Source: Candidatus Saccharibacteria bacterium CG_4_10_14_0_2_um_filter_52_9 (GTDB lineage Bacteria > Actinomycetota > Acidimicrobiia > Acidimicrobiales > RAAP-2). Taken from it: a DNA stretch of 53,711 nt. A program made the position numbers and the translations under genes. The notes under the pieces were generated by a model that worked only from the letters and a program-made list of their open reading frames with translations, did no database searches and was not told the DNA's origin. Below are positions 1 through 53,711 of the stretch, piece after piece. The stretch covers positions 1 to 53,711 of the forward strand of contig CAJCJA010000026.1 in assembly GCA_903970515.1 (NCBI GenBank). The letters are read 5' to 3'. How positions within the stretch are numbered: position 1 is the stretch's first letter; the number at the start of each line of letters is the position of its first letter.

Positions 1-1
1 T

Positions 2-502
2 CGACGACGTCGTCAGGTCGAAGAAGTCGCACGCCTGCACCGAAGAGTGCGTCAGCAACGCGCCAACGCGCACCACCAACTTTCACGTCGTCTGGTCAAC
101 GAGTTCGATCTGATCGTCGTCGAAGATTTGAAGATCACCAACATGGTGCGTCGACCAGCGCCGAGGAAGGACTCAATCAGTCCTGGTGGTTTCGCACCCA
201 ACGGGGCGAAGGCCAAATCGGGTCTCAACCGATCGATTAACGACGCGGGGTGGGGAGGATTACTTTTGCGACTTTCGTACAAGGCTGAGAGTGCCGGTCG
301 GATAGTCGTGAAAGTCAACCCCCACCACACGAGTCAACGCTGCGCGGCCTGTGGCCACGTAGCGTCCTCGAACCGGGTCAACCAGGCGTTATTTCACTGT
401 CAGCGTTGTGCTCACGAAGACCACGCTGACGTGAACGCCGCTCGTAACATCCTTGGGGCCGGTAGAGCCCAGCTGGCGTCAGCCAGCAACGGGCCGAAAT
501 GA
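2..502 (+). CDS. tnpB: TnpB-family RNA-guided nuclease of an IS200/IS605-type element, 5' end outside window
   Basis: This is the C-terminal part of a TnpB/OrfB protein. The frame is open from base 2, so the start lies upstream of the window. Visible are the RuvC-II strand with its catalytic Glu (IVVEDLKI), a four-cysteine zinc ribbon (CAACGH, then CQRCAH) and the RuvC-III Asp within DHADVNAARNI. The catalytic residues of this half are therefore intact, with no frameshift or internal stop. TnpB proteins are RNA-guided DNA nucleases that help their transposon persist; the guide RNA is usually encoded over the 3' end of tnpB. No TnpA transposase is visible. Whether the N-terminal WED/REC half and RuvC-I Asp are intact cannot be judged. 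The GTG at 47 is internal and unlikely to be the true start. Confidence 0.9.
   Translation, partial: RRRRQVEEVARLHRRVRQQRANAHHQLSRRLVNEFDLIVVEDLKITNMVRRPAPRKDSISPGGFAPNGAKAKSGLNRSINDAGWGGLLLRLSYKAESAGRIVVKVNPHHTSQRCAACGHVASSNRVNQALFHCQRCAHEDHADVNAARNILGAGRAQLASASNGPK
467..494 (+). other. Stem-loop at the 3' end of tnpB, candidate part of its guide (omega) RNA
   Basis: GCTGGC (472-477) pairs with GCCAGC (482-487) around a GTCA loop. The stem continues as GCCC (467-470) with GGGC (491-494) across a small internal loop. It lies in the last codons of tnpB, just before the TGA at 500-502. TnpB omega RNAs typically overlap the tnpB 3' end and contain such stems near the element's right end, so this is a reasonable candidate. 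It could instead act as a terminator, although no T-run follows. Confidence 0.4.
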
Positions 503-651
503 CCCACTACCTGACATCACTTCAAAGCACGGTCGATTCCGGCGCCAACACGCGCCCCGGCGACTGACGGGACAGCCCTGGTCGACCCGTGCCCTGTTCA
601 AAGGGGGTACGCGGTTTGACTATTGTCCAAGGAAGTCCTAGAGGGGGAAGA
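503..651 (+). promoter_or_regulatory. Non-coding gap with candidate promoter and Shine-Dalgarno for the ABC operon
   Basis: The 149 bases between tnpB and the permease gene contain no convincing gene. An 8-base palindrome GGTCGACC lies at 580-587. TATTGT at 621-626 fits the actinobacterial -10 pattern TANNNT, and TTGACT at 616-621 overlaps it as a possible alternative -35. A strong purine-rich Shine-Dalgarno (GAGGGGGAAG) sits directly before the GTG at 652. The right end of the transposable element should also fall in or near this gap, but I could not define it. Confidence 0.35.
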
Positions 652-1602
652 GTGCTGAGGTACGTACTACGAAGAGTCGTGATGTTGATCGCGATTTGCT
701 TCATTATCTCGGTCGGAAGCTTCTATCTCATCCACTTACTTCCCGGTAATATCACGACGGTCATTGAGGGACCCGGGGCGAGTCCGGAGAATCAGGCCAA
801 GCTCTACAAACTTCTCGGCCTGAACAAGCCCATCTACCAGCAGTACTTCGTGTGGATCAGCAACGTACTTCGCGGCAATCTGGGTACGTCGTTCATCTCG
901 CAGACCTCCGTCGCGAGCACCATTCGTGCGGCGCTGCCGATCGACCTCGAAATCATTTTCCTCTCACAGATCCTGGCGTTCATCACCGCCATCCCGATCG
1001 CGATGCGTTCGGCGCGCAAACCCGATGGGTGGCTCGATCGGGCCTTCAGCGCCGGTAGCTTCACTCTCTTATCGGTGCCGACGTTCATCGTCATCGTCTT
1101 GATGGTGTTGTTCATTTCAATTAAGGCGGGCGTCCCCCATACGGGACCATCGTCGTACGTCTCGTTCTCGCAGGACTGGTTAGGCAACCTCGAGAGCATG
1201 GCGCTCCCCGCGATAGCTCTCGCCATAGGGAGCTTCGTGGTCTATTACCGCGTGCTCCGCAGCGATCTCATCGCGACGTTGCAAGAAGAATTCATCACTA
1301 TGGCGCGCTCCAAGGGTCTGAGCCAGCGTCGCATCATGTGGCGACACGCGTTTCGGCCGTCGTCAGTGGCGCTCCTCGGTGCCGCGGGCGTCAACATAGG
1401 TGGATTGCTCGCGAGTGGATTTGTTGTCCAGTATCTACTTAATATTCCTGGATTGGGATACACCTTGATCAGTGCCATCGACACCAGTGACTATCTCTTG
1501 GTGCAGGGCATTGTTCTCGTGGTCTCGGTGGGTGTGGTCTTGATCAACTTCATCTTTGACTTCATTATCAACATTGTCGACCCGAGGATTAGTCGTGAGT
1601 AA
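652..1602 (+). CDS. ABC importer permease, DppB/OppB type
   Basis: First of two inner-membrane permeases of a peptide/nickel-type (PepT) ABC importer; 316 residues, the normal length. An N-terminal membrane segment (about residues 9-28) is followed by the family's LGLNKPIYQQY region and GNLGTS, and further membrane helices. The EAA loop that contacts the ATPase is at about 212-236 (EEFITMARSKGLSQRRIMWR). The GTG at 652 was chosen because GAGGGGGAAG sits immediately upstream; an earlier ATG at 589 lacks a ribosome site and would add an unrelated 21-residue tail. The next permease overlaps it by 8 bases, indicating one operon. Substrate cannot be told from the permease; oligopeptides, dipeptides or a metal chelate are all possible. 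Confidence 0.9.
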   Translation: MLRYVLRRVVMLIAICFIISVGSFYLIHLLPGNITTVIEGPGASPENQAKLYKLLGLNKPIYQQYFVWISNVLRGNLGTSFISQTSVASTIRAALPIDLEIIFLSQILAFITAIPIAMRSARKPDGWLDRAFSAGSFTLLSVPTFIVIVLMVLFISIKAGVPHTGPSSYVSFSQDWLGNLESMALPAIALAIGSFVVYYRVLRSDLIATLQEEFITMARSKGLSQRRIMWRHAFRPSSVALLGAAGVNIGGLLASGFVVQYLLNIPGLGYTLISAIDTSDYLLVQGIVLVVSVGVVLINFIFDFIINIVDPRISRE

Positions 1603-2476
1603 TTTCCCCCAGTTCAGTGTCCTCGAGGAGGCGATCCTCGTAGAAAAACCCGAAGCAAAGGAGCCCTTGGGCATCCTTTTTTGGATCTGCGTCGGTTGGA
1701 TTGGTCTCAACATCGTTGGTGCCCTGTTCGCGAACGTCTTGCCTATTGAGAACCCCCTGTTTCAGAACTACTCATTCATCAATTCCGGTCCATCGCTGCA
1801 CCACCTCTTTGGTACCGATGACCTCGGGCGCGACATCCTCGCGCGCGTGATCTATGGATCGAGGGTGTCGCTTTCCGTGGGGGCCGGAGCGATGGTGATT
1901 GGCTTCGGTGTCGGCGCCCCCCTCGGCATGCTCGCGGCGTATCGTCGAGGTCGCTTCGACACGATTCTCACGAACGTGATGTACGTCCTGCTCGCATTTC
2001 CGGCGATCATCGCGACGATCGCGATCCTTTCTTTTTGGACGCCTCGTTCCTTGTTCAAGATCATCGTGGTGATTGGCGTCGCGTCGATCCCGCTCGTTTA
2101 TCGAGTGATCCGCACGGCCACCTTGAGCGTGGCGACCAAGGACTTTATCATCGCGGCCAAGGTCCAGGGGGCGACCGATCGTCGCATCATCTTTCGCGAG
2201 CTCACGCCCAACATCGCGCCCATCGCAATTTCATTCCTGCTGATCGGCGTCGCCACGGTCATCGCCCTCGAGGGCGCCCTCGCGTTCCTAGGACTCTCGG
2301 TCAATCCCCCGACTCCCTCATGGGGCAACATGATCAACGAGGCGCGCACCATTTTGCAAGTAAATCCGTGGCTCGTGATCTTTCCGTCGGCGGCCCTGTG
2401 TCTGTTCTTGTTGTGCTTGAACTTCATCGGTGATCGTTTGCGCCACCACTTCGACGTCACCGAGGTGAAGCTGTGA
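1595..2476 (+). CDS. ABC importer permease, DppC/OppC type
   Basis: Second permease of the importer, 293 residues. It has the N-terminal membrane segment and the family hallmark FGTDDLGRDILARVIYGSR (about 73-91), where periplasmic contacts precede the main membrane domain. The EAA coupling loop lies at about 182-205 (KDFIIAAKVQGATDRRIIFR). The chosen GTG at 1595 has GAGGA about six bases upstream and overlaps the end of the first permease gene. Its stop overlaps the GTG of the next gene (GTGA), so the four transporter genes are translationally coupled. It is expected to pair with the upstream permease to form the channel. Confidence 0.9.
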   Translation: MSNFPQFSVLEEAILVEKPEAKEPLGILFWICVGWIGLNIVGALFANVLPIENPLFQNYSFINSGPSLHHLFGTDDLGRDILARVIYGSRVSLSVGAGAMVIGFGVGAPLGMLAAYRRGRFDTILTNVMYVLLAFPAIIATIAILSFWTPRSLFKIIVVIGVASIPLVYRVIRTATLSVATKDFIIAAKVQGATDRRIIFRELTPNIAPIAISFLLIGVATVIALEGALAFLGLSVNPPTPSWGNMINEARTILQVNPWLVIFPSAALCLFLLCLNFIGDRLRHHFDVTEVKL

Positions 2477-3480
2477 GCGTTGAGCAGGAAAAGTTGCTGG
2501 TCGTCAAGGACCTCGCCACGACGTTCCACACCGCGGGCGGCGATCTGCCCGCCGTCGGTGGCGTCTCGTTCGACATGGAACGGAACCAGACGATTGGCAT
2601 CGTTGGTGAATCCGGTTCGGGCAAGACCGTGTTGTCGCGCACCATCATGGGACTCCAACAGCGCACCAACGTGACCGTCACCGGTTCGGTGCTCTTGTCG
2701 GGCTTTGAAATGGTCGGCGCAAGCGAGGACGACAAGCGAAAACGTTGGGGCACCGAAGTCGCCATGATCTTCCAGGATCCAATGACCTCACTCAACCCGG
2801 TCATGAAAGTGGGCAAGCAGATCGACGAGACCCTGCGCGTGCGTCTCGGGATGTCCAAAGTCGACGCCAAGGCACGTGCCATTGAGCTGCTGGAACTGGT
2901 GGGAATCCCGTCGCCCCAGTACCGCTACGACGCGTATCCGGGCCAGCTCTCGGGGGGCATGCGCCAACGCGTCGTGATCGCGATCGCCCTCGCCTGCTCT
3001 CCCCAATTGCTCTTGGCGGACGAACCCACGACTGGGCTCGACGTGACGATCCAAGCGCAGATCTTGAACCTCCTCGAAGAATTGAAGGAACGCCTCGAGA
3101 TGTCCGTTGTACTCGTCACCCACGACCTCGGCGTCGTCGCGACGCGAACGTCGCGCATCATCGTGATGTACGCGGGACGCATCGTCGAGATTGGCTCCAC
3201 GCGCGAGGTGTTCGCGGGTCACCGCATGCCTTACACGCGCGCTCTGCTCGAAAGTTCTCCCAAAGTGTCCAACGCCTCGCACACCCGACTGACAACCATC
3301 CCCGGGCGACCGCCGAACCTGCTCAAACTCACCGATGGTTGCAGCTTCGCGCCTCGGTGCTCATACGCGACCGACAAGTGTCGCGTCGAACGGCCCGAAC
3401 TCCAAGCGGCCGATGAACCCGGCCACATGTTCGCGTGCTGGAATCCCCTCCCCAAGACGCGTAGGACGGTGAGAAAATGA
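2473..3480 (+). CDS. ABC importer ATPase, DppD/OppD type
   Basis: First ATPase of the peptide-type importer, 335 residues, cytoplasmic. Walker A is GESGSGKT (45-52), the Q-loop is in IFQDP (Gln-101), the signature is LSGGMRQR (159-166), Walker B is LLLADE (179-184) and the switch His is His-217 (VTHDLG). The C-terminal oligopeptide-transporter domain carries the usual cysteine-bearing segment (CSFAPRCSYATDKC), which in relatives can bind an iron-sulfur cluster. The start GTG overlaps the stop of the preceding permease, and its own stop overlaps the ATG of the second ATPase. All catalytic motifs are intact. Confidence 0.92.
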   Translation: MSVEQEKLLVVKDLATTFHTAGGDLPAVGGVSFDMERNQTIGIVGESGSGKTVLSRTIMGLQQRTNVTVTGSVLLSGFEMVGASEDDKRKRWGTEVAMIFQDPMTSLNPVMKVGKQIDETLRVRLGMSKVDAKARAIELLELVGIPSPQYRYDAYPGQLSGGMRQRVVIAIALACSPQLLLADEPTTGLDVTIQAQILNLLEELKERLEMSVVLVTHDLGVVATRTSRIIVMYAGRIVEIGSTREVFAGHRMPYTRALLESSPKVSNASHTRLTTIPGRPPNLLKLTDGCSFAPRCSYATDKCRVERPELQAADEPGHMFACWNPLPKTRRTVRK

Positions 3481-4451
3481 CCGAGACCAGAGAGCCACTT
3501 TTGAAGGTGAGTGATCTCGTCGTCACCTTCGGTATGGGACGCCACCAAGTCGCCGCCGTCGCGGGGGTGAGTTTCGAGATCTACGAGGGCGAGACCCTCG
3601 GCCTGGTCGGCGAGTCGGGCTGTGGCAAGTCCACGACGGGCAAGGCGCTCATGCGCATCGTCGAGCCCTCGAGCGGCACCATTGAGCTCGACGGGACTGA
3701 CGTCATTGCCCAAAAAGGCAAGGCACTGCGCAACATACGCACTCGCATGCAGATGATCTTCCAGGACCCGATCTCCTCGCTCAACCCACGGCGTCGCATC
3801 AAGGACATCGTCGCCGAACCCCTCGACTGTTGGAAATCAGTCACCGGCGACGAGCGCGACGTGCTGATCAGCGACTTGCTCACCAAAGTCGGCATCGATC
3901 CCAAGGTCTACGGGAACCGCTACGCACGTCAGTTCTCGGGTGGCCAATGCCAGCGAATCTCGATCGCCCGATCACTCGCCATGCGCCCCAAACTGCTCAT
4001 CTGTGACGAGATGGTCTCGGCGTTAGACGTCTCGGTCCAAGCCCAGATCCTCAATCTCCTCGAAGACTTGAAGCACGAATACGGGCTCACGTTATTGTTC
4101 ATCGCCCACGACCTCGCGGTCGTGAAGAACGTGAGCGACCGTGTCGCAGTCATGTACCTGGGACGCATCTGCGAGATCGGTCCGGCGGACACACTGTACG
4201 AAGCGCCCGCACACCCTTACACGAAGTTCTTGCTGGGCGCCGCGCTCGAAGCGGACCCCGACTCACCCGTACATGGCGAAGTCCTCGGTGGCGAACCACC
4301 AAGTCCCTTGAATCCCCCGAGCGGATGCCGCTTTCGTACGCGTTGTCCATTCGCGACCGAGAAGTGCGTCGAGATCGAACCCCAACTCGAAGAGGTGGCG
4401 CCGGGACATCACGTCGCGTGTCACTACCCACTCACGATTAGCAAGAAGTAA
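3477..4451 (+). CDS. ABC importer ATPase, DppF/OppF type
   Basis: Second ATPase of the importer, 324 residues, expected to heterodimerise with the preceding one. Walker A is GESGCGKS (45-52), Q-loop Gln-96, signature FSGGQCQR (153-160), Walker B LLICDE (173-178) and switch His-211. The C-terminal cysteine segment (CRFRTRCPFATEKC) is present. The Walker B extension reads DEMVSALD rather than the common DEPVSALD, a tolerated variation. It is the last gene of the operon and faces rpsA on the opposite strand only 30 bases away. No binding-protein gene follows; that subunit must lie upstream of the tnpB gene or elsewhere. Confidence 0.92.
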   Translation: MTETREPLLKVSDLVVTFGMGRHQVAAVAGVSFEIYEGETLGLVGESGCGKSTTGKALMRIVEPSSGTIELDGTDVIAQKGKALRNIRTRMQMIFQDPISSLNPRRRIKDIVAEPLDCWKSVTGDERDVLISDLLTKVGIDPKVYGNRYARQFSGGQCQRISIARSLAMRPKLLICDEMVSALDVSVQAQILNLLEDLKHEYGLTLLFIAHDLAVVKNVSDRVAVMYLGRICEIGPADTLYEAPAHPYTKFLLGAALEADPDSPVHGEVLGGEPPSPLNPPSGCRFRTRCPFATEKCVEIEPQLEEVAPGHHVACHYPLTISKK

Positions 4452-4454
4452 CGA

Positions 4455-4472
4455 CGTCGCTCGAAGGCGACG
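4455..4472. terminator. Short stem-loop between convergent transporter operon and rpsA
   Basis: CGTCGC (4455-4460) and GCGACG (4467-4472) can pair around a six-base loop in the 30-base gap between two converging genes. The position suits a bidirectional terminator, but there is no T-run on either side, so the call rests on position and symmetry only. Confidence 0.35.
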
Positions 4473-4481
4473 GCACGACGA

Positions 4482-5846
4482 CTATTCGGCGACGGTCTCG
4501 TCGCTCGGAGTATCGGCGACGGGCGCCTCATCCACGCCGGCCGTCTTGGTCGCGGGCCCCGTGGCGTATTCGGCCCACGCGGCTTGCGCTTCGGTCTCGG
4601 GGGTGAATTCGCCGTATTCGATGCCACCGATATAGTTGCCCTCGGTGTCATACGCGTGACTTCCGAACGCCTCGCGGTATTCCTCGCTCACTTCGCCACC
4701 TTCGGCAGCTTGTTTGATTGAGAGGCTGATTCGACGACGAGCGGTGTCGAGTTCGATGATCTTGACCCAGAGTTCCTCGCCGGCGGTGACGACCTGGTCG
4801 GGTGAGTCGACGTGGTGCGCCGCCATTTCCGAGATGTGCACGAGACCTTCAATGCCCTCACCCACTTGCACGAATGCACCGAATGGCACCATCTTGGTGA
4901 CGCGACCGTAGACCAGTTGATCGACGGCGTGACTGTCGGCGAAGACCTGCCAAGGGTCGGACTGGATGGCCTTGAGCGACAAGGAGATGCGCTCTTTGGA
5001 GAAGTCAACATCCAACACCTCGACGTCCACTTCGTCGCCCACGGTGACAACTTGGCTCGGGTGATCGATGTGCTTCCAACTCAACTCGGAGACGTGAATC
5101 AGACCGTCCATACCGCCGAGGTCGACGAAGGCACCGAAGTTCACGACCGAGGAGATAACGCCGTGACGACGTTCGCCCGGCTTCAGGTTGTTGAGGAAGT
5201 CGCCGCGTTGCTCTTTCTGAGTTTCTTCGAGCCACGCGCGCCGCGAGAGCACGACGTTGTTGCGGTTACGGTCGAGTTCGATGATCTTCGCTTCGACCGT
5301 CTTACCTATATAGGGCTGTAGCTCTCGCACGCGGCGAAGCTCTACGAGCGACGCGGGCAAGAAGCCGCGCAGTCCAATGTCGACGATGAGCCCGCCCTTG
5401 ACTACCTCGATGACGACGCCCTTGACGACTTCGTCGCGGTTCTTCAATTCTTCGATGTTGCTCCACGCCTTCTCGTACTGAGCGCGCTTCTTCGAGAGGA
5501 CGAGTCGACCTTCCTTATCCTCTTTTTGCAGGACGAGGCACTCCACGCGCTCTCCGAGCGAGACGATTTCGGAGGGATCGACGTCGTTGCGAATGGAGAG
5601 CTCGCGCGAGGGGATGACACCCTCGGACTTGAAACCAATGTCGAGCAGGACCTCGTCGTGGTCGATCTTGACGACGGTACCGGTGACGAGATCACCGTCT
5701 TCAAATTCGAGGACACTGTCGCCAACCAGGGTTGCGAGATCAGTGCCGACCATGTTGTCTTCGGTGATGACGCGAGGAATGTAATTTCCTTCTTCGTCAA
5801 AGGTGCCCATTTGCTGGGGAGAAAGGAGGCTGGTGCCGTCCGACAT
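4482..5846 (-). CDS. rpsA: 30S ribosomal protein S1
   Basis: Four S1 RNA-binding domains in tandem, the actinobacterial arrangement, in about 454 residues. Domain cores are visible as VLLDIGFKSEGVIP, GLIVDIGLRGFLPASLVE, FGAFVDLGGMDGLIHVSELS and FGAFVQVGEGIEGLVHISEM. S1 binds mRNA and helps load it on the 30S subunit. The last two repeats are the most canonical; the acidic C-terminal tail is likely flexible. I chose the ATG at 5846 (MSDGTSLL), preceded by AAAGAAG; an ATG at 5861 and a TTG at 5888 are in frame and remain possible. It follows polA on the same strand, as in Mycobacterium, with a leader of its own. Confidence 0.93.
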   Translation of the reverse strand: MSDGTSLLSPQQMGTFDEEGNYIPRVITEDNMVGTDLATLVGDSVLEFEDGDLVTGTVVKIDHDEVLLDIGFKSEGVIPSRELSIRNDVDPSEIVSLGERVECLVLQKEDKEGRLVLSKKRAQYEKAWSNIEELKNRDEVVKGVVIEVVKGGLIVDIGLRGFLPASLVELRRVRELQPYIGKTVEAKIIELDRNRNNVVLSRRAWLEETQKEQRGDFLNNLKPGERRHGVISSVVNFGAFVDLGGMDGLIHVSELSWKHIDHPSQVVTVGDEVDVEVLDVDFSKERISLSLKAIQSDPWQVFADSHAVDQLVYGRVTKMVPFGAFVQVGEGIEGLVHISEMAAHHVDSPDQVVTAGEELWVKIIELDTARRRISLSIKQAAEGGEVSEEYREAFGSHAYDTEGNYIGGIEYGEFTPETEAQAAWAEYATGPATKTAGVDEAPVADTPSDETVAE

Positions 5847-5896
5847 ACGTACTTCTTTCATGCGACCACACCGGGGTCCTCTAGGCAATAGGAGCG

Positions 5897-5931
5897 CTGG
5901 GTCGCCGGTGCAAACCCAGGTTTCAACCCTA
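5897..5931 (-). promoter_or_regulatory. Candidate rpsA promoter and leader hairpin
   Basis: On the minus strand TAGGGT (5931-5926) fits the TANNNT -10 pattern. Just downstream CTGGGT (5919-5914) and ACCCAG (5902-5897) can pair as a perfect six-base stem with an 11-base loop, which would sit at the start of a roughly 70-base rpsA leader. S1 genes are autoregulated in several bacteria through leader structures, so a role here is plausible but unproven. Confidence 0.35.
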
Positions 5932-5945
5932 TCACCTGTCTTTTT

Positions 5946-8576
5946 TTAGCCCTTTGCGGCGGCCCAGTTCTCACCCCAGGCGAGCGAAACTTCGAGTGGC
6001 ACCGAGAGCGTCGCCGCGTGGGTCAGCGCGTCGATGACAATCGCTTCGACCCGCGGCTTTTCATCGGGCGGCGCTTCGACGAGGACTTCGTCGTGCACCT
6101 GGAGAATGAGACGCGCCTCGAGACCTCCGGCGCTTAGTTCGCGATCGAGTCGAACCAGCGCGAACTTGAAGATGTCGGCGGCGAGGCCTTGGATGCCCGC
6201 GTTCATGGCTTGACGCTCGGCCGCCTGACGCTGTGGTCCCACCGCGGTCGCGAGGTCGGGAAAAGGTCGGATTCGACCGAACTCAGTGCGCGAGTAGCCC
6301 TTGTTACGGATGTCCTTGATCGTGGCGTCCATGTAGGCGCGCAGCGACGGAAAACCAGCGAAGTACTTATCCATGACCTCCTTCGCCGCACTCACACTCA
6401 CGCCAAGGCGTTGGCTCAAGCCGTAAGCCTCCATCCCGTAGGCGAGTCCGTAGGAGACGGCTTTGGCTTGCTCGCGTTGCTCATGAGTCACCTTCGCGGG
6501 CGCGACGCCAAACACGGAGGCGGCGATGGTGCGATGCACGTCCTCGTGCGACTCGAACGCCGCGAGTAGTCCGCTGTCCTGGGAGAGGTGCGCGAGAATA
6601 CGTAATTCGATTTGGTTGTAGTCCGCAACGCACAACAGCCAACCCGGGCTGGGCACGAAGGCGTAGCGCAAACGTCGACCCTCTTGAGAACGCACGGGGA
6701 TGTTGTGCAAGTTGGGATTCTCCGAGGAGAGTCGACCGGTGCGCGCGACCGTTTGGCGAAACTCAGCGTGAATACGTCCGTCGGGCCCGACCGCGTCAAT
6801 CAATGGCGCACCATAGGTGCTGCGCAACTTCTCCACCTCGCGGTAGCGAAGGATGAGCGGCACGATCTTGTGCTCGTCCTGGATCGCCTCAAGCGAAGAC
6901 GCGTCGGTCGAATACCCCGACTTGATCTTTTTCACCGCGGTGAGTCCTAGTTCGTCGAAGAGCACCGTCTGAAGTTGTTGTGGGGAATTCACCTTGAACT
7001 CATGGCCGGCCGTCTTTTGAATCTTGGCGTCGAGCTGGGTTGCCTCCTTCGCGAATTCGTCATTGATCGTGCGCAGCATCTTCACGTCGACGCAAATCCC
7101 TCGCGACTCCATGCGCCCGAGCACCGCCACCAACGGCAGCTCCACTTGCTCATAGACGGCGTTCAGTTCCCATTTGGTGATATCCGCACGTAACACCTCG
7201 AGCAATCGCGCGATCAGATTGACGTCACGAATCAAGGTTTCGTCGCTCGCGACCTCGTCAAACAACGACGGCGCGTGGGTCGTAAGCGTCTCGCCGAGAA
7301 AACGTTGTGCGACGTCAGCGAGTTCGTACTGGCCACTCGTCGCGTCGACGAGAAATGCCATGATCGAGGTGTCGTCGTGTGGTTCCGCGAGTGCAACGCC
7401 TTCGTTGCTCGCGTGACGGTAGAGCTCTCGCAGGTCGTGACCACGCAACGATGACGAACCCGCGAGCGCGAAGAACTCGCTCTCACTCGCCACGGCAACC
7501 GCGCGCGCCTTCTCGTCGAACACGGCGACTCGCCCCTTGGCGTAGGCGAGCACGTAGGTGCCCTGGGACTTCACGACCTCGCCGAGTGACTTGGCGCGCG
7601 AAAGGTCCTTGCTCGGTGCCTTGGTGGCCTTCTTCTCGGGCGTGGCACCACCCACCGGCTCGCCGAGCAAGCCGTCGCGCATGACCTTCTCGAAGCGCGC
7701 GCGCATCGCGTTCATCTCGAAACGATCGAAGAACGCGGCGACCTCCTCGCGCTTCCATCCGCCCATCGTGATGTCGTCCAACGTGAAGTCGAGTGGCACG
7801 TCGCGGATAAGACGCATCACTTCGGCGTTGTTGCGCGCACGCTGTTCGTACGTGGCGAGGTTCTCGCGAAGTTTCGGAGTGAGCGCATCGAGGTGCTGGT
7901 AAAGGTCGTCGAAATCGCGATACTGCGCGAAGAGTTTCGCCGCCGTCTTCTCGCCCACGCCCGGGACGCCCGGAAGGTTGTCGGAGGTGTCCCCGCGCAA
8001 CGCCGCGAGCAAGGGATAGCGTCGCGGCTCGATGCCGCAGCGCTCGACGATGCCCGCTTCGTCGTAGAGCGAATAATCGGAAACCCCGCGCCGGTTGTAG
8101 AGCACCTTGACGAACGGATCCTCCACCAGCTGGAAGGTGTCCCGATCCCCCGTCACGACGACGACGGGAATCTTCTCGTCACGACCCCAGGTGGCGAGCG
8201 TCGCGAGCACGTCGTCGGCTTCGAAGTTCGTCACACCCAGTACCGGGATGTGCAAGACCTCGCACAACCCACGAATCAAGTCGAACTGGTGCTCGATCTC
8301 GATCGGCGTCTCGGCACGTCCGCCCTTGTAGTTGACCGTCATGGTCTCGCGAAAGGTGCCCCCCGGTAGGTCGAACGCCACGCACAGGGCGCGTGGTTCT
8401 TGCGAGCGAATGAGCGACACCAACATTGACGCGAAGCCGTGCAGCGCGTTGGTGACGACGCCCTCGGACGTCTTTATGTCGGTCGAGAGGGCGAAGAACG
8501 CGCGAAACGCCAACGACATCCCGTCGAGTAGGACGAGGGGTCGCTGGTCGTTGCCCGCGTCAACCAACGAACTCAC
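5946..8576 (-). CDS. polA: DNA polymerase I
   Basis: Full-length Pol I, 876 residues. The 5'-3' exonuclease domain occupies about 1-295 (LLDGMSLAFRAFFAL; GDTSDNLPGVPGVGEKTAAKL). The 320-450 region matches the 3'-5' exonuclease position but lacks its acidic metal-binding motifs, so proofreading is probably absent, as in other actinobacteria. The polymerase domain has motif A (DYNQIELRI, 652-660), motif B (Arg-701, Lys-705, Tyr-709, Tyr-713) and motif C (QVHDE, 826-830). Tyr-709 occupies the place of E. coli Phe-762. The GTG at 8576 overlaps the upstream regulator gene; a TTG at 8567 with AAGGGTGAG before it is an equally good start. Nick repair and Okazaki fragment processing are the expected roles. 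Confidence 0.96.
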   Translation of the reverse strand: MSSLVDAGNDQRPLVLLDGMSLAFRAFFALSTDIKTSEGVVTNALHGFASMLVSLIRSQEPRALCVAFDLPGGTFRETMTVNYKGGRAETPIEIEHQFDLIRGLCEVLHIPVLGVTNFEADDVLATLATWGRDEKIPVVVVTGDRDTFQLVEDPFVKVLYNRRGVSDYSLYDEAGIVERCGIEPRRYPLLAALRGDTSDNLPGVPGVGEKTAAKLFAQYRDFDDLYQHLDALTPKLRENLATYEQRARNNAEVMRLIRDVPLDFTLDDITMGGWKREEVAAFFDRFEMNAMRARFEKVMRDGLLGEPVGGATPEKKATKAPSKDLSRAKSLGEVVKSQGTYVLAYAKGRVAVFDEKARAVAVASESEFFALAGSSSLRGHDLRELYRHASNEGVALAEPHDDTSIMAFLVDATSGQYELADVAQRFLGETLTTHAPSLFDEVASDETLIRDVNLIARLLEVLRADITKWELNAVYEQVELPLVAVLGRMESRGICVDVKMLRTINDEFAKEATQLDAKIQKTAGHEFKVNSPQQLQTVLFDELGLTAVKKIKSGYSTDASSLEAIQDEHKIVPLILRYREVEKLRSTYGAPLIDAVGPDGRIHAEFRQTVARTGRLSSENPNLHNIPVRSQEGRRLRYAFVPSPGWLLCVADYNQIELRILAHLSQDSGLLAAFESHEDVHRTIAASVFGVAPAKVTHEQREQAKAVSYGLAYGMEAYGLSQRLGVSVSAAKEVMDKYFAGFPSLRAYMDATIKDIRNKGYSRTEFGRIRPFPDLATAVGPQRQAAERQAMNAGIQGLAADIFKFALVRLDRELSAGGLEARLILQVHDEVLVEAPPDEKPRVEAIVIDALTHAATLSVPLEVSLAWGENWAAAKG

Positions 8577-9132
8577 CCTTCAAGATCTGCTGAGCGATGT
8601 CACGCATTCGCGTCCGCCCGCGCATCGCCGATTGTTGGATCACCTCGAAGGCCGCGGGCTCGTCGAGTCCGCGTTGGCTCATGAGGTACTCCTTGGCGCG
8701 TTGGACGATTTCGCGCGTCTCAATCTTGTCATCGACGCTGGGTGTGTCGTGCGTTTCGAGTGGTTCGATCGAGAGCGGGTTCACGATCGCGGCGAGTTTG
8801 GGCAGGATCTCGCTCGAGCGAAAAGGCTTGACCAAGTATGCGACGACCCCCGCGTCGCGCGCGCTCTCGATCAACGCGCGTTGGCTGAAGGCGGTCAGCA
8901 ACACCACGACGGTACTGCTGTCTTTGATCTGACGCGCGACCTCGATGCCGTCGAGGCCGGGCATCTTGATGTCCAGCAGCGCGAGGTCGGGTTCGAATTC
9001 GCGGATCATCGCGAGCGCGTCGTCACCCCGAGCCGCCTCGCCCACGACGAGGTAACCGTCGGCCTCGAGGATCTCCTTCAGATCGAGACGAATGATCGAT
9101 TCGTCGTCGGCTATCACTACGCGCTTATCCAT
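8560..9132 (-). CDS. Response regulator with ANTAR RNA-binding output domain, PdtaR-like
   Basis: 190 residues: an N-terminal receiver domain with acidic pocket Asp-9/Asp-10, phospho-acceptor Asp-54 (LLDIKMPG) and Lys-102, then an ANTAR domain at about 133-187 (KEYLMSQRGLDEPAAFEVIQ). ANTAR proteins bind paired hexanucleotide hairpins in nascent RNA and prevent transcription termination. The position beside polA and rpsA matches Mycobacterium Rv1626 (PdtaR). The ATG at 9132 was chosen for the strong AAGGAAGAAG upstream; the ORF is open further but without a ribosome site. No partner histidine kinase is in the window. It overlaps the upstream coiled-coil gene by 8 bases, which makes that gene a candidate partner. 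Confidence 0.92.
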   Translation of the reverse strand: MDKRVVIADDESIIRLDLKEILEADGYLVVGEAARGDDALAMIREFEPDLALLDIKMPGLDGIEVARQIKDSSTVVVLLTAFSQRALIESARDAGVVAYLVKPFRSSEILPKLAAIVNPLSIEPLETHDTPSVDDKIETREIVQRAKEYLMSQRGLDEPAAFEVIQQSAMRGRTRMRDIAQQILKGEFVG

Positions 9133-9421
9133 CTTCTTCCTTAGGTTTCCATTCCCGCAACAGTTCATCACGCTCGGAGGTCAATGTTCGCACCTCCTGG
9201 CTACGTCGCAGCATTTCGGCGTTCGCGACCGCGACGTGTCGTGAGAGTTCGTCATATTCTTGCTGCTGGAGCGGGGTTTCGGAGACCAGGGAGCGGATTC
9301 TGGCGTCGTCTAAGGCGTCATTCCATACTTGGACCTGTTCTTGGAGTACGGCCAAACTCTCGCGCGCCGCCATCAGGCGACGCTGGAGGTCCTCTAAACG
9401 CCGTTCCATCTTTGGGGCCAT
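9125..9421 (-). CDS. Small predicted coiled-coil protein of unknown function
   Basis: 98 residues, not a family I recognise. Almost the whole chain has heptad-like spacing of Leu, Ala and Val with many Glu, Gln and Arg (LEDLQRRLMAARESLAVLQ; MLRRSQEVRTLTSERDELL), predicting one or two long helices and a coiled coil. There is no signal peptide, membrane segment or cysteine. The ATG at 9421 lies seven bases after TACACT, a likely leaderless start; a GTG at 9427 would add two residues. It overlaps the ANTAR regulator gene by 8 bases, so the two products are probably made together. A regulatory or structural partner role is inference. Confidence 0.7.
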   Translation of the reverse strand: MAPKMERRLEDLQRRLMAARESLAVLQEQVQVWNDALDDARIRSLVSETPLQQQEYDELSRHVAVANAEMLRRSQEVRTLTSERDELLREWKPKEEDG

Positions 9422-9428
9422 GGGCACG

Positions 9429-9434
9429 AGTGTA
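9429..9434 (-). promoter_or_regulatory. Candidate leaderless -10 element (TACACT) for the coiled-coil/ANTAR/polA unit
   Basis: TACACT on the minus strand ends seven bases before the ATG at 9421. This matches the TANNNT module seen at several other genes in the window and would place the transcription start at or next to the start codon. There is no Shine-Dalgarno before this ATG. menC lies 21 bases upstream on the same strand, so read-through from menC is also possible. Confidence 0.4.
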
Positions 9435-9448
9435 AGGCGACTACCGGA

Positions 9449-10510
9449 TCAGGGCCGGAGGAGGGTCGCTTTCGCCAGTACCGCACCGCTCGGCGCCAGA
9501 CCAAAACCGAAGTCGCGGGTTTCGACGTCACCATCAATTCCGGTATCGACCGTCGCGACATCACCGATGTCGCTCGGCTCTTCGATGCAGTGTTGGGCGA
9601 GGGTTCGATTGACGTGGCGCGCGAGCGACGACTCGAAGAAACCACCCATATACGGTTGAAGTCCCAGTTCGATCGAGCGTTCGATCATCGTGCGCGCGTT
9701 GGCGTAACCACCCACCCGGGCGGGCTTGATACAGATCACGCGAGCAGCGTCGTAGCGTACGACGAGCTCGACATCGCGCACCGTGCGGATGCCTTCATCC
9801 AGACCAACGGCGACGTCGCACTCCTCGGCGAGCCGCGCGTGATCGACCAGATTTCCCGGTGCAAACGGCTGCTCGATCACACTGACGCGCACCGGTGTCG
9901 ACGCGTCGCGAAGTAGATCGAGTTGCGCGAGCACCCCAAGGTCACTCGACGCCGAGCAGTTGTAGTCAAGCAATACCGGTCGATCCAATTCCGCGAGCGC
10001 TTCCACGCGTCGCGCGTCAAGGTGCCCCGGCGCTATTTTCGCACGCACACGTTTGATATCGCTGGTGAGCGCGCCCATTGGCGCGTCATCGAGCAGCGAC
10101 ATCCCGAGTTGCAGAGGAGTGTCGAAGTTCTTCGGCCACAATGCGATGAGATCTTGTTTGCGCGCGCGCAACTCTCGATCAAGTAGCGCCATCTCCACCA
10201 AGGCGACCGCCCACGCACTCGCGACGCGTGGTCCCGCGAAACGCGCGATTCTCGTCCACGATGGCACGGTCGCTTCTCGCTCGAAGACGCCCGCCACTTG
10301 AACAAGTAGCACGCGGTCGAGTTCGTGCACCACGTCGTCGATACTTGGATCACCATTGAGGGCGAAGGGCTGAGGATCAATCTCACCCCAACCTTCGACG
10401 CCGTCGTGTTCCACGCGCAGGTACAAGCGACTTCGCACGTCGTGGCGTTGCAGGGCACTTCGTAGCACGTTGGCCAATTGCACTTCGCTGCGCCAGAGTG
10501 TCATCTTCAC
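9449..10510 (-). CDS. menC: o-Succinylbenzoate synthase
   Basis: Enolase-superfamily enzyme of menaquinone synthesis that dehydrates SHCHC to o-succinylbenzoate; 353 residues. The catalytic Lys-158 (AKIAPG), metal ligands Asp-182 (LLDYN), Glu-213 (VIEQP) and Asp-238 (GLDEG), and the second catalytic Lys-262 (IKPARVGG) are all present, followed by GGFFESSLARHVN. These are the OSBS-specific features, which separate it from other enolase-superfamily members. The GTG at 10510 has AAGG eight bases upstream; TAAGGT there could also serve as a -10 for a leaderless start. menG and menF lie 7-9 kb away in this window; the other men genes are not here. Confidence 0.9.
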   Translation of the reverse strand: MKMTLWRSEVQLANVLRSALQRHDVRSRLYLRVEHDGVEGWGEIDPQPFALNGDPSIDDVVHELDRVLLVQVAGVFEREATVPSWTRIARFAGPRVASAWAVALVEMALLDRELRARKQDLIALWPKNFDTPLQLGMSLLDDAPMGALTSDIKRVRAKIAPGHLDARRVEALAELDRPVLLDYNCSASSDLGVLAQLDLLRDASTPVRVSVIEQPFAPGNLVDHARLAEECDVAVGLDEGIRTVRDVELVVRYDAARVICIKPARVGGYANARTMIERSIELGLQPYMGGFFESSLARHVNRTLAQHCIEEPSDIGDVATVDTGIDGDVETRDFGFGLAPSGAVLAKATLLRP

Positions 10511-10549
10511 CAGACCAACCTTAAAGAAACTGTTACTGTGGTCGCCGCA

Positions 10550-10633
10550 GCCCGGATGGCGGAATCGGCAGACGCGGAGGCCTCAAAAGCCTTTACTCGA
10601 AAGGGTGTGTGGGTTCAAGTCCCACTCCGGGCA
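10550..10633 (+). tRNA. tRNA-Leu (anticodon CAA)
   Basis: A class II tRNA of 84 bases. Acceptor stem GCCCGGA pairs with TCCGGGC (10626-10632), followed by discriminator A. The anticodon stem GAGGC/GCCTT encloses the loop CTCAAAA, giving anticodon CAA, which reads UUG. The long variable arm (ACTC/GGGT) and the T arm GTGGG-TTCAAGT-CCCAC are typical of leucine tRNA. The CCA end is not encoded. Confidence 0.96.
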
Positions 10634-10636
10634 CGA

Positions 10637-10664
10637 ATGCGCTCACGCTGTAGCGTTAGCGCAT
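10637..10664 (+). promoter_or_regulatory. 28-base palindrome spanning the fabD -10 region and start codon
   Basis: The arms ATGCGCTcACGCT and AGCGTtAGCGCAT are perfect reverse complements except for one position and a two-base centre. The right arm contains TAGCGT (10651-10656), a TANNNT -10 match that ends six bases before the fabD ATG (10663). A protein bound here would block the promoter and start site. Starting three bases after the tRNA, the same symmetry could form a stem that helps terminate the tRNA transcript, although no T-run follows. Confidence 0.55.
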
Positions 10665-11592
10665 GTCTGAAGTGCGCGAGCGTCCGTTTCGTGACGACTG
10701 TGTCGCCCTCTTCCCCGGTCAAGGTTCGCTCGGCGGAGCGGCGGGCGTCGCGTGGCGAACGTCTCGCCACTGGTCGCTCGTCGAGACGGTGAGTGACGTC
10801 ACGCACTTTGACGTCGCGTACCTACTACTCAACGCGAGCGACGAGGACGTTGTACGAACTGATCACGCCCAGATCGCCACGTTCGCCCTGTCGCTCGTGG
10901 GATATCACGAACTCCTCGACGTCGACATCCGTCCTCGCTATCTCCTCGGCCACAGTCTGGGCGAGTTCTCCGCACTCGTGGCGTCGGGTCTCCTCAGCCT
11001 CGAAGACGGTGCGCGACTCATCGGCGTTCGTGGCCGGGCCATGGCCCGCGCCGCCGAGCAGCAACCCGGTTCGATGGTCGCCCTCATGGGTGGCGACGAC
11101 GACGCGCGCGCGAATCTCTCGAAACTCGCCGACGTCTGGGTCGCCAACATTAACGGCACCGGACAAATCGTCGTCAGCGGCACCAACGATGGTCTCGAAC
11201 GATTGCTCGCCCTCCACAAGGAACTCGGTTGGCGACGAGCGACGCCACTCAGCGTGGGTGGAGCGTTTCATTCACCCCTCATGGCAAGCGCACAAGAGGA
11301 ACTCGACGACGCGCTCTCGACGGTGCATTGGGGGGCGACCGATGCCACGTTGATCGCGAACGTCGACGCAGGCGTGCATCGAGACGCCGATGAATGGCGC
11401 TCCCTCCTGTCGCGCCAGCTGACCTCACCGGTCCAGTTCTTGGACGCCACCATGGCCCTGCCTGACTCAGTCACCGCGAGCATCGAGATGCCACCCGGTG
11501 GGGTCCTCACCGGACTCACCAAGCGGATTCGTCCCTTTGCACGCCAGTTGAGTCCCGCCAGTCTCGAAGAACTACAGGAGATCGTCGTATGA
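10663..11592 (+). CDS. fabD: Malonyl-CoA:ACP transacylase
   Basis: Transfers malonyl groups from CoA to acyl carrier protein for type II fatty acid synthesis; 309 residues, the usual length. FPGQGS (17-22), nucleophile Ser-98 in GHSLGE, substrate-carboxylate Arg-123 and catalytic His-203 (GAFHSPLM) are all visible. There is no Shine-Dalgarno; the ATG sits six bases after TAGCGT and inside a palindrome, suggesting a leaderless, repressor-controlled start. It overlaps fabG by 4 bases (ATGA) and heads the fabD-fabG-acpP-fabF operon. Confidence 0.95.
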   Translation: MSEVRERPFRDDCVALFPGQGSLGGAAGVAWRTSRHWSLVETVSDVTHFDVAYLLLNASDEDVVRTDHAQIATFALSLVGYHELLDVDIRPRYLLGHSLGEFSALVASGLLSLEDGARLIGVRGRAMARAAEQQPGSMVALMGGDDDARANLSKLADVWVANINGTGQIVVSGTNDGLERLLALHKELGWRRATPLSVGGAFHSPLMASAQEELDDALSTVHWGATDATLIANVDAGVHRDADEWRSLLSRQLTSPVQFLDATMALPDSVTASIEMPPGGVLTGLTKRIRPFARQLSPASLEELQEIVV

Positions 11593-12293
11593 ACCGCCAC
11601 GTCATCGTCACCGGCGCCAGTCGCGGCATCGGCGCCGCCATCGCGCAACACTTCATCGACGAGGGCGACCGCGTCGTCGCACTCTCGCGTTCAGGGCTCG
11701 CACCCGAAGGTTGCACCATGACGGTCGCGGTCGACGTCGTTGACTCCGAAGCGGTGAACGCTGCAGTGAAGGGCGCGATCGCCGAATTCGGCCCGGTTGA
11801 AGTGGCGGTCATCAACGCCGGCGTCACCAATGACGGACTCGCCATGCGAATGTCGGATCAACAATGGCGCGACGTACTCTCAACCGATCTCGACGGGGCG
11901 TTCTACTGTGCCCGTGCCATGATGGCCTCGATGGTGCGCGCGCGACAGGGTTCAATCATCTTCATCGGATCGGTCAGTCCCTTCATGGGGGTGCCCGGAC
12001 AAGCGAACTACGCCGCCGCGAAGGCGGGACTCGTCGGACTCGCGCGCTCGCTCGCCAAGGAGGTAGCGACGCGCAGCGTGACGGTCAACGTCGTCGCGCC
12101 TGGTCTGATCGAAACCGACATGACCAACGAGTTGGGCGCCGCGAAGGACCAGATGATGTCGATGATCCCCATGGGGCGAATCGGACAACCTTCTGATATC
12201 GCCGGAGTTGTGGGGTTTCTCGCCAGTAACCACGCTCGTTACATCACCGGTGCGGTCCTCTGTGCCGACGGCGGGCTCTCCCTCGGGCACTAG
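11589..12293 (+). CDS. fabG: 3-Oxoacyl-ACP reductase
   Basis: Short-chain dehydrogenase of 234 residues that reduces 3-oxoacyl-ACP with NADPH. The cofactor-binding TGASRGIG (8-15), NAG motif near 76-78, and catalytic Ser-128, Tyr-141 and Lys-145 (NYAAAKAG) are present. The C-terminal part (ETDMTNELG...PSDIAGVVGFLAS...ITGAVLCADGG) is typical FabG. Location between fabD and acpP, overlapping fabD by 4 bases, fixes the role better than sequence alone, since the family is broad. Confidence 0.93.
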   Translation: MNRHVIVTGASRGIGAAIAQHFIDEGDRVVALSRSGLAPEGCTMTVAVDVVDSEAVNAAVKGAIAEFGPVEVAVINAGVTNDGLAMRMSDQQWRDVLSTDLDGAFYCARAMMASMVRARQGSIIFIGSVSPFMGVPGQANYAAAKAGLVGLARSLAKEVATRSVTVNVVAPGLIETDMTNELGAAKDQMMSMIPMGRIGQPSDIAGVVGFLASNHARYITGAVLCADGGLSLGH

Positions 12294-12354
12294 GTGACTA
12301 GAGTTTCAGAATTCCTTGAGTACCATTGAGCGACACAAAATAAGGGGCTTGAAC

Positions 12355-12591
12355 ATGGACCGAAACGAAGCACTCACGAAATTCACCGACAACGCCGTCG
12401 AGGTACTCGCGGTGGACCCTGCCCAGGTGACGCTCACGACCTCGTTCGAGGACCTAGGCGCGGACAGTCTGGATCTCGTCGAACTCGTGATGGCGCTCGA
12501 AGAGACCTTCGACATCGAAGTCGCCGAGGATGAACTCAAGGAAATCCGCACCGTGGGCGAAGCCTTCGAGCTGGTCTACGCCAAGCTGTAG
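12355..12591 (+). CDS. acpP: Acyl carrier protein
   Basis: 78 residues, acidic, all-helical. The phosphopantetheine attachment site is Ser-38 in GADSLDLVEL. The ATG at 12355 was chosen because AAGGGG lies seven bases upstream; an earlier in-frame ATG at 12316 would add a 13-residue basic tail unlike ACPs. The TAG stop shares its G with the GTG of fabF, so the carrier and the condensing enzyme are tightly coupled. There are 61 bases between fabG and this start. Confidence 0.96.
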   Translation: MDRNEALTKFTDNAVEVLAVDPAQVTLTTSFEDLGADSLDLVELVMALEETFDIEVAEDELKEIRTVGEAFELVYAKL

Positions 12592-13790
12592 TGCGCGTCG
12601 CCACCACCCCGTCGGGGCCGGTGTCGGGGCGCCGCGTTGCCGTTACGGGGCTCGGCGCACTGACGTGTGCGGGCATTGGCGTCGATGCGCTCTGGGCAGC
12701 GTTGATCAAGGACACCGCACCAGCGTCGAAACGAATTGCGCCCTTTGACGCAACCCACATAGGAGGTCCCAAGGAGCTTCGCCGTCTCGACCCCTTCACG
12801 CTCTACGCGCTCATGGCGGCCGACGAGGCGTGGCGACAGAGCGGTCTGAGCAGTCCCATTGTTGAAGGCGGCAGTCTCGTGACGACCGGCATTGGTGGAC
12901 TTCAGACGGTACTCGAACAGGTGCGCGTGCTCAATGAGAAGGGTCCCGACCGCGTCTCACCCTTCATGGTGCCGATGATGATGCCCAATGCGGCGACCGC
13001 GGCGGTCTCGATGCGTTTTGGTCTCGGTGGTCCCTGCGAGACGGTCACGACGGCGTGTGCCGCGGGCACCCACGCCATTGGTAATGCGGCGCGCTTGGTC
13101 GCGAGCGGGCGTTGTCCCGTCGTCGTGGCGGGCGGGGCCGAAGCGGTCATCGTCGAGATCGCCGAGGCTGGATTTCGCAACATGACCGCGTTGTCGAATG
13201 AGGAGTTCTCACGACCTTTTGACGCGCAGCGTAACGGCTTCGTCATGGGCGAAGGCGCGGGCATCTTAATTCTTGAGGAATGGGACCACGCCCACGAACG
13301 GGGTGCGACGATCTTCGGCGAAGTCATCGGTGCCGCGTCCACCGCTGACGCGCACCACATCACCGCACCCGACCCGGCGGGCAATGGCGCGGTGCGTTGC
13401 ATGGAACTCGCCCTCGCCGACGCCGGTGTTGCACCCAGTGAGGTCTCGCACATCAACGCGCACGGCACCTCGACCCCGTTGAACGACCTCGCCGAAGCCG
13501 TCGCGGTACGCCGGGTCTTCGGTGAGCACTCGCCCCCCGTCACGTCGATCAAGGGACACCTCGGTCACAGCCTCGCCGCCGCGGGTGCGCTCGAGGGCGT
13601 CGCGTCAATCATGACGTTGATGAACCAACTCATGCCGCCCACCGCCGGCACCAAGGAAATCGACCCTGACGTCGGACTCGACGTCGTCGTGGGCGCACCG
13701 CGTGCGGGCGACCTCGAAGTCATATTGTCCAACTCCTTCGGGTTCGGTGGCCACAACGGGAGCGTCGTGTTTCGCCGCTACCGGGCCTAA
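12591..13790 (+). CDS. fabF: 3-Oxoacyl-ACP synthase II
   Basis: Elongating condensing enzyme of type II fatty acid synthesis, 399 residues. Catalytic Cys-156 (TVTTACAAGTHAIG), His-291 (NAHGTSTPLND), Lys-321 and His-326 (IKGHLGHS) match the Cys-His-Lys-His set of the KAS I/II family. The GTG start shares a base with the acpP stop. At the 3' end its stop overlaps the stop of the opposite-strand TrpF-like gene by 4 bases. No fabH or acetyl-CoA carboxylase gene lies nearby. Confidence 0.95.
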   Translation: MRVATTPSGPVSGRRVAVTGLGALTCAGIGVDALWAALIKDTAPASKRIAPFDATHIGGPKELRRLDPFTLYALMAADEAWRQSGLSSPIVEGGSLVTTGIGGLQTVLEQVRVLNEKGPDRVSPFMVPMMMPNAATAAVSMRFGLGGPCETVTTACAAGTHAIGNAARLVASGRCPVVVAGGAEAVIVEIAEAGFRNMTALSNEEFSRPFDAQRNGFVMGEGAGILILEEWDHAHERGATIFGEVIGAASTADAHHITAPDPAGNGAVRCMELALADAGVAPSEVSHINAHGTSTPLNDLAEAVAVRRVFGEHSPPVTSIKGHLGHSLAAAGALEGVASIMTLMNQLMPPTAGTKEIDPDVGLDVVVGAPRAGDLEVILSNSFGFGGHNGSVVFRRYRA

Positions 13791-14455
13791 AAGTTTCGCC
13801 ACTCCTCGCGCTGTCGCGATACGTAGGCGTTGGCGTTCGCCCAACGCGCGTTGTCGATGAACTCACCCAGCAGCGCGGGATCCTTCACGCCCGGTTCGAT
13901 CTCAACCCCGGAACGCACGTCGACACCCCACACGGGATAGTTCTGAACGACGTTGACGACGTTGGACGAGTTGAGTCCGCCCGAGGCGATCAATGGGGTC
14001 GGGATGCTCAAATCGGCGAAGATCTCGAGCGTGTCGATCAGCACATCGATGTCGTCGTCCTCGGGCACGAGGAAGTAGTCGACGCCATCGACCGCTCGCA
14101 GTTCACGCACCGCTTCGGCCGACGAAAGACCTCGTATCACCGTGTTAACCCGTTCGCTCACCCACTTGAGGGACGCCGCAGAGATTGGCCCATCGATCTG
14201 TGCCGCCGACAGGCCCAGAGTGTTCGTCACTTCGACGATTTTCTGGGGCAGGTCGTTCACGAAGACGCCCACGCTCAGGGCACCCTGCGGTAAACGCCGG
14301 ATGATGTCGTCCGCGGCACTTGGGCTAATCCGTCGGGGCGTCGGGCCGAATTCAAACCCAATGGCACTCGCCCCGAGTCCAATCGAGAACAAGGCGTCTT
14401 CTTCCGTGGTCACGCCCGACACCTTGATGAACAGTCCCTCAGTGTTAAACCGCAC
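13787..14455 (-). CDS. TrpF-like (phosphoribosylanthranilate isomerase family) protein with altered active site
   Basis: 222 residues with the TrpF (beta/alpha)8 layout: FIKVSGVTTEEDALF, FGPTPRRISPSAADDII, VGVFVN, the phosphate site IASGGLNSSN and GVDVRSGVE..PGVKD. The catalytic positions are changed. The general-base Cys of KICG is Ser-13 (KVSG), QLHG reads QIDG (86-89), and the segment that usually carries the catalytic Asp (VDA...GGTG) reads VPEDDDID. The anion-binding frame is kept, so it may bind a phosphorylated ligand but probably does not catalyse the TrpF reaction normally. No other trp genes are near. GTG 14455 has TGAGGAGG six bases upstream. Calling it plain TrpF would be the default but is doubtful. 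Confidence 0.75.
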   Translation of the reverse strand: MRFNTEGLFIKVSGVTTEEDALFSIGLGASAIGFEFGPTPRRISPSAADDIIRRLPQGALSVGVFVNDLPQKIVEVTNTLGLSAAQIDGPISAASLKWVSERVNTVIRGLSSAEAVRELRAVDGVDYFLVPEDDDIDVLIDTLEIFADLSIPTPLIASGGLNSSNVVNVVQNYPVWGVDVRSGVEIEPGVKDPALLGEFIDNARWANANAYVSRQREEWRNF

Positions 14456-14498
14456 GCGTCGCCTCCTCAAACAAGGTTAATTGCGCGCATTCGTCAAC

Positions 14499-15185
14499 CT
14501 AGGGAATGACCTCGACGCTGAGCGAGGCGTCATCGATGGCGTCAATCGCACTTCGATGGATGAACCCGAGCACGTGGATCCCACCGTCGTAGTGCACCGC
14601 GGTACTGACGCCCTTGGGACCCTCAGGGCCTTTCGCCACGAGTGCGGCTTCGATGACGTCAAGGGAAGGGCCGCTTGCTCGCACGTAACGCCACGGCACG
14701 CTCGAACCACGCGCGTCAAGTCGACCCACGAGTTCTTGACCGGTGAAGCAACCCTTGGTGAACGACACGGTGCGTTCCACGAACGACCTACCGTACACCT
14801 GGGGCACGAGTCCGAGGAACTCGTGGGGTCCCGGTTCGCCGCGTCGTACCTGTTCAGCGACGCTGTCGAACGGACCGCTCGCGACTTCTTCCACTGACAA
14901 GGTGCAATCGACGCGAAGGTGGAATCGCTTGAGACGCGTCAGCGCGACGTCGGCGACTTCGCGCGCGACGAGCAGCTCGAAACCGTGGTCGAGTGCACCG
15001 ATCCAGCACGTGCTCAACACGTCACTCGTGGGACTCAGCAGCAAGGAGGGTACGTACGCGCCCTGCACGTGCGCGACGTCCTGGCTGAGTTGACCTTGGA
15101 GGAACGTTTCACTCTGGGGCCCGCGTACGAGGATTCGCGACCAGGTAAAGGGATCGTCCTCGTGATGCACGTGTGTGGGAATCAT
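14499..15185 (-). CDS. ygfZ: YgfZ/GcvT-like folate-binding protein
   Basis: 228 residues, a compact member of the YgfZ family, whose proteins bind folate and help assemble or repair iron-sulfur enzymes. The diagnostic KGCFTGQE motif (144-151, with Cys-146) is present, after the family's LQGQLSQDV and before GRLDARG. It is related to the T-protein of glycine cleavage but lacks that enzyme's full length. The ATG at 15185 has no Shine-Dalgarno and lies eight bases after TACTGT, so it is likely leaderless. It is transcribed away from the 62-residue gene from the same short intergenic region. Confidence 0.88.
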   Translation of the reverse strand: MIPTHVHHEDDPFTWSRILVRGPQSETFLQGQLSQDVAHVQGAYVPSLLLSPTSDVLSTCWIGALDHGFELLVAREVADVALTRLKRFHLRVDCTLSVEEVASGPFDSVAEQVRRGEPGPHEFLGLVPQVYGRSFVERTVSFTKGCFTGQELVGRLDARGSSVPWRYVRASGPSLDVIEAALVAKGPEGPKGVSTAVHYDGGIHVLGFIHRSAIDAIDDASLSVEVIP

Positions 15186-15192
15186 CGACCAT

Positions 15193-15199
15193 TACAGTA
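15193..15199. promoter_or_regulatory. Symmetric -10 element (TACAGTA) shared by two divergent genes
   Basis: Read rightward TACAGT (15193-15198) and leftward TACTGT (15199-15194) both match TANNNT, overlapping by five bases. Leftward, the element ends eight bases before the ygfZ ATG; rightward, it would start RNA near 15205, giving a leader of about 30 bases with AAAGG before the GTG at 15237. Symmetric -10 elements that fire in both directions have been described in bacteria. Confidence 0.5.
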
Positions 15200-15236
15200 T
15201 GGGCCAACGACGAACATCCTCACAAAGGCCCGCGAC

Positions 15237-15425
15237 GTGTCTATGCACAACGAACTCAACACCATCACCTCGACGATGAATGAGCTCTCGACCCGCATTA
15301 CGCAACTCGTTGAGACGGAGGGTCGGAAAATGGACGGCGACGTCTATACAGAACTCGTCGCGGCGGAACGCACGATCGGGACCTTGCTTCGACGACTGAA
15401 CCGGGTCGCGAATCGAGTGAAGTAG
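15237..15425 (+). CDS. Small helical protein of unknown function
   Basis: 62 residues from GTG 15237 (AAAGG eight bases upstream), or 60 from the ATG at 15243. The chain is polar and helix-prone (NTITSTMNELSTRITQLVE; ELVAAERTIGTLLRRLNRV) with a basic C-terminus and heptad-like leucines. There is no signal peptide or membrane segment. I do not recognise the family. It is separated from mshD by 17 bases but mshD seems to have its own promoter. Coding is supported by the ribosome site and by its clean fit between two genes. Confidence 0.6.
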   Translation: MSMHNELNTITSTMNELSTRITQLVETEGRKMDGDVYTELVAAERTIGTLLRRLNRVANRVK

Positions 15426-15430
15426 CCAAG

Positions 15431-15436
15431 TAGCCT
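15431..15436 (+). promoter_or_regulatory. Candidate leaderless -10 element (TAGCCT) for mshD
   Basis: TAGCCT ends six bases before the mshD ATG at 15443, and no Shine-Dalgarno is present. This is the same TANNNT spacing found before several other genes here, so mshD is probably transcribed from its start codon. Confidence 0.45.
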
Positions 15437-15442
15437 TGTCTG

Positions 15443-16279
15443 ATGATCGGCGCGTGGCAAAGTAGTACCAAACTCACGAGCGAACAGCGGCTCGAAGTTC
15501 TGAATCTGCTCAACCGCACCGAAGCCGAACTCGGGCGCGAAGCCATCGACGAAGGACGTCGTCGTATCGTCGTGCACGGTTGGCCCGCGCAGCACTGGCT
15601 GCATTACCACGACACGGGACTCGCCGAGTACGCCATCGCGAACGGCATCAAGCGCACCACCATCGAGATGTGCGGTGGAGGTATTGACGAAGGCCTCTTG
15701 GACCACGTCCTCAAGGAGCACGAATCGGTCGACTGGTGGACCAGGGGTCCCATGGACGTCGCGGGCGCTGAGGTCGTGCGGACGTTGCAATTACTTCGTG
15801 TCATGTTGCCCGTGCCCGTCGTCGAGGTGCCCGCCGGTGCCGTGCTTCGTAATTTCGAACCCGGTCGCGACGAGGACGCCTGGATCGCGCAGAACAACGC
15901 CGCCTTCATGCATCATCCCGAACAGGGCGCCTGGTTGCGCGTTGACCTTGATGAACGCACCAACGAACCATGGTTCGACCCTTCAGGATTTCTCTTGCTC
16001 GAGATCGAAGGCAAACTCGCGGCGTCGTGCTGGACGAAGGTCCACGAACTGCACCCCGATCGATTCGGCGAGATCTACGTGATCTCGGTTGATCCCGCGT
16101 TCCAAGGTCAGGGTCTCGGTCGCGCCATGGTTACCCAAGGGCTTGCGTCGTTGCGAAAGAAGGGCGTCGGTGACGCAGTGTTGTTCGTGGACGAATCCAA
16201 TACGGGAGCTCGAATGCTCTACGAATCGTTGGGTTTTCATCTCGAGCGCGAAGACCGACTGCTGCGTTTCGCGCGTTAA
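15443..16279 (+). CDS. mshD: Mycothiol synthase (acetyl-CoA:Cys-GlcN-Ins acetyltransferase)
   Basis: 278 residues with two GNAT domains, the architecture of MshD, which performs the last step of mycothiol synthesis. The active C-terminal domain has the acetyl-CoA loop QGQGLGRA (221-228) within GEIYVISVDPAFQGQGLG, plus WTKVHELHPD and VDESNTGARMLYESLGF. The N-terminal domain carries WLHYHDTGLAEYAIANG. Mycothiol is restricted to actinobacteria, and mshC is also present in this window. The gene ends by sharing four bases with the opposite-strand VIT1-type gene. Confidence 0.92.
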   Translation: MIGAWQSSTKLTSEQRLEVLNLLNRTEAELGREAIDEGRRRIVVHGWPAQHWLHYHDTGLAEYAIANGIKRTTIEMCGGGIDEGLLDHVLKEHESVDWWTRGPMDVAGAEVVRTLQLLRVMLPVPVVEVPAGAVLRNFEPGRDEDAWIAQNNAAFMHHPEQGAWLRVDLDERTNEPWFDPSGFLLLEIEGKLAASCWTKVHELHPDRFGEIYVISVDPAFQGQGLGRAMVTQGLASLRKKGVGDAVLFVDESNTGARMLYESLGFHLEREDRLLRFAR

Positions 16280-16974
16280 CCGGTGCCCACCCAACGCCCG
16301 ACGCCGTACGTCACACCCGCGGCGATACCGGTAATGACAACTTGGCGTATGGCCCAGCGCAGCGCCCCGCGACGAGTGAAGACACCAATCGCGGCGCCGA
16401 CCAGAATCGAACCAATGGCGGCGAGCACCACCGACCAGAGGACCTGATTTCCACTCCCACTCCACAACCACGGCACGAGTGGGATAAACGCACCAATCGA
16501 GAACGTGACGAGTGACGAAGCCGCTGCGGCGAGAGGCCTTCCCGTTGCCGAAGGGTCCACGCCCAACTCTTCGCGAGCGTGCGTGCGAAGCGCCAAGTCG
16601 GGATCGCGCATGAGGTCGACCGAGAGTCGTTCGGCGAGTGTGTGGTCAATGCCGCGCGACACGAAGAGGTCGCGTAGTTCTTCGCGCTCAGCGACCGGAC
16701 TTTCGGCAATCGCCCGACGCTCCACGTCGATTTCGTATTCGAAGAGTTCTTTTTGCGCCCGCATCGAGAGGTACTCACCGCTGCCCATCGAGAAACCACC
16801 CGCCACCAGTGTCGCGAGTCCCGCGAGGCGAACGACGTTATGACTGGGATCAGCGCCCGCGAAGCCGAGTAGGAACGAAGTGTTCGTGACGAGTCCGTCA
16901 CTAACGCCAAAAATGCCCGCTCGAATCCAACCTCCCGAAATCTGGCGGTGATGTATTACCGGCTGGCTACTCAC
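16276..16974 (-). CDS. VIT1/CCC1-family membrane transporter
   Basis: 232 residues. An N-terminal signature (GIFGVSDGLVTNTSFLLGFAG) and GGFSMGSGEYLSMRAQKE are hallmarks of the VIT1/CCC1 family of iron/manganese transporters. A cytoplasmic helical segment rich in Glu and Arg (about 75-135) is followed by three membrane helices in the C-terminal half. In eukaryotes these proteins load iron or manganese into vacuoles; bacterial substrates are mostly untested, so metal export is inference. The GTG start has AGGA upstream and TAGGAT seven bases before it. Divergent from maoC. Confidence 0.85.
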   Translation of the reverse strand: MSSQPVIHHRQISGGWIRAGIFGVSDGLVTNTSFLLGFAGADPSHNVVRLAGLATLVAGGFSMGSGEYLSMRAQKELFEYEIDVERRAIAESPVAEREELRDLFVSRGIDHTLAERLSVDLMRDPDLALRTHAREELGVDPSATGRPLAAAASSLVTFSIGAFIPLVPWLWSGSGNQVLWSVVLAAIGSILVGAAIGVFTRRGALRWAIRQVVITGIAAGVTYGVGRWVGTG

Positions 16975-17050
16975 TCAATTCATCCTAGAGGTCGACCTCG
17001 CCAATGTTGGCCTCAGGGCACCAAAAGGTAGAGTCGTGCGGGAGGCAATT

Positions 17051-17506
17051 ATGACGACGCACGTAAAGAGCATTGAGGACCTGAGCGCTCTGGTGGGAAC
17101 GCACCTCGGCTATTCGGACTACAAGACCGTCACGCAAGAGCAGGTGAACCTCTTCGCCGACGCGACCGGTGATCATCAATGGATTCACGTCGATCCCGAA
17201 CGTGCAAAGGCTGGTCCTTTCGGACACACGATTGCCCACGGTTATTTGACATTGTCGCTGATACCCGTCTTGCTCGGTGGCGTGATGCACGTCGAGGGCG
17301 TCAGCATGGGTGTGAACTACGGCACCAACAAAGTTCGCTTCACGAGCCCGGTGCCGGTCGGCTCCGAGGTGCGCGCGGGTGCGAGTGTGGCGTCCGTCGA
17401 ACCCGTGAGCGGTGGGGTCCAGGTAGCGCTTGACGTGACTGTCGAGGTGAAGGACGCGCCCAAGCCAAGTTGTGTCGCCCAAGTGGTGTTCCGCTACTAC
17501 GTCTAA
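17051..17506 (+). CDS. MaoC-like (R)-specific enoyl hydratase
   Basis: 151 residues forming a single hot-dog domain. The hydratase motif with catalytic Asp-41 and His-46 is clear (ATGDHQWIHVDPERA...GPFGHTIAHGYLTLSL). Members hydrate trans-2-enoyl-CoA or -ACP thioesters to (R)-3-hydroxyacyl products. The ATG at 17051 follows GGGAGG with good spacing. It ends five bases before menG, and menG overlaps menF, so it probably shares their transcript; whether this hydratase contributes to quinone or fatty acid metabolism cannot be told. Confidence 0.88.
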   Translation: MTTHVKSIEDLSALVGTHLGYSDYKTVTQEQVNLFADATGDHQWIHVDPERAKAGPFGHTIAHGYLTLSLIPVLLGGVMHVEGVSMGVNYGTNKVRFTSPVPVGSEVRAGASVASVEPVSGGVQVALDVTVEVKDAPKPSCVAQVVFRYYV

Positions 17507-17511
17507 TCGCG

Positions 17512-18204
17512 GTGCCCACGACCCCCCTACCCCAAGGCGAGGAGAAGACCCAGCAGGTCCGAGCGATGTTCGACGCGATTGCATCGCGCTACGAATTCGT
17601 CAACAAGTTGATGACGTTCGGTTTGGACGTGCGTTGGCGTCGTCGAGCTGTCCTCGATCTTCGTCTCCCTCCCGCAAGCATCGTGCTCGACATCGCCGCT
17701 GGCACGGGAGACTTCACTCGTGAACTCGCTCGACAAGGGCAACAGCCTGTCGCGACGGACCTAAGTTACGGCATGTTGCGCGCCGGGCGTTCGATGCGAC
17801 ACCGGGTCCAAGCGGATGCCTCGAGACTGCCGTTCCTCGACGCGAGCTTCGACGGCATCACCTGCGGGTACGCACTTCGCAATTTCACGGACCTCGCCGC
17901 CGCCTTTGGCGAGATGGCCCGCGTCACTCGCCAAGGAGGACGATTGTCACTCCTTGAAGTGAGTGAGCCCGAGACCGGACTGCTGCGAACCGGATTTCGA
18001 ATCTGGTTCCGGCGCGTCGTCCCCTTCATCGGTTCACTCGTCTCGGACCGTGCCGCGTATCACTACCTTCCGCAATCGACCGCGTATCTGCCCGACGCCA
18101 AGGAGATCGTACGAATGCTCAATCAATCGGGATTTACTGCGGTGAATCATCGACGGGTGATGGGCGGACTCAGTCAACAGTTCATCGCCACGAGGTCACG
18201 ATGA
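17512..18204 (+). CDS. menG: Demethylmenaquinone methyltransferase
   Basis: 230 residues, a UbiE/MenG-type class I methyltransferase that adds the final methyl group to demethylmenaquinone using S-adenosylmethionine. The family start VRAMFDAIASRYEFVNKLMTFGLD is followed by the SAM-binding loop VLDIAAGTGDFT (58-69) and GYALRNF (UbiE signature 2 region). The GTG at 17512 was chosen because the ORF upstream lies inside maoC; no clear Shine-Dalgarno is seen, so coupling to the gene five bases upstream is likely. The stop overlaps the ATG of menF by 4 bases. Confidence 0.92.
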   Translation: MPTTPLPQGEEKTQQVRAMFDAIASRYEFVNKLMTFGLDVRWRRRAVLDLRLPPASIVLDIAAGTGDFTRELARQGQQPVATDLSYGMLRAGRSMRHRVQADASRLPFLDASFDGITCGYALRNFTDLAAAFGEMARVTRQGGRLSLLEVSEPETGLLRTGFRIWFRRVVPFIGSLVSDRAAYHYLPQSTAYLPDAKEIVRMLNQSGFTAVNHRRVMGGLSQQFIATRSR

Positions 18205-19436
18205 GATTCGTTCGCCGATTGATCCCCCACCAATCGAGCCACCTTCTTCGCACAATCGCCGCGCGCGAGGGCTGGCTCATCGAGAGCCCCGACGCTCTTC
18301 GCGCGGGATTCGGTGGCGCCGCCGCCAGCATCGAGCTCGGCACCGTTGACGGTCCACGCGACGCGATCGCACAACTACAGCGTTACCAATTGACGGGTCA
18401 CGATGGTCCTGCTGGGACGGGCATCGTGGCGTTCGGATCACTTCCCTTTGACCGCGACGCGTCCGCGCACCTCGATGTCGCACGATACTGCGTCACCCAG
18501 ATCAAAAACGGCCCCACGTGGCTGACGACGCTCGAAGGTGCCGATGATGTCGAGCAACAACTCGCCCACGTTGCTCCTGCGGATCAAGAGACCCAAGACG
18601 TGCGATCAATCACGTTTCAACCAACGCCGGAACGCTACGCGCACAACGTCGCGCTCGCCGTCGAGATTCTGCGGCGCAAGGAAATAGATAAAGTGGTGCT
18701 CGCGAGGGCCGTCTTGGGTTCTGTGCCCGAACCAATCGACGCCGCGTCTGTCGCTCAGCGACTCCATCATCGAGAGCCGGCGTGCACTGTCTACTCAATG
18801 CCCACTTCGGACGCACGACGCTTCGTCGGGGCGAGCCCTGAACTCCTCGCGCGTCGCGAGGGAACTGACATCCTTTGCTTTCCCCTCGCGGGCACGATCG
18901 CACTGCCGTCGAACGTCGAACCCGACGATTATCAAAACTGGTTGCTCGGAAGCACCAAGAACCTGCACGAACACGCGGTGCTCGTCGATGACCTCGTGAC
19001 CACGTTGTCCCAGTACTACGACGACATCAACGCGGACGCCACGCCATCGATCGTAAGTCTTCGAACCATCGCGCATCTGGGAACGCGCATTCGCGGACAC
19101 GCCACTCGTGGGAACGCACCCGACGCGCTCGAGGTGCTACGCCTCTTACATCCCACTGCGGCGGTGGGTGGCATACCGCATCGAGGCGCGTATGAGCTCA
19201 TCTGTCGTCTCGAGCAACACGACCGGGGGCATTATGCGGGACCGGTGGGTTGGCTCGACGCGAACGCTGACGGCGAATGGTGGATCGGTATTCGCGGCGT
19301 GCTGCTCGCGGGCACTGAGTTTGAAGCATGGGCGGGTGCGGGGATCGTGAGCGAATCAGACCCCATCGCCGAACGCGAAGAGACCAGAGTGAAACTCGCC
19401 GTCGCCCTCTCGTCGATCCTCACCGATCAGGTCTAG
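18201..19436 (+). CDS. menF: Isochorismate synthase
   Basis: 411-residue chorismate-utilising enzyme; converts chorismate to isochorismate at the entry of menaquinone synthesis. Conserved features are Lys-164 (EIDKVVLAR, the general-base position), GASPELLARR, PLAGT, the Mg-binding Glu-257 (STKNLHEH) and Glu-385 (GIVSESDP), and LHPTAAVGGIP. The position next to menG favours isochorismate synthase over salicylate or anthranilate synthases, which share the fold. A distinct N-terminal half (1-130) is typical. Its stop is shared with the converging mannosyltransferase gene. Confidence 0.9.
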   Translation: MRFVRRLIPHQSSHLLRTIAAREGWLIESPDALRAGFGGAAASIELGTVDGPRDAIAQLQRYQLTGHDGPAGTGIVAFGSLPFDRDASAHLDVARYCVTQIKNGPTWLTTLEGADDVEQQLAHVAPADQETQDVRSITFQPTPERYAHNVALAVEILRRKEIDKVVLARAVLGSVPEPIDAASVAQRLHHREPACTVYSMPTSDARRFVGASPELLARREGTDILCFPLAGTIALPSNVEPDDYQNWLLGSTKNLHEHAVLVDDLVTTLSQYYDDINADATPSIVSLRTIAHLGTRIRGHATRGNAPDALEVLRLLHPTAAVGGIPHRGAYELICRLEQHDRGHYAGPVGWLDANADGEWWIGIRGVLLAGTEFEAWAGAGIVSESDPIAEREETRVKLAVALSSILTDQV

Positions 19437-20152
19437 GAACGCCGTTTCGCGAACGGTCGCGCGAGCGCCCACTTCGTCACGAGACCCAGTGCCTCGACGA
19501 CGATCGCACCTGACATCTTGGATTCGCCGAGCTCGCGATCGGTGAAAGAAATCGGTACCTCGATGATTGAAGCGCCGCCTCGGCGCGCCCGATAGGTCAT
19601 TTCGATCTGAAAACCGTACCCGTCGGCGGTGACGCGTTCGAAGTCGATGACTTCCAACGCGTGCTTGGAGTAGACGCGATATCCGGCGGTCGAGTCCGCA
19701 ACGCGCAGTCCTAACATGATCGACGCGTACTGGTTCCCGCCCCTCGACAAGAGTCGTCGAGAGAGCGTCCACTGAGGGATGTGGCCGCCTTGCACGTAGC
19801 GTGAACCAATGACGACGTCGTTCGTCTCGGCGGCGCGCAAGAGTTCGGGCAACGCGTTGGGGTCGTGGGAGAAGTCGCAGTCAATCTCGACGAAGTGGTC
19901 ATAGCCGTGTTCGATGCCCCACGCGAAGCCGGCCCGGTACGCGCCACCGAGTCCGCTCTTCATGGGACGTTGTAGGACGTCGATGTTGCCAAGTTCGTCG
20001 GCGACGTCGAGTGCCTCCTTCGCCGTACCGTCGGGACTTCCGTCATCGACCACGAGGATTTGTGCGGCGGGAACTGCGTGTCGTAGAGCGCGCAACATCG
20101 ATTCGATGTTCAAGATCTCGTTGTACGTGGGTAAAACCACGAGGGTGCGCAT
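19433..20152 (-). CDS. Polyprenol-phosphate mannosyltransferase (Dpm1/Ppm1-like)
   Basis: 239 residues, a soluble GT2 glycosyltransferase. It begins LVVLPTYNEILNIESML, has ILVVDDGSPDGTA, the metal-binding EIDCDFSHDP, and the polyprenol-phosphate mannose synthase features SGLGGAYRAGFAWG and SRYVQGG. It should transfer mannose from GDP-mannose to a lipid-phosphate carrier at the inner membrane face, for use by membrane mannosyltransferases. Unlike some mycobacterial Ppm1 proteins no acyltransferase domain is fused. It has a TAGAAT -10 six bases before the ATG and no Shine-Dalgarno. It diverges from a UPF0104 membrane protein that may act on lipid-linked sugars. Confidence 0.88.
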   Translation of the reverse strand: MRTLVVLPTYNEILNIESMLRALRHAVPAAQILVVDDGSPDGTAKEALDVADELGNIDVLQRPMKSGLGGAYRAGFAWGIEHGYDHFVEIDCDFSHDPNALPELLRAAETNDVVIGSRYVQGGHIPQWTLSRRLLSRGGNQYASIMLGLRVADSTAGYRVYSKHALEVIDFERVTADGYGFQIEMTYRARRGGASIIEVPISFTDRELGESKMSGAIVVEALGLVTKWALARPFAKRRS

Positions 20153-20158
20153 CCGCTG

Positions 20159-20195
20159 ATTCTACTGAACTCACCTAGACTTCAAAGGTTGAAGT
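20159..20195. promoter_or_regulatory. Promoter with overlapping 17-base palindrome between mannosyltransferase and UPF0104 genes
   Basis: On the minus strand TAGAAT (20164-20159) lies six bases before the mannosyltransferase ATG. ACTTCAA (20179-20185) and TTGAAGT (20189-20195) form a perfect inverted repeat with a three-base centre, flanked by CCT and AGG. It covers the -35 region of the leftward promoter and lies upstream of the rightward gene, which suits a regulator site acting on both. Confidence 0.45.
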
Positions 20196-20218
20196 AGGTC
20201 ACGAGTCCGCAGAAAGTG

Positions 20219-20237
20219 AAGAGTTTAAGGAACTCTT
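20219..20237 (+). promoter_or_regulatory. Hairpin presenting the Shine-Dalgarno of the UPF0104 gene
   Basis: AAGAGTT (20219-20225) and AACTCTT (20231-20237) are a perfect seven-base inverted repeat. The loop is TAAGG, which together with the next base supplies the AAGGA ribosome site, and the ATG follows directly at 20238. Folding would change access to the ribosome site and start codon, so it may be a translational control element. Confidence 0.5.
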
Positions 20238-21293
20238 ATGAGCACCGTCTCCAAGAAGCGATTTACGATGCCTCGCGAAAGTCGCATCATCTTGAGCGCT
20301 GGTTGTCTCGTCTTCGTCTTTGCGTATCTAGTCTTGCCGCAGTTCTCCTCCGCGCGTCCAGCAATCCATCTCCTCGCTGAGCTCAATCCCTTCATCGTTA
20401 TCTTCGCCGTGTTGTGCGAAGTCGCCGCCATTGGTTCGTACGTGGAACTCACGCGCACCGTCTTTTATCCCTACGCGCCAAGTCGATACAACACGCTTCG
20501 CGTCAATCTGGCCGGTCTCGCCATCAGCCACGTCGTCCCGGGGGGCACCGCTCCTGCCGGTGCACTCAGTTATCGGATATTCAATGAACTCGGCGTCCCG
20601 AAGGAGACCAACGCGTTCGGTCTCGCGGCACAGGGCAGCGGATCGGCGGTGGTGCTCAACTTGATCTTCTGGCTCGCGTTGGTGGTCTCGATTCCCCTCG
20701 ACGGATTCAATCCGGCCTACGGGTTCGCGGCGCTCGCGGGCGTGTTCTTGTTGCTGGCGTTCTTTGGCACGATATTGCTCATCACCCGTGGCCAACGTCA
20801 CGCGGACGCGTGGATACGCGCCGCGGCGCGTCACATCCCCACGCTCAATCCGGACAAGATTTCTGGGCTACTCGGCAAAGTTGCCGCGCGCATCACACTG
20901 CTCATCACGAATCGACGCACGTTGTGGTGGGCCTTCACGTGGGCGGGGCTCAACTGGCTCTTCGACGCGACGTGTCTGTGGGTTTTCGTATGGTCCTTCG
21001 GCACCGTGATCTCGCCCATCGACCTCTTGGTCGCCTACGGACTCGCCAACATCTTTGCCGCGATTCCCCTGACGCCGGCGGGACTCGGAGTGGTCGAGGG
21101 TGTGTTGATCACGACGTTGGTCGGCTTCGGGGTCCCGCACAGTCAAGCCATCCTCGCGGTGTTGGCGTATCGTCTCGTGAACTTCTGGATCCCCATCCCC
21201 GTGGGTGGTGTCGCGTACGCCAGTCTGCAATGGCGAAAGGCGCCTCTTACAGCGGGGCAACCGAGCGGGAGCGCAACGTCTCCAGACGCTTGA
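20238..21293 (+). CDS. UPF0104 / lysylphosphatidylglycerol synthase-type integral membrane protein
   Basis: 351 residues with about eight membrane helices. The family pattern is visible as GLAISHVVPGGTAPAGALSYRIF, then AAIPLTPAGLGVVEGVL near the C-terminus. It matches the membrane half of MprF and the UPF0104/AglD group; relatives are proposed lipid or lipid-linked sugar flippases. No lysyl-transferase domain is attached. It is divergent from a polyprenol-phosphate mannose synthase, which fits a flippase role, but this is inference. The start has AAGGAA inside a hairpin loop. Its last 47 bases overlap the end of ppk1 on the opposite strand. Confidence 0.8.
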   Translation: MSTVSKKRFTMPRESRIILSAGCLVFVFAYLVLPQFSSARPAIHLLAELNPFIVIFAVLCEVAAIGSYVELTRTVFYPYAPSRYNTLRVNLAGLAISHVVPGGTAPAGALSYRIFNELGVPKETNAFGLAAQGSGSAVVLNLIFWLALVVSIPLDGFNPAYGFAALAGVFLLLAFFGTILLITRGQRHADAWIRAAARHIPTLNPDKISGLLGKVAARITLLITNRRTLWWAFTWAGLNWLFDATCLWVFVWSFGTVISPIDLLVAYGLANIFAAIPLTPAGLGVVEGVLITTLVGFGVPHSQAILAVLAYRLVNFWIPIPVGGVAYASLQWRKAPLTAGQPSGSATSPDA

Positions 21294-23316
21294 ATTCAGC
21301 CTGCGCTGAGAACTCGTTGACGGGCTGCAGGCGTCGCCAGCGCCGATCCGTCCCAAGGGTCCAGGTGAACATGTCGTCGCGCCACGTAATCTCAAAGCCC
21401 TGCGCGAGATCTTCGCGCAACAGAGGATCCTCGATCGGCACGAGCACCTCGACACGACGGTCCAGGTTTCGCTCCATCAGGTCCGCTGAACCAATGAAGA
21501 TGGCGTAGTCCTTGGACTCGGGCCGCCCGAAGATGAAGACGCGAGAGTGCTCGAGGAACTCACCCACGAGACTGTGCACCGTGATGTTCTCCGACAAACC
21601 CGGCACGCCGGGTCGAAGACAACACAGCGTGCGCACTTCGAGGCGTACTTCGACGCCGGCGCCGCTCGCTTCGTAAAGCGCGTCGATGATTGCGGGGTCC
21701 GTCAAGCCATTCACCTTGATCGCGATACGGCCGTCCGACCCCAAGTCGCGCTGCGTGTTAATCAATTCGATCACGCGCGATCGAGTCGACGAAGGGCTGA
21801 CAATGAGTTTCTCGTAGTTCCCGTCGCGCGCAAAACCGGTGAGGAAATTGAACAACTCGCCCACGTCGTGCGTAATTTGTGGATCGCAGGTCAACAACCC
21901 AAAATCTTCGTAGGACCGTGCCGTTGTCGCGTTGTAGTTTCCCGTCGCGATGTGCGCGTAACGCATCGTCGTCGCACCCTCACTACGAACGACGAGGGCG
22001 GTCTTGGAGTGCGTCTTGAGACCCATGATGCCATAGACGACGTGCACGCCCGCGTCTTCGAGCGCTTTCGCCCATTCAATATTCGCCGCCTCATCGAATC
22101 GCGCCTTCAGCTCCACCAGGGCAACGACCTGTTTGCCACGCTCGACCGCCTGCATCAACGACGCCACGATTGGAGAATCACCCGACGTGCGATAGAGCGT
22201 TTGCTTTATCCCCACCACCTTGGGGTCACTCGCCGCCTGAGCGATGAACACCTCCACCGAATCCGTGAACGAATCGTAGGGATGATGCAACAAGATGTCC
22301 TCGTCGCGAATGGCTGCGAAAATGTCGCCCACGTGATCGCCCTCGAGCAGTCGCTTAGGCGTAATTGGCGACCAACCCTCCCCCTTGAGGTCCGGGCGGT
22401 CGATCGCGTAGAGCGACCACAGGTCATGGAGACCCAACGGCGCGTCGGTGACGTACACGTTCGAGCGATCCAATTTCAATTGGTCCACGAGCAATTCGAG
22501 GAAATCACTCGACATCCCACTTTGAATCTCTACGCGCAGCGCCTCGCCGAATCGCCGACGTCGAAGTTCCACCTCCAAGGCGACCAGTAGGTCGTCGGCC
22601 TCGTCTTCTTCGAGCGTGAGGTCGGCGTTTCGCGTCACGCGAAACAGGTCGGCGCGTCCGATGCGCATGCCGGGAAAGAGGCGGTCCAGATTCTCCATGA
22701 TCAAGTCCTCGAGCAGACACCATCGACTCTCGGCGACCTGCAAGAAGCGTGGCAAGGAGTTGGGGACTTTGACGCGGGCGCTGCGTTCTTCGCCCGTACT
22801 GTCGTCCTTGACGGTCACTGCGATATTGAGCGAAAGGTTCGAAATCATCGGGAAGGGATGACCGGAGTCCACGGCCAAAGGTGTCAACACGGGATACACG
22901 TTCTCGTCGAAATACTTGGTGAGTTTCTTCTTCTCGTCATCGTCGAGGTCGCGGTAGTGCACGACTTCAATGCCCTTAAGTGCCAGCTCCGGTAGCAACG
23001 AATCGAGCACGATGCGGTCTTGTCGTTCGACGAGCGACAAGACTCGCTCTCTTATCGCGGACAGTTGCTGTCGAGGTCGCACGCCGTCAACCGAGGGGGT
23101 CTGTACGCCAGCAGCGACCTTGTCTTCGAGGCTCACGACGCGCACTTGGAAGAACTCATCGACGAGGTCAGCGAAGATGGCAGCAAATTTCACTCGCTCG
23201 AGAACGGTGAGACGAAGATCTTCAGCCAGGTCCAAGAGGCGCGCGCCAAATTCGAGTCTCGACAATTCACGACTCGAGAACCTCTCGGGTCCGAACGAGA
23301 CTGGATCGATACTCAT
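21247..23316 (-). CDS. ppk: Polyphosphate kinase 1
   Basis: 689 residues; reversibly polymerises the gamma phosphate of ATP into polyphosphate. The autophosphorylated His-436 lies in MGLKTHSKTALV and the second conserved His-590 in EHSRVFIFGR. N-terminal (FSSRELSRLEFGARLL), head and two PLD-like catalytic domains are all present. The ATG at 23316 was preferred (AAGGAAAG upstream) over the GTG at 23340, which has no ribosome site. The gene is divergent from a SEDS protein gene and converges on the UPF0104 gene, with a 47-base coding overlap. Confidence 0.95.
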   Translation of the reverse strand: MSIDPVSFGPERFSSRELSRLEFGARLLDLAEDLRLTVLERVKFAAIFADLVDEFFQVRVVSLEDKVAAGVQTPSVDGVRPRQQLSAIRERVLSLVERQDRIVLDSLLPELALKGIEVVHYRDLDDDEKKKLTKYFDENVYPVLTPLAVDSGHPFPMISNLSLNIAVTVKDDSTGEERSARVKVPNSLPRFLQVAESRWCLLEDLIMENLDRLFPGMRIGRADLFRVTRNADLTLEEDEADDLLVALEVELRRRRFGEALRVEIQSGMSSDFLELLVDQLKLDRSNVYVTDAPLGLHDLWSLYAIDRPDLKGEGWSPITPKRLLEGDHVGDIFAAIRDEDILLHHPYDSFTDSVEVFIAQAASDPKVVGIKQTLYRTSGDSPIVASLMQAVERGKQVVALVELKARFDEAANIEWAKALEDAGVHVVYGIMGLKTHSKTALVVRSEGATTMRYAHIATGNYNATTARSYEDFGLLTCDPQITHDVGELFNFLTGFARDGNYEKLIVSPSSTRSRVIELINTQRDLGSDGRIAIKVNGLTDPAIIDALYEASGAGVEVRLEVRTLCCLRPGVPGLSENITVHSLVGEFLEHSRVFIFGRPESKDYAIFIGSADLMERNLDRRVEVLVPIEDPLLREDLAQGFEITWRDDMFTWTLGTDRRWRRLQPVNEFSAQAEFKRLETLRSRSVAPL

Positions 23317-23371
23317 GATGGCGAACGCTTTCCTTGTCACGAAATGAATGTGCTGGAGAACATCGTACGAC

Positions 23372-23377
23372 TAGTGT
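23372..23377 (+). promoter_or_regulatory. Candidate leaderless -10 element (TAGTGT) for the SEDS gene
   Basis: TAGTGT ends six bases before the ATG at 23384 and no Shine-Dalgarno is present, again the TANNNT module. TCGTACGA, an 8-base palindrome, lies just upstream at 23364-23371. Confidence 0.45.
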
Positions 23378-23383
23378 CGAAAC

Positions 23384-24742
23384 ATGGCGAAATCTATGAC
23401 CAGCGCGCCATTCGGTGCTGATCAACAAGCCGTCACCAAGGCGTCACGCTCGACTGAACTCGGGCTTATGGTGCTCGCGTGGATCATCACGACCGCGTTC
23501 TACGTTCTCGCGTCGCTCGGCTCCCAGGGCCACATGCCCCCACGCATCTGGCTATTCCTTACCAGCATCGTCGTGATCTCGCTCGGCATGCATTTCGCAA
23601 TTCGCCACTACGCCCCCCACGCCTCTCAGGTGCTCCTACCTATCGCCACGCTCTTGAACGGGATTGGCTACGTCGAGATCGCTCGATGGAATCCCAGCAA
23701 TGCGAGCTACCAGGCACTCTGGTTCTTGTTGAGTGCGCTCGCGGTGGTCGCGACGTTGAAATTCGTTCGTCACGTCCGCGACCTCGACCGCTATCGCTAC
23801 CTCACCCTCGCCGCCGCCATCATCTTGATGTTGCTGCCACTCGTGCCGCATTTCGGTGAAAACATCAATGGTGCGCGCCTGTGGGTCGTCGTCGGTCCCG
23901 TCTCATTCCAACCGATTGAACTCGCAAAGATTCTCCTCGCGTTCTTCTTCGCGTCGTATTTCGCGTCGAATCGGCAACTGCTCTCGACGCCGACCCAACG
24001 AATTGGACCCAAGCTCATTGTGCCACCGCGAACGCTCTTTCCGATCCTCGTGGCGTGGGGGTTCTCACTCGCCATCCTCGGTGCGGAGAACGATATTGGC
24101 TTCGCGTTGTTGTTATTCGCGCTCTTCATCTCGTTGTTGTGGGTGACGACGGGACTCAAGACGTACGTCATCTTGGGCATGGGTCTGTTCGTCGGCGGCG
24201 CCTTCGTCGCGGCGAATTACTTTACCCAGGTCCATTCGCGGGTGGCGTTCTGGCTCGACCCGTGGTCGGCTGCCCACTGGGCAATCTCGGACCAACTCGG
24301 ACTCGGCTGGTTCTCCCTGGCCGCGGGAGGCATCACCGGCACCGGACTGGGACTCGGACAGTCGGGGAACATCCCGTTCATCACGTCGGACATGATCTTC
24401 GCTGCCGTGGGCGAAGAACTCGGTTTCCTCGGCATCATTCTCGTGCTGTGTCTGTTCATGGCCTTTGTTGGCGAAGGATTCCATATCGCCCAACGCGCGC
24501 ATTCTGATTTCGTGCGACTCGCCGCGACCGCGCTCACGGCGACCATGGGCTTCCAGGCGTTCTTCATCATGGCGGGCGTGTTGCGCATCTTGCCCTTCAC
24601 CGGCATCACGCTTCCGTTCATGGCCTACGGCGGCAGTTCGCTCATCGCGAACTACATCATCGTGGCCATTCTTTTGAGAATCTCCGACGAGAACGCCAAT
24701 AAGATTCGAGGCGGCCAGGTGCTCGACGTGGCGCTCACTTAG
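23384..24742 (+). CDS. SEDS-family peptidoglycan polymerase (RodA/FtsW type)
   Basis: 452 residues and about ten to twelve membrane helices. It resembles actinobacterial RodA: the segment NGARLWVVVGPVSFQPIELAKI, then FWLDPW, GGITGTGLGLGQ, the conserved Asp in TSDMIFAAVGEELGF, and LPFTGITLPFMAYGGSS. SEDS proteins polymerise lipid II glycan strands, normally with a class B penicillin-binding protein. No such partner gene is adjacent. A second SEDS gene lies 0.5 kb away on the other strand. It cannot be decided here which is RodA and which FtsW. Confidence 0.9.
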   Translation: MAKSMTSAPFGADQQAVTKASRSTELGLMVLAWIITTAFYVLASLGSQGHMPPRIWLFLTSIVVISLGMHFAIRHYAPHASQVLLPIATLLNGIGYVEIARWNPSNASYQALWFLLSALAVVATLKFVRHVRDLDRYRYLTLAAAIILMLLPLVPHFGENINGARLWVVVGPVSFQPIELAKILLAFFFASYFASNRQLLSTPTQRIGPKLIVPPRTLFPILVAWGFSLAILGAENDIGFALLLFALFISLLWVTTGLKTYVILGMGLFVGGAFVAANYFTQVHSRVAFWLDPWSAAHWAISDQLGLGWFSLAAGGITGTGLGLGQSGNIPFITSDMIFAAVGEELGFLGIILVLCLFMAFVGEGFHIAQRAHSDFVRLAATALTATMGFQAFFIMAGVLRILPFTGITLPFMAYGGSSLIANYIIVAILLRISDENANKIRGGQVLDVALT

Positions 24743-25197
24743 GCGAAGAACTGCGTGAGGATCTCCTCTGCACAAAGAATCGGTGCGCTCACCGCTTGAC
24801 GCAAGGCCAAAATGAAGGCGTCACTGGGTCGTGCGTCGAAAGTGTGTGCGCCTTGAGGTGTCATCACGTCGAGTTCCGCGTAGAACACGCCCGCCTCGTG
24901 ACGAACAAGTCGCACCGAGATGAGGTCCGCCTGGAATTGGCGGATGAGCGCGGAAGTCAATTCGTGCGTCGAGGGTCGTCGCCCCGTGATGTTGTTCATT
25001 GCGGCGTACAACGCCTGAGCTTCACTCAAGGCAATGGCGATGCTGATGTGACGGAAGGGTGCCTCTGCTTCTATGAGATGCACGTGAGGAGAGGAATTGG
25101 CGAGATTGAACGTGACTGATTCGACGGTCATCACGCGAAAGATTGACGCTGGATCGTGCGCGCTGTCGAGGTCGGGGCTCGTTTCGGCGTCGCTCAT
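24739..25197 (-). CDS. BFN-domain (DUF151) protein
   Basis: 152 residues. The bifunctional-nuclease domain features are visible: a strand-rich start (VESVTFNL...HLIEAEAPFRHISIAIALSEAQAL), then RRPSTHELTSALIRQF and a C-terminal ARPSDAFILALRQAVSAPI. Some members have weak nuclease activity, but most bacterial copies are uncharacterised. The ATG at 25197 was chosen because homologous sequence begins near there; the frame is open much further but that part lies inside rodA. It follows rodA by 11 bases and is the last gene of the long minus-strand run. It shares its stop region with the converging SEDS gene. Confidence 0.85.
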   Translation of the reverse strand: MSDAETSPDLDSAHDPASIFRVMTVESVTFNLANSSPHVHLIEAEAPFRHISIAIALSEAQALYAAMNNITGRRPSTHELTSALIRQFQADLISVRLVRHEAGVFYAELDVMTPQGAHTFDARPSDAFILALRQAVSAPILCAEEILTQFFA

Positions 25198-25208
25198 CAG
25201 TAAAAAGA

Positions 25209-26351
25209 CTAATTGCCCCGGCGACGCGACACCGAAAGGACGACACCGCCCGCCGCGTAAAAGACCAACTCCGCTGAACCCCCATAACTGAGGAACGGCA
25301 ACGGTATACCCGTCACCGGCATAATGCCCATGGTCATGCCGATGTTCTCGAAACAACTGAACGCAAAAAAGATGAAGATACCCAGGCACAAGAGTCGGCC
25401 CATCGTGTCCTTCGCCACGCGCCCGATCATGAACATTCGAAAGGCGATGAAACCGAGCAACAGCAAGATGAGCACCGAACCCACGAAGCCCAGTTGCTCG
25501 CCGATGGCCGTGAAGATGAAGTCGGTGCGCTGCTCGGGCACGTAACCGAGGACCGTCTGGAGTCCACGAAAGAGGCCAGCGCCATGGATCCCTCCCGAGC
25601 CAATTGCTGACTTCGCGTTGTTGACTTCGTAGATGAGTGGCGCGAGATTGGGATTCGTCGAGTTCTGGTTCAAGAACGAGACGAAGCGGTCGACCTGGTA
25701 TTTCTTCAAAAGGTCCAAGTACGTGGCTGCGACCACGCTCAGGGTCCCCACGATGGCGAGGAACGTCATGAAGCGCGGAGGCACACCGGCGACCACCATC
25801 ATCGCAGCGACACACAGGACGATGATCGTCGAGGTTCCGAGGTCGGGTTGTTTAATGATCAGCAGTAAGGGCACGGCCGACATCACCAACAGACGTACGA
25901 CGTCGTACATCGTGAGCCCTTCGGGACGCCGCGCGCAGAACGTCGCAATCGCGAGGATGATCGCGAGCACGCAGAATTCGCTGGGCTGGATCTGGATGAA
26001 TCCGAGATTGAACCAACGCTGCGCTCCGAGCGCGCTCTGGCCGAGTACGAATACGCCCACGAGTCCAATCAACGAACACACGTAAAACGGCGTCGCGGCG
26101 ATGTCAAATCGCCGGTAGTCGAGGTTCGACATCACGATCATGATGATCACGCCCACGACGAAGAACACCCCTTGTCGTTCGAGGTAGTAATGAGGGTTAT
26201 CGCCCGCGTTGACGAGTGCCTGGCGCGTCGCGCTGTAGATCATGCCCACCCCGACGAGTCCCACCGCCAGTAGCGCCGCGAACAGGCTGAAGTCCATGGC
26301 GTCGGTGCCCGTGCGAACCCTGCTCGTCCAGGTGCTGAGGGTGTCGGTCAC
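25209..26351 (-). CDS. rodA: SEDS-family peptidoglycan polymerase RodA
   Basis: 380 residues with about ten membrane helices, close to the classic RodA length. Signatures include YLERQGVFFVVG, GAQRWFNLGFIQIQPSEF, IKQPDLGTS, AIGSGGIHGAGL, the conserved Asp in RTDFIFTAIGEQLGF, and MPVTGIPLPFLSYGGS. It polymerises glycan strands for side-wall growth. The GTG start overlaps the aroE stop (GTGA). It lies in the order mltG-aroE-rodA, combining glycan release and synthesis. No class B penicillin-binding protein is adjacent. Confidence 0.92.
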   Translation of the reverse strand: MTDTLSTWTSRVRTGTDAMDFSLFAALLAVGLVGVGMIYSATRQALVNAGDNPHYYLERQGVFFVVGVIIMIVMSNLDYRRFDIAATPFYVCSLIGLVGVFVLGQSALGAQRWFNLGFIQIQPSEFCVLAIILAIATFCARRPEGLTMYDVVRLLVMSAVPLLLIIKQPDLGTSTIIVLCVAAMMVVAGVPPRFMTFLAIVGTLSVVAATYLDLLKKYQVDRFVSFLNQNSTNPNLAPLIYEVNNAKSAIGSGGIHGAGLFRGLQTVLGYVPEQRTDFIFTAIGEQLGFVGSVLILLLLGFIAFRMFMIGRVAKDTMGRLLCLGIFIFFAFSCFENIGMTMGIMPVTGIPLPFLSYGGSAELVFYAAGGVVLSVSRRRGN

Positions 26352-27130
26352 GACACCACCTTAAGCAAGTCCGCGCCGTCGATCGGGGTCTCGAACCACC
26401 ACTGCATCTGGAGTGCGGCCTGATACGCGAGCATCCCGAGTCCGTTTTGCGTGCGACAACCCTCCGAGTGATAGAGCGCTCGCCACTCGGACATCCTGGG
26501 CTCGTAGGTGACGTCGACGGCGATCGTGTCCGACGTCACACCCTGCATGACGGCCGCTTCGTTCGTGCGCGCGTGCGCGGGCAGCGTGTTGACGATGAGA
26601 TCGACGGGTCGGTACTGCAACGTGTGGCCGTAGACGTTGGTGTAGCGACGAATGAGATTGTCCACTTTGGTTTCATTGCGCGCGTGCACTGTGATCGTTC
26701 CCACCTGCGCGTTGACCAGCGCGTCGAGAATACCCGCCGCAGCGCCCCCCGAACCCAGCATCACGACGTGCAGATTCTCCACGACGACGCCAAAAGTCCC
26801 ATACAGCGAATCGAGGAAACCCTGCCCGTCCTTGTTCGCACCGTGAATGATGCCATCGCGATAGAGCAGGGAATTGACGACGCCCGTGCGCGTGGCGACG
26901 TCACCTAAGACGTCACAGCACTTCGCGGCAGCGCCCTTGAGCGGCATCGTCACCGACAAACCGTCATACTTCTTGCCCATCCACTTCTTCAGTTTTTTCG
27001 CGTCCGACGCCTTCAGTTCAACCCGCTCCGAGCTGCCCTTGAGCCCCGCGATGGCGAGGCCCGCGTGATGGAGCTGGGGCGTCAACGAATGCGCAATAGG
27101 CGAACCCACGACGCCGAGTCGCCACTTCAC
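26348..27130 (-). CDS. aroE: Shikimate dehydrogenase
   Basis: 260 residues; reduces 3-dehydroshikimate with NADPH in the aromatic amino acid pathway. Substrate residues GSPIAHSLTPQLHHAG, catalytic Lys-65 (VTMPLK) and Asp-101 (GANKDGQGF), the nucleotide loop GSGGAAAG (about 127-134) and a C-terminal GLGMLAYQAALQMQWWF are all visible. The GTG at 27130 overlaps the mltG stop (GTGA); the longer open frame lies inside mltG and carries no homology. Order mltG-aroE is conserved in actinobacteria. Confidence 0.93.
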   Translation of the reverse strand: MKWRLGVVGSPIAHSLTPQLHHAGLAIAGLKGSSERVELKASDAKKLKKWMGKKYDGLSVTMPLKGAAAKCCDVLGDVATRTGVVNSLLYRDGIIHGANKDGQGFLDSLYGTFGVVVENLHVVMLGSGGAAAGILDALVNAQVGTITVHARNETKVDNLIRRYTNVYGHTLQYRPVDLIVNTLPAHARTNEAAVMQGVTSDTIAVDVTYEPRMSEWRALYHSEGCRTQNGLGMLAYQAALQMQWWFETPIDGADLLKVVS

Positions 27131-28131
27131 GACAAGCCCCTTGACGCTGCGAGTTGCTCTTCGACGAGCTGCTGTGCGAACGTCGTCGAGAACGCCTCGT
27201 CGCCGCTCTTGTCGATCACCTCGAAGTAGAGCCACGATCCCGCCGGCGCGTGCAACATCGCGCGGAGCGAAAACGACGAGACGGTGCAAATCGGCGTCGG
27301 CGTGAGCCCGTCGTTCAAGTAGGTGTTATAGGGCGTCGGTGTGTCGAGCATCGCGTGGGTCACGGTGCCACCATCTTGATTGAAGTAGTACAGCACCGTC
27401 GCGTCCATCTGGAGCGGACCTCCGCGCGCGAGACGATTGAAGATCACTCTCGCCACCTTGGGCATGTTTTTCGGGTAATAGCCCTCCTTTTCGACAATGG
27501 ACGCAGCGGTAATGAGTTGATAGGCGTCGAGACCGTCAACCGTGGTCGTCGGCCGCAGGCCGACCTTGGTGGCGAGAGCGTCGAACGACCTCGTCATCGT
27601 CGTGAGCAGTTTGGCCGGCGTCTCGCCGGGATTGATGACGTAGTCCCCGGGGCCCACGAGACCCTCGAGCGACGAATGGTCACCGAAGCGGCTCGACGAG
27701 GCGAGCGACGACTCTTCCTTGACGAACTCGTCACCGAAGGTGCTGGATGTATGGTTCGCCACCTCGAGCGCTATCTCGTGCAACGTGTAACCCGACGGCA
27801 CACTCACGACGTTGGGTTCGCTACTCAAGATGTCGCGCAGCGTCGAAAACGAGGCGCCTTGTCGCATGCCGTAGGTGCCGGGGATCACCGACGGCGAACC
27901 GAAGATCTGCAGGTCCACGCGAAACGCGAACGTTGAAGCAATGACGCCCTTCGCGTGCATCTCGCTTGCGATGCTCGACAGCGAGTCGCCGTAGTTGACG
28001 GTGATGAATTCCTCTTTTCCCGACCCCCCGATCGGATACGCCTGGAGTACGAACCACACGATGATGATGACCAGTACCAACACGAACGCGGCGACGACAC
28101 GGGCCAGGGGCTTAACGAGCATCAAGGCCAT
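27127..28131 (-). CDS. mltG: Endolytic murein transglycosylase MltG (YceG-like)
   Basis: 334 residues. One N-terminal membrane anchor (about 9-30) is followed by a LysM-like segment (FITVNYGDSLSSIASEMHAKGVI) and the YceG catalytic domain. The catalytic Glu is in ASIVEKEG, with VARVIFNRL, PLQMDATVLY and TPYNTYLNDGL following. MltG cleaves nascent glycan strands and sets their length. The usual GLPPGPICNPG here reads GLTPTPICTVS, a mild variation. The start is uncertain: ATG 28131 overlaps ruvX by 20 bases, ATG 28122 is a little downstream, and neither has a strong ribosome site. Confidence 0.92.
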   Translation of the reverse strand: MALMLVKPLARVVAAFVLVLVIIIVWFVLQAYPIGGSGKEEFITVNYGDSLSSIASEMHAKGVIASTFAFRVDLQIFGSPSVIPGTYGMRQGASFSTLRDILSSEPNVVSVPSGYTLHEIALEVANHTSSTFGDEFVKEESSLASSSRFGDHSSLEGLVGPGDYVINPGETPAKLLTTMTRSFDALATKVGLRPTTTVDGLDAYQLITAASIVEKEGYYPKNMPKVARVIFNRLARGGPLQMDATVLYYFNQDGGTVTHAMLDTPTPYNTYLNDGLTPTPICTVSSFSLRAMLHAPAGSWLYFEVIDKSGDEAFSTTFAQQLVEEQLAASRGLS

Positions 28132-28528
28132 CAAGATAGTTTTGCAGCATTATGACGGCCGCCGCCGAATCGACGTGTTCTCGTTGTTCTTTGGCCCTCA
28201 TTCCCGCGAGCGAGAGTGAGCGCTGCGCCTCGAAGGTCGTCAGGCGTTCGTCCCACTGGATGACCGTGCTCGTCGGCATCGCGTCGCAGACCTCGCGATA
28301 CATCGCGTCCGCGACGACCGTACTCGCGGTGTCGTGACCCGACAGCGCGATGGGTCGACCAACGACGATGAGTCCAATCGACTCCTCATCGACGAGCGCG
28401 CACAATCGCACTATCAGTGCATCATTCACCGCGAACGCGGGACGAGGAAAGGCCATCGTGCGCGACGTGTTCGAGACCGCGATCCCGCAACGCTTGGTCC
28501 CCGGATCGATACCCAGTACTCGCGACAT
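28112..28528 (-). CDS. ruvX: YqgF/RuvX-type putative Holliday junction resolvase / pre-16S rRNA nuclease
   Basis: 138 residues with an RNase H-like fold. Conserved acidic positions appear in GIDPGTKRCGIAVS, DERLTT and DSAAAVIMLQNYLD, with VVGRPIALSG between. The family trims pre-16S rRNA in E. coli and has been proposed to act in recombination. It starts four bases after the alaS stop and overlaps mltG, the conserved actinobacterial arrangement alaS-ruvX-mltG-aroE. Confidence 0.93.
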   Translation of the reverse strand: MSRVLGIDPGTKRCGIAVSNTSRTMAFPRPAFAVNDALIVRLCALVDEESIGLIVVGRPIALSGHDTASTVVADAMYREVCDAMPTSTVIQWDERLTTFEAQRSLSLAGMRAKEQREHVDSAAAVIMLQNYLDGLDAR

Positions 28529-28531
28529 TAT

Positions 28532-31090
28532 TTAGAGCGCCGCGGCCGCACTGATCACCTTGTCGATGCCGGACGCGTCGCGACCTCCGGCGAGGGCCAA
28601 TCGCGGCGATCCGCCACCACCACCGCCCACGAGCGAAGCCAGTTCCTTCACCGTCCTTGACGCGTCGAGGGATTCATCACTCGCGACCGCGATCGAGACC
28701 TTGTCCTCGCTCGCACCCACGACCACGACCACTCGACGGCCTCGATGCTGCAAGTCCTGTGCGAGCGAGCGAAGTTGCTCGCCGGGGTAGCCGTCGAGTC
28801 GTGCGACGAGTACGTCGTCGCTACTCGAGTGGTGCAATTGCTCGGCGATGCTCGAGAGTTGTGCTTGACGCAGTGAACTCAACTCTTTTTCGACGTCGCG
28901 CTGGCGTTCGACGAGCCGCTCCAACGCGGGCACCACGTCGTCATTGGACACCTTGAGTAGCGTCGCGACCGCGCCCAACGCGTGTTCCATCTCGTGGCTA
29001 CGCTCAAACGCACCCAGTCCGCTCACCGCCTCAATCCGGCGCGTGTTCGAGCCAATCGAAGACTCACTCACGACTTGAATCTGTCCAATGTCACCGAGAC
29101 GTTCAACGTGGGTGCCGCCGCAGAATTCAAGGCTGTGGGGTCCGGCGCGCACGACGCGCACTCGATCGCCATATTTATCACCGAAGAACGCAACGGCCCC
29201 CATCTTCTCCGCTTCCTGCTTGGAAGTCTGGACCGTCTCGACGCCCGGGTTCTCAACGACGTCGGTGTTCACCATCCGTAGTACCTCGGACATCTCCTCG
29301 TCGTGCAAACCGGCGCCGTGCGAAAAGTCGAAGCGAAGTCGATCCGGACCGACGTAGCTTCCCTGTTGGCGAACGTGATCGCCAAGCACGCTACGAAGCC
29401 CGGCGTGCAAGAGGTGCGTCGCCGTATGGTTGCGCCGAGTGCGTTCACGTCGCGACGGATCGATCGTCGCAATCGCCACCTGACCCGGTAATACTTCACC
29501 GTTGAGCCGTCCACGATGCGCGAAGAGTCCGCCCGCGACGTTTTGGGTGTCGAGCACTTCGAAACGACCCGATTCGGTGACGATGGTGCCCGTATCGCCC
29601 ACTTGACCACCCGATTCCGCGTAGAAGGGCGTCGAGTCGAGGAAGAGCTCACTCGTGCCGTCCTCGCCAACCAACAGCGCGATCACCGTGGTCTCGACGC
29701 TGTAACGCGTCACGTCGCGTCCGACGAATTCGGTGGCGCCGTGGCGCTCGATCAGGTCGCGATACTGGGCCTCGTCAGCGATATGTAACGTCTTCGCGGC
29801 AGCGCGAGCCCTCGCGCGCTGTTGGGCCATCGCCGCGTCGAAGTCCTCGCGCGCGACTTGGAGACCCGACTCGGCGACGATCTCGTCGGTCAATTCCACG
29901 GGGAATCCGTGCGTGTCGTGCAATTTGAAAGCGACGTCACCGGGAAACACCGTTGATCCACTCGCGAGCACGTCGTCGCGTGCGCCTTCCAGCAATGACA
30001 GTCCGGTGCGCAGCGTGCGGGCGAATCCCGCCTCTTCTCGTTCGAGTACTTCGATGATGAGTTCGCGGTCCTTCACGAGCACTGGATACGCCGCACCCAT
30101 CTTCTCGATCGTCGCGTCGACCAGCGCGGCACAGAGTTTCGCCTCGGAGCCACTGCGCCGTGCCGCGAGGATCGCGCGACGAATGATGCGACGAAGCACA
30201 TACCCTCGTCCCTCGTTGGAAGGAAGAACTCCGTCCGAGACGAGGAACGTCATCGCTCGTCCGTGGTCCGCGATGCGGCGAATCGCGACGTCAGTGTCCT
30301 CCGATGTACCGTAAGAAACATTGATCGAACGCGACGCTGTCTCGAGCAGCGGGTGAAAGAGATCAGTCGCGAACACCGATTCGACACCGTTCAAGATGGC
30401 GAGCACGCGGTCGAAACCCGCACCCGTATCGATGTTCTGCTTGGGTAGTTCGAGCATCGATCCCCCGGGACCTTTCTCGAACTGCATGAACACGAGGTTC
30501 CAGAACTCGACGAAACGGTCCTCACCCCCGAACGCCGGTCCTCCGTCCGCCCCGAAGTTCGTGCCTTTGTCAAAGAAGATCTCTGAACAAGGTCCGCACG
30601 GCCCCGTCTCTCCCATGTCCCAGAAGTTGTCCTCGCCGAGACGCTGGATCCTTTCGGGTCGAATCCCGATCATGTCGCGCCAGAGTTCTTCGGCGACGTC
30701 GTCAGACGTATGGACCGTCACCCACAATTGCTCAGGATCAAGACCGAAGCCCTCGGTGATCAGGCCCCACGCGAAGCGGATCGCCCCTTCTTTGAAGTAG
30801 TCGCCGAAGGAAAAGTTTCCCAACATCTCAAAGAACGTGAGGTGGCGCTGGGTGGTACCGATCTGGTCGATGTCGGCGGCACGGAAGCACTTTTGGATCG
30901 ACACCGCTCGATTGAAGTCCGGAATCTCCTCGCCCAAGAAATAGGGCTTGAAGGGCACCATGCCCGCGACTGTGAATAACAGCGACGGGTCGTGAGGGAT
31001 CAGACTCGCCGAAGGGACGATGTGGTGCCCGTTCTCGACGAAATTATCGAGGAAGATTGAACGAAGTTGAGCGGCTTCCACCCGAGTCAC
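28532..31090 (-). CDS. alaS: Alanyl-tRNA synthetase
   Basis: 852 residues, class II. The aminoacylation domain begins FLDNFVENGHHIVPSASLIP; the editing domain carries zinc ligands His-555, His-559 (HTATH), Cys-657 and His-661 (CGGTH). The C-terminal C-Ala domain ends with a glycine-rich GGGGGGSPRLALAGG. The GTG start overlaps the stop of rarA (GTGA). All catalytic and editing motifs are present, so it should charge and proofread tRNA-Ala. Confidence 0.97.
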   Translation of the reverse strand: MTRVEAAQLRSIFLDNFVENGHHIVPSASLIPHDPSLLFTVAGMVPFKPYFLGEEIPDFNRAVSIQKCFRAADIDQIGTTQRHLTFFEMLGNFSFGDYFKEGAIRFAWGLITEGFGLDPEQLWVTVHTSDDVAEELWRDMIGIRPERIQRLGEDNFWDMGETGPCGPCSEIFFDKGTNFGADGGPAFGGEDRFVEFWNLVFMQFEKGPGGSMLELPKQNIDTGAGFDRVLAILNGVESVFATDLFHPLLETASRSINVSYGTSEDTDVAIRRIADHGRAMTFLVSDGVLPSNEGRGYVLRRIIRRAILAARRSGSEAKLCAALVDATIEKMGAAYPVLVKDRELIIEVLEREEAGFARTLRTGLSLLEGARDDVLASGSTVFPGDVAFKLHDTHGFPVELTDEIVAESGLQVAREDFDAAMAQQRARARAAAKTLHIADEAQYRDLIERHGATEFVGRDVTRYSVETTVIALLVGEDGTSELFLDSTPFYAESGGQVGDTGTIVTESGRFEVLDTQNVAGGLFAHRGRLNGEVLPGQVAIATIDPSRRERTRRNHTATHLLHAGLRSVLGDHVRQQGSYVGPDRLRFDFSHGAGLHDEEMSEVLRMVNTDVVENPGVETVQTSKQEAEKMGAVAFFGDKYGDRVRVVRAGPHSLEFCGGTHVERLGDIGQIQVVSESSIGSNTRRIEAVSGLGAFERSHEMEHALGAVATLLKVSNDDVVPALERLVERQRDVEKELSSLRQAQLSSIAEQLHHSSSDDVLVARLDGYPGEQLRSLAQDLQHRGRRVVVVVGASEDKVSIAVASDESLDASRTVKELASLVGGGGGGSPRLALAGGRDASGIDKVISAAAAL

Positions 31091-32370
31091 TCTACCGTTG
31101 GCTCAGAGAGCCCCACGTCTGATTGCCGAGTACGCTCTCGCCACTGGCGCACGAGTTCGGACTCGTCGCCGTAGAAGGACGGCACGAAATACCGCTCCCC
31201 CACGAGCTCGTCGGGCAAGTATGACTGGGACACCCATCCCCCGTCAAAGTCGTGCGGGTATCTATACGCAGTCCCGAAGCCCATTTCACGAGCGCCGGCG
31301 TAGCTCGCGTCGCGCAAGTGCTCGGGTACTTCGCCAACTCCCACTCGCTGCACGGCACTGGTCGCCGCCCCGAGGGCGCGCGTGACCGCGTTGCTCTTCG
31401 CACTCAGCGCCAGGGTGAGCGTCGCGTGAGCGAGGTTAAGACGTGCCTCGGGCAAACCAACAAACTCAACGGCCCGCGCGCAAGCTTCGGCGACGAGTAG
31501 GCCGAGAGGATTCGCGAGACCCACGTCCTCACTCGCGAGGATGACGAGTCGACGCGCGAGAAACCGTGCGCTCTCGCCACTCTCGAGGAGAGTGACCAAC
31601 CAATAGAGCGCCGCGTCGGGGTCTGAACCACGTATGGACTTAATGAGCGCGCTCACCTGGTCGTAGTGCGTATCGGCGGACTGGTGATAGAGGCGACCGT
31701 CGCGCGCTTGGGCAACGTGGGTGAGCTCGACCGTCAGCGGCGACGCCCCTTCGGCCTTCGCCATGATGATGGCGGTGTCCATCGTCGTGAGCACCGAGCG
31801 AGCGTCGCCGTTGCCCGAGACGCACAGTGCGTCGCGCGCTTCGTCGCTGACGAGCACACCACGTAGCGCCGCCGCGCGCGCAACGAGCACCGCGAGGTCC
31901 ATTTCGTTCAACGGATGCAGGCGCCAGAGGGTCGAGCGGCTCATGAGCGCAGCGTTCACTTCGAAGTACGGGTTCTCAGTGGTCGCCCCGATCAAGACGA
32001 TCTCACCCGTTTCGGTCGCAGGCAACAGGAGGTCTTGCTGGGCCTTGTTGAAACGGTGTACCTCGTCAATGAGGAGCACGGTGCGCTGTCCGCGTTCCCC
32101 CAGTCGTTCCCTCGCTCGAGTGATTGCGTCGCGGACGTCCTTCACCCCGCTACTCACGGCGGACAGACTCTCCTCGACGTAACCGGCCGAGCTCGCGACG
32201 ATACGCGCGAGTGTCGTTTTGCCGGTGCCGGCCGGTCCCCACAGGATCATCGACGTGAGTTGTTTCGCCTCGACCAAGCGACGCAAGGGTCCATCGGGTC
32301 CGACCAGATGGTCCTGTCCCAGCACCTCGTCGAGGGTGCGCGGGCGAAGCATTTCCGCGAGCGGTGCCAC
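31087..32370 (-). CDS. rarA: Replication-associated recombination ATPase RarA/MgsA
   Basis: 427 residues from the GTG at 32370. AAA+ clamp-loader-type ATPase: GQDHLVGPDGPLRR, Walker A GPAGTGKTT (45-53), Walker B LLIDEVHRF, sensor region GATTENPYFEVN, and the C-terminal tetramerisation domain (DPDAALYWL; ASEDVGLANP; EMGFGTAYRYPHDF). It acts at stalled replication forks. The frame stays open upstream and encodes TSLFDDALRQRLSD, which looks like the real RarA N-terminus, but no ATG, GTG or TTG is available; an ACG at 32412 has AAAGGG seven bases upstream. The true start may therefore be 32412 (441 residues). Confidence 0.93.
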   Translation of the reverse strand: MAPLAEMLRPRTLDEVLGQDHLVGPDGPLRRLVEAKQLTSMILWGPAGTGKTTLARIVASSAGYVEESLSAVSSGVKDVRDAITRARERLGERGQRTVLLIDEVHRFNKAQQDLLLPATETGEIVLIGATTENPYFEVNAALMSRSTLWRLHPLNEMDLAVLVARAAALRGVLVSDEARDALCVSGNGDARSVLTTMDTAIIMAKAEGASPLTVELTHVAQARDGRLYHQSADTHYDQVSALIKSIRGSDPDAALYWLVTLLESGESARFLARRLVILASEDVGLANPLGLLVAEACARAVEFVGLPEARLNLAHATLTLALSAKSNAVTRALGAATSAVQRVGVGEVPEHLRDASYAGAREMGFGTAYRYPHDFDGGWVSQSYLPDELVGERYFVPSFYGDESELVRQWRERTRQSDVGLSEPTVE

Positions 32371-32414
32371 GTCACTGAGACGTTGGCGAAGGGCGTCGTC
32401 GAAGAGTGACGTCT

Positions 32415-34160
32415 CTAGCCCTTTGACGTGATCTTCATATGCAGTTCACGCTTCTGACGCTCCGTGATGTCCTTCGGTGCACCGGTCATGAGGTCCGTGC
32501 CCGACTGGGTCTTGGGATAGGCAATCACCTCGCGGATGTTCTCCTCGCCCGCGAAGATCGCGACCAAGCGGTCGATGCCGAACGCGAAGCCCGCGTGGGG
32601 AGGGGCACCGTACTTAAAGGCACTCAACAAGAACCCGAAGCGGTTCTGCGCTTCTTCGTCGCTGACACCGAGGGCGCTGAAGATGCGCGACTGAATGTCG
32701 GCGCGATGAATTCGTACCGATCCGCTGCCCAACTCCCATCCGTTGAGTACGAGGTCGTAGGCCTGTGAACGAACTTTGAGCGGGTCGGACGCGATCAAGT
32801 CAAGGTCCTCGACGTGCGGCATCGTGAAGGGATGATGCGCGGCAACCAGATTGCCGTCCTCATCGACGCCCTCGAACATGGGGAACTCGGTGACCCAGAC
32901 GTACTGGTGCGGACCCTCGCTGACGGGAGGCGAACCAATGGCGACGCGCAACGCGCCAAGCACCTTGCACGCGGGCGCGTATTCGTCGGCGACGCAGAGC
33001 AGGAGGTCACCCACCTGGGCGCCATCCACGCCGCGAATCGCGTTCGATTCCTCCTCAGAGAGAAAACGTGCCAAGGGTGACTCGAGCGAGTCACTGGTCA
33101 CTTTGAACCACGCAAGACCCTTCGCACCAAGTTCCTTCGCTTGCTCGGTCAATTGATCGAGGCGAGAGCGAGGGTAACTGGCCCCACCGGGCACGCGCAG
33201 CGCTTTCACGCACGGTGCCGAGAATGCTTTGACCTGGGTCGTGGCGAAGGCCGCCGACAGATCGTGTAGTTGCATGTCAAAACGAAGGTCAGGTTTGTCG
33301 GTGCCATAGCGATCAAGCGCGTGGGCCCAGGTCATGGACGGAATAGTCGACGGTCGCACGCCGGTCGCCGCCTCGGCGGCGTCGAGGACGGCGAGTGACA
33401 CGAAGGCGAGAATGTCGTCTTGGGTGACGAAGCTCGCCTCGAGGTCGAGTTGCGTGAACTCGAATTGTCGGTCCGCGCGCAGGTCCTCATCGCGCATACA
33501 ACGTGCGATCTGGAAGTAGCGGTCGAAGCCACCAACCATCAAGAGTTGTTTGGCGATCTGTGGACTCTGCGGTAACACGTAGTACTCGCCGGGGTGCAGA
33601 CGCGACGGCACGACGAACTCGCGCGAACCCTCGGGCGTGGGAGCCCATAGCAACGGCGTCTCCACCTCGCAAAAACCCTGCGCTTCCATGGAGCGTCGCA
33701 GCGACGAATTCACCTTGGCGCGCAAACGCAAGTTCACTTGCATGCGATCACGACGAAAGTCCAAGAACCGATAACGCAAACGCACCTGTTCGTCGATGTC
33801 GACGCGGTCGTCGAGTTGAAACGGTGGCGCTTCAGCGCTCGCGAGGATCTCCACCTCACACTCGGAGAGTTCGATGTCCCCAGTCGCGAGGCGTTCGTTG
33901 CGTGTCCCCTCGGGTCGCAGTGACACCGTGCCGGTGACCCGCACGACGTACTCGGGGCGAACGTCGAGCGAACCTTCGATGACGGCTTGAAGGATGCCCG
34001 AGCGATCACGCAGATCGAGAAACGCGAGGTGCTCGCCGTGCTCGCGACGTTTCGCAACCCAACCGCAGACACTCACGCGCGTACCCACCATCGAGGCATT
34101 CAGTGTCGCGCAGAGACAGTCACGCATGCTGGTGGCTTCGAAGTCGGTGGGCATGGTCAC
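32415..34160 (-). CDS. aspS: Aspartyl-tRNA synthetase
   Basis: 581 residues of the bacterial type. It has an N-terminal OB-fold anticodon domain (GTRVSVCGWVAKRREHG), class II motif 2 (RCMRDEDLRADRQFEFTQLDLE region), a GAD insertion, and motif 3 (FGIDRLVAIF). The bacterial-type C-terminus YPKTQSGTDLMTGAP is present. Whether it also charges tRNA-Asn cannot be read directly. The GTG at 34160 overlaps the hisS stop; an ATG two codons later is an alternative. Confidence 0.96.
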   Translation of the reverse strand: MTMPTDFEATSMRDCLCATLNASMVGTRVSVCGWVAKRREHGEHLAFLDLRDRSGILQAVIEGSLDVRPEYVVRVTGTVSLRPEGTRNERLATGDIELSECEVEILASAEAPPFQLDDRVDIDEQVRLRYRFLDFRRDRMQVNLRLRAKVNSSLRRSMEAQGFCEVETPLLWAPTPEGSREFVVPSRLHPGEYYVLPQSPQIAKQLLMVGGFDRYFQIARCMRDEDLRADRQFEFTQLDLEASFVTQDDILAFVSLAVLDAAEAATGVRPSTIPSMTWAHALDRYGTDKPDLRFDMQLHDLSAAFATTQVKAFSAPCVKALRVPGGASYPRSRLDQLTEQAKELGAKGLAWFKVTSDSLESPLARFLSEEESNAIRGVDGAQVGDLLLCVADEYAPACKVLGALRVAIGSPPVSEGPHQYVWVTEFPMFEGVDEDGNLVAAHHPFTMPHVEDLDLIASDPLKVRSQAYDLVLNGWELGSGSVRIHRADIQSRIFSALGVSDEEAQNRFGFLLSAFKYGAPPHAGFAFGIDRLVAIFAGEENIREVIAYPKTQSGTDLMTGAPKDITERQKRELHMKITSKG

Positions 34161-35443
34161 GTCACTTTGAGTCGTTGGGCGAGGATCGCGAACAGGTCGA
34201 CTTGGGCGACGCGCTCTTGTGTCGTTCCGAAATCCCCGCTGCGCAGGTCCTTCATCGTAACCTCCTGCGCCGCAAGTTCTTGGGCGCCGAGCAACAGGGC
34301 CAGTCGCGCGCCCGACTTGTCAGCCAGTTTCATCTGGGATTTCATGGAGCGCTGGTCGTAGGCGCGATCAACGCTGTAGCCCTCGTGACGTAGTCGATCG
34401 AGCAGCACCGAGCCCGCCTCACCCCCCACGGTATCGACAAGGAAGATGTCGAGTTCACGCTGCGCGCCGAAGGCGCCCGTGACGCCTTCGGCGTCGAGGG
34501 TCAGCAAGAGACGCTCAACACCGGAACCGAAGCCAATACCGCTGGTGGGTTTGCCGCCGAGTTGTTCGACGAGTCCGTCGTAACGACCTCCCCCACCAAT
34601 CGCGTTCTGGGCGCCCTCGAGGGCGTCGGACACGAATTCGAAGGTCGTGCGACTGTAGTAGTCGAATCCACGCACCAAACGTGGTTCGACGCTCGCGTCG
34701 ATACCCAGCGCGACAAGCCCCGCGCGCACGACGTCAAAGTGCGCGCGGCAGTCGTCGCAGAGATGATCGATGAGCATGGGCGCCTTGTCGGTCACCGCGA
34801 CACAGCGTTCGTTCTTACAATCGAGCACGCGCAGCGGATTCTCACTCCAGGTGGTGGCGTGTTCGTCGCAGAGTTCGTCAGCGTGCTGGGACAGGTACTC
34901 GCGCAACAAGGCCACGTAGGCGGCTCGACACTGCGCGTGACCCATGGAATTGATCAGCAGACGAAATCGACGAAGCCCAAGGTCCTCGAAGAATCGCTGC
35001 GCCAAAGAAACGACCTCGACGTCAATCATCGGGTCGTCGGTGCCGAGCACCTCGACCCCCAACTGGTGGTGTTGACGGTAGCGACCTGCCTGGGGACGTT
35101 CGTAGCGAAAGGCCGGCGTGAAGTACCACGCCTTGAACGGCGTCGTCGGATTGTGTTGGATGAAGGCGCGCACGATCGGCGCGGTACCCTCTGGTCGCAG
35201 CGCGAAGGTGCGATTCCCTCGGTCCTCGAAAACGTACATCTCCTTTCGCGCGACTTCGCTCTGCTCACCGATGCCGCGCTTGAACACCCCGACGTCTTCG
35301 AACAATGGTGTGATGGCGAGGTGAAAACCGTAACGGTGCGCGAAACCGGCGAATGTCGCGACGAGACCTTCCCAGCGTGCGGAATCGACTCCCAGTACAT
35401 CGTGGGTCCCGATGGGCGCCTTAAACGGCGGCGAATCACTCAT
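34157..35443 (-). CDS. hisS: Histidyl-tRNA synthetase
   Basis: 428 residues, class II. The core has the family motifs APIGTHDVLG at the N-terminus, LRPEGTAPIVRAF, PQAGRYRQHHQLGVE, LVRGFDYYSRTTFEF and GGGGRYDGLVEQLGG, and a C-terminal anticodon-binding domain (IFLVDTVG...LLLGAQELA). The ATG overlaps the relA stop (ATGA). Adjacent to aspS, an arrangement found in many bacteria. Confidence 0.96.
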   Translation of the reverse strand: MSDSPPFKAPIGTHDVLGVDSARWEGLVATFAGFAHRYGFHLAITPLFEDVGVFKRGIGEQSEVARKEMYVFEDRGNRTFALRPEGTAPIVRAFIQHNPTTPFKAWYFTPAFRYERPQAGRYRQHHQLGVEVLGTDDPMIDVEVVSLAQRFFEDLGLRRFRLLINSMGHAQCRAAYVALLREYLSQHADELCDEHATTWSENPLRVLDCKNERCVAVTDKAPMLIDHLCDDCRAHFDVVRAGLVALGIDASVEPRLVRGFDYYSRTTFEFVSDALEGAQNAIGGGGRYDGLVEQLGGKPTSGIGFGSGVERLLLTLDAEGVTGAFGAQRELDIFLVDTVGGEAGSVLLDRLRHEGYSVDRAYDQRSMKSQMKLADKSGARLALLLGAQELAAQEVTMKDLRSGDFGTTQERVAQVDLFAILAQRLKVT

Positions 35444-37650
35444 GAAGATTTATTCTGTCCTGGCAGCTGGCGGAAGGCGTCAAAGACGCCGTCGACGCCC
35501 TTCAACGCCGCCAAGAGACTACTCAGGTGCGCCGGGTCCGCGAGTTCCACGTCAAAGACCATGCGGACAATCCTTGCGCCCGACGTCGTGGTCGAACTCG
35601 AGATGATGTTGAGGTGATATTCCGCGACCACCTTGGAAACATCGAGCAGGAGTCGCGAACGATCAAAGGCCATGACTTCCAAGACCGCTCGGTATTGGCC
35701 GCCACTCGAGCCGTCCCACTCGACGTCGATGATTCGCTCGCCCAACCGGTTCGCGAGCGCGACGGCGTTCGAACAATCGTCGCGGTGGATCGACACGCCG
35801 CGCCCCTGAGTAATGAAACCCATGATTGGATCGCCCGGCACCGGCGAACAACAGCGCGCCAAGTGGATCATCACGTCGTCGAGTCCTTCGACGTAGACCC
35901 CTGCCGTTCGTCGAGCGGTGCGGTTGACGCGAGGCGCGCGCGTGACCGTCGTGGGCAGTTGCTCGGCGTCACCGCCGTGCAGTTCTCGACTGAGGCGCTG
36001 CACCACGGCGAGTGCGGAGATCTGATTGGAGTCGATCGCCATGAACAGGGCGTCGATATCCTCGAGGTTGAGTGCGGCGATGACGGCGTCGAGTGCGCTT
36101 GAGGAGAGCGACGTCGCGATAGGCAGTCCCTCTCGACGAAGGGCCTTGGTGAGTTCCTCGCGTCCGCCTTCGATCGCGTCCTCGCGTCGCTCGCGCTGGA
36201 ACCATTGGCGGATCTTTGACTTCGCGCGCGAGGAGACGGCGATGTTGAGCCAGTCCCTCGAGGGACCGGCGGTGTCGTTCTTACTGGTGACGATCTCGAC
36301 GACGTCGGCTGAATGGAGCACGGTTTCGAGCGGCACGAGTCGTCCGTTCACCTTCGCTCCCACGCAATGATGACCCACTTCGGTGTGCACGGCGTAAGCG
36401 AAGTCAATTGTCGTCGCCCCTTCAATCAACGCGATGACGCGCCCCTTGGGCGTGAAGACGTAGACCTCGTCTTGTCCAAGGTCGAGTTTGAGCGCTTCGA
36501 GAAACGCGATCGGGTCAGCCTCTTCTTCCTCCACGTCGGCGAGACGTTGCATCCAGGCGATCTCGTGACTCGACGCACCTTCCTTGTACCCCCAGTGCGC
36601 GGCAACGCCGAACTCGGCACGTCGGTGCATCTCTTGGGTGCGCACCTGCACCTCGACGGACTTGCCGCGAGGACCAATCACGGTCGTGTGCAGTGACTGA
36701 TACAGGTTGAACTTTGGCGAATTGATGTAGTCCTTGAAGCGACCCTGCACCGGTGACCACAGCGCGTGAATCGCCCCGAGCACCGCCCAGCAGTCGCGTT
36801 CCTCCTCGACGATGACGCGCATGCCCACGAGGTCGAAGATCTCGTCGAATTCCTTGCCACCCACCACCATCTTCTCGTAGATGCTCCAAAGATGCTTCGG
36901 TCGCCCACGCACGTCGGCCTTGATGCCGAAGGTGTCGAGTTTCTCGCTGAGCGCGTCCATCACCTCGTCGAGATACGCTTCGCGCTCGGGCTGACGCGCG
37001 GCGACCATCTGCTCGATCTCGGCATAACGCTTGGGGTGCAGCGTCGCGAAGCTCAAATCCTCGAGTTGCCACTTGACCTGCTGGACCCCAAGTCGGTGCG
37101 CGAGGGGTGCGTAGACGTCGAGCGTCTCTTGGGCGATCGCGCGCTGTCGGTTCATGGGCATGACCGAGATCGTGCGCATGTTGTGGAGTCGGTCGGCGAG
37201 CTTGATCAACAGGACCCGCCAGTCGCGCGCCATGGCGATGAACATCTTTCGAATGGTCGCCGCCTGTTGGGCCTCTTTGGAGTCGAACTCGAGTCGGTCG
37301 AGTTTGGTAACCCCGTCAACGACGGCGGCGACCTGCTCGCCGAACTCCTCGGCGAGCCATTTGGTGGTCACCCCCGTGTCCTCGACGGCGTCGTGCAGAA
37401 GTGCCGCGACGATCGTGGGCTCGTCGAGACCCAAGTCGGCGGTGATGTCAGCGACCGCGATGGGGTGGGTCACGTAGGGTTCGCCCGTACGTCGAAGTTG
37501 TCCTTCGTGCGCGTTGATGGCGACGACGCCCGCGCGCCGGATCAATTCGACGTCGCCAGTCTCGTGATGCTCGAGAAAACGCCCAATGAGACGCTCAATC
37601 GAGCTCGTCAGCGCGGGGTCGGCTGAGGAGCGGGACGTGAGACTGACCAT
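35440..37650 (-). CDS. relA: Bifunctional (p)ppGpp synthetase/hydrolase
   Basis: 736-residue Rel protein controlling the stringent response. The hydrolase HD domain is intact (His-62, His-86/Asp-87 in LLHDAVEDT, Asp-153 in KLADRLHNMRT). The synthetase domain follows (GRPKHLWSIYEKM; FDLVGMRVIV; YQSLHTTV), then TGS (VYVFTPKGRVIALIEGATTIDFAYAVH) and a C-terminal ACT domain. It should both make and degrade the alarmone. The ATG lies six bases after TAGGCT with no Shine-Dalgarno, indicating an internal leaderless promoter after secF. Confidence 0.96.
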   Translation of the reverse strand: MVSLTSRSSADPALTSSIERLIGRFLEHHETGDVELIRRAGVVAINAHEGQLRRTGEPYVTHPIAVADITADLGLDEPTIVAALLHDAVEDTGVTTKWLAEEFGEQVAAVVDGVTKLDRLEFDSKEAQQAATIRKMFIAMARDWRVLLIKLADRLHNMRTISVMPMNRQRAIAQETLDVYAPLAHRLGVQQVKWQLEDLSFATLHPKRYAEIEQMVAARQPEREAYLDEVMDALSEKLDTFGIKADVRGRPKHLWSIYEKMVVGGKEFDEIFDLVGMRVIVEEERDCWAVLGAIHALWSPVQGRFKDYINSPKFNLYQSLHTTVIGPRGKSVEVQVRTQEMHRRAEFGVAAHWGYKEGASSHEIAWMQRLADVEEEEADPIAFLEALKLDLGQDEVYVFTPKGRVIALIEGATTIDFAYAVHTEVGHHCVGAKVNGRLVPLETVLHSADVVEIVTSKNDTAGPSRDWLNIAVSSRAKSKIRQWFQRERREDAIEGGREELTKALRREGLPIATSLSSSALDAVIAALNLEDIDALFMAIDSNQISALAVVQRLSRELHGGDAEQLPTTVTRAPRVNRTARRTAGVYVEGLDDVMIHLARCCSPVPGDPIMGFITQGRGVSIHRDDCSNAVALANRLGERIIDVEWDGSSGGQYRAVLEVMAFDRSRLLLDVSKVVAEYHLNIISSSTTTSGARIVRMVFDVELADPAHLSSLLAALKGVDGVFDAFRQLPGQNKSS

Positions 37651-37656
37651 AGGGTC

Positions 37657-37662
37657 AGCCTA
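37657..37662 (-). promoter_or_regulatory. Candidate leaderless -10 element (TAGGCT) for relA
   Basis: TAGGCT on the minus strand ends six bases before the relA ATG (37650), in the 20-base gap after secF. The same hexamer with the same spacing precedes pdxS. It would let relA be expressed independently of the sec genes. Confidence 0.45.
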
Positions 37663-37670
37663 CCGGTGCC

Positions 37671-38795
37671 CTAGCGCCGTTTCTGCTTGCGAGCTCGCGG
37701 TGTGACGTAGCTCGATGTGCGTGGTGTGCGCGTGGTCGTCGGTCCCGTGCCACGAACGCTGCCCTCCACGCCCAAGAGCGCCGCACTCGAGGGGCTCAAG
37801 ATGCGGTGATCACTACGTGAGGCGACGCGCGCCGCGAGATCGCGAAAACGAGGCTCGCGCTCCTTCATCATCGCAAGCAGCGGGCTCGCAATAAAGATCG
37901 ACGAGTACGCACCACTCAACAAACCGACGAACAACGCGAGTCCGTAACTCTGCAGGGTCGTCGCCCCGAGAATGTACGCGCCCACGACGAGCACCGAGAA
38001 CACCGGCAAGATCGCGACCAAGGACGTGTTGATGGAGCGAGCGAGCGTCTGGTTCATCGAGAGATTGACCATCTCGCCGTACGTGATGTCACCTGACTTG
38101 AGGACTCCTCCCGTGTTGTCGCGCACGCGGTCAAAGACGACGACCGTGTCGTACAGCGAATAACCCAGGATGGTCAAAATCGCGATCACCGTGTCGGGGG
38201 TGATCTGCAGTCCAAAGAGCGAATACACACCAATGGTGACCAGCAAGTCGTGCACCATCGCGATGAAGGCGGCGAGGGCCATCTTCGGTTCGAAACGGAT
38301 GCTGATGTAGCCAACGACGGCGATGAAGAAGATGATCAACGCTTCGAGCGCGCGATCGGTGATTTGCGATCCCCACGTGGGGCCGACACTGCTGGTCGAG
38401 ACCTGGATCGGATTGACGTCAGCGACCTTTGCCATGGCGTTGACGACGTCGTTGGTCACAATCGTCTGGTTCGCCGATGAAAGATTGTTCAAGTCGGCGG
38501 TGACCTCATAGGTGTCACTGCCGAGCTTCTCGACCGTGGGTAACGTGAGGCCCGCCTTCTCGACGGCGGTGGTCATCGTGGCGATCGAGGTGTTCGGCGC
38601 GAGCACCTCCCACGAATCGCCGCCCTTGAAGTCGATGCCGAGGTTGAAGCCACGGATGCTCAAGGATCCAATACCCACGACGATGATGATCATCGAGATC
38701 GTGAACCACACGCGTCGACGCCCGACGAAGTCAATCGTCGTGAGACCGCGGTAGAGGCGCTGGAAGCGGTTGGGCGTCTTTTCGACGTCACTCAT
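37671..38795 (-). CDS. secF: Protein translocase subunit SecF
   Basis: 374 residues with six membrane segments and a large extracytoplasmic loop after the first. The family motifs GFNLGIDFKGGDSWEV, and VGPTWGSQITDRALEALIIF are visible, and the membrane domain includes ILTILGYSLYDTVVVFDRVRDN. SecF and SecD use the proton gradient to pull exported proteins across the membrane. The C-terminal tail (about 330-374) is basic and low-complexity. It overlaps the end of secD by 8 bases. Confidence 0.95.
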   Translation of the reverse strand: MSDVEKTPNRFQRLYRGLTTIDFVGRRRVWFTISMIIIVVGIGSLSIRGFNLGIDFKGGDSWEVLAPNTSIATMTTAVEKAGLTLPTVEKLGSDTYEVTADLNNLSSANQTIVTNDVVNAMAKVADVNPIQVSTSSVGPTWGSQITDRALEALIIFFIAVVGYISIRFEPKMALAAFIAMVHDLLVTIGVYSLFGLQITPDTVIAILTILGYSLYDTVVVFDRVRDNTGGVLKSGDITYGEMVNLSMNQTLARSINTSLVAILPVFSVLVVGAYILGATTLQSYGLALFVGLLSGAYSSIFIASPLLAMMKEREPRFRDLAARVASRSDHRILSPSSAALLGVEGSVRGTGPTTTRTPRTSSYVTPRARKQKRR

Positions 38796-40290
38796 GCGCG
38801 ACTCCGGGGGTCAAACCCGCGGCCATGGAAATCGCCGACGTACTGTCCGAACTTCGTCGCCCGAGCAAGATCACGATTGGTCGGGTGAAGTACCAGGTGA
38901 TCGCGACGTCCATCAAGGTGGAGAGCCCGAGGAAGAAGGCGAATCCTCGCACGTCACCGACCGCAATGATGTAGAGCAAAACTGCCGCCAAGAGACTCAC
39001 GGTGTCCGCCGCCAATACGGTTCGCCACGCAGACTTAAATCCGCGGTCGACCGAGGAACGCACGGAACGCCCGGCGCGCGCTTCATCCTTCAAGCGTTCG
39101 AAATACACGATGTAACTGTCGACCGTGATACCAATGGACACAATCAATCCGGTAACACCAGCCAAATCGAAACTCGGGGCGAAGGCGGTATGGCCCAGCG
39201 CAGAGATGATGGCCCAGAGGAGTGCCGCCGTCACGCCGAGACCGAGGACAATCACGAGACCGAGCGCCCGGTAGTAGAGGATCGTGTACAGCAGGACCAG
39301 AGCGAGTCCCACCAGACCGGCACCAAGACCCGCGACGAGTGAGCTATGACCCAATGTCGGCGACACCGTGACCGTGTTCAGCGCGACTAAGCGAACGGGG
39401 AGCGAACCGAATTCCATGGCGAGCGCCAAGTTCTTCGCGGACGCCTCGGTGAAGGAACCAGAGATCTCGCCTTGACCGTCGAAGGACGTGAAGCTCGCCT
39501 GCGACGGCTGAATGAGCGGTGCCGACTGGACGACGCCGTCGAGTTCGATGGCGAGTTCGGCGTGGAAGTTCTCCTCGGCGACCTTGTCCCACAACGGACT
39601 ACCAGCACCGGTGAGGGTGTAGTTCACGACCCAAGCCCCCACCTGATCTTGTTGGGCGACGGCGGACTTGACTGATTTACCGGTCAACTGCGCGGGTCCC
39701 AGGACGTAACGATCCGACGTGCCGAGTCCGGGCAGGATCACCGTCGACGACGCCACGTCGTTGGCGGGAAGTGTTGACTTCATATTGGTGTAGGCGGGAT
39801 CGAGCGCGATGTTGTTCGTCGGTTCGCCGGTCGAGGTGTTGACGTCGAGGTTCGCCGCCGTCAGGGCGTAACTACTCGCGCACGCCGGCACGGTCTTGAC
39901 GGCTTTCGCTTTCGCCGAGGGCGCGGTCGTCTCGCAGAGCACCGGTCGAAAGAGGAGTTGCGCGGTTTGGCCCACGGCGGCGAGCACGGCACGAGCGTTC
40001 TTCACCCCCGGCACGCTCACGACGACGTTCTTTCCCTGGAGGTTCACCTCCGCGCCTGAAACGCCGAGTCCATTCACACGGTTGTTCAGAATCGTGACGA
40101 CTTCTTGCATATCGGACTTGGTCGCGTGCGTCGCGGGTTTGTAGACGACCGACAGACCGCCGGCGAGGTCGAGCCCGAGTTTGGGTCCCCAACCGAGTGC
40201 GAGCGTCGTACCGAGCGCGCCAAAGGCAATGGCAATCGTCAAGAAGAGACTGACGACCAAAGATCGCCGCGATCCTACCTTTGGCGCCAT
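38788..40290 (-). CDS. secD: Protein translocase subunit SecD
   Basis: 500 residues. An N-terminal membrane segment is followed by the D1 motif region (GPKLGLDLAGGLSVVYKP), a large periplasmic domain and five membrane helices containing GITVDSYIVYFERLKDEARAG. The insert at about 130-200 is rich in Thr, Ala and Ser and looks lineage-specific. The ATG overlaps the yajC stop (TAATG). Partner of SecF and YajC. Confidence 0.95.
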   Translation of the reverse strand: MAPKVGSRRSLVVSLFLTIAIAFGALGTTLALGWGPKLGLDLAGGLSVVYKPATHATKSDMQEVVTILNNRVNGLGVSGAEVNLQGKNVVVSVPGVKNARAVLAAVGQTAQLLFRPVLCETTAPSAKAKAVKTVPACASSYALTAANLDVNTSTGEPTNNIALDPAYTNMKSTLPANDVASSTVILPGLGTSDRYVLGPAQLTGKSVKSAVAQQDQVGAWVVNYTLTGAGSPLWDKVAEENFHAELAIELDGVVQSAPLIQPSQASFTSFDGQGEISGSFTEASAKNLALAMEFGSLPVRLVALNTVTVSPTLGHSSLVAGLGAGLVGLALVLLYTILYYRALGLVIVLGLGVTAALLWAIISALGHTAFAPSFDLAGVTGLIVSIGITVDSYIVYFERLKDEARAGRSVRSSVDRGFKSAWRTVLAADTVSLLAAVLLYIIAVGDVRGFAFFLGLSTLMDVAITWYFTRPIVILLGRRSSDSTSAISMAAGLTPGVAHE

Positions 40291-40622
40291 TACTTCTGAT
40301 CGCCTTCTTGGGTGTTGTCGTCGGTGCTTTCGGGAGTGGGCTCGGGTGCGGGGTCAAAGCGACGCGCGATCGCCGTGGGGATGAAATCGAGCTCGACGCC
40401 ACCGGGGGTCCGCAACGTAATGAACTCGTCGGTCATTTTCGTCACGGTGCCCACGAAGCCACCGATCGTCTGCGCGCGCTCGCCCACGTCGACTTTCTTG
40501 GTCTGCTGACGCGCGGCCTTTTGACGCTTGGAACGAGGTCGGAGATAGAAGAAGTACAGCGCTCCAAACACCAGGGCGTAAACAATCAAAATGCTTGATG
40601 AGCCGCTTGAAGCTGCGAACAT
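40290..40622 (-). CDS. yajC: Preprotein translocase subunit YajC
   Basis: 110 residues: one N-terminal membrane helix (ILIVYALVFGALYFFYLRP) and a short cytoplasmic domain with VDVGERAQTIGGFVGTVTKM and FITLRTPGGVELDFIPTAI, typical YajC. The acidic tail is Glu/Asp-rich. The ATG at 40622 was chosen over an earlier one because GGAGGAAACG lies directly upstream. TAGGGT at 40657-40652 is a likely -10 for the yajC-secD-secF unit. Confidence 0.92.
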   Translation of the reverse strand: MFAASSGSSSILIVYALVFGALYFFYLRPRSKRQKAARQQTKKVDVGERAQTIGGFVGTVTKMTDEFITLRTPGGVELDFIPTAIARRFDPAPEPTPESTDDNTQEGDQK

Positions 40623-40676
40623 GAACGTTTCCTCCGTCAATAGACAAAGAAACCCTAGTCGCTGGCGGCCTTCTGC

Positions 40677-41717
40677 CTAGAAAAGACCGCCGCCGCGTGG
40701 CGTTATCCCCAGGTGCGCGAACGCTTTGTCGGTACCCACGCGACCTCGAGGCGTGCGAATCAAGAGTCCTTCGCGCAATAGGTACGGCTCGTACGCGTCT
40801 TCGATCGTGGCGGGCTCTTCACCACACGCGTGCGCGAGCGTCGTGAGACCAATGGGCTGGTGAGCGAACTGGCCGCACAACAGGTTCAGTATCCTACGGT
40901 CGATTTTGTCAAGTCCATACTTATCTACGCCGAAAAGCTCCAACGCCTCGATCGCGAGCGCTTGGTCGACGAAGTCGCGTCCCTGCACCGCGGCGAAGTC
41001 ACGCACGCGTCGAAGGAGCCGATTGGCGATCCTCGGCGTCCCCCGACTTCGCAACGCGATCGTCGTCGCCGCGTCGGGACGAAGATCGACCCCGAGCAGG
41101 TTCGCCGAACGTTGCGCGATGACAGCGAGTTCGTCGACGTCATAGAGGTCAAGTTGACCAATGAATCCGAAACGGTCACGCAGGGGCGCCGCGACCAGTC
41201 CGGTACGCGTGGTCGCCCCGACGAGGGTGAAGTTGGGCAAATCCAATCGGATGGACCTCGCCGAAGGGCCTCGTCCAATCATGACGTCGAGTCGTCGCTC
41301 CTCCATCGCGGGATAGAGCACTTCTTCGACGGCCCGGCTGAGCCGATGAATCTCGTCGATGAAGAGCACGTCGCCATCTTGAAGGTCGGTCAACAACGCG
41401 GCGAGGTCACCGGGGCGCGATAAGACGGGACCTGACGTGATGCGAAGCCCCGATCCCATCTCGACGGCGACGATGCTCGCGAGCGACGTCTTTCCAAGTC
41501 CGGGAGGACCCGCGAACAAGAGGTGATCGGACGTCTGGTTTCTCGCCTTCGCCGAGCCGAGGACGATCTCGAGGTGTCGCACGAGTTCGCGCTGTCCCAC
41601 GAAATCGGCGAGTGAACTCGGCCGCAACGACACCTCAGCGCGACGCTCGTGCTCGTCGGCGATGGGCGCGACGACGCTCACGTTCAGTTCTTCAAGATCG
41701 ATGTCGCGCGAACTCAT
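40677..41717 (-). CDS. ruvB: Holliday junction branch migration ATPase RuvB
   Basis: 346 residues. AAA+ motor with RPSSLADFVGQ, Walker A GPPGLGKTS (70-78), Walker B LFIDEIHRLSRAVEEVLYPAMEE, sensor 1 GATTRTGLVAAPLRDRFG and a C-terminal winged helix (RTPRGRVGTDKAFAHLG). It drives branch migration with RuvA. It overlaps ruvA by 4 bases. Confidence 0.97.
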   Translation of the reverse strand: MSSRDIDLEELNVSVVAPIADEHERRAEVSLRPSSLADFVGQRELVRHLEIVLGSAKARNQTSDHLLFAGPPGLGKTSLASIVAVEMGSGLRITSGPVLSRPGDLAALLTDLQDGDVLFIDEIHRLSRAVEEVLYPAMEERRLDVMIGRGPSARSIRLDLPNFTLVGATTRTGLVAAPLRDRFGFIGQLDLYDVDELAVIAQRSANLLGVDLRPDAATTIALRSRGTPRIANRLLRRVRDFAAVQGRDFVDQALAIEALELFGVDKYGLDKIDRRILNLLCGQFAHQPIGLTTLAHACGEEPATIEDAYEPYLLREGLLIRTPRGRVGTDKAFAHLGITPRGGGLF

Positions 41718-42286
41718 CGTCGCCCCAACCGATGCAGCGCGACGCGTAAGGCTTGGGCCTCGTCCTCAGGAAGGTCCACACCCTCGAGTGCTCCACGTAT
41801 CTCCTGACTGGAATACCCAAGCCCGCGTAACGCGTCGTCAATCTCGCCCGAAACGCGCAGCAGCGCGCGCTCAGAGTCGTCGATGCCGCTGACGACCAGT
41901 TTTCCCTTTAGTTCGAGCACTATGCGGCTCGCGGTCTTCGCCCCGATGCCCGGAATCGTCGCGACGCGTTTGACGTCGCCACATTCGATGGCGCCAGCGA
42001 GTTCGTTCGTGCTCATCGTGCGCAGCGCCGCCAACGCGGTCGATGGTCCAACGCCAGGAGTGACGAGCAGTAATTCGAAGAACTCGCGATCGGCGTAGGT
42101 TTCAAATCCGTAGAGGACAATCGCGTCGGCGCGCACGACGGTGTAGATGAAGAGTTCCAAATCCTCACCGCTGCGGTAACTCTGCGACGAACCGAGGTGC
42201 ACCTCGTAACCCACACCGTTGACGTCGAGCACGATCGCACCGTTTAGGTGCTGGTGTACGACACGTCCGCGCAGCCAGCCGATCAC
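41714..42286 (-). CDS. ruvA: Holliday junction DNA helicase subunit RuvA
   Basis: 190 residues: N-terminal OB domain (MIGWLRGRVVHQHLNGAIVL...), two helix-hairpin-helix motifs (LLVTPGVGPSTALAAL; VATIPGIGAKTASRIVLEL) and a small C-terminal domain that contacts RuvB (ALRGLGYSSQEIRGAL). Tetramers of this protein hold the four-way junction. It overlaps ruvC and ruvB by 4 bases on either side. Confidence 0.96.
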   Translation of the reverse strand: MIGWLRGRVVHQHLNGAIVLDVNGVGYEVHLGSSQSYRSGEDLELFIYTVVRADAIVLYGFETYADREFFELLLVTPGVGPSTALAALRTMSTNELAGAIECGDVKRVATIPGIGAKTASRIVLELKGKLVVSGIDDSERALLRVSGEIDDALRGLGYSSQEIRGALEGVDLPEDEAQALRVALHRLGRR

Positions 42287-42795
42287 AACGGACTCACCGC
42301 CGGATAACGTTGCTCGCTTCGCGCGACCATGAAATAGGTGATGGCGAGCGCGAGGGCATCGGCGACGTCGGCGGGTTGGGGAATCTCACTCAGCCGACAG
42401 AGTCGTGTGACCATGCCCTGGACTTGGATCTTGCTCGCGGCGCCGTAGCCCGTCACCGCGAGTTTCACCTCTTGGGCCGTGAATTGGCGCACCGGCATCT
42501 CGAGTGCTCCCGCGAGCGCAACGGCGACCCCGCTCGCTTGCGCGACGGGAATCGCCGTCTTGGCATTTCGCTGGTAGAAGACGCGCTCGACGACGACGGC
42601 GTCGGGCGAGGTCTCTTCAAGCAATGTTCGAAGCTCGACTAACAGTTGACCGAGCCGATGTTCGACCGAGAGGTGCCGGCTCGTTTCGACGACCCCCGCA
42701 CGCACCGCTCGGAAGGACTCGAGACCCTCAAAAGAGCCTTCCACCAGCCCAAACCCGCAGCGCGTCAGTCCTGGATCAATCCCGAGTACGAACAT
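42283..42795 (-). CDS. ruvC: Holliday junction resolvase RuvC
   Basis: 170 residues. The four catalytic acids are present: Asp-7 (GIDPG), Glu-70 (VVVERVFYQRN), Asp-143 and Asp-146 (ADVADALALAI). RuvC cuts the junction symmetrically once RuvAB has positioned it. It has its own candidate leaderless promoter and heads the ruvC-ruvA-ruvB unit. Confidence 0.96.
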   Translation of the reverse strand: MFVLGIDPGLTRCGFGLVEGSFEGLESFRAVRAGVVETSRHLSVEHRLGQLLVELRTLLEETSPDAVVVERVFYQRNAKTAIPVAQASGVAVALAGALEMPVRQFTAQEVKLAVTGYGAASKIQVQGMVTRLCRLSEIPQPADVADALALAITYFMVARSEQRYPAVSPL

Positions 42796-42802
42796 ACGTT
42801 CG

Positions 42803-42808
42803 ATACTA
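42803..42808 (-). promoter_or_regulatory. Candidate leaderless -10 element (TAGTAT) for ruvCAB
   Basis: TAGTAT on the minus strand ends seven bases before the ruvC ATG (42795) and there is no Shine-Dalgarno. It lies just downstream of a stem-loop that could end the yebC transcript, so a new transcription unit probably begins here. Confidence 0.5.
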
Positions 42809-42835
42809 CCTCGGTGAGTGCGTCAAACACGGAAT

Positions 42836-42861
42836 TTGGACCGAGTTTAGCCCTCGTCCAA
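42836..42861 (-). terminator. Stem-loop between yebC and ruvC
   Basis: TTGGAC-GAG and CTC-G-GTCCAA (minus strand) form a nine-base-pair stem with a one-base bulge and a seven-base loop. It begins six bases after the yebC stop codon. No T-run follows, as is common for high-GC actinobacteria, so it is a candidate terminator or attenuator. Confidence 0.45.
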
Positions 42862-42866
42862 GAGCG

Positions 42867-43616
42867 TTACCCCTCGTACGCGGCGAGGATCTCTTCGGGA
42901 ATGTCGAAGTTCGCGTAGACGTTCTGCACGTCGTCGTGATCATCGATCGCGTCCATCAGACGCAGGATCTTCTTCGCCTCGGACTCTTCGTCGACCTCGA
43001 TGACGTTCTGGGGCACCAGGGTCAGGTCCGCACTCAGAACCTTCAGCCCGTGTGATTCGAGTGCGTCGCGCATGATGCCCACGTCGTGGGGTTCGGTCGT
43101 GACGACGAAGTTTTGGCCTTGCGCGTCGAAGTTCTCACCGCCCGCGTCGAGCACCCATTCGAGGAGTTGATCCTCGTCGAGCGGGCCCTGGACTTCGAGG
43201 AGGCCCTTGCGATCGAACTGCCACGACACGGCACCCGGTTCGGCGATGGTGCCACCGTTTTTAGAAAAGACGTGTTTGATCTCGGCACTCGTGCGGTTGC
43301 GGTTGTCGGTCAGCGTCTCGACGATGACCGCCACCCCACCGGGTGCGTACCCCTCGTAGGAGATGGGCTCGTAACGCACGCCCTCGAGTTCGCCGGTGCC
43401 GCGCTTGATGGCGCGCTCGATCGTGTCAATGGGCACTGAGGCCTCACGAGCCTTTTGGAACATGGTGCGAAGACTCGCGTTGGACGCGGGGTCGCCCCCG
43501 CCCTCACGAGCCGCGACCTCGACTTGACGGATGAGTTTGGCGAAGACTTTGGCGCGAGCACTATCCTTCGCACCCTTGCGGTGCTTGGTTGTTGCCCACT
43601 TCGAATGGCCGGACAT
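42867..43616 (-). CDS. YebC/PmpR-family protein (TACO1-like)
   Basis: 249 residues with the invariant start MSGHSKWATTKHRKGAKDSARAKVF, then GGGDPASNASLRTMFQKARE and ELEGVRYEPISYEGYAPGGVAVIV, and the acidic C-terminal domain. Family members were described as DNA-binding regulators, and more recently some have been linked to relieving ribosome stalling. Its position directly before ruvCAB is conserved in many bacteria. Strong AGGAGG lies before the ATG. Confidence 0.95.
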   Translation of the reverse strand: MSGHSKWATTKHRKGAKDSARAKVFAKLIRQVEVAAREGGGDPASNASLRTMFQKAREASVPIDTIERAIKRGTGELEGVRYEPISYEGYAPGGVAVIVETLTDNRNRTSAEIKHVFSKNGGTIAEPGAVSWQFDRKGLLEVQGPLDEDQLLEWVLDAGGENFDAQGQNFVVTTEPHDVGIMRDALESHGLKVLSADLTLVPQNVIEVDEESEAKKILRLMDAIDDHDDVQNVYANFDIPEEILAAYEG

Positions 43617-43625
43617 GGTTCCTCC

Positions 43626-43644
43626 TGGCCCTCTTATGGGGCCA
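43626..43644 (-). promoter_or_regulatory. Hairpin in the yebC leader
   Basis: TGGCCC (43644-43639) and GGGCCA (43631-43626) on the minus strand form a perfect six-base stem with a seven-base loop, immediately upstream of the AGGAGG ribosome site. It could terminate the pdxT transcript or modulate yebC translation. Confidence 0.35.
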
Positions 43645-43661
43645 TAGCATCGTAGCGAAAA

Positions 43662-44240
43662 CTAGAGCGCGTCGGTGAAGAGTTGGTGCACGCGCGTCTC
43701 ACTGGTCAGTTCGGGATGAAACGAGCATCCCCAGACGTTGTCTTGCCGCACGAGCACTGGGTGCGCACCATCACCGTGATCGAGCGTGGCGAGCACCTCG
43801 ACGTTGTCACCAACGTGCTCGATCTTGGGGGCGCGAATGAACACGCCGGGCACCTCGCCCACGCCAAGTACGTCGACGGGGCTCTCAAAACTAGCGATTT
43901 GGCGCCCGTATCCGTTACGTCGTACCGACACGTCGAGCTTCTTGAAGCTCCACTGGTCCGCGCGCCCGTCGAGCACCACGTCACTCAGCAGGATCAAGCC
44001 CGCGCACGTGCCCAAGACCTTGAAACCCTCATCCAGTCGGGTCTGTAACACGGGGCGAATTCCCGAGGTGTTGAGTAGGTGCGCGATGGTCGTTGACTCC
44101 CCGCCCGGCACGATCAGTCCGTCGACGTCGTCGAGTTGTTCGGGGGTGCGGACCTTGAGGACCTTGACGTTGAGTCGCTCCAACGTCGTGACGTGCTCGC
44201 GTACGTCGCCCTGAAGGGCGAGTACGCCAACGATGGGCAC
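43662..44240 (-). CDS. pdxT: Pyridoxal 5'-phosphate synthase glutaminase subunit
   Basis: 192 residues, class I glutamine amidotransferase. The catalytic triad is Cys-79 (LGTCAGLIL), His-175 and Glu-177 (SFHPELT), with GLIVPGGESTTIAHLL upstream. It releases ammonia from glutamine and channels it to PdxS. It directly follows pdxS with a one-base overlap. Confidence 0.96.
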   Translation of the reverse strand: MPIVGVLALQGDVREHVTTLERLNVKVLKVRTPEQLDDVDGLIVPGGESTTIAHLLNTSGIRPVLQTRLDEGFKVLGTCAGLILLSDVVLDGRADQWSFKKLDVSVRRNGYGRQIASFESPVDVLGVGEVPGVFIRAPKIEHVGDNVEVLATLDHGDGAHPVLVRQDNVWGCSFHPELTSETRVHQLFTDAL

Positions 44241-45136
44241 TACCAGCCGCGCTCGGCGAGACGAACCTCGAGCGTCGAGTTCTCGAGACCCCGCATCGCG
44301 GCGCCGAGTCCGGTCGAGACCTTGGCGACGACACCCGGGTCTTCGAAGTGAGTCGTGGCTTCAACGATGGCGCGCGCCATGCGAACCGGATCGTCACTCT
44401 TGAAGATTCCCGAACCCACGAAGACCGCTTCGGCACCCAGCTGCATAACGAGTGACGCGTCGGCGGGCGTCGAAATACCACCCGCACAGAACATCGGCAC
44501 CGGGAGCTTGCCCGTCGCGGCGACCTCTTGGACGAGCGGAAGCGGTGATTGGAGTTCCTTCGCCAGTGTGTACAACTCCGAAGGGTCCGCACTGGCGAGA
44601 CGACGGATCTGGGCGTTGATGGTGCGCAAGTGCCGCACCGCTTCGACGACGTTGCCGGTGCCCGCCTCGCCCTTGGAACGAATCAGACACGCACCTTCAC
44701 CAATGCGGCGAAGCGCCTCGCCGAGGTTGGTCGCGCCGCAGACGAACGGCACCGTGAAGGCCCACTTGTCGATGTGGTTCTCCTCGTCGGCGGGGGTGAG
44801 CACCTCAGACTCGTCGATGTAGTCGACGTCCAACGCCTGGAGAATCTGGGCTTCGGCGATGTGGCCAATACGAGCCTTCGCCATTACCGGGATCGTGACG
44901 CTCGCTTGGATCTCTTGAATCATCTCGGGATCGCTCATTCGCGCGACCCCACCGTCGCGTCGGATGTCCGACGGCACGCGTTCGAGCGCCATCACCGAGA
45001 CGGCACCGGCGTCTTCGGCGATCTTCGCCTGCTCGGGGTTGACGACGTCCATGATGACCCCGCCGCGCAACATGTCCGCGAGGCCACGTTTGACGAGAGG
45101 CGAACCCACCACGGAGGGATTGGTCGACGAACTCAT
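44240..45136 (-). CDS. pdxS: Pyridoxal 5'-phosphate synthase lyase subunit
   Basis: 298 residues. Makes PLP from ribose 5-phosphate, glyceraldehyde 3-phosphate and ammonia. Key segments are [38 protein letters not shown], Schiff-base Lys-87 (VMAKARIGH) and Lys-155 ([11 protein letters not shown]). The ATG lies six bases after TAGGCT and has no Shine-Dalgarno, a leaderless start. Confidence 0.97.
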
Positions 45137-45142
45137 GATCCC

Positions 45143-45148
45143 AGCCTA
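45143..45148 (-). promoter_or_regulatory. Candidate leaderless -10 element (TAGGCT) for pdxS-pdxT
   Basis: TAGGCT on the minus strand ends six bases before the pdxS ATG (45136), identical in sequence and spacing to the element before relA. The 19-base gap after the upstream gene leaves room for little else. Confidence 0.45.
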
Positions 45149-45155
45149 ACGGCCT

Positions 45156-46055
45156 TCACCATTCATCGAGAGCGAGTGCGCGCAACTCCACGTCGTCGAG
45201 GTCACCGAGGTCGGGCGTCGTACGGTCGCTGTGGACGTCGAACCACACCCATCGCCACGCGCCGTAGGCGGACGACGAGAAGAATGAGTCGGGTCCCGCG
45301 ACGTGGTGCGAACACTTTCGCAGCGCGTTCGCAATCCCTTGGGGATAGCGGATCGCCGCCGCGGCGACCTCGTCGGCTCGGTACGCGGTCCCCGCCCCCG
45401 CGAGGTCGCGTCGAAGTTCGTCGCTCAGGGTCATCACCGAAGCGACCGCCTCGCGCGCGACGAGACCCAGACGTTGGCGAGCGAGACAGTGCGCCACGAC
45501 ACCCTCGATCTCGATCAACTCGAAGTCGCGCATCATCGCACTGGTGATGAAGAAACTCAGGGTCGTCGTCCCCGGCACGAGCGCCGCGTTATAGCCCTCG
45601 TCGCGCACGATGAACGCCGAGACGTCATCGACCCCGAAGGTCGCGCTCAATCGATCGAGTACCGTGACTAGCCGTTGACGGTCCTTCGCGGTCCCACCCG
45701 CCTCGAAGCGCGCGAGCATGGCGTCGGCGAGGTTCGTGCCGCGCTGCTCGTAACGAACGAGCGAACGTCGAAGATCCCAGGCGTAGACCAACCCGATGAC
45801 CACACCCAGCGCTGGCAACCAGAGCATGACGGCGCCGCCCACGAGCAGAGCGAGCACGATAATGCCCACGATGATGGTTTGGGGAAGCTTGCGGCGAAAG
45901 GCGAAACTACGCACGAAACGCAGATTCTCGTGTCGTTCCTGCGTTGAGGGGGCGTAGGGATTCTGCCAACCCGGATCGAGCACGGGCGCCACGTAGCGCG
46001 GGCTTCGGTCTCGTTCGCTTTGGCGGCGTGACCGCGATCGCTGCTTAGTTGCCAC
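45156..46055 (-). CDS. HtpX/M48-like membrane protein with a degenerate zinc site
   Basis: 299 residues. A basic, disordered N-terminus (1-55) precedes two membrane helices (about 59-95). The rest aligns with HtpX-type M48 proteases: YNAALVPGTTTLSFFITSAMM corresponds to the NAFA..AVTEGLL region, followed by the helix EGVVAHCLARQRL where HExxH should be. Here it reads His-189, Cys-190, Arg-193, so the catalytic Glu and second zinc His are lost. The third-ligand region remains recognisable as AYRADEVAAAAIRYPQGIANAL (Asp-228). It is probably an inactive pseudoprotease. It overlaps pimA by 11 bases. Confidence 0.65.
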   Translation of the reverse strand: MATKQRSRSRRQSERDRSPRYVAPVLDPGWQNPYAPSTQERHENLRFVRSFAFRRKLPQTIIVGIIVLALLVGGAVMLWLPALGVVIGLVYAWDLRRSLVRYEQRGTNLADAMLARFEAGGTAKDRQRLVTVLDRLSATFGVDDVSAFIVRDEGYNAALVPGTTTLSFFITSAMMRDFELIEIEGVVAHCLARQRLGLVAREAVASVMTLSDELRRDLAGAGTAYRADEVAAAAIRYPQGIANALRKCSHHVAGPDSFFSSSAYGAWRWVWFDVHSDRTTPDLGDLDDVELRALALDEW

Positions 46056-47169
46056 CTCGCAAGGCTACCCGTCCCCGGTAGAGGGAGATCGCCTCGTCGT
46101 AGAGCGGTGCGTACGCGTCGAGCAGTTGACGCATGGACCAGCGCTCGGCGTGCGCGCGAGCACTTTCGATGCGTGCGGGGTTCTCGCTACGCAGCGACTG
46201 AATGATCGCCTCTTCGAGCGACGACGACCGTCCGGGTGAAAAAAACGTCGCGTGCGACCCGGCCGCGTCGCGGTAGCCCTTGATGTCACTCGCGACGACC
46301 GCCGTCTCACTCGCCATGGCTTCCAAGAGCACCATCCCAAAACTCTCCCCTCGCAGGGCGGGCGCTATGAGCACGTTCGAGCGGCGAAGCAAGGAATACT
46401 TCACGTCGTCATTGGCGGCCCCGAGGAACGTGATGCACTCGTCGTACGCACTGAGTGCCTCGAGGCGTGCCCGCTCGGGACCGTCGCCCAGGATCACCAG
46501 TTGCCACGTATCGGCGCCGCGAGCGTTATGCGCGCGTACCGCGTTGATGACGACCTCGACGCCCTTGCGAGTTTCGAGACGACCAACGACACACAGCGTG
46601 ATGTCACTTCCTCGACGTCGCTCTTGTGAGCGAAGTCGCTCAGTCTCGAAACCATTGAAGAGCACCGCAGGCGTCAACTTCGTCGCGTCGTGAATCGTCG
46701 TGGCCGCGAGTTCGCTCACCGCGGTCACGACGTCGAGTCCCCGACCTAGTCGACGAAGCAGCGGCCCGGTCAAGTGCAGCGCTGGACCAGAGCCCCCCCG
46801 ATGGAACGTCCCCACGATAGGGGCACGGTGCCTTCGCAACGTCGACCAGGCGAGCAACGGGGCGAAGGGTTCGTGCACGTGCACCACGTCGGGAGCGAAG
46901 TTCTCGATCACCCGCGAGGCTTCTCGCGACGCGCGCGGCGACAACGTCAGTGGGGCCCTCGAACCGTTCGCCGGTATCGAGAACACTCGCCCGAGACGCA
47001 CGACGTTGACGGGCGTGTCGTAGGGTGCCACGTCGAAGTGATCGGGTGCCACGATGAGGACGTCGTCGCCTCGACGAGCCAGCTCGCGGCTCATCGCGAG
47101 TACTTGTTCTTGAACCCCGCCGTAGACACTGAGTGCGTAGGGCGAGATCAAGGCGATGCGTCGACTCAC
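46045..47169 (-). CDS. pimA: Phosphatidylinositol alpha-mannosyltransferase PimA-like (GT4)
   Basis: 374 residues with two Rossmann domains of GT-B fold. The N-terminus ALISPYALSVYGGVQEQVLAM is highly typical of PimA. VHVHEPFAPLL, the nucleotide-sugar region VVGRLETRKGVEVVI and ESFGMVLLEAMASE with the GT4 catalytic Glu follow. PimA adds the first mannose from GDP-mannose to phosphatidylinositol on the inner leaflet. The GTG at 47169 overlaps the patA stop (GTGA); the longer open frame lies within patA. Confidence 0.9.
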   Translation of the reverse strand: MSRRIALISPYALSVYGGVQEQVLAMSRELARRGDDVLIVAPDHFDVAPYDTPVNVVRLGRVFSIPANGSRAPLTLSPRASREASRVIENFAPDVVHVHEPFAPLLAWSTLRRHRAPIVGTFHRGGSGPALHLTGPLLRRLGRGLDVVTAVSELAATTIHDATKLTPAVLFNGFETERLRSQERRRGSDITLCVVGRLETRKGVEVVINAVRAHNARGADTWQLVILGDGPERARLEALSAYDECITFLGAANDDVKYSLLRRSNVLIAPALRGESFGMVLLEAMASETAVVASDIKGYRDAAGSHATFFSPGRSSSLEEAIIQSLRSENPARIESARAHAERWSMRQLLDAYAPLYDEAISLYRGRVALRGGN

Positions 47170-48050
47170 GAGTCGAACCGCGGTTGAAGCACGTGCCACT
47201 GCTCGGGGGCTCGTCGAATGAGTCCCTCGAGCGCGACGGCGACTCCCTGAGTGACGCGCGTCACGTCCTCGCGAAGTCGACCCTGGCGCTCGGCCGCGAT
47301 CGGGGGTGTCACGACCGCAAAATGCCCGCGACCCGGGCCCGAGTAGCACGCCGCCGCGACGAGTGTCGCGCCAGTGCGAAGTGCGAGCGTGGCGGGACCA
47401 GCAGGAATGCGCACCTGCTCGCCGAAGAACTCCACTTCGACGCCGTTGTCCTGGAGATCACGGTCACACAGCAGACCCACGACGCCATTTTCCTTCAGCG
47501 TGTGCAGCAAAATCGTGCCCGCGTGTTCGTTGAGTGGCTCGATGCGGATACCAATTTTCTCGCGCTTCTCCTTGAACCACGCGAACAGTTCCGCCGGTTC
47601 CAATTCTTCGGCGACGGCGGTCATGCCCAGACCGATGCTGTCGAGGAACGATCCACCCCACTCCCAGCTACCAATGTGCGGTAGGGCGATAATGATGCCC
47701 TTGCCACGGCTCTTGGCGTCGTGGAGGTGCTCGAGACCCTCGGCGACTTGAAAGTATTTGCTTATCGTGGCCTTGCGGAGGGCGGGAAGCTTGGCGCCTT
47801 CGGCCCAGTAGCGTCCATAACTCTCGAATCCGCGTTCCACGAAACGCTCCACGAGTTCATCGTCGGCTGACGCCGCGGGTACGCCGAGCGCGTGCTCGAT
47901 GTTGGTACGAAGGTTCGCGCGCGCGCCTGGGGAACGTTTGCCGACGGTGCGCGCGATGCGCGACACGACCACGACGTCAAAGCGTTCGGGAAGTCGCTCG
48001 AGGAGGGTGCCGAGGGTCTTATAGAGTGCGACGCGCGCCCTACTCGCCAC
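47166..48050 (-). CDS. Phosphatidylinositol mannoside acyltransferase PatA-like
   Basis: 294 residues of the LpxL/HtrB-type lysophospholipid acyltransferase family. The catalytic H(X)4E motif is His-125 and Glu-130 (PHIGSWEWGG), with LCDRDLQDNGVEVEFFGEQ and PAGPATLALRTGA downstream. In mycobacteria the neighbour of pimA and pgsA acylates the mannose of PIMs. The same arrangement here supports that role. Four bases separate it from pgsA. Confidence 0.88.
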   Translation of the reverse strand: MASRARVALYKTLGTLLERLPERFDVVVVSRIARTVGKRSPGARANLRTNIEHALGVPAASADDELVERFVERGFESYGRYWAEGAKLPALRKATISKYFQVAEGLEHLHDAKSRGKGIIIALPHIGSWEWGGSFLDSIGLGMTAVAEELEPAELFAWFKEKREKIGIRIEPLNEHAGTILLHTLKENGVVGLLCDRDLQDNGVEVEFFGEQVRIPAGPATLALRTGATLVAAACYSGPGRGHFAVVTPPIAAERQGRLREDVTRVTQGVAVALEGLIRRAPEQWHVLQPRFDS

Positions 48051-48053
48051 GAC

Positions 48054-48716
48054 CTAGTGTCGCGAGGTTCGACTAAGTCCGCGACGAAGGCGATTGGCTT
48101 GCAGGTGACGAATCGAGGTCGCGTTCACCGGCTCGGGACGCGCCGCAATCTGCCACACTCGCCAGAACCGTCCCCCGGCCGTCATCGCGGTCAACACGAG
48201 GATCACCCAGAGTCCGGGAATGAACGCCGGCGCCCAAAGCATCGCCGCACCTAACAACACCATGCGCTCCGCGCGTTCCATCAGTCCGCCCTTGGCGCTC
48301 AGCCCGAGACTCTCCGCCTTGGAACGCTGGTAGGAGATCATGAACGTCGTCGTCAGAATGGCAAAGGGCAGCAACACGAGTTCGCCGTGTTGGCGGGCAG
48401 TGAGATAGAACGCGACGCCACCCATCAAAATACCGTCGGACAATCGGTCAACGACCGAATCGAAGAAGCTTCCGCGTTGACTCGCGCGATGTGACGCCTT
48501 CGCGACGGGACCATCGAAGAGGTCGTGGAAACCGGTCAAGGTCAGCAGCACGATCGCCAGGTAGAAGTAGCCGGCGCCAATCGCCCACGCGGTCGCGCAC
48601 GCGAAAATCAATCCAGAACCCGTCAGAACGTCAGCCGAGAAACCGACTCGAACGAGCCAGCGTCCAACGGGTGCGGTGACTGAGTCCACCGATTTTCGAA
48701 AATTTCCGTCGAGCAT
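48054..48716 (-). CDS. pgsA: CDP-alcohol phosphatidyltransferase, probable phosphatidylinositol phosphate synthase
   Basis: 220 residues with about six membrane helices. The family motif is DLFDGPVAK...GSFFDSVVD: Asp-65, Asp-68, Gly-69, Gly-82, Asp-86 and Asp-90 are conserved, but the usual Arg of DGxxAR is Lys-73. It makes phosphatidylinositol phosphate from CDP-diacylglycerol and inositol phosphate, supplying the lipid for PimA. The assignment as PI type rests on neighbours patA and pimA. The ATG has GGAGGA three bases upstream and a TAGACT -10 candidate at 48745-48740. Confidence 0.88.
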   Translation of the reverse strand: MLDGNFRKSVDSVTAPVGRWLVRVGFSADVLTGSGLIFACATAWAIGAGYFYLAIVLLTLTGFHDLFDGPVAKASHRASQRGSFFDSVVDRLSDGILMGGVAFYLTARQHGELVLLPFAILTTTFMISYQRSKAESLGLSAKGGLMERAERMVLLGAAMLWAPAFIPGLWVILVLTAMTAGGRFWRVWQIAARPEPVNATSIRHLQANRLRRGLSRTSRH

Positions 48717-48768
48717 TGATCCTCCGGACCTTTAAGGCAAGTCTAATGAACCGACGCCGGGAGGGCGG

Positions 48769-49269
48769 TTAGAGATTCGCATGGACCTTTTGCCAGGTCG
48801 AGGCGAGCGATTCTGGCAGCACCCGGGTTTCACCGATCGAGGTCATGAAATTGGTGTCGCCACTCCAACGCGGCAGGACGTGCGCGTGGAGGTGCTTGGG
48901 GATGCCCGCGCCCGCGGCCCGTCCCAGATTGAAGCCAATGTTCATGCCGTCAGGTCCGTAGGTCGCCTTGAGCGCGACGACGGTCTTTCGCAGCGTCCAG
49001 AAGAACTCGGCGTACTCGTCGTCGCTCAGTTCCTCGATCGCTGACACGTGGCGACGCGGCAGCACGAGCAGGTGACCCGACCCGTAGGGAAACGCGTTCA
49101 AGATCACGAAGGCCGTGTCACTTCGAAACAGCACCCCCGTTGACTCACTCACCTCTTCATTCGCGAAGCGGCAAAAGATGCACTCTCCGAGGTCAGTCGC
49201 GCGGTGCGCGGCACTCGCACTCGAGACGTATTCTTCGCGCCAGGACGCCGCGAAGCGGTCGAGCGGCAT
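48769..49269 (-). CDS. HIT-family hydrolase/phosphorylase
   Basis: 166 residues. The histidine triad is His-126, His-128 and His-130 in PKHLHAHVLPRW, and GRAAGAGIPKHLH precedes it. A possible zinc site is Cys-30/Cys-33 with His-75. Relatives hydrolyse or phosphorolyse diadenosine polyphosphates and AMP conjugates. Conserved between thrS and pgsA in actinobacteria. It abuts thrS with one shared base. Confidence 0.92.
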   Translation of the reverse strand: MPLDRFAASWREEYVSSASAAHRATDLGECIFCRFANEEVSESTGVLFRSDTAFVILNAFPYGSGHLLVLPRRHVSAIEELSDDEYAEFFWTLRKTVVALKATYGPDGMNIGFNLGRAAGAGIPKHLHAHVLPRWSGDTNFMTSIGETRVLPESLASTWQKVHANL

Positions 49270-51251
49270 CAGCGCTCTTCGGGTGAGGCGTGGGTCGCGA
49301 TCTCCTCGGCGAGTCGGCGACGGAACTCCTCGAGGGTGACCCCGCGCTCGGGGTCGTTCGATCCGCGCGCGTTCACTCCGAGAGTGGCCTTCGCGACGTC
49401 GTCATCGCCGACCACGAGGATGTAGGGAATCTTCTCCAGTTTCGCTCGCCGTATGCGCGCACCGAGGGGTTCATTCGCCTCCTCGATCCCCACGCGCACG
49501 CCATCGTCACGCAAGGTGTCGGCCACGCGCTGCGCGTAGGGGTCGTGGTCATCGCGCACGCCCAAGACGCGGACCTGCTCGGGGCTCATCCAGGTCGGCA
49601 TGTTGCCCGCGTAGTGCTCAATGAGAATAGCCATGAAACGTTCGACGGAGCCAAAGAGCGCACGGTGAATCATGATGGGTCGGTGACGCGCGTTGTCGGG
49701 GGCGATGTAACTCGCTTCGAAGCGTTGCGGGGTCTGAAAGTCCAGCTGTATCGTCGACAGTTGGTGCGTGCGACCAATCGCGTCGCGTGCTTGCACCGAG
49801 ATCTTGGGTCCGTAGAACGCGCCACCACCCTCGTCGAGCACGAGTTCGAGGCCTGCGCCGCGCGCCACACTTTCGAGGGTGGTTTCTGCTTCGAGCCACT
49901 CCTCGTCGCTGCCCACGGCTTTTCCCTCGGGACGCGTCGACAACTCGAGGTAGAAATCGTTAAGACCGAAGTCGCGCAGCAAATCGAGGACGAAGGTCAA
50001 CAAACTCGCGAGTTCTTCGCGCATCTGATCCCTCGTGCAAAAAATGTGCGCGTCGTCTTGGGTCATGCCGCGCACGCGAGTGAGGCCGTGCACGGCACCC
50101 GACTTTTCGTAGCGATAGACCGTTCCGAACTCGAACATGCGCAGTGGTAACTCGCGGTAACTGCGTTGACGTGACTTATAGATGAGCGTGTGAAACGGGC
50201 AGTTCATGGGCTTCAAGTAGTAGTTCTGCCCATCGTCGAGTTCCATGGGCGGATACATGGCGTCAGCGAACCACACGAGGTGGCCCGAGGTCTCAAAGAG
50301 TTCGGCCTTCGTGATGTGGGGCGAATTCACGAACTCGTAACCACCCGCCACGTGACGCGCGCGCGAGTAGTCCTCCATGACGCGTCGCATGGTCCCGCCC
50401 TTGGGATGGAACACCGCGAGTCCGGGCCCGAGCTCGGAGGGAAACGAGAACAGGTCGAGCTCTTGGCCGAGTTTGCGGTGATCGCGCTTCTCCGCCTCTT
50501 CGAGCTGGACCAAGTGGGCCTCCAGCGCTTCCTTCGATTCCCACGCGGCGCCGTAGATCCGCTGTAGTTGCGGTCGCTTCTCGTCGCCTCGCCAATACGC
50601 ACCCGCGACCCGCATCAATTTGAAGTGTCCGAGGCGCGCCGTCGAGGGAACGTGTGGCCCTCGACAGAGATCAACAAAGGCGTCGGTGTTCGAGTACGTC
50701 GAAACCACCGATGCGTTCGCCACTTCACCGAGGTCCTCGCCGCTCGCGCCGTCGCGCACGGCGTTGATGATCTCAACTTTGAAGGGTTGATCCTTGAAGA
50801 GTTGCACGCCCTCGTCGTAGGAATACTCGTGGCGCGTGAAGGGTTGGTCCTCCTTGATGATGCGGCGCATCTCGGCGTCAATGCGCTCGAGATCGTCGTC
50901 ACTGAAGTGCGCACCGCCGGGCAAAGAGAAGTCGTAGTAGAAGCCGTTCTCGATGGCGGGACCGATTGCGTAGTGCGCCCCGGGCCAGAGTCTGGTGACC
51001 GCTTGGGCGAGCACGTGTGCGGTCGAGTGGCGCAGGATCTCGCGACCCTTGGGTGAGGCGGGCGTGACGACCGCGACCCGAGCGCCATCTTCGAGTGGCG
51101 CCACCAGGTCACGAAGAATTCCGTTCTCATCAATCGCGAGGGCGTCTTTGGCGAGTCGAGCACCAATCGAGGCGGCGAGATCGCGACCCGTCGAACCTAC
51201 GGGGAGGTGACGCTCACTTCCATCAGGGAGTTCTACCTCGAGATCCGACAT
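49269..51251 (-). CDS. thrS: Threonyl-tRNA synthetase
   Basis: 660 residues: TGS domain (LEVELPDGSERHLPVGSTGRDLAASIG), editing domain with the His/Cys zinc-like set (RHSTAHVLAQAV; CRGPHVPSTARLGHFKLMRVAGAYWRG), and class II core with zinc ligand Cys in NCPFHTLIYKS. The anticodon domain carries VRVLGVRDDHDPYAQRVAD. The ATG at 51251 was chosen because AAAGG lies seven bases upstream. Confidence 0.97.
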   Translation of the reverse strand: MSDLEVELPDGSERHLPVGSTGRDLAASIGARLAKDALAIDENGILRDLVAPLEDGARVAVVTPASPKGREILRHSTAHVLAQAVTRLWPGAHYAIGPAIENGFYYDFSLPGGAHFSDDDLERIDAEMRRIIKEDQPFTRHEYSYDEGVQLFKDQPFKVEIINAVRDGASGEDLGEVANASVVSTYSNTDAFVDLCRGPHVPSTARLGHFKLMRVAGAYWRGDEKRPQLQRIYGAAWESKEALEAHLVQLEEAEKRDHRKLGQELDLFSFPSELGPGLAVFHPKGGTMRRVMEDYSRARHVAGGYEFVNSPHITKAELFETSGHLVWFADAMYPPMELDDGQNYYLKPMNCPFHTLIYKSRQRSYRELPLRMFEFGTVYRYEKSGAVHGLTRVRGMTQDDAHIFCTRDQMREELASLLTFVLDLLRDFGLNDFYLELSTRPEGKAVGSDEEWLEAETTLESVARGAGLELVLDEGGGAFYGPKISVQARDAIGRTHQLSTIQLDFQTPQRFEASYIAPDNARHRPIMIHRALFGSVERFMAILIEHYAGNMPTWMSPEQVRVLGVRDDHDPYAQRVADTLRDDGVRVGIEEANEPLGARIRRAKLEKIPYILVVGDDDVAKATLGVNARGSNDPERGVTLEEFRRRLAEEIATHASPEER

Positions 51252-51267
51252 CGTCGCCTTTCGTTGC

Positions 51268-52389
51268 TTACAGCGTAATGCCGAGCAATGACGCACCGGG
51301 GGCGACGTTGAATCCGGCGTGCGCAGCGTGATCGATGGCGAGCAACGCGCCGGGCGTGTCGAGGTCCTCGTCGAGCGCGTCGCGGACGTCCTCGAGCACG
51401 TTACTGTTCCTACCCGTCGTCAAGGTCGAGCGCCACGTCGCGAGTCGCGACTGTGCGCGCGCCAAGAGACCGTCGTGCCATTCCCAGTCCCCGCGATAGT
51501 GCTGGTCGAGGAGAGCTAAACGCACGGCGGCGGGTTCGGCGTATTCCGCGAGTTGGGCGACGAACACGAGGTTCCCGAGTGACTTGGACATCTTGGTGCC
51601 GTCGAGTGCCACGAGTCCCACGTGCATCCAATGTTTTACGAACGGGACACCCGTGACCGACTCGCTCTGGGCCGCTTCGCACTCGTGATGGGGAAAGACG
51701 AGGTCGCGTCCTCCCCCGTGCACGTCGAGCGTCTCGCCGAGATCGCGCAACGCGAGCGCGGAACACTCAATATGCCAACCCGGTCGACCCGGTCCCCAGC
51801 GCGACTCCCACGAGGGCTCGTCCTCGAGCGACGGCTGCCAGAGCACGAAGTCCAGGGGATCGCGTTTGCGCGGGTCCTCCGGTTTTCCACCGTGGGCTTG
51901 GGCGAGTTCGATCATGTGGGTACGCGTCGCGTGACTCACCTGTCCGAAGCGAGAGAACTTCGAGACCTCGAAAAACACGCACCCTTCGACTTCGTAGGCG
52001 AGGCCCTGGTCGAACGTCGCACCAATCAAGGTCAAGATTTCGGGAATCGCACTCGTCGCGCGAGGTTCTGAGTACACGGGCAGGAGGTTGATCAATTGCA
52101 TGTCTCGATCGAACTTCACCATCTCCTCGGCGGCGAGGTCGAGGTAATTAACGCCCAGTTCGCGGGCCTTACGCAAGATGTCGTCGTCGACGTCGGTGAC
52201 GTTGCGCACGAGGCGTGTCTCGTGTCCGGCGTCGCGCAATCGACGTTGCAAGACGTCAAAGGAGAGATAGACAAAGGCGTGGCCCAGATGCGCCGAGTCG
52301 TACGGCGTAATCCCGCAGCTGTACATCGTCACGACCGGTCCCGCCTCGAGGGGGAAGACACCCGCCCGGGCCGTGTCGTAGAGGCGCAC
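51268..52389 (-). CDS. mshC: L-cysteine:1D-myo-inositol 2-amino-2-deoxy-alpha-D-glucopyranoside ligase
   Basis: 373 residues, class I synthetase fold derived from cysteinyl-tRNA synthetase. MYSCGITPYDSAHLGHAFVY carries the HIGH-like HLGH and zinc Cys; GTKMSKSLGN is the KMSKS loop. Lack of the tRNA-binding C-terminal domain and the MshC-specific ITPYDxxHLGHA and KRDPLDFVLWQP patterns identify it as MshC, which attaches cysteine during mycothiol synthesis. The GTG start shares a base with the TAG of npdG. mshD is present in the window at 15.4 kb. Confidence 0.92.
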   Translation of the reverse strand: MRLYDTARAGVFPLEAGPVVTMYSCGITPYDSAHLGHAFVYLSFDVLQRRLRDAGHETRLVRNVTDVDDDILRKARELGVNYLDLAAEEMVKFDRDMQLINLLPVYSEPRATSAIPEILTLIGATFDQGLAYEVEGCVFFEVSKFSRFGQVSHATRTHMIELAQAHGGKPEDPRKRDPLDFVLWQPSLEDEPSWESRWGPGRPGWHIECSALALRDLGETLDVHGGGRDLVFPHHECEAAQSESVTGVPFVKHWMHVGLVALDGTKMSKSLGNLVFVAQLAEYAEPAAVRLALLDQHYRGDWEWHDGLLARAQSRLATWRSTLTTGRNSNVLEDVRDALDEDLDTPGALLAIDHAAHAGFNVAPGASLLGITL

Positions 52390-53039
52390 TACTCGTCCAG
52401 TCCGGCGAGTTTCACGTAACTGTGCGCCTTGTGACGGATGTTGACCGAGATGCACACGGCCGTGAACGCTTCGATGGCACTCGCGAGCGACATTGATCCC
52501 GCGACGATCGAACGCAGACCGGGCATTTCGTTGATGATCTCGCCGACTCGTGCGCGTGCGTCGTGGTGATCGGAGAAGATCAGAACGTCGGCGTCGAGCC
52601 CACTCGCGAGGTCCTCCATCATCGACGCTGGTAGATGATGAAATGCACCGACGACCAGGCTCTCGGGAAGGGCGAAGGCGATCTGGGCCGCCATCGAACC
52701 CCGTGGCGGATACAACGGAACAAGTTCTCTTCCCTCACGCGCGAGCGCGTTCACCATGGAGATGACGATCTTGCCCTTGAGTTGCGCGCGAAGCGCGGTG
52801 AGCGTCGCAATCGTCGATTCAAAGGGCGTCGCGACTACGACGAGGTCACGTGTCGCCGCGTCCTCATTGGACACACCGCTCACGGTGCCGGCGCCCGTCG
52901 AGGGAATCGCCGAGGCGACGTCGCTCGCGCGTTGCGCGTCGCGCGAACCGAGCACGACGTCGTAACCCGCACTCGCGAGTCGAACCGCGACGCCACGTCC
53001 CGCCGGCCCGGTACCGCCAAGTATGCCCACTGTTTCCAT
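52389..53039 (-). CDS. npdG: Coenzyme F420-dependent NADP oxidoreductase
   Basis: 216 residues. The dinucleotide loop GILGGTGPAGRGVAVRLA is typical of NpdG/Fno, and the C-terminal HKAHSYVKLAG matches F420-binding relatives. It transfers hydride between reduced F420 and NADP. The ATG follows AAAGGA. The stop overlaps the start of mshC, so redox-cofactor genes are coupled. Part of a divergent pair with fabI. Confidence 0.9.
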   Translation of the reverse strand: METVGILGGTGPAGRGVAVRLASAGYDVVLGSRDAQRASDVASAIPSTGAGTVSGVSNEDAATRDLVVVATPFESTIATLTALRAQLKGKIVISMVNALAREGRELVPLYPPRGSMAAQIAFALPESLVVGAFHHLPASMMEDLASGLDADVLIFSDHHDARARVGEIINEMPGLRSIVAGSMSLASAIEAFTAVCISVNIRHKAHSYVKLAGLDE

Positions 53040-53068
53040 GTTGGTCCTTTAAAAGAAATGCCCGCCAG

Positions 53069-53075
53069 TACGCTA
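53069..53075. promoter_or_regulatory. Symmetric -10 element (TACGCTA) between npdG and fabI
   Basis: Rightward TACGCT (53069-53074) ends seven bases before the fabI ATG. Leftward TAGCGT (53075-53070) would start RNA near 53062, giving npdG a leader of about 23 bases with AAAGGA. Both hexamers match TANNNT and overlap by five bases, as between ygfZ and the 62-residue gene. Confidence 0.45.
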
Positions 53076-53081
53076 ACCATT

Positions 53082-53711
53082 ATGGGACTACTTGCTGAAC
53101 ACCGGATCCTCGTCACCGGCGTACTGACCGATGATTCACTGGCCTTTGGTATCGCGAAACGCGCTCTCGAAGAAGGGGCCAGCGTTGCCCTGTCGGGCTT
53201 CGGGCGCGGTACGTCCATCACGCGACGCACCGCGCGCAAGCTGGGCGACGTGGGCGAGATCATCGAACTCGACGTCACCGACCCCGAACAGGTCGCGCGT
53301 GCCGCGAGCGAAGTGCAGGAACGTTTCGGTCGCCTCGATGGTTTGGTGCACGCGATTGGCTACGCCCCGGCGAGTTGTCTCGGGAGTGGCATGTTCGCCG
53401 CCCCCTTCGAGGACGTCGCGACCGCGCTGCACGCCTCCACGTATTCATTAGCGGCCCTCGTCGGAGGTTTTCGATCCCTGCTCCAAAAGAGTGAAGCGCT
53501 CGGTGGCGCCTCGGTGATCGCTCTCGACTTCGACGGCACCCGGGCGTACCCGATGTACGACTGGATGGGCGTGATGAAGGCGGGACTGGAATCCCTCGGG
53601 CGTTACCTGGCGCGCGAAATCGGACCGGACAAGATTCGCGTCAACATGCTTGCGGCGGGTCCGGTGCGCACGATGGCGGCGAAATCGATACCCGGCTTCA
53701 ACGTCTTCGAG
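53082..53711 (+). CDS. fabI: Enoyl-ACP reductase (InhA/FabI type), 3' end outside window
   Basis: The first 210 residues are visible and the frame is open to the window edge. The N-terminus ILVTGVLTDDSLAFGIAKRA matches InhA/FabI; LDGLVHAIGYAP and the catalytic Tyr-159 and Lys-166 (YDWMGVMKAGL) are present, followed by INMLAAGPVRT-like VNMLAAGPVRT. It carries out the last reduction of fatty acid elongation. The position of InhA Ser-94 is Ala-91 here. The ATG has no Shine-Dalgarno and follows TACGCT by seven bases. It lies 39 kb from fabDGF-acpP. Confidence 0.93.
   Translation, partial: MGLLAEHRILVTGVLTDDSLAFGIAKRALEEGASVALSGFGRGTSITRRTARKLGDVGEIIELDVTDPEQVARAASEVQERFGRLDGLVHAIGYAPASCLGSGMFAAPFEDVATALHASTYSLAALVGGFRSLLQKSEALGGASVIALDFDGTRAYPMYDWMGVMKAGLESLGRYLAREIGPDKIRVNMLAAGPVRTMAAKSIPGFNVFE

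Follow-up and report, generated by a model that had tools for sequence, protein, structure and literature searches.

Two residues, Cys7 and Asp126, are described as the catalytic pair of the phosphoribosylanthranilate (PRA) isomerase TrpF (PMC2667513). Pseudoenzymes derived from tryptophan enzymes are already known, and two of them come close to the protein described here. In the plastid TrpF-TrpC pseudoenzyme of Leucomyxa plasmidifera the essential Cys has become Ser, the same change as in our protein, and no function is assigned to it (PMC11528492). That case concerns one alga and a fusion to TrpC, whose catalytic Lys is also lost, and the conclusion there was that the host is auxotrophic for tryptophan; our protein, in contrast, stands alone, is spread across a bacterial genus and is accompanied by a second, canonical TrpF. 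The plant TSB-like protein is a dead tryptophan-enzyme paralogue kept beside an active one and activates TSA (PMC12727527). Our protein resembles it as an apparently dead paralogue beside an active one, although only TSB-like has a named partner.

Two further systems are related in fold or in history. In HisF-HisH the N-terminal face of a (βα)8 barrel is reported as the docking site of the partner (PMC9032424), HisF being an active enzyme with a known partner, unlike the predicted dead barrel considered here. SubTrpF2/AdeK and other PriA-derived proteins are presented as phosphoribosyl isomerases of actinobacteria whose function shifts when homologues are present beside them (PMC13055916); according to the same text they belong to the PriA family, have been tested and are still active, whereas our protein derives from TrpF. 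Among the matches listed in a search of PMC titles and the starts of abstracts, a scope that leaves most subscription papers outside, there was no bacterial TrpF pseudoenzyme or family of them.

The TrpF-like gene and its replaced residues

The window, by which we mean the whole 53,711-nt stretch of contig CAJCJA010000026.1 that was analysed, contains an isolated TrpF-like gene, hereafter the orphan. It encodes 222 amino acids from a GTG start at 14455 to a stop at 13787-13789, with the sequence GAGGAGG lying 6 nt 5' of the GTG. The orphan and fabF converge and their stops overlap by 4 nt. A tRNA-Leu (caa) lies at 10550-10634, just upstream of the fab cluster. The surrounding genes are:

12316..12591, plus strand, acyl carrier protein gene of the fab cluster
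12591..13790, plus strand, fabF, convergent with the orphan
13787..14455, minus strand, orphan TrpF-like gene, formerly a phosphoribosylanthranilate isomerase gene
14499..15185, minus strand, YgfZ-like gene, upstream of the orphan on the same strand
15443..16279, plus strand, mshD (mycothiol synthase), outer marker of the locus

The YgfZ-like gene (ygfZ below) has weak NCBIfam YgfZ matches, below the cut-off, and no Pfam match; mshD is assigned by TIGR03448 (172.6 bits, above the 163.1 cut-off). The orphan is homologous to TrpF, scoring 72.8 bits against the Pfam PRAI model (PF00697, cut-off 22.7). Its AlphaFold2 model is a (βα)8 barrel (pLDDT 94.1, pTM 0.92), for which Foldseek gives the T. 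maritima TrpF structures 1NSJ and 1LBM as top matches (E 3e-16, TM 0.75/0.81). Against the NCBIfam TrpF equivalog it reaches 100.6 bits, short of the cut-off of 215, and two canonical TrpFs also fall short (132 for the copy in the same genome, 165 for that of genome G063). No HisA model was among its profile-search matches, and an hhalign comparison with the genome's own HisA returned a probability of 0.2 on a scale of 100; no similarity to HisA or PriA was recognisable.

The segments of the orphan that bear on its function are:

14414..14425, minus strand, KVSG (residues 11-14), with Ser13 aligned to the Cys7 site of T. maritima TrpF
14351..14353, minus strand, Glu35 at the end of strand 2, acidic in 79/79 orphans and Ile, Val, Asn or Leu in 64 canonical TrpFs
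14279..14302, minus strand, IRRLPQGA (residues 52-59), helix 2-strand 3 loop on the N-terminal face, newly conserved
14189..14200, minus strand, QIDG (residues 86-89), with Asp88 at the His83 site
14051..14068, minus strand, VPEDDD (residues 130-135), with Pro131 at the catalytic Asp126 site and new acidic residues Glu132 and Asp134
13973..13990, minus strand, IASGGL (residues 156-161), phosphate-binding loop, retained
13928..13945, minus strand, QNYPVW (residues 171-176), helix 7-strand 8 loop on the N-terminal face, newly conserved
13901..13921, minus strand, DVRSGVE (residues 179-185), second segment of the phosphate site, with a new Arg181

All the motifs named in the original prediction (KVSG with Ser13, QIDG, VPEDDD, IASGGLNSSN and GVDVRSGVE..GVKD) are found in the minus-strand frame. 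The orphan has the fold, length and phosphate loops of T. maritima TrpF and retains Gln86, Arg41 and Asp179. It differs in that Cys7, Asp126, His83 and the PGSG loop are replaced, and in that residues of the N-terminal face and of the C-terminus are newly conserved.

Both catalytic sites are also replaced in nearly all orthologues of the genus. At the Cys7 site none of the 78 readable sequences has Cys (71 Ser, 6 Ala, 1 Gly), and the Asp126 site is Pro in 75/79 and Asp in 4/79. The 64 canonical TrpFs aligned beside them (11 from the old site described below, 32 from the second operon and 21 from other genera) have Cys in 63 cases, with one Asp, and Asp126 in all 64. Because the loss recurs among the 79 orthologues from the genus, it is not a matter of chance or of a sequencing slip, and the prediction of a TrpF relative without catalytic residues and with a changed role stood. 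The accompanying claim, that the phosphate site was kept, is true of the window protein and does not extend to its orthologues: all four scored phosphate-site residues are retained in 56/79 and at least one is changed in the other 23, so an intact site is not a feature common to orphans. Position 159, within IASGGL, is a gap in 9/79.

Other positions of the pocket are also constrained. R108 is present in 75/79 orphans, an acid at 134 in 77/79 and Arg181 in 64. The four carboxylates at 35, 88, 132 and 134 occur together in 54/79; at least three are present in 71/79 and two only in 8. One divergent sublineage (loci L012, L128, L129 and L130 of genomes G067, G353, G341 and G336) has Ala at the Cys7 site and an Asp aligned with Asp126. 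It has lost most of the conserved C-terminal residues and is still strongly constrained (dN 0.011, dS 0.27 between G067 and G341).

Locus history across the genus

We searched 99 genomes of the same genus and read their loci. In 11 of them trp genes occupy what we call the old site, with trpF beside ygfZ; 85 carry the orphan type and in 3 neither was found. In the old-site genomes ygfZ is followed by trpC-trpF-trpB (11/11), with trpA in 10 and fabF beyond in 9, the others running into a contig end. The same complete order is found in G229, from another genus of the family, which suggests that it probably predates the genus. Each old-site genome has one TrpF (a second in 0/11), canonical except in G363. 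In that genome (97% complete) the sole TrpF found (locus L036, match 1501-2079) has KIDG, with Asp for the catalytic Cys, within an otherwise normal trp operon; the Asp recalls the catalytic aspartates of HisA and PriA.

The 85 orphans comprise 79 that are full or nearly so and six pieces, five of them at contig ends and one, in G309, in two frames. The pieces have orphan residues where readable, except for a Leu at 131 at one contig end. The G309 gene (L253, 5028-5640) may be a pseudogene, or else its assembly, which is 70% complete, contains a frameshift error. At the 79 loci, which are without trpC, trpB and trpA, ygfZ directly precedes the orphan in 75 and fabF lies within 2 kb in 73. The two genes are on the same strand in 75/75 loci, with 11-49 nt between the ygfZ stop and the first aligned orphan residue, which indicates that they are probably co-transcribed. 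In four genomes, frames of 631-724 aa suggested fusions of the orphan with ygfZ; these were rejected, since loci L113-L116 have separate frames. In G380 (L104) and G318 (L110) the orphan and ygfZ are present and fabF is not in the downstream stretch fetched, so the neighbourhood is rearranged or there is an insertion between them. The orphan is cleanly absent from G122 (L266) and G372 (L264), where ygfZ stands directly against fabF; it is therefore dispensable in some lineages. In the TrpC tree G122 and G372 fall together. In G337 no orphan was found, and neither was fabF itself.

The original prediction called for a check for a second trpF, and there is one. When the window's genome (96% complete) was searched with PRAI, a single additional copy came up, on contig C55 (115 bits), which lies within trpC-trpF-trpB-trpA and has the canonical motifs KICG, QIHG and LIDG. 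Another TrpF is seen in 83/85 orphan genomes, the exceptions being G320 and G373 (86% and 70% complete), and every orphan genome at least 90% complete has a further PRAI match. The second-operon copies have Cys and Asp in 72/72 loaded, seven of which share a frame with trpC. These copies (L003:7856-8599 and relatives) evolve fast (median dN/dS 0.25), and the Gly of QLHG is often Asp or Glu. In the second operon of seven genomes (L280, L282, L284, L287, L289, L300 and L301) TrpC and TrpF are apparently fused in one frame of 652-752 codons.

The suggestion that PriA had freed the TrpF copy finds no support in the same genome. Its HisA scores 164 bits against the HisA model and 98 against the bifunctional HisA/TrpF model (both below the cut-offs, over a matched stretch of 215 aa), and this preference, together with the canonical trpF, means that PriA does not explain the change in the orphan. 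The freeing event was likely the second trp operon.

In a TrpF tree of 81 proteins (quick search with SH-aLRT, without bootstrap, midpoint root) the orphans, represented by 21 diverse sequences, fall in a single clade (SH-aLRT 99) whose nearest neighbours are five old-site canonical copies (84 for the joint group). The 28 second-operon copies form a separate group (88), and the old-site TrpFs are split, four standing apart and those of G055 and G379 falling with the second-operon copies (97). The TrpB tree places the copies of the genus from the second operon and from the old site in one group (98); TrpC gives no resolved tree. On the TrpB grouping, the second operon is likelier to have arisen by duplication within the lineage than by distant transfer. 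We say only likelier because the TrpC tree does not resolve and the TrpF tree splits the old-site copies.

Among 296 genomes sampled across the class, the highest-scoring match from beyond the genus is a canonical copy (151 bits). A scan of 84,980 species gave 491 matches; 77 of the best 80 were aligned, 65 of orphan type and 12 of canonical type, counted regardless of genus. By title 79 of these best 80 come from metagenome-assembled genomes, many from bog, palsa or fen.

Selection and the position of constraint

Substitution rates were compared between genomes in 24 disjoint pairs, picked solely by their fabF distance; for mshD and ygfZ there were 22 pairs. The median dN/dS of the orphan is 0.107. 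Of the other genes, trpB has 0.077, fabF 0.106, mshD 0.18, trpC 0.198, ygfZ 0.228 and the working TrpF of the second operon 0.25. The orphan has a lower dN than the working TrpF in 22/24 pairs (Wilcoxon p 1.2e-6), than ygfZ in 22/22 and than fabF in 5/24. Since synonymous change in the orphan is on the scale of that in fabF, the constraint acts on the orphan protein. Its mean pairwise identity is 0.58, with 79 open frames. A set of dN/dS values from pairs picked by orphan identity is biased low and is not the basis of this claim. Of the 28 listed pairs of canonical TrpFs from the old site, the 7 with finite dS have dN/dS values of 0.085-0.171. Taken over all pairs, dN relative to fabF is 1.64 for these copies, 2.34 for the orphan and 3.66 for the working TrpF. 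The old-site copies were thus already constrained, and strong constraint did not begin only after the loss of catalysis.

The faces of the barrel were assigned from the secondary structure of the AlphaFold2 model, and positional entropy was compared in 60 genomes for which both the orphan and the working TrpF were loaded. The catalytic-face loops are equally variable in the two proteins (1.21 bits in the orphan vs 1.23). The helix-to-strand loops, which lie on the opposite, N-terminal face, fall from 2.14 bits in the working TrpF to 1.25 in the orphan. Helices (2.08 vs 1.42) and strands (1.05 vs 0.79) are also less variable in the orphan; measured against the working TrpF, the gain of the orphan is therefore not confined to the N-terminal face. 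Five of the seven helix-to-strand loops gain (α1β2, α2β3, α3β4, α4β5 and α7β8), as do both termini, and α5β6 and α6β7 do not. For an N-terminal 'arc' defined after the data had been seen, and leaving out α5β6 and α6β7, the contrast with the catalytic face has p 5e-8.

The contrast holds in sets of similar overall identity. The arc identity is 0.70 in the 21 orphans, 0.41 in the 11 old-site copies and 0.54 in 21 canonical copies from other genera, whereas the catalytic face of the same sets gives 0.51, 0.68 and 0.66; helix identity (0.49, 0.47 and 0.54) shows no gain in the orphans. In the working TrpF the arc is among the most variable parts (identity 0.31). Where the phosphate site is changed (23 orphans), the arc still matches the orphan consensus at 0.75 and the catalytic face at 0.55, both below the 0.85 and 0.72 of the 56 with an intact site. 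By the secondary structure of the model, the constraint on the barrel has moved away from the catalytic side and onto the N-terminal face opposite.

A proposed docking barrel and its alternatives

Derived from an enzyme, stripped of its catalytic residues and kept by selection, the orphan is by its sequence a predicted pseudoenzyme. Because those residues are lost and yet conservation is tighter than in the working copy, it is probably now a non-enzyme with a new binding role. On balance we favour reading it as the leftover trpF of an operon that moved, now a catalytically dead barrel that docks through its N-terminal face. An ancestral trpC-trpF-trpB-trpA operon would have stood between ygfZ and fabF; a second trpCFBA operon would have arisen elsewhere in the genome, after which trpC, trpB and trpA would have disappeared from the old site and the remaining trpF would have lost both catalytic residues and taken a new job. 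The stable dead barrel would dock via its N-terminal (strand-entry) face, either to itself as a homodimer or to a conserved partner. A ligand that modulates this docking may, in the majority of members, still be bound by the former phosphate cradle with its added acids and arginines. T. maritima TrpF dimerises through its N-terminal faces. Dedicated PMC searches for TrpF dimer faces and catalytic residues returned nothing direct. We are more tentative in proposing that the N-terminal face is the new working surface of a genus-wide docking protein, likely co-transcribed with ygfZ and constrained about as strongly as a core fatty-acid enzyme.

Conservation on the catalytic face (the acid at 35, R108, P131 and the acid at 134) goes beyond what pure docking needs and counts against it. 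It might be due to a ligand, to a metal or to a network of internal salt bridges, and these points keep alive the idea of a redirected enzyme, in which the pocket was rebuilt with the carboxylates at 35, 88, 132 and 134 and the arginines at 108 and 181, perhaps metal-dependent and acting on another sugar phosphate. The conservation of those four pocket positions, the frequent co-occurrence of the carboxylates and the phosphate residues kept in most orphans speak for such an enzyme. On average, though, the catalytic-face loops are no more conserved than those of the working TrpF, their identity falls below that of the identity-matched canonical sets, and constraint persists where a phosphate-site residue is changed or only two carboxylates remain, as between G067 and G341. 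We consider a redirected enzyme unlikely, if the most serious competitor. The suggestion in the original prediction of a ligand-binding or redirected enzyme accordingly survives as a possibility, while the gain in selection, greatest on the face opposite the active site, and the changed phosphate sites are fitted better by docking than by a ligand-only or enzymatic role. An allosteric partner of the working TrpF or of another trp enzyme, in the manner of PDX1.2 or the plant TSB-like protein, has precedent in dead paralogues that activate a pathway enzyme (PMC12727527), and nearly all orphan genomes show another TrpF. The variable N-terminal face of the working TrpF is unlikely to offer a conserved matching surface, which makes that protein a poor candidate partner and led us to reject a conserved heteromer with it; TrpB and others are still available, and we regard the allosteric reading as improbable.

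Lower still we place a weak or back-up PRA isomerase that uses Ser13 or another base. The window protein retains the fold, Gln86, Arg41, Asp179 and the phosphate loops, and the Asp at the Cys7 site in the sole TrpF found in G363 indicates that the position tolerates change. Against this, the protein has neither of the catalytic residues, nor His83, nor the PGSG loop; a further TrpF, canonical in all those loaded, occurs in every orphan genome that is at least 90% complete; and another Cys-to-Ser TrpF was judged probably inactive by its authors (PMC11528492). Least credible is a relic in decay, retained solely because it sits between ygfZ and fabF: the orphan does occupy the old operon site of its relatives, is cleanly absent from two genomes and stands in two frames in G309, but its dN/dS is near that of fabF at comparable synonymous change and its 79 open frames share a mean pairwise identity of 0.58.

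For 85 of the 99 searched genomes of the genus, the name PRA isomerase, taken from a Pfam match, would probably mislead. With a canonical same-site copy in relatives and a canonical second copy in the same genomes, the orphan offers a natural experiment in the passage from enzyme to non-enzyme, and a concrete target for a new function in an uncultured group of actinobacteria, many of them from bogs.
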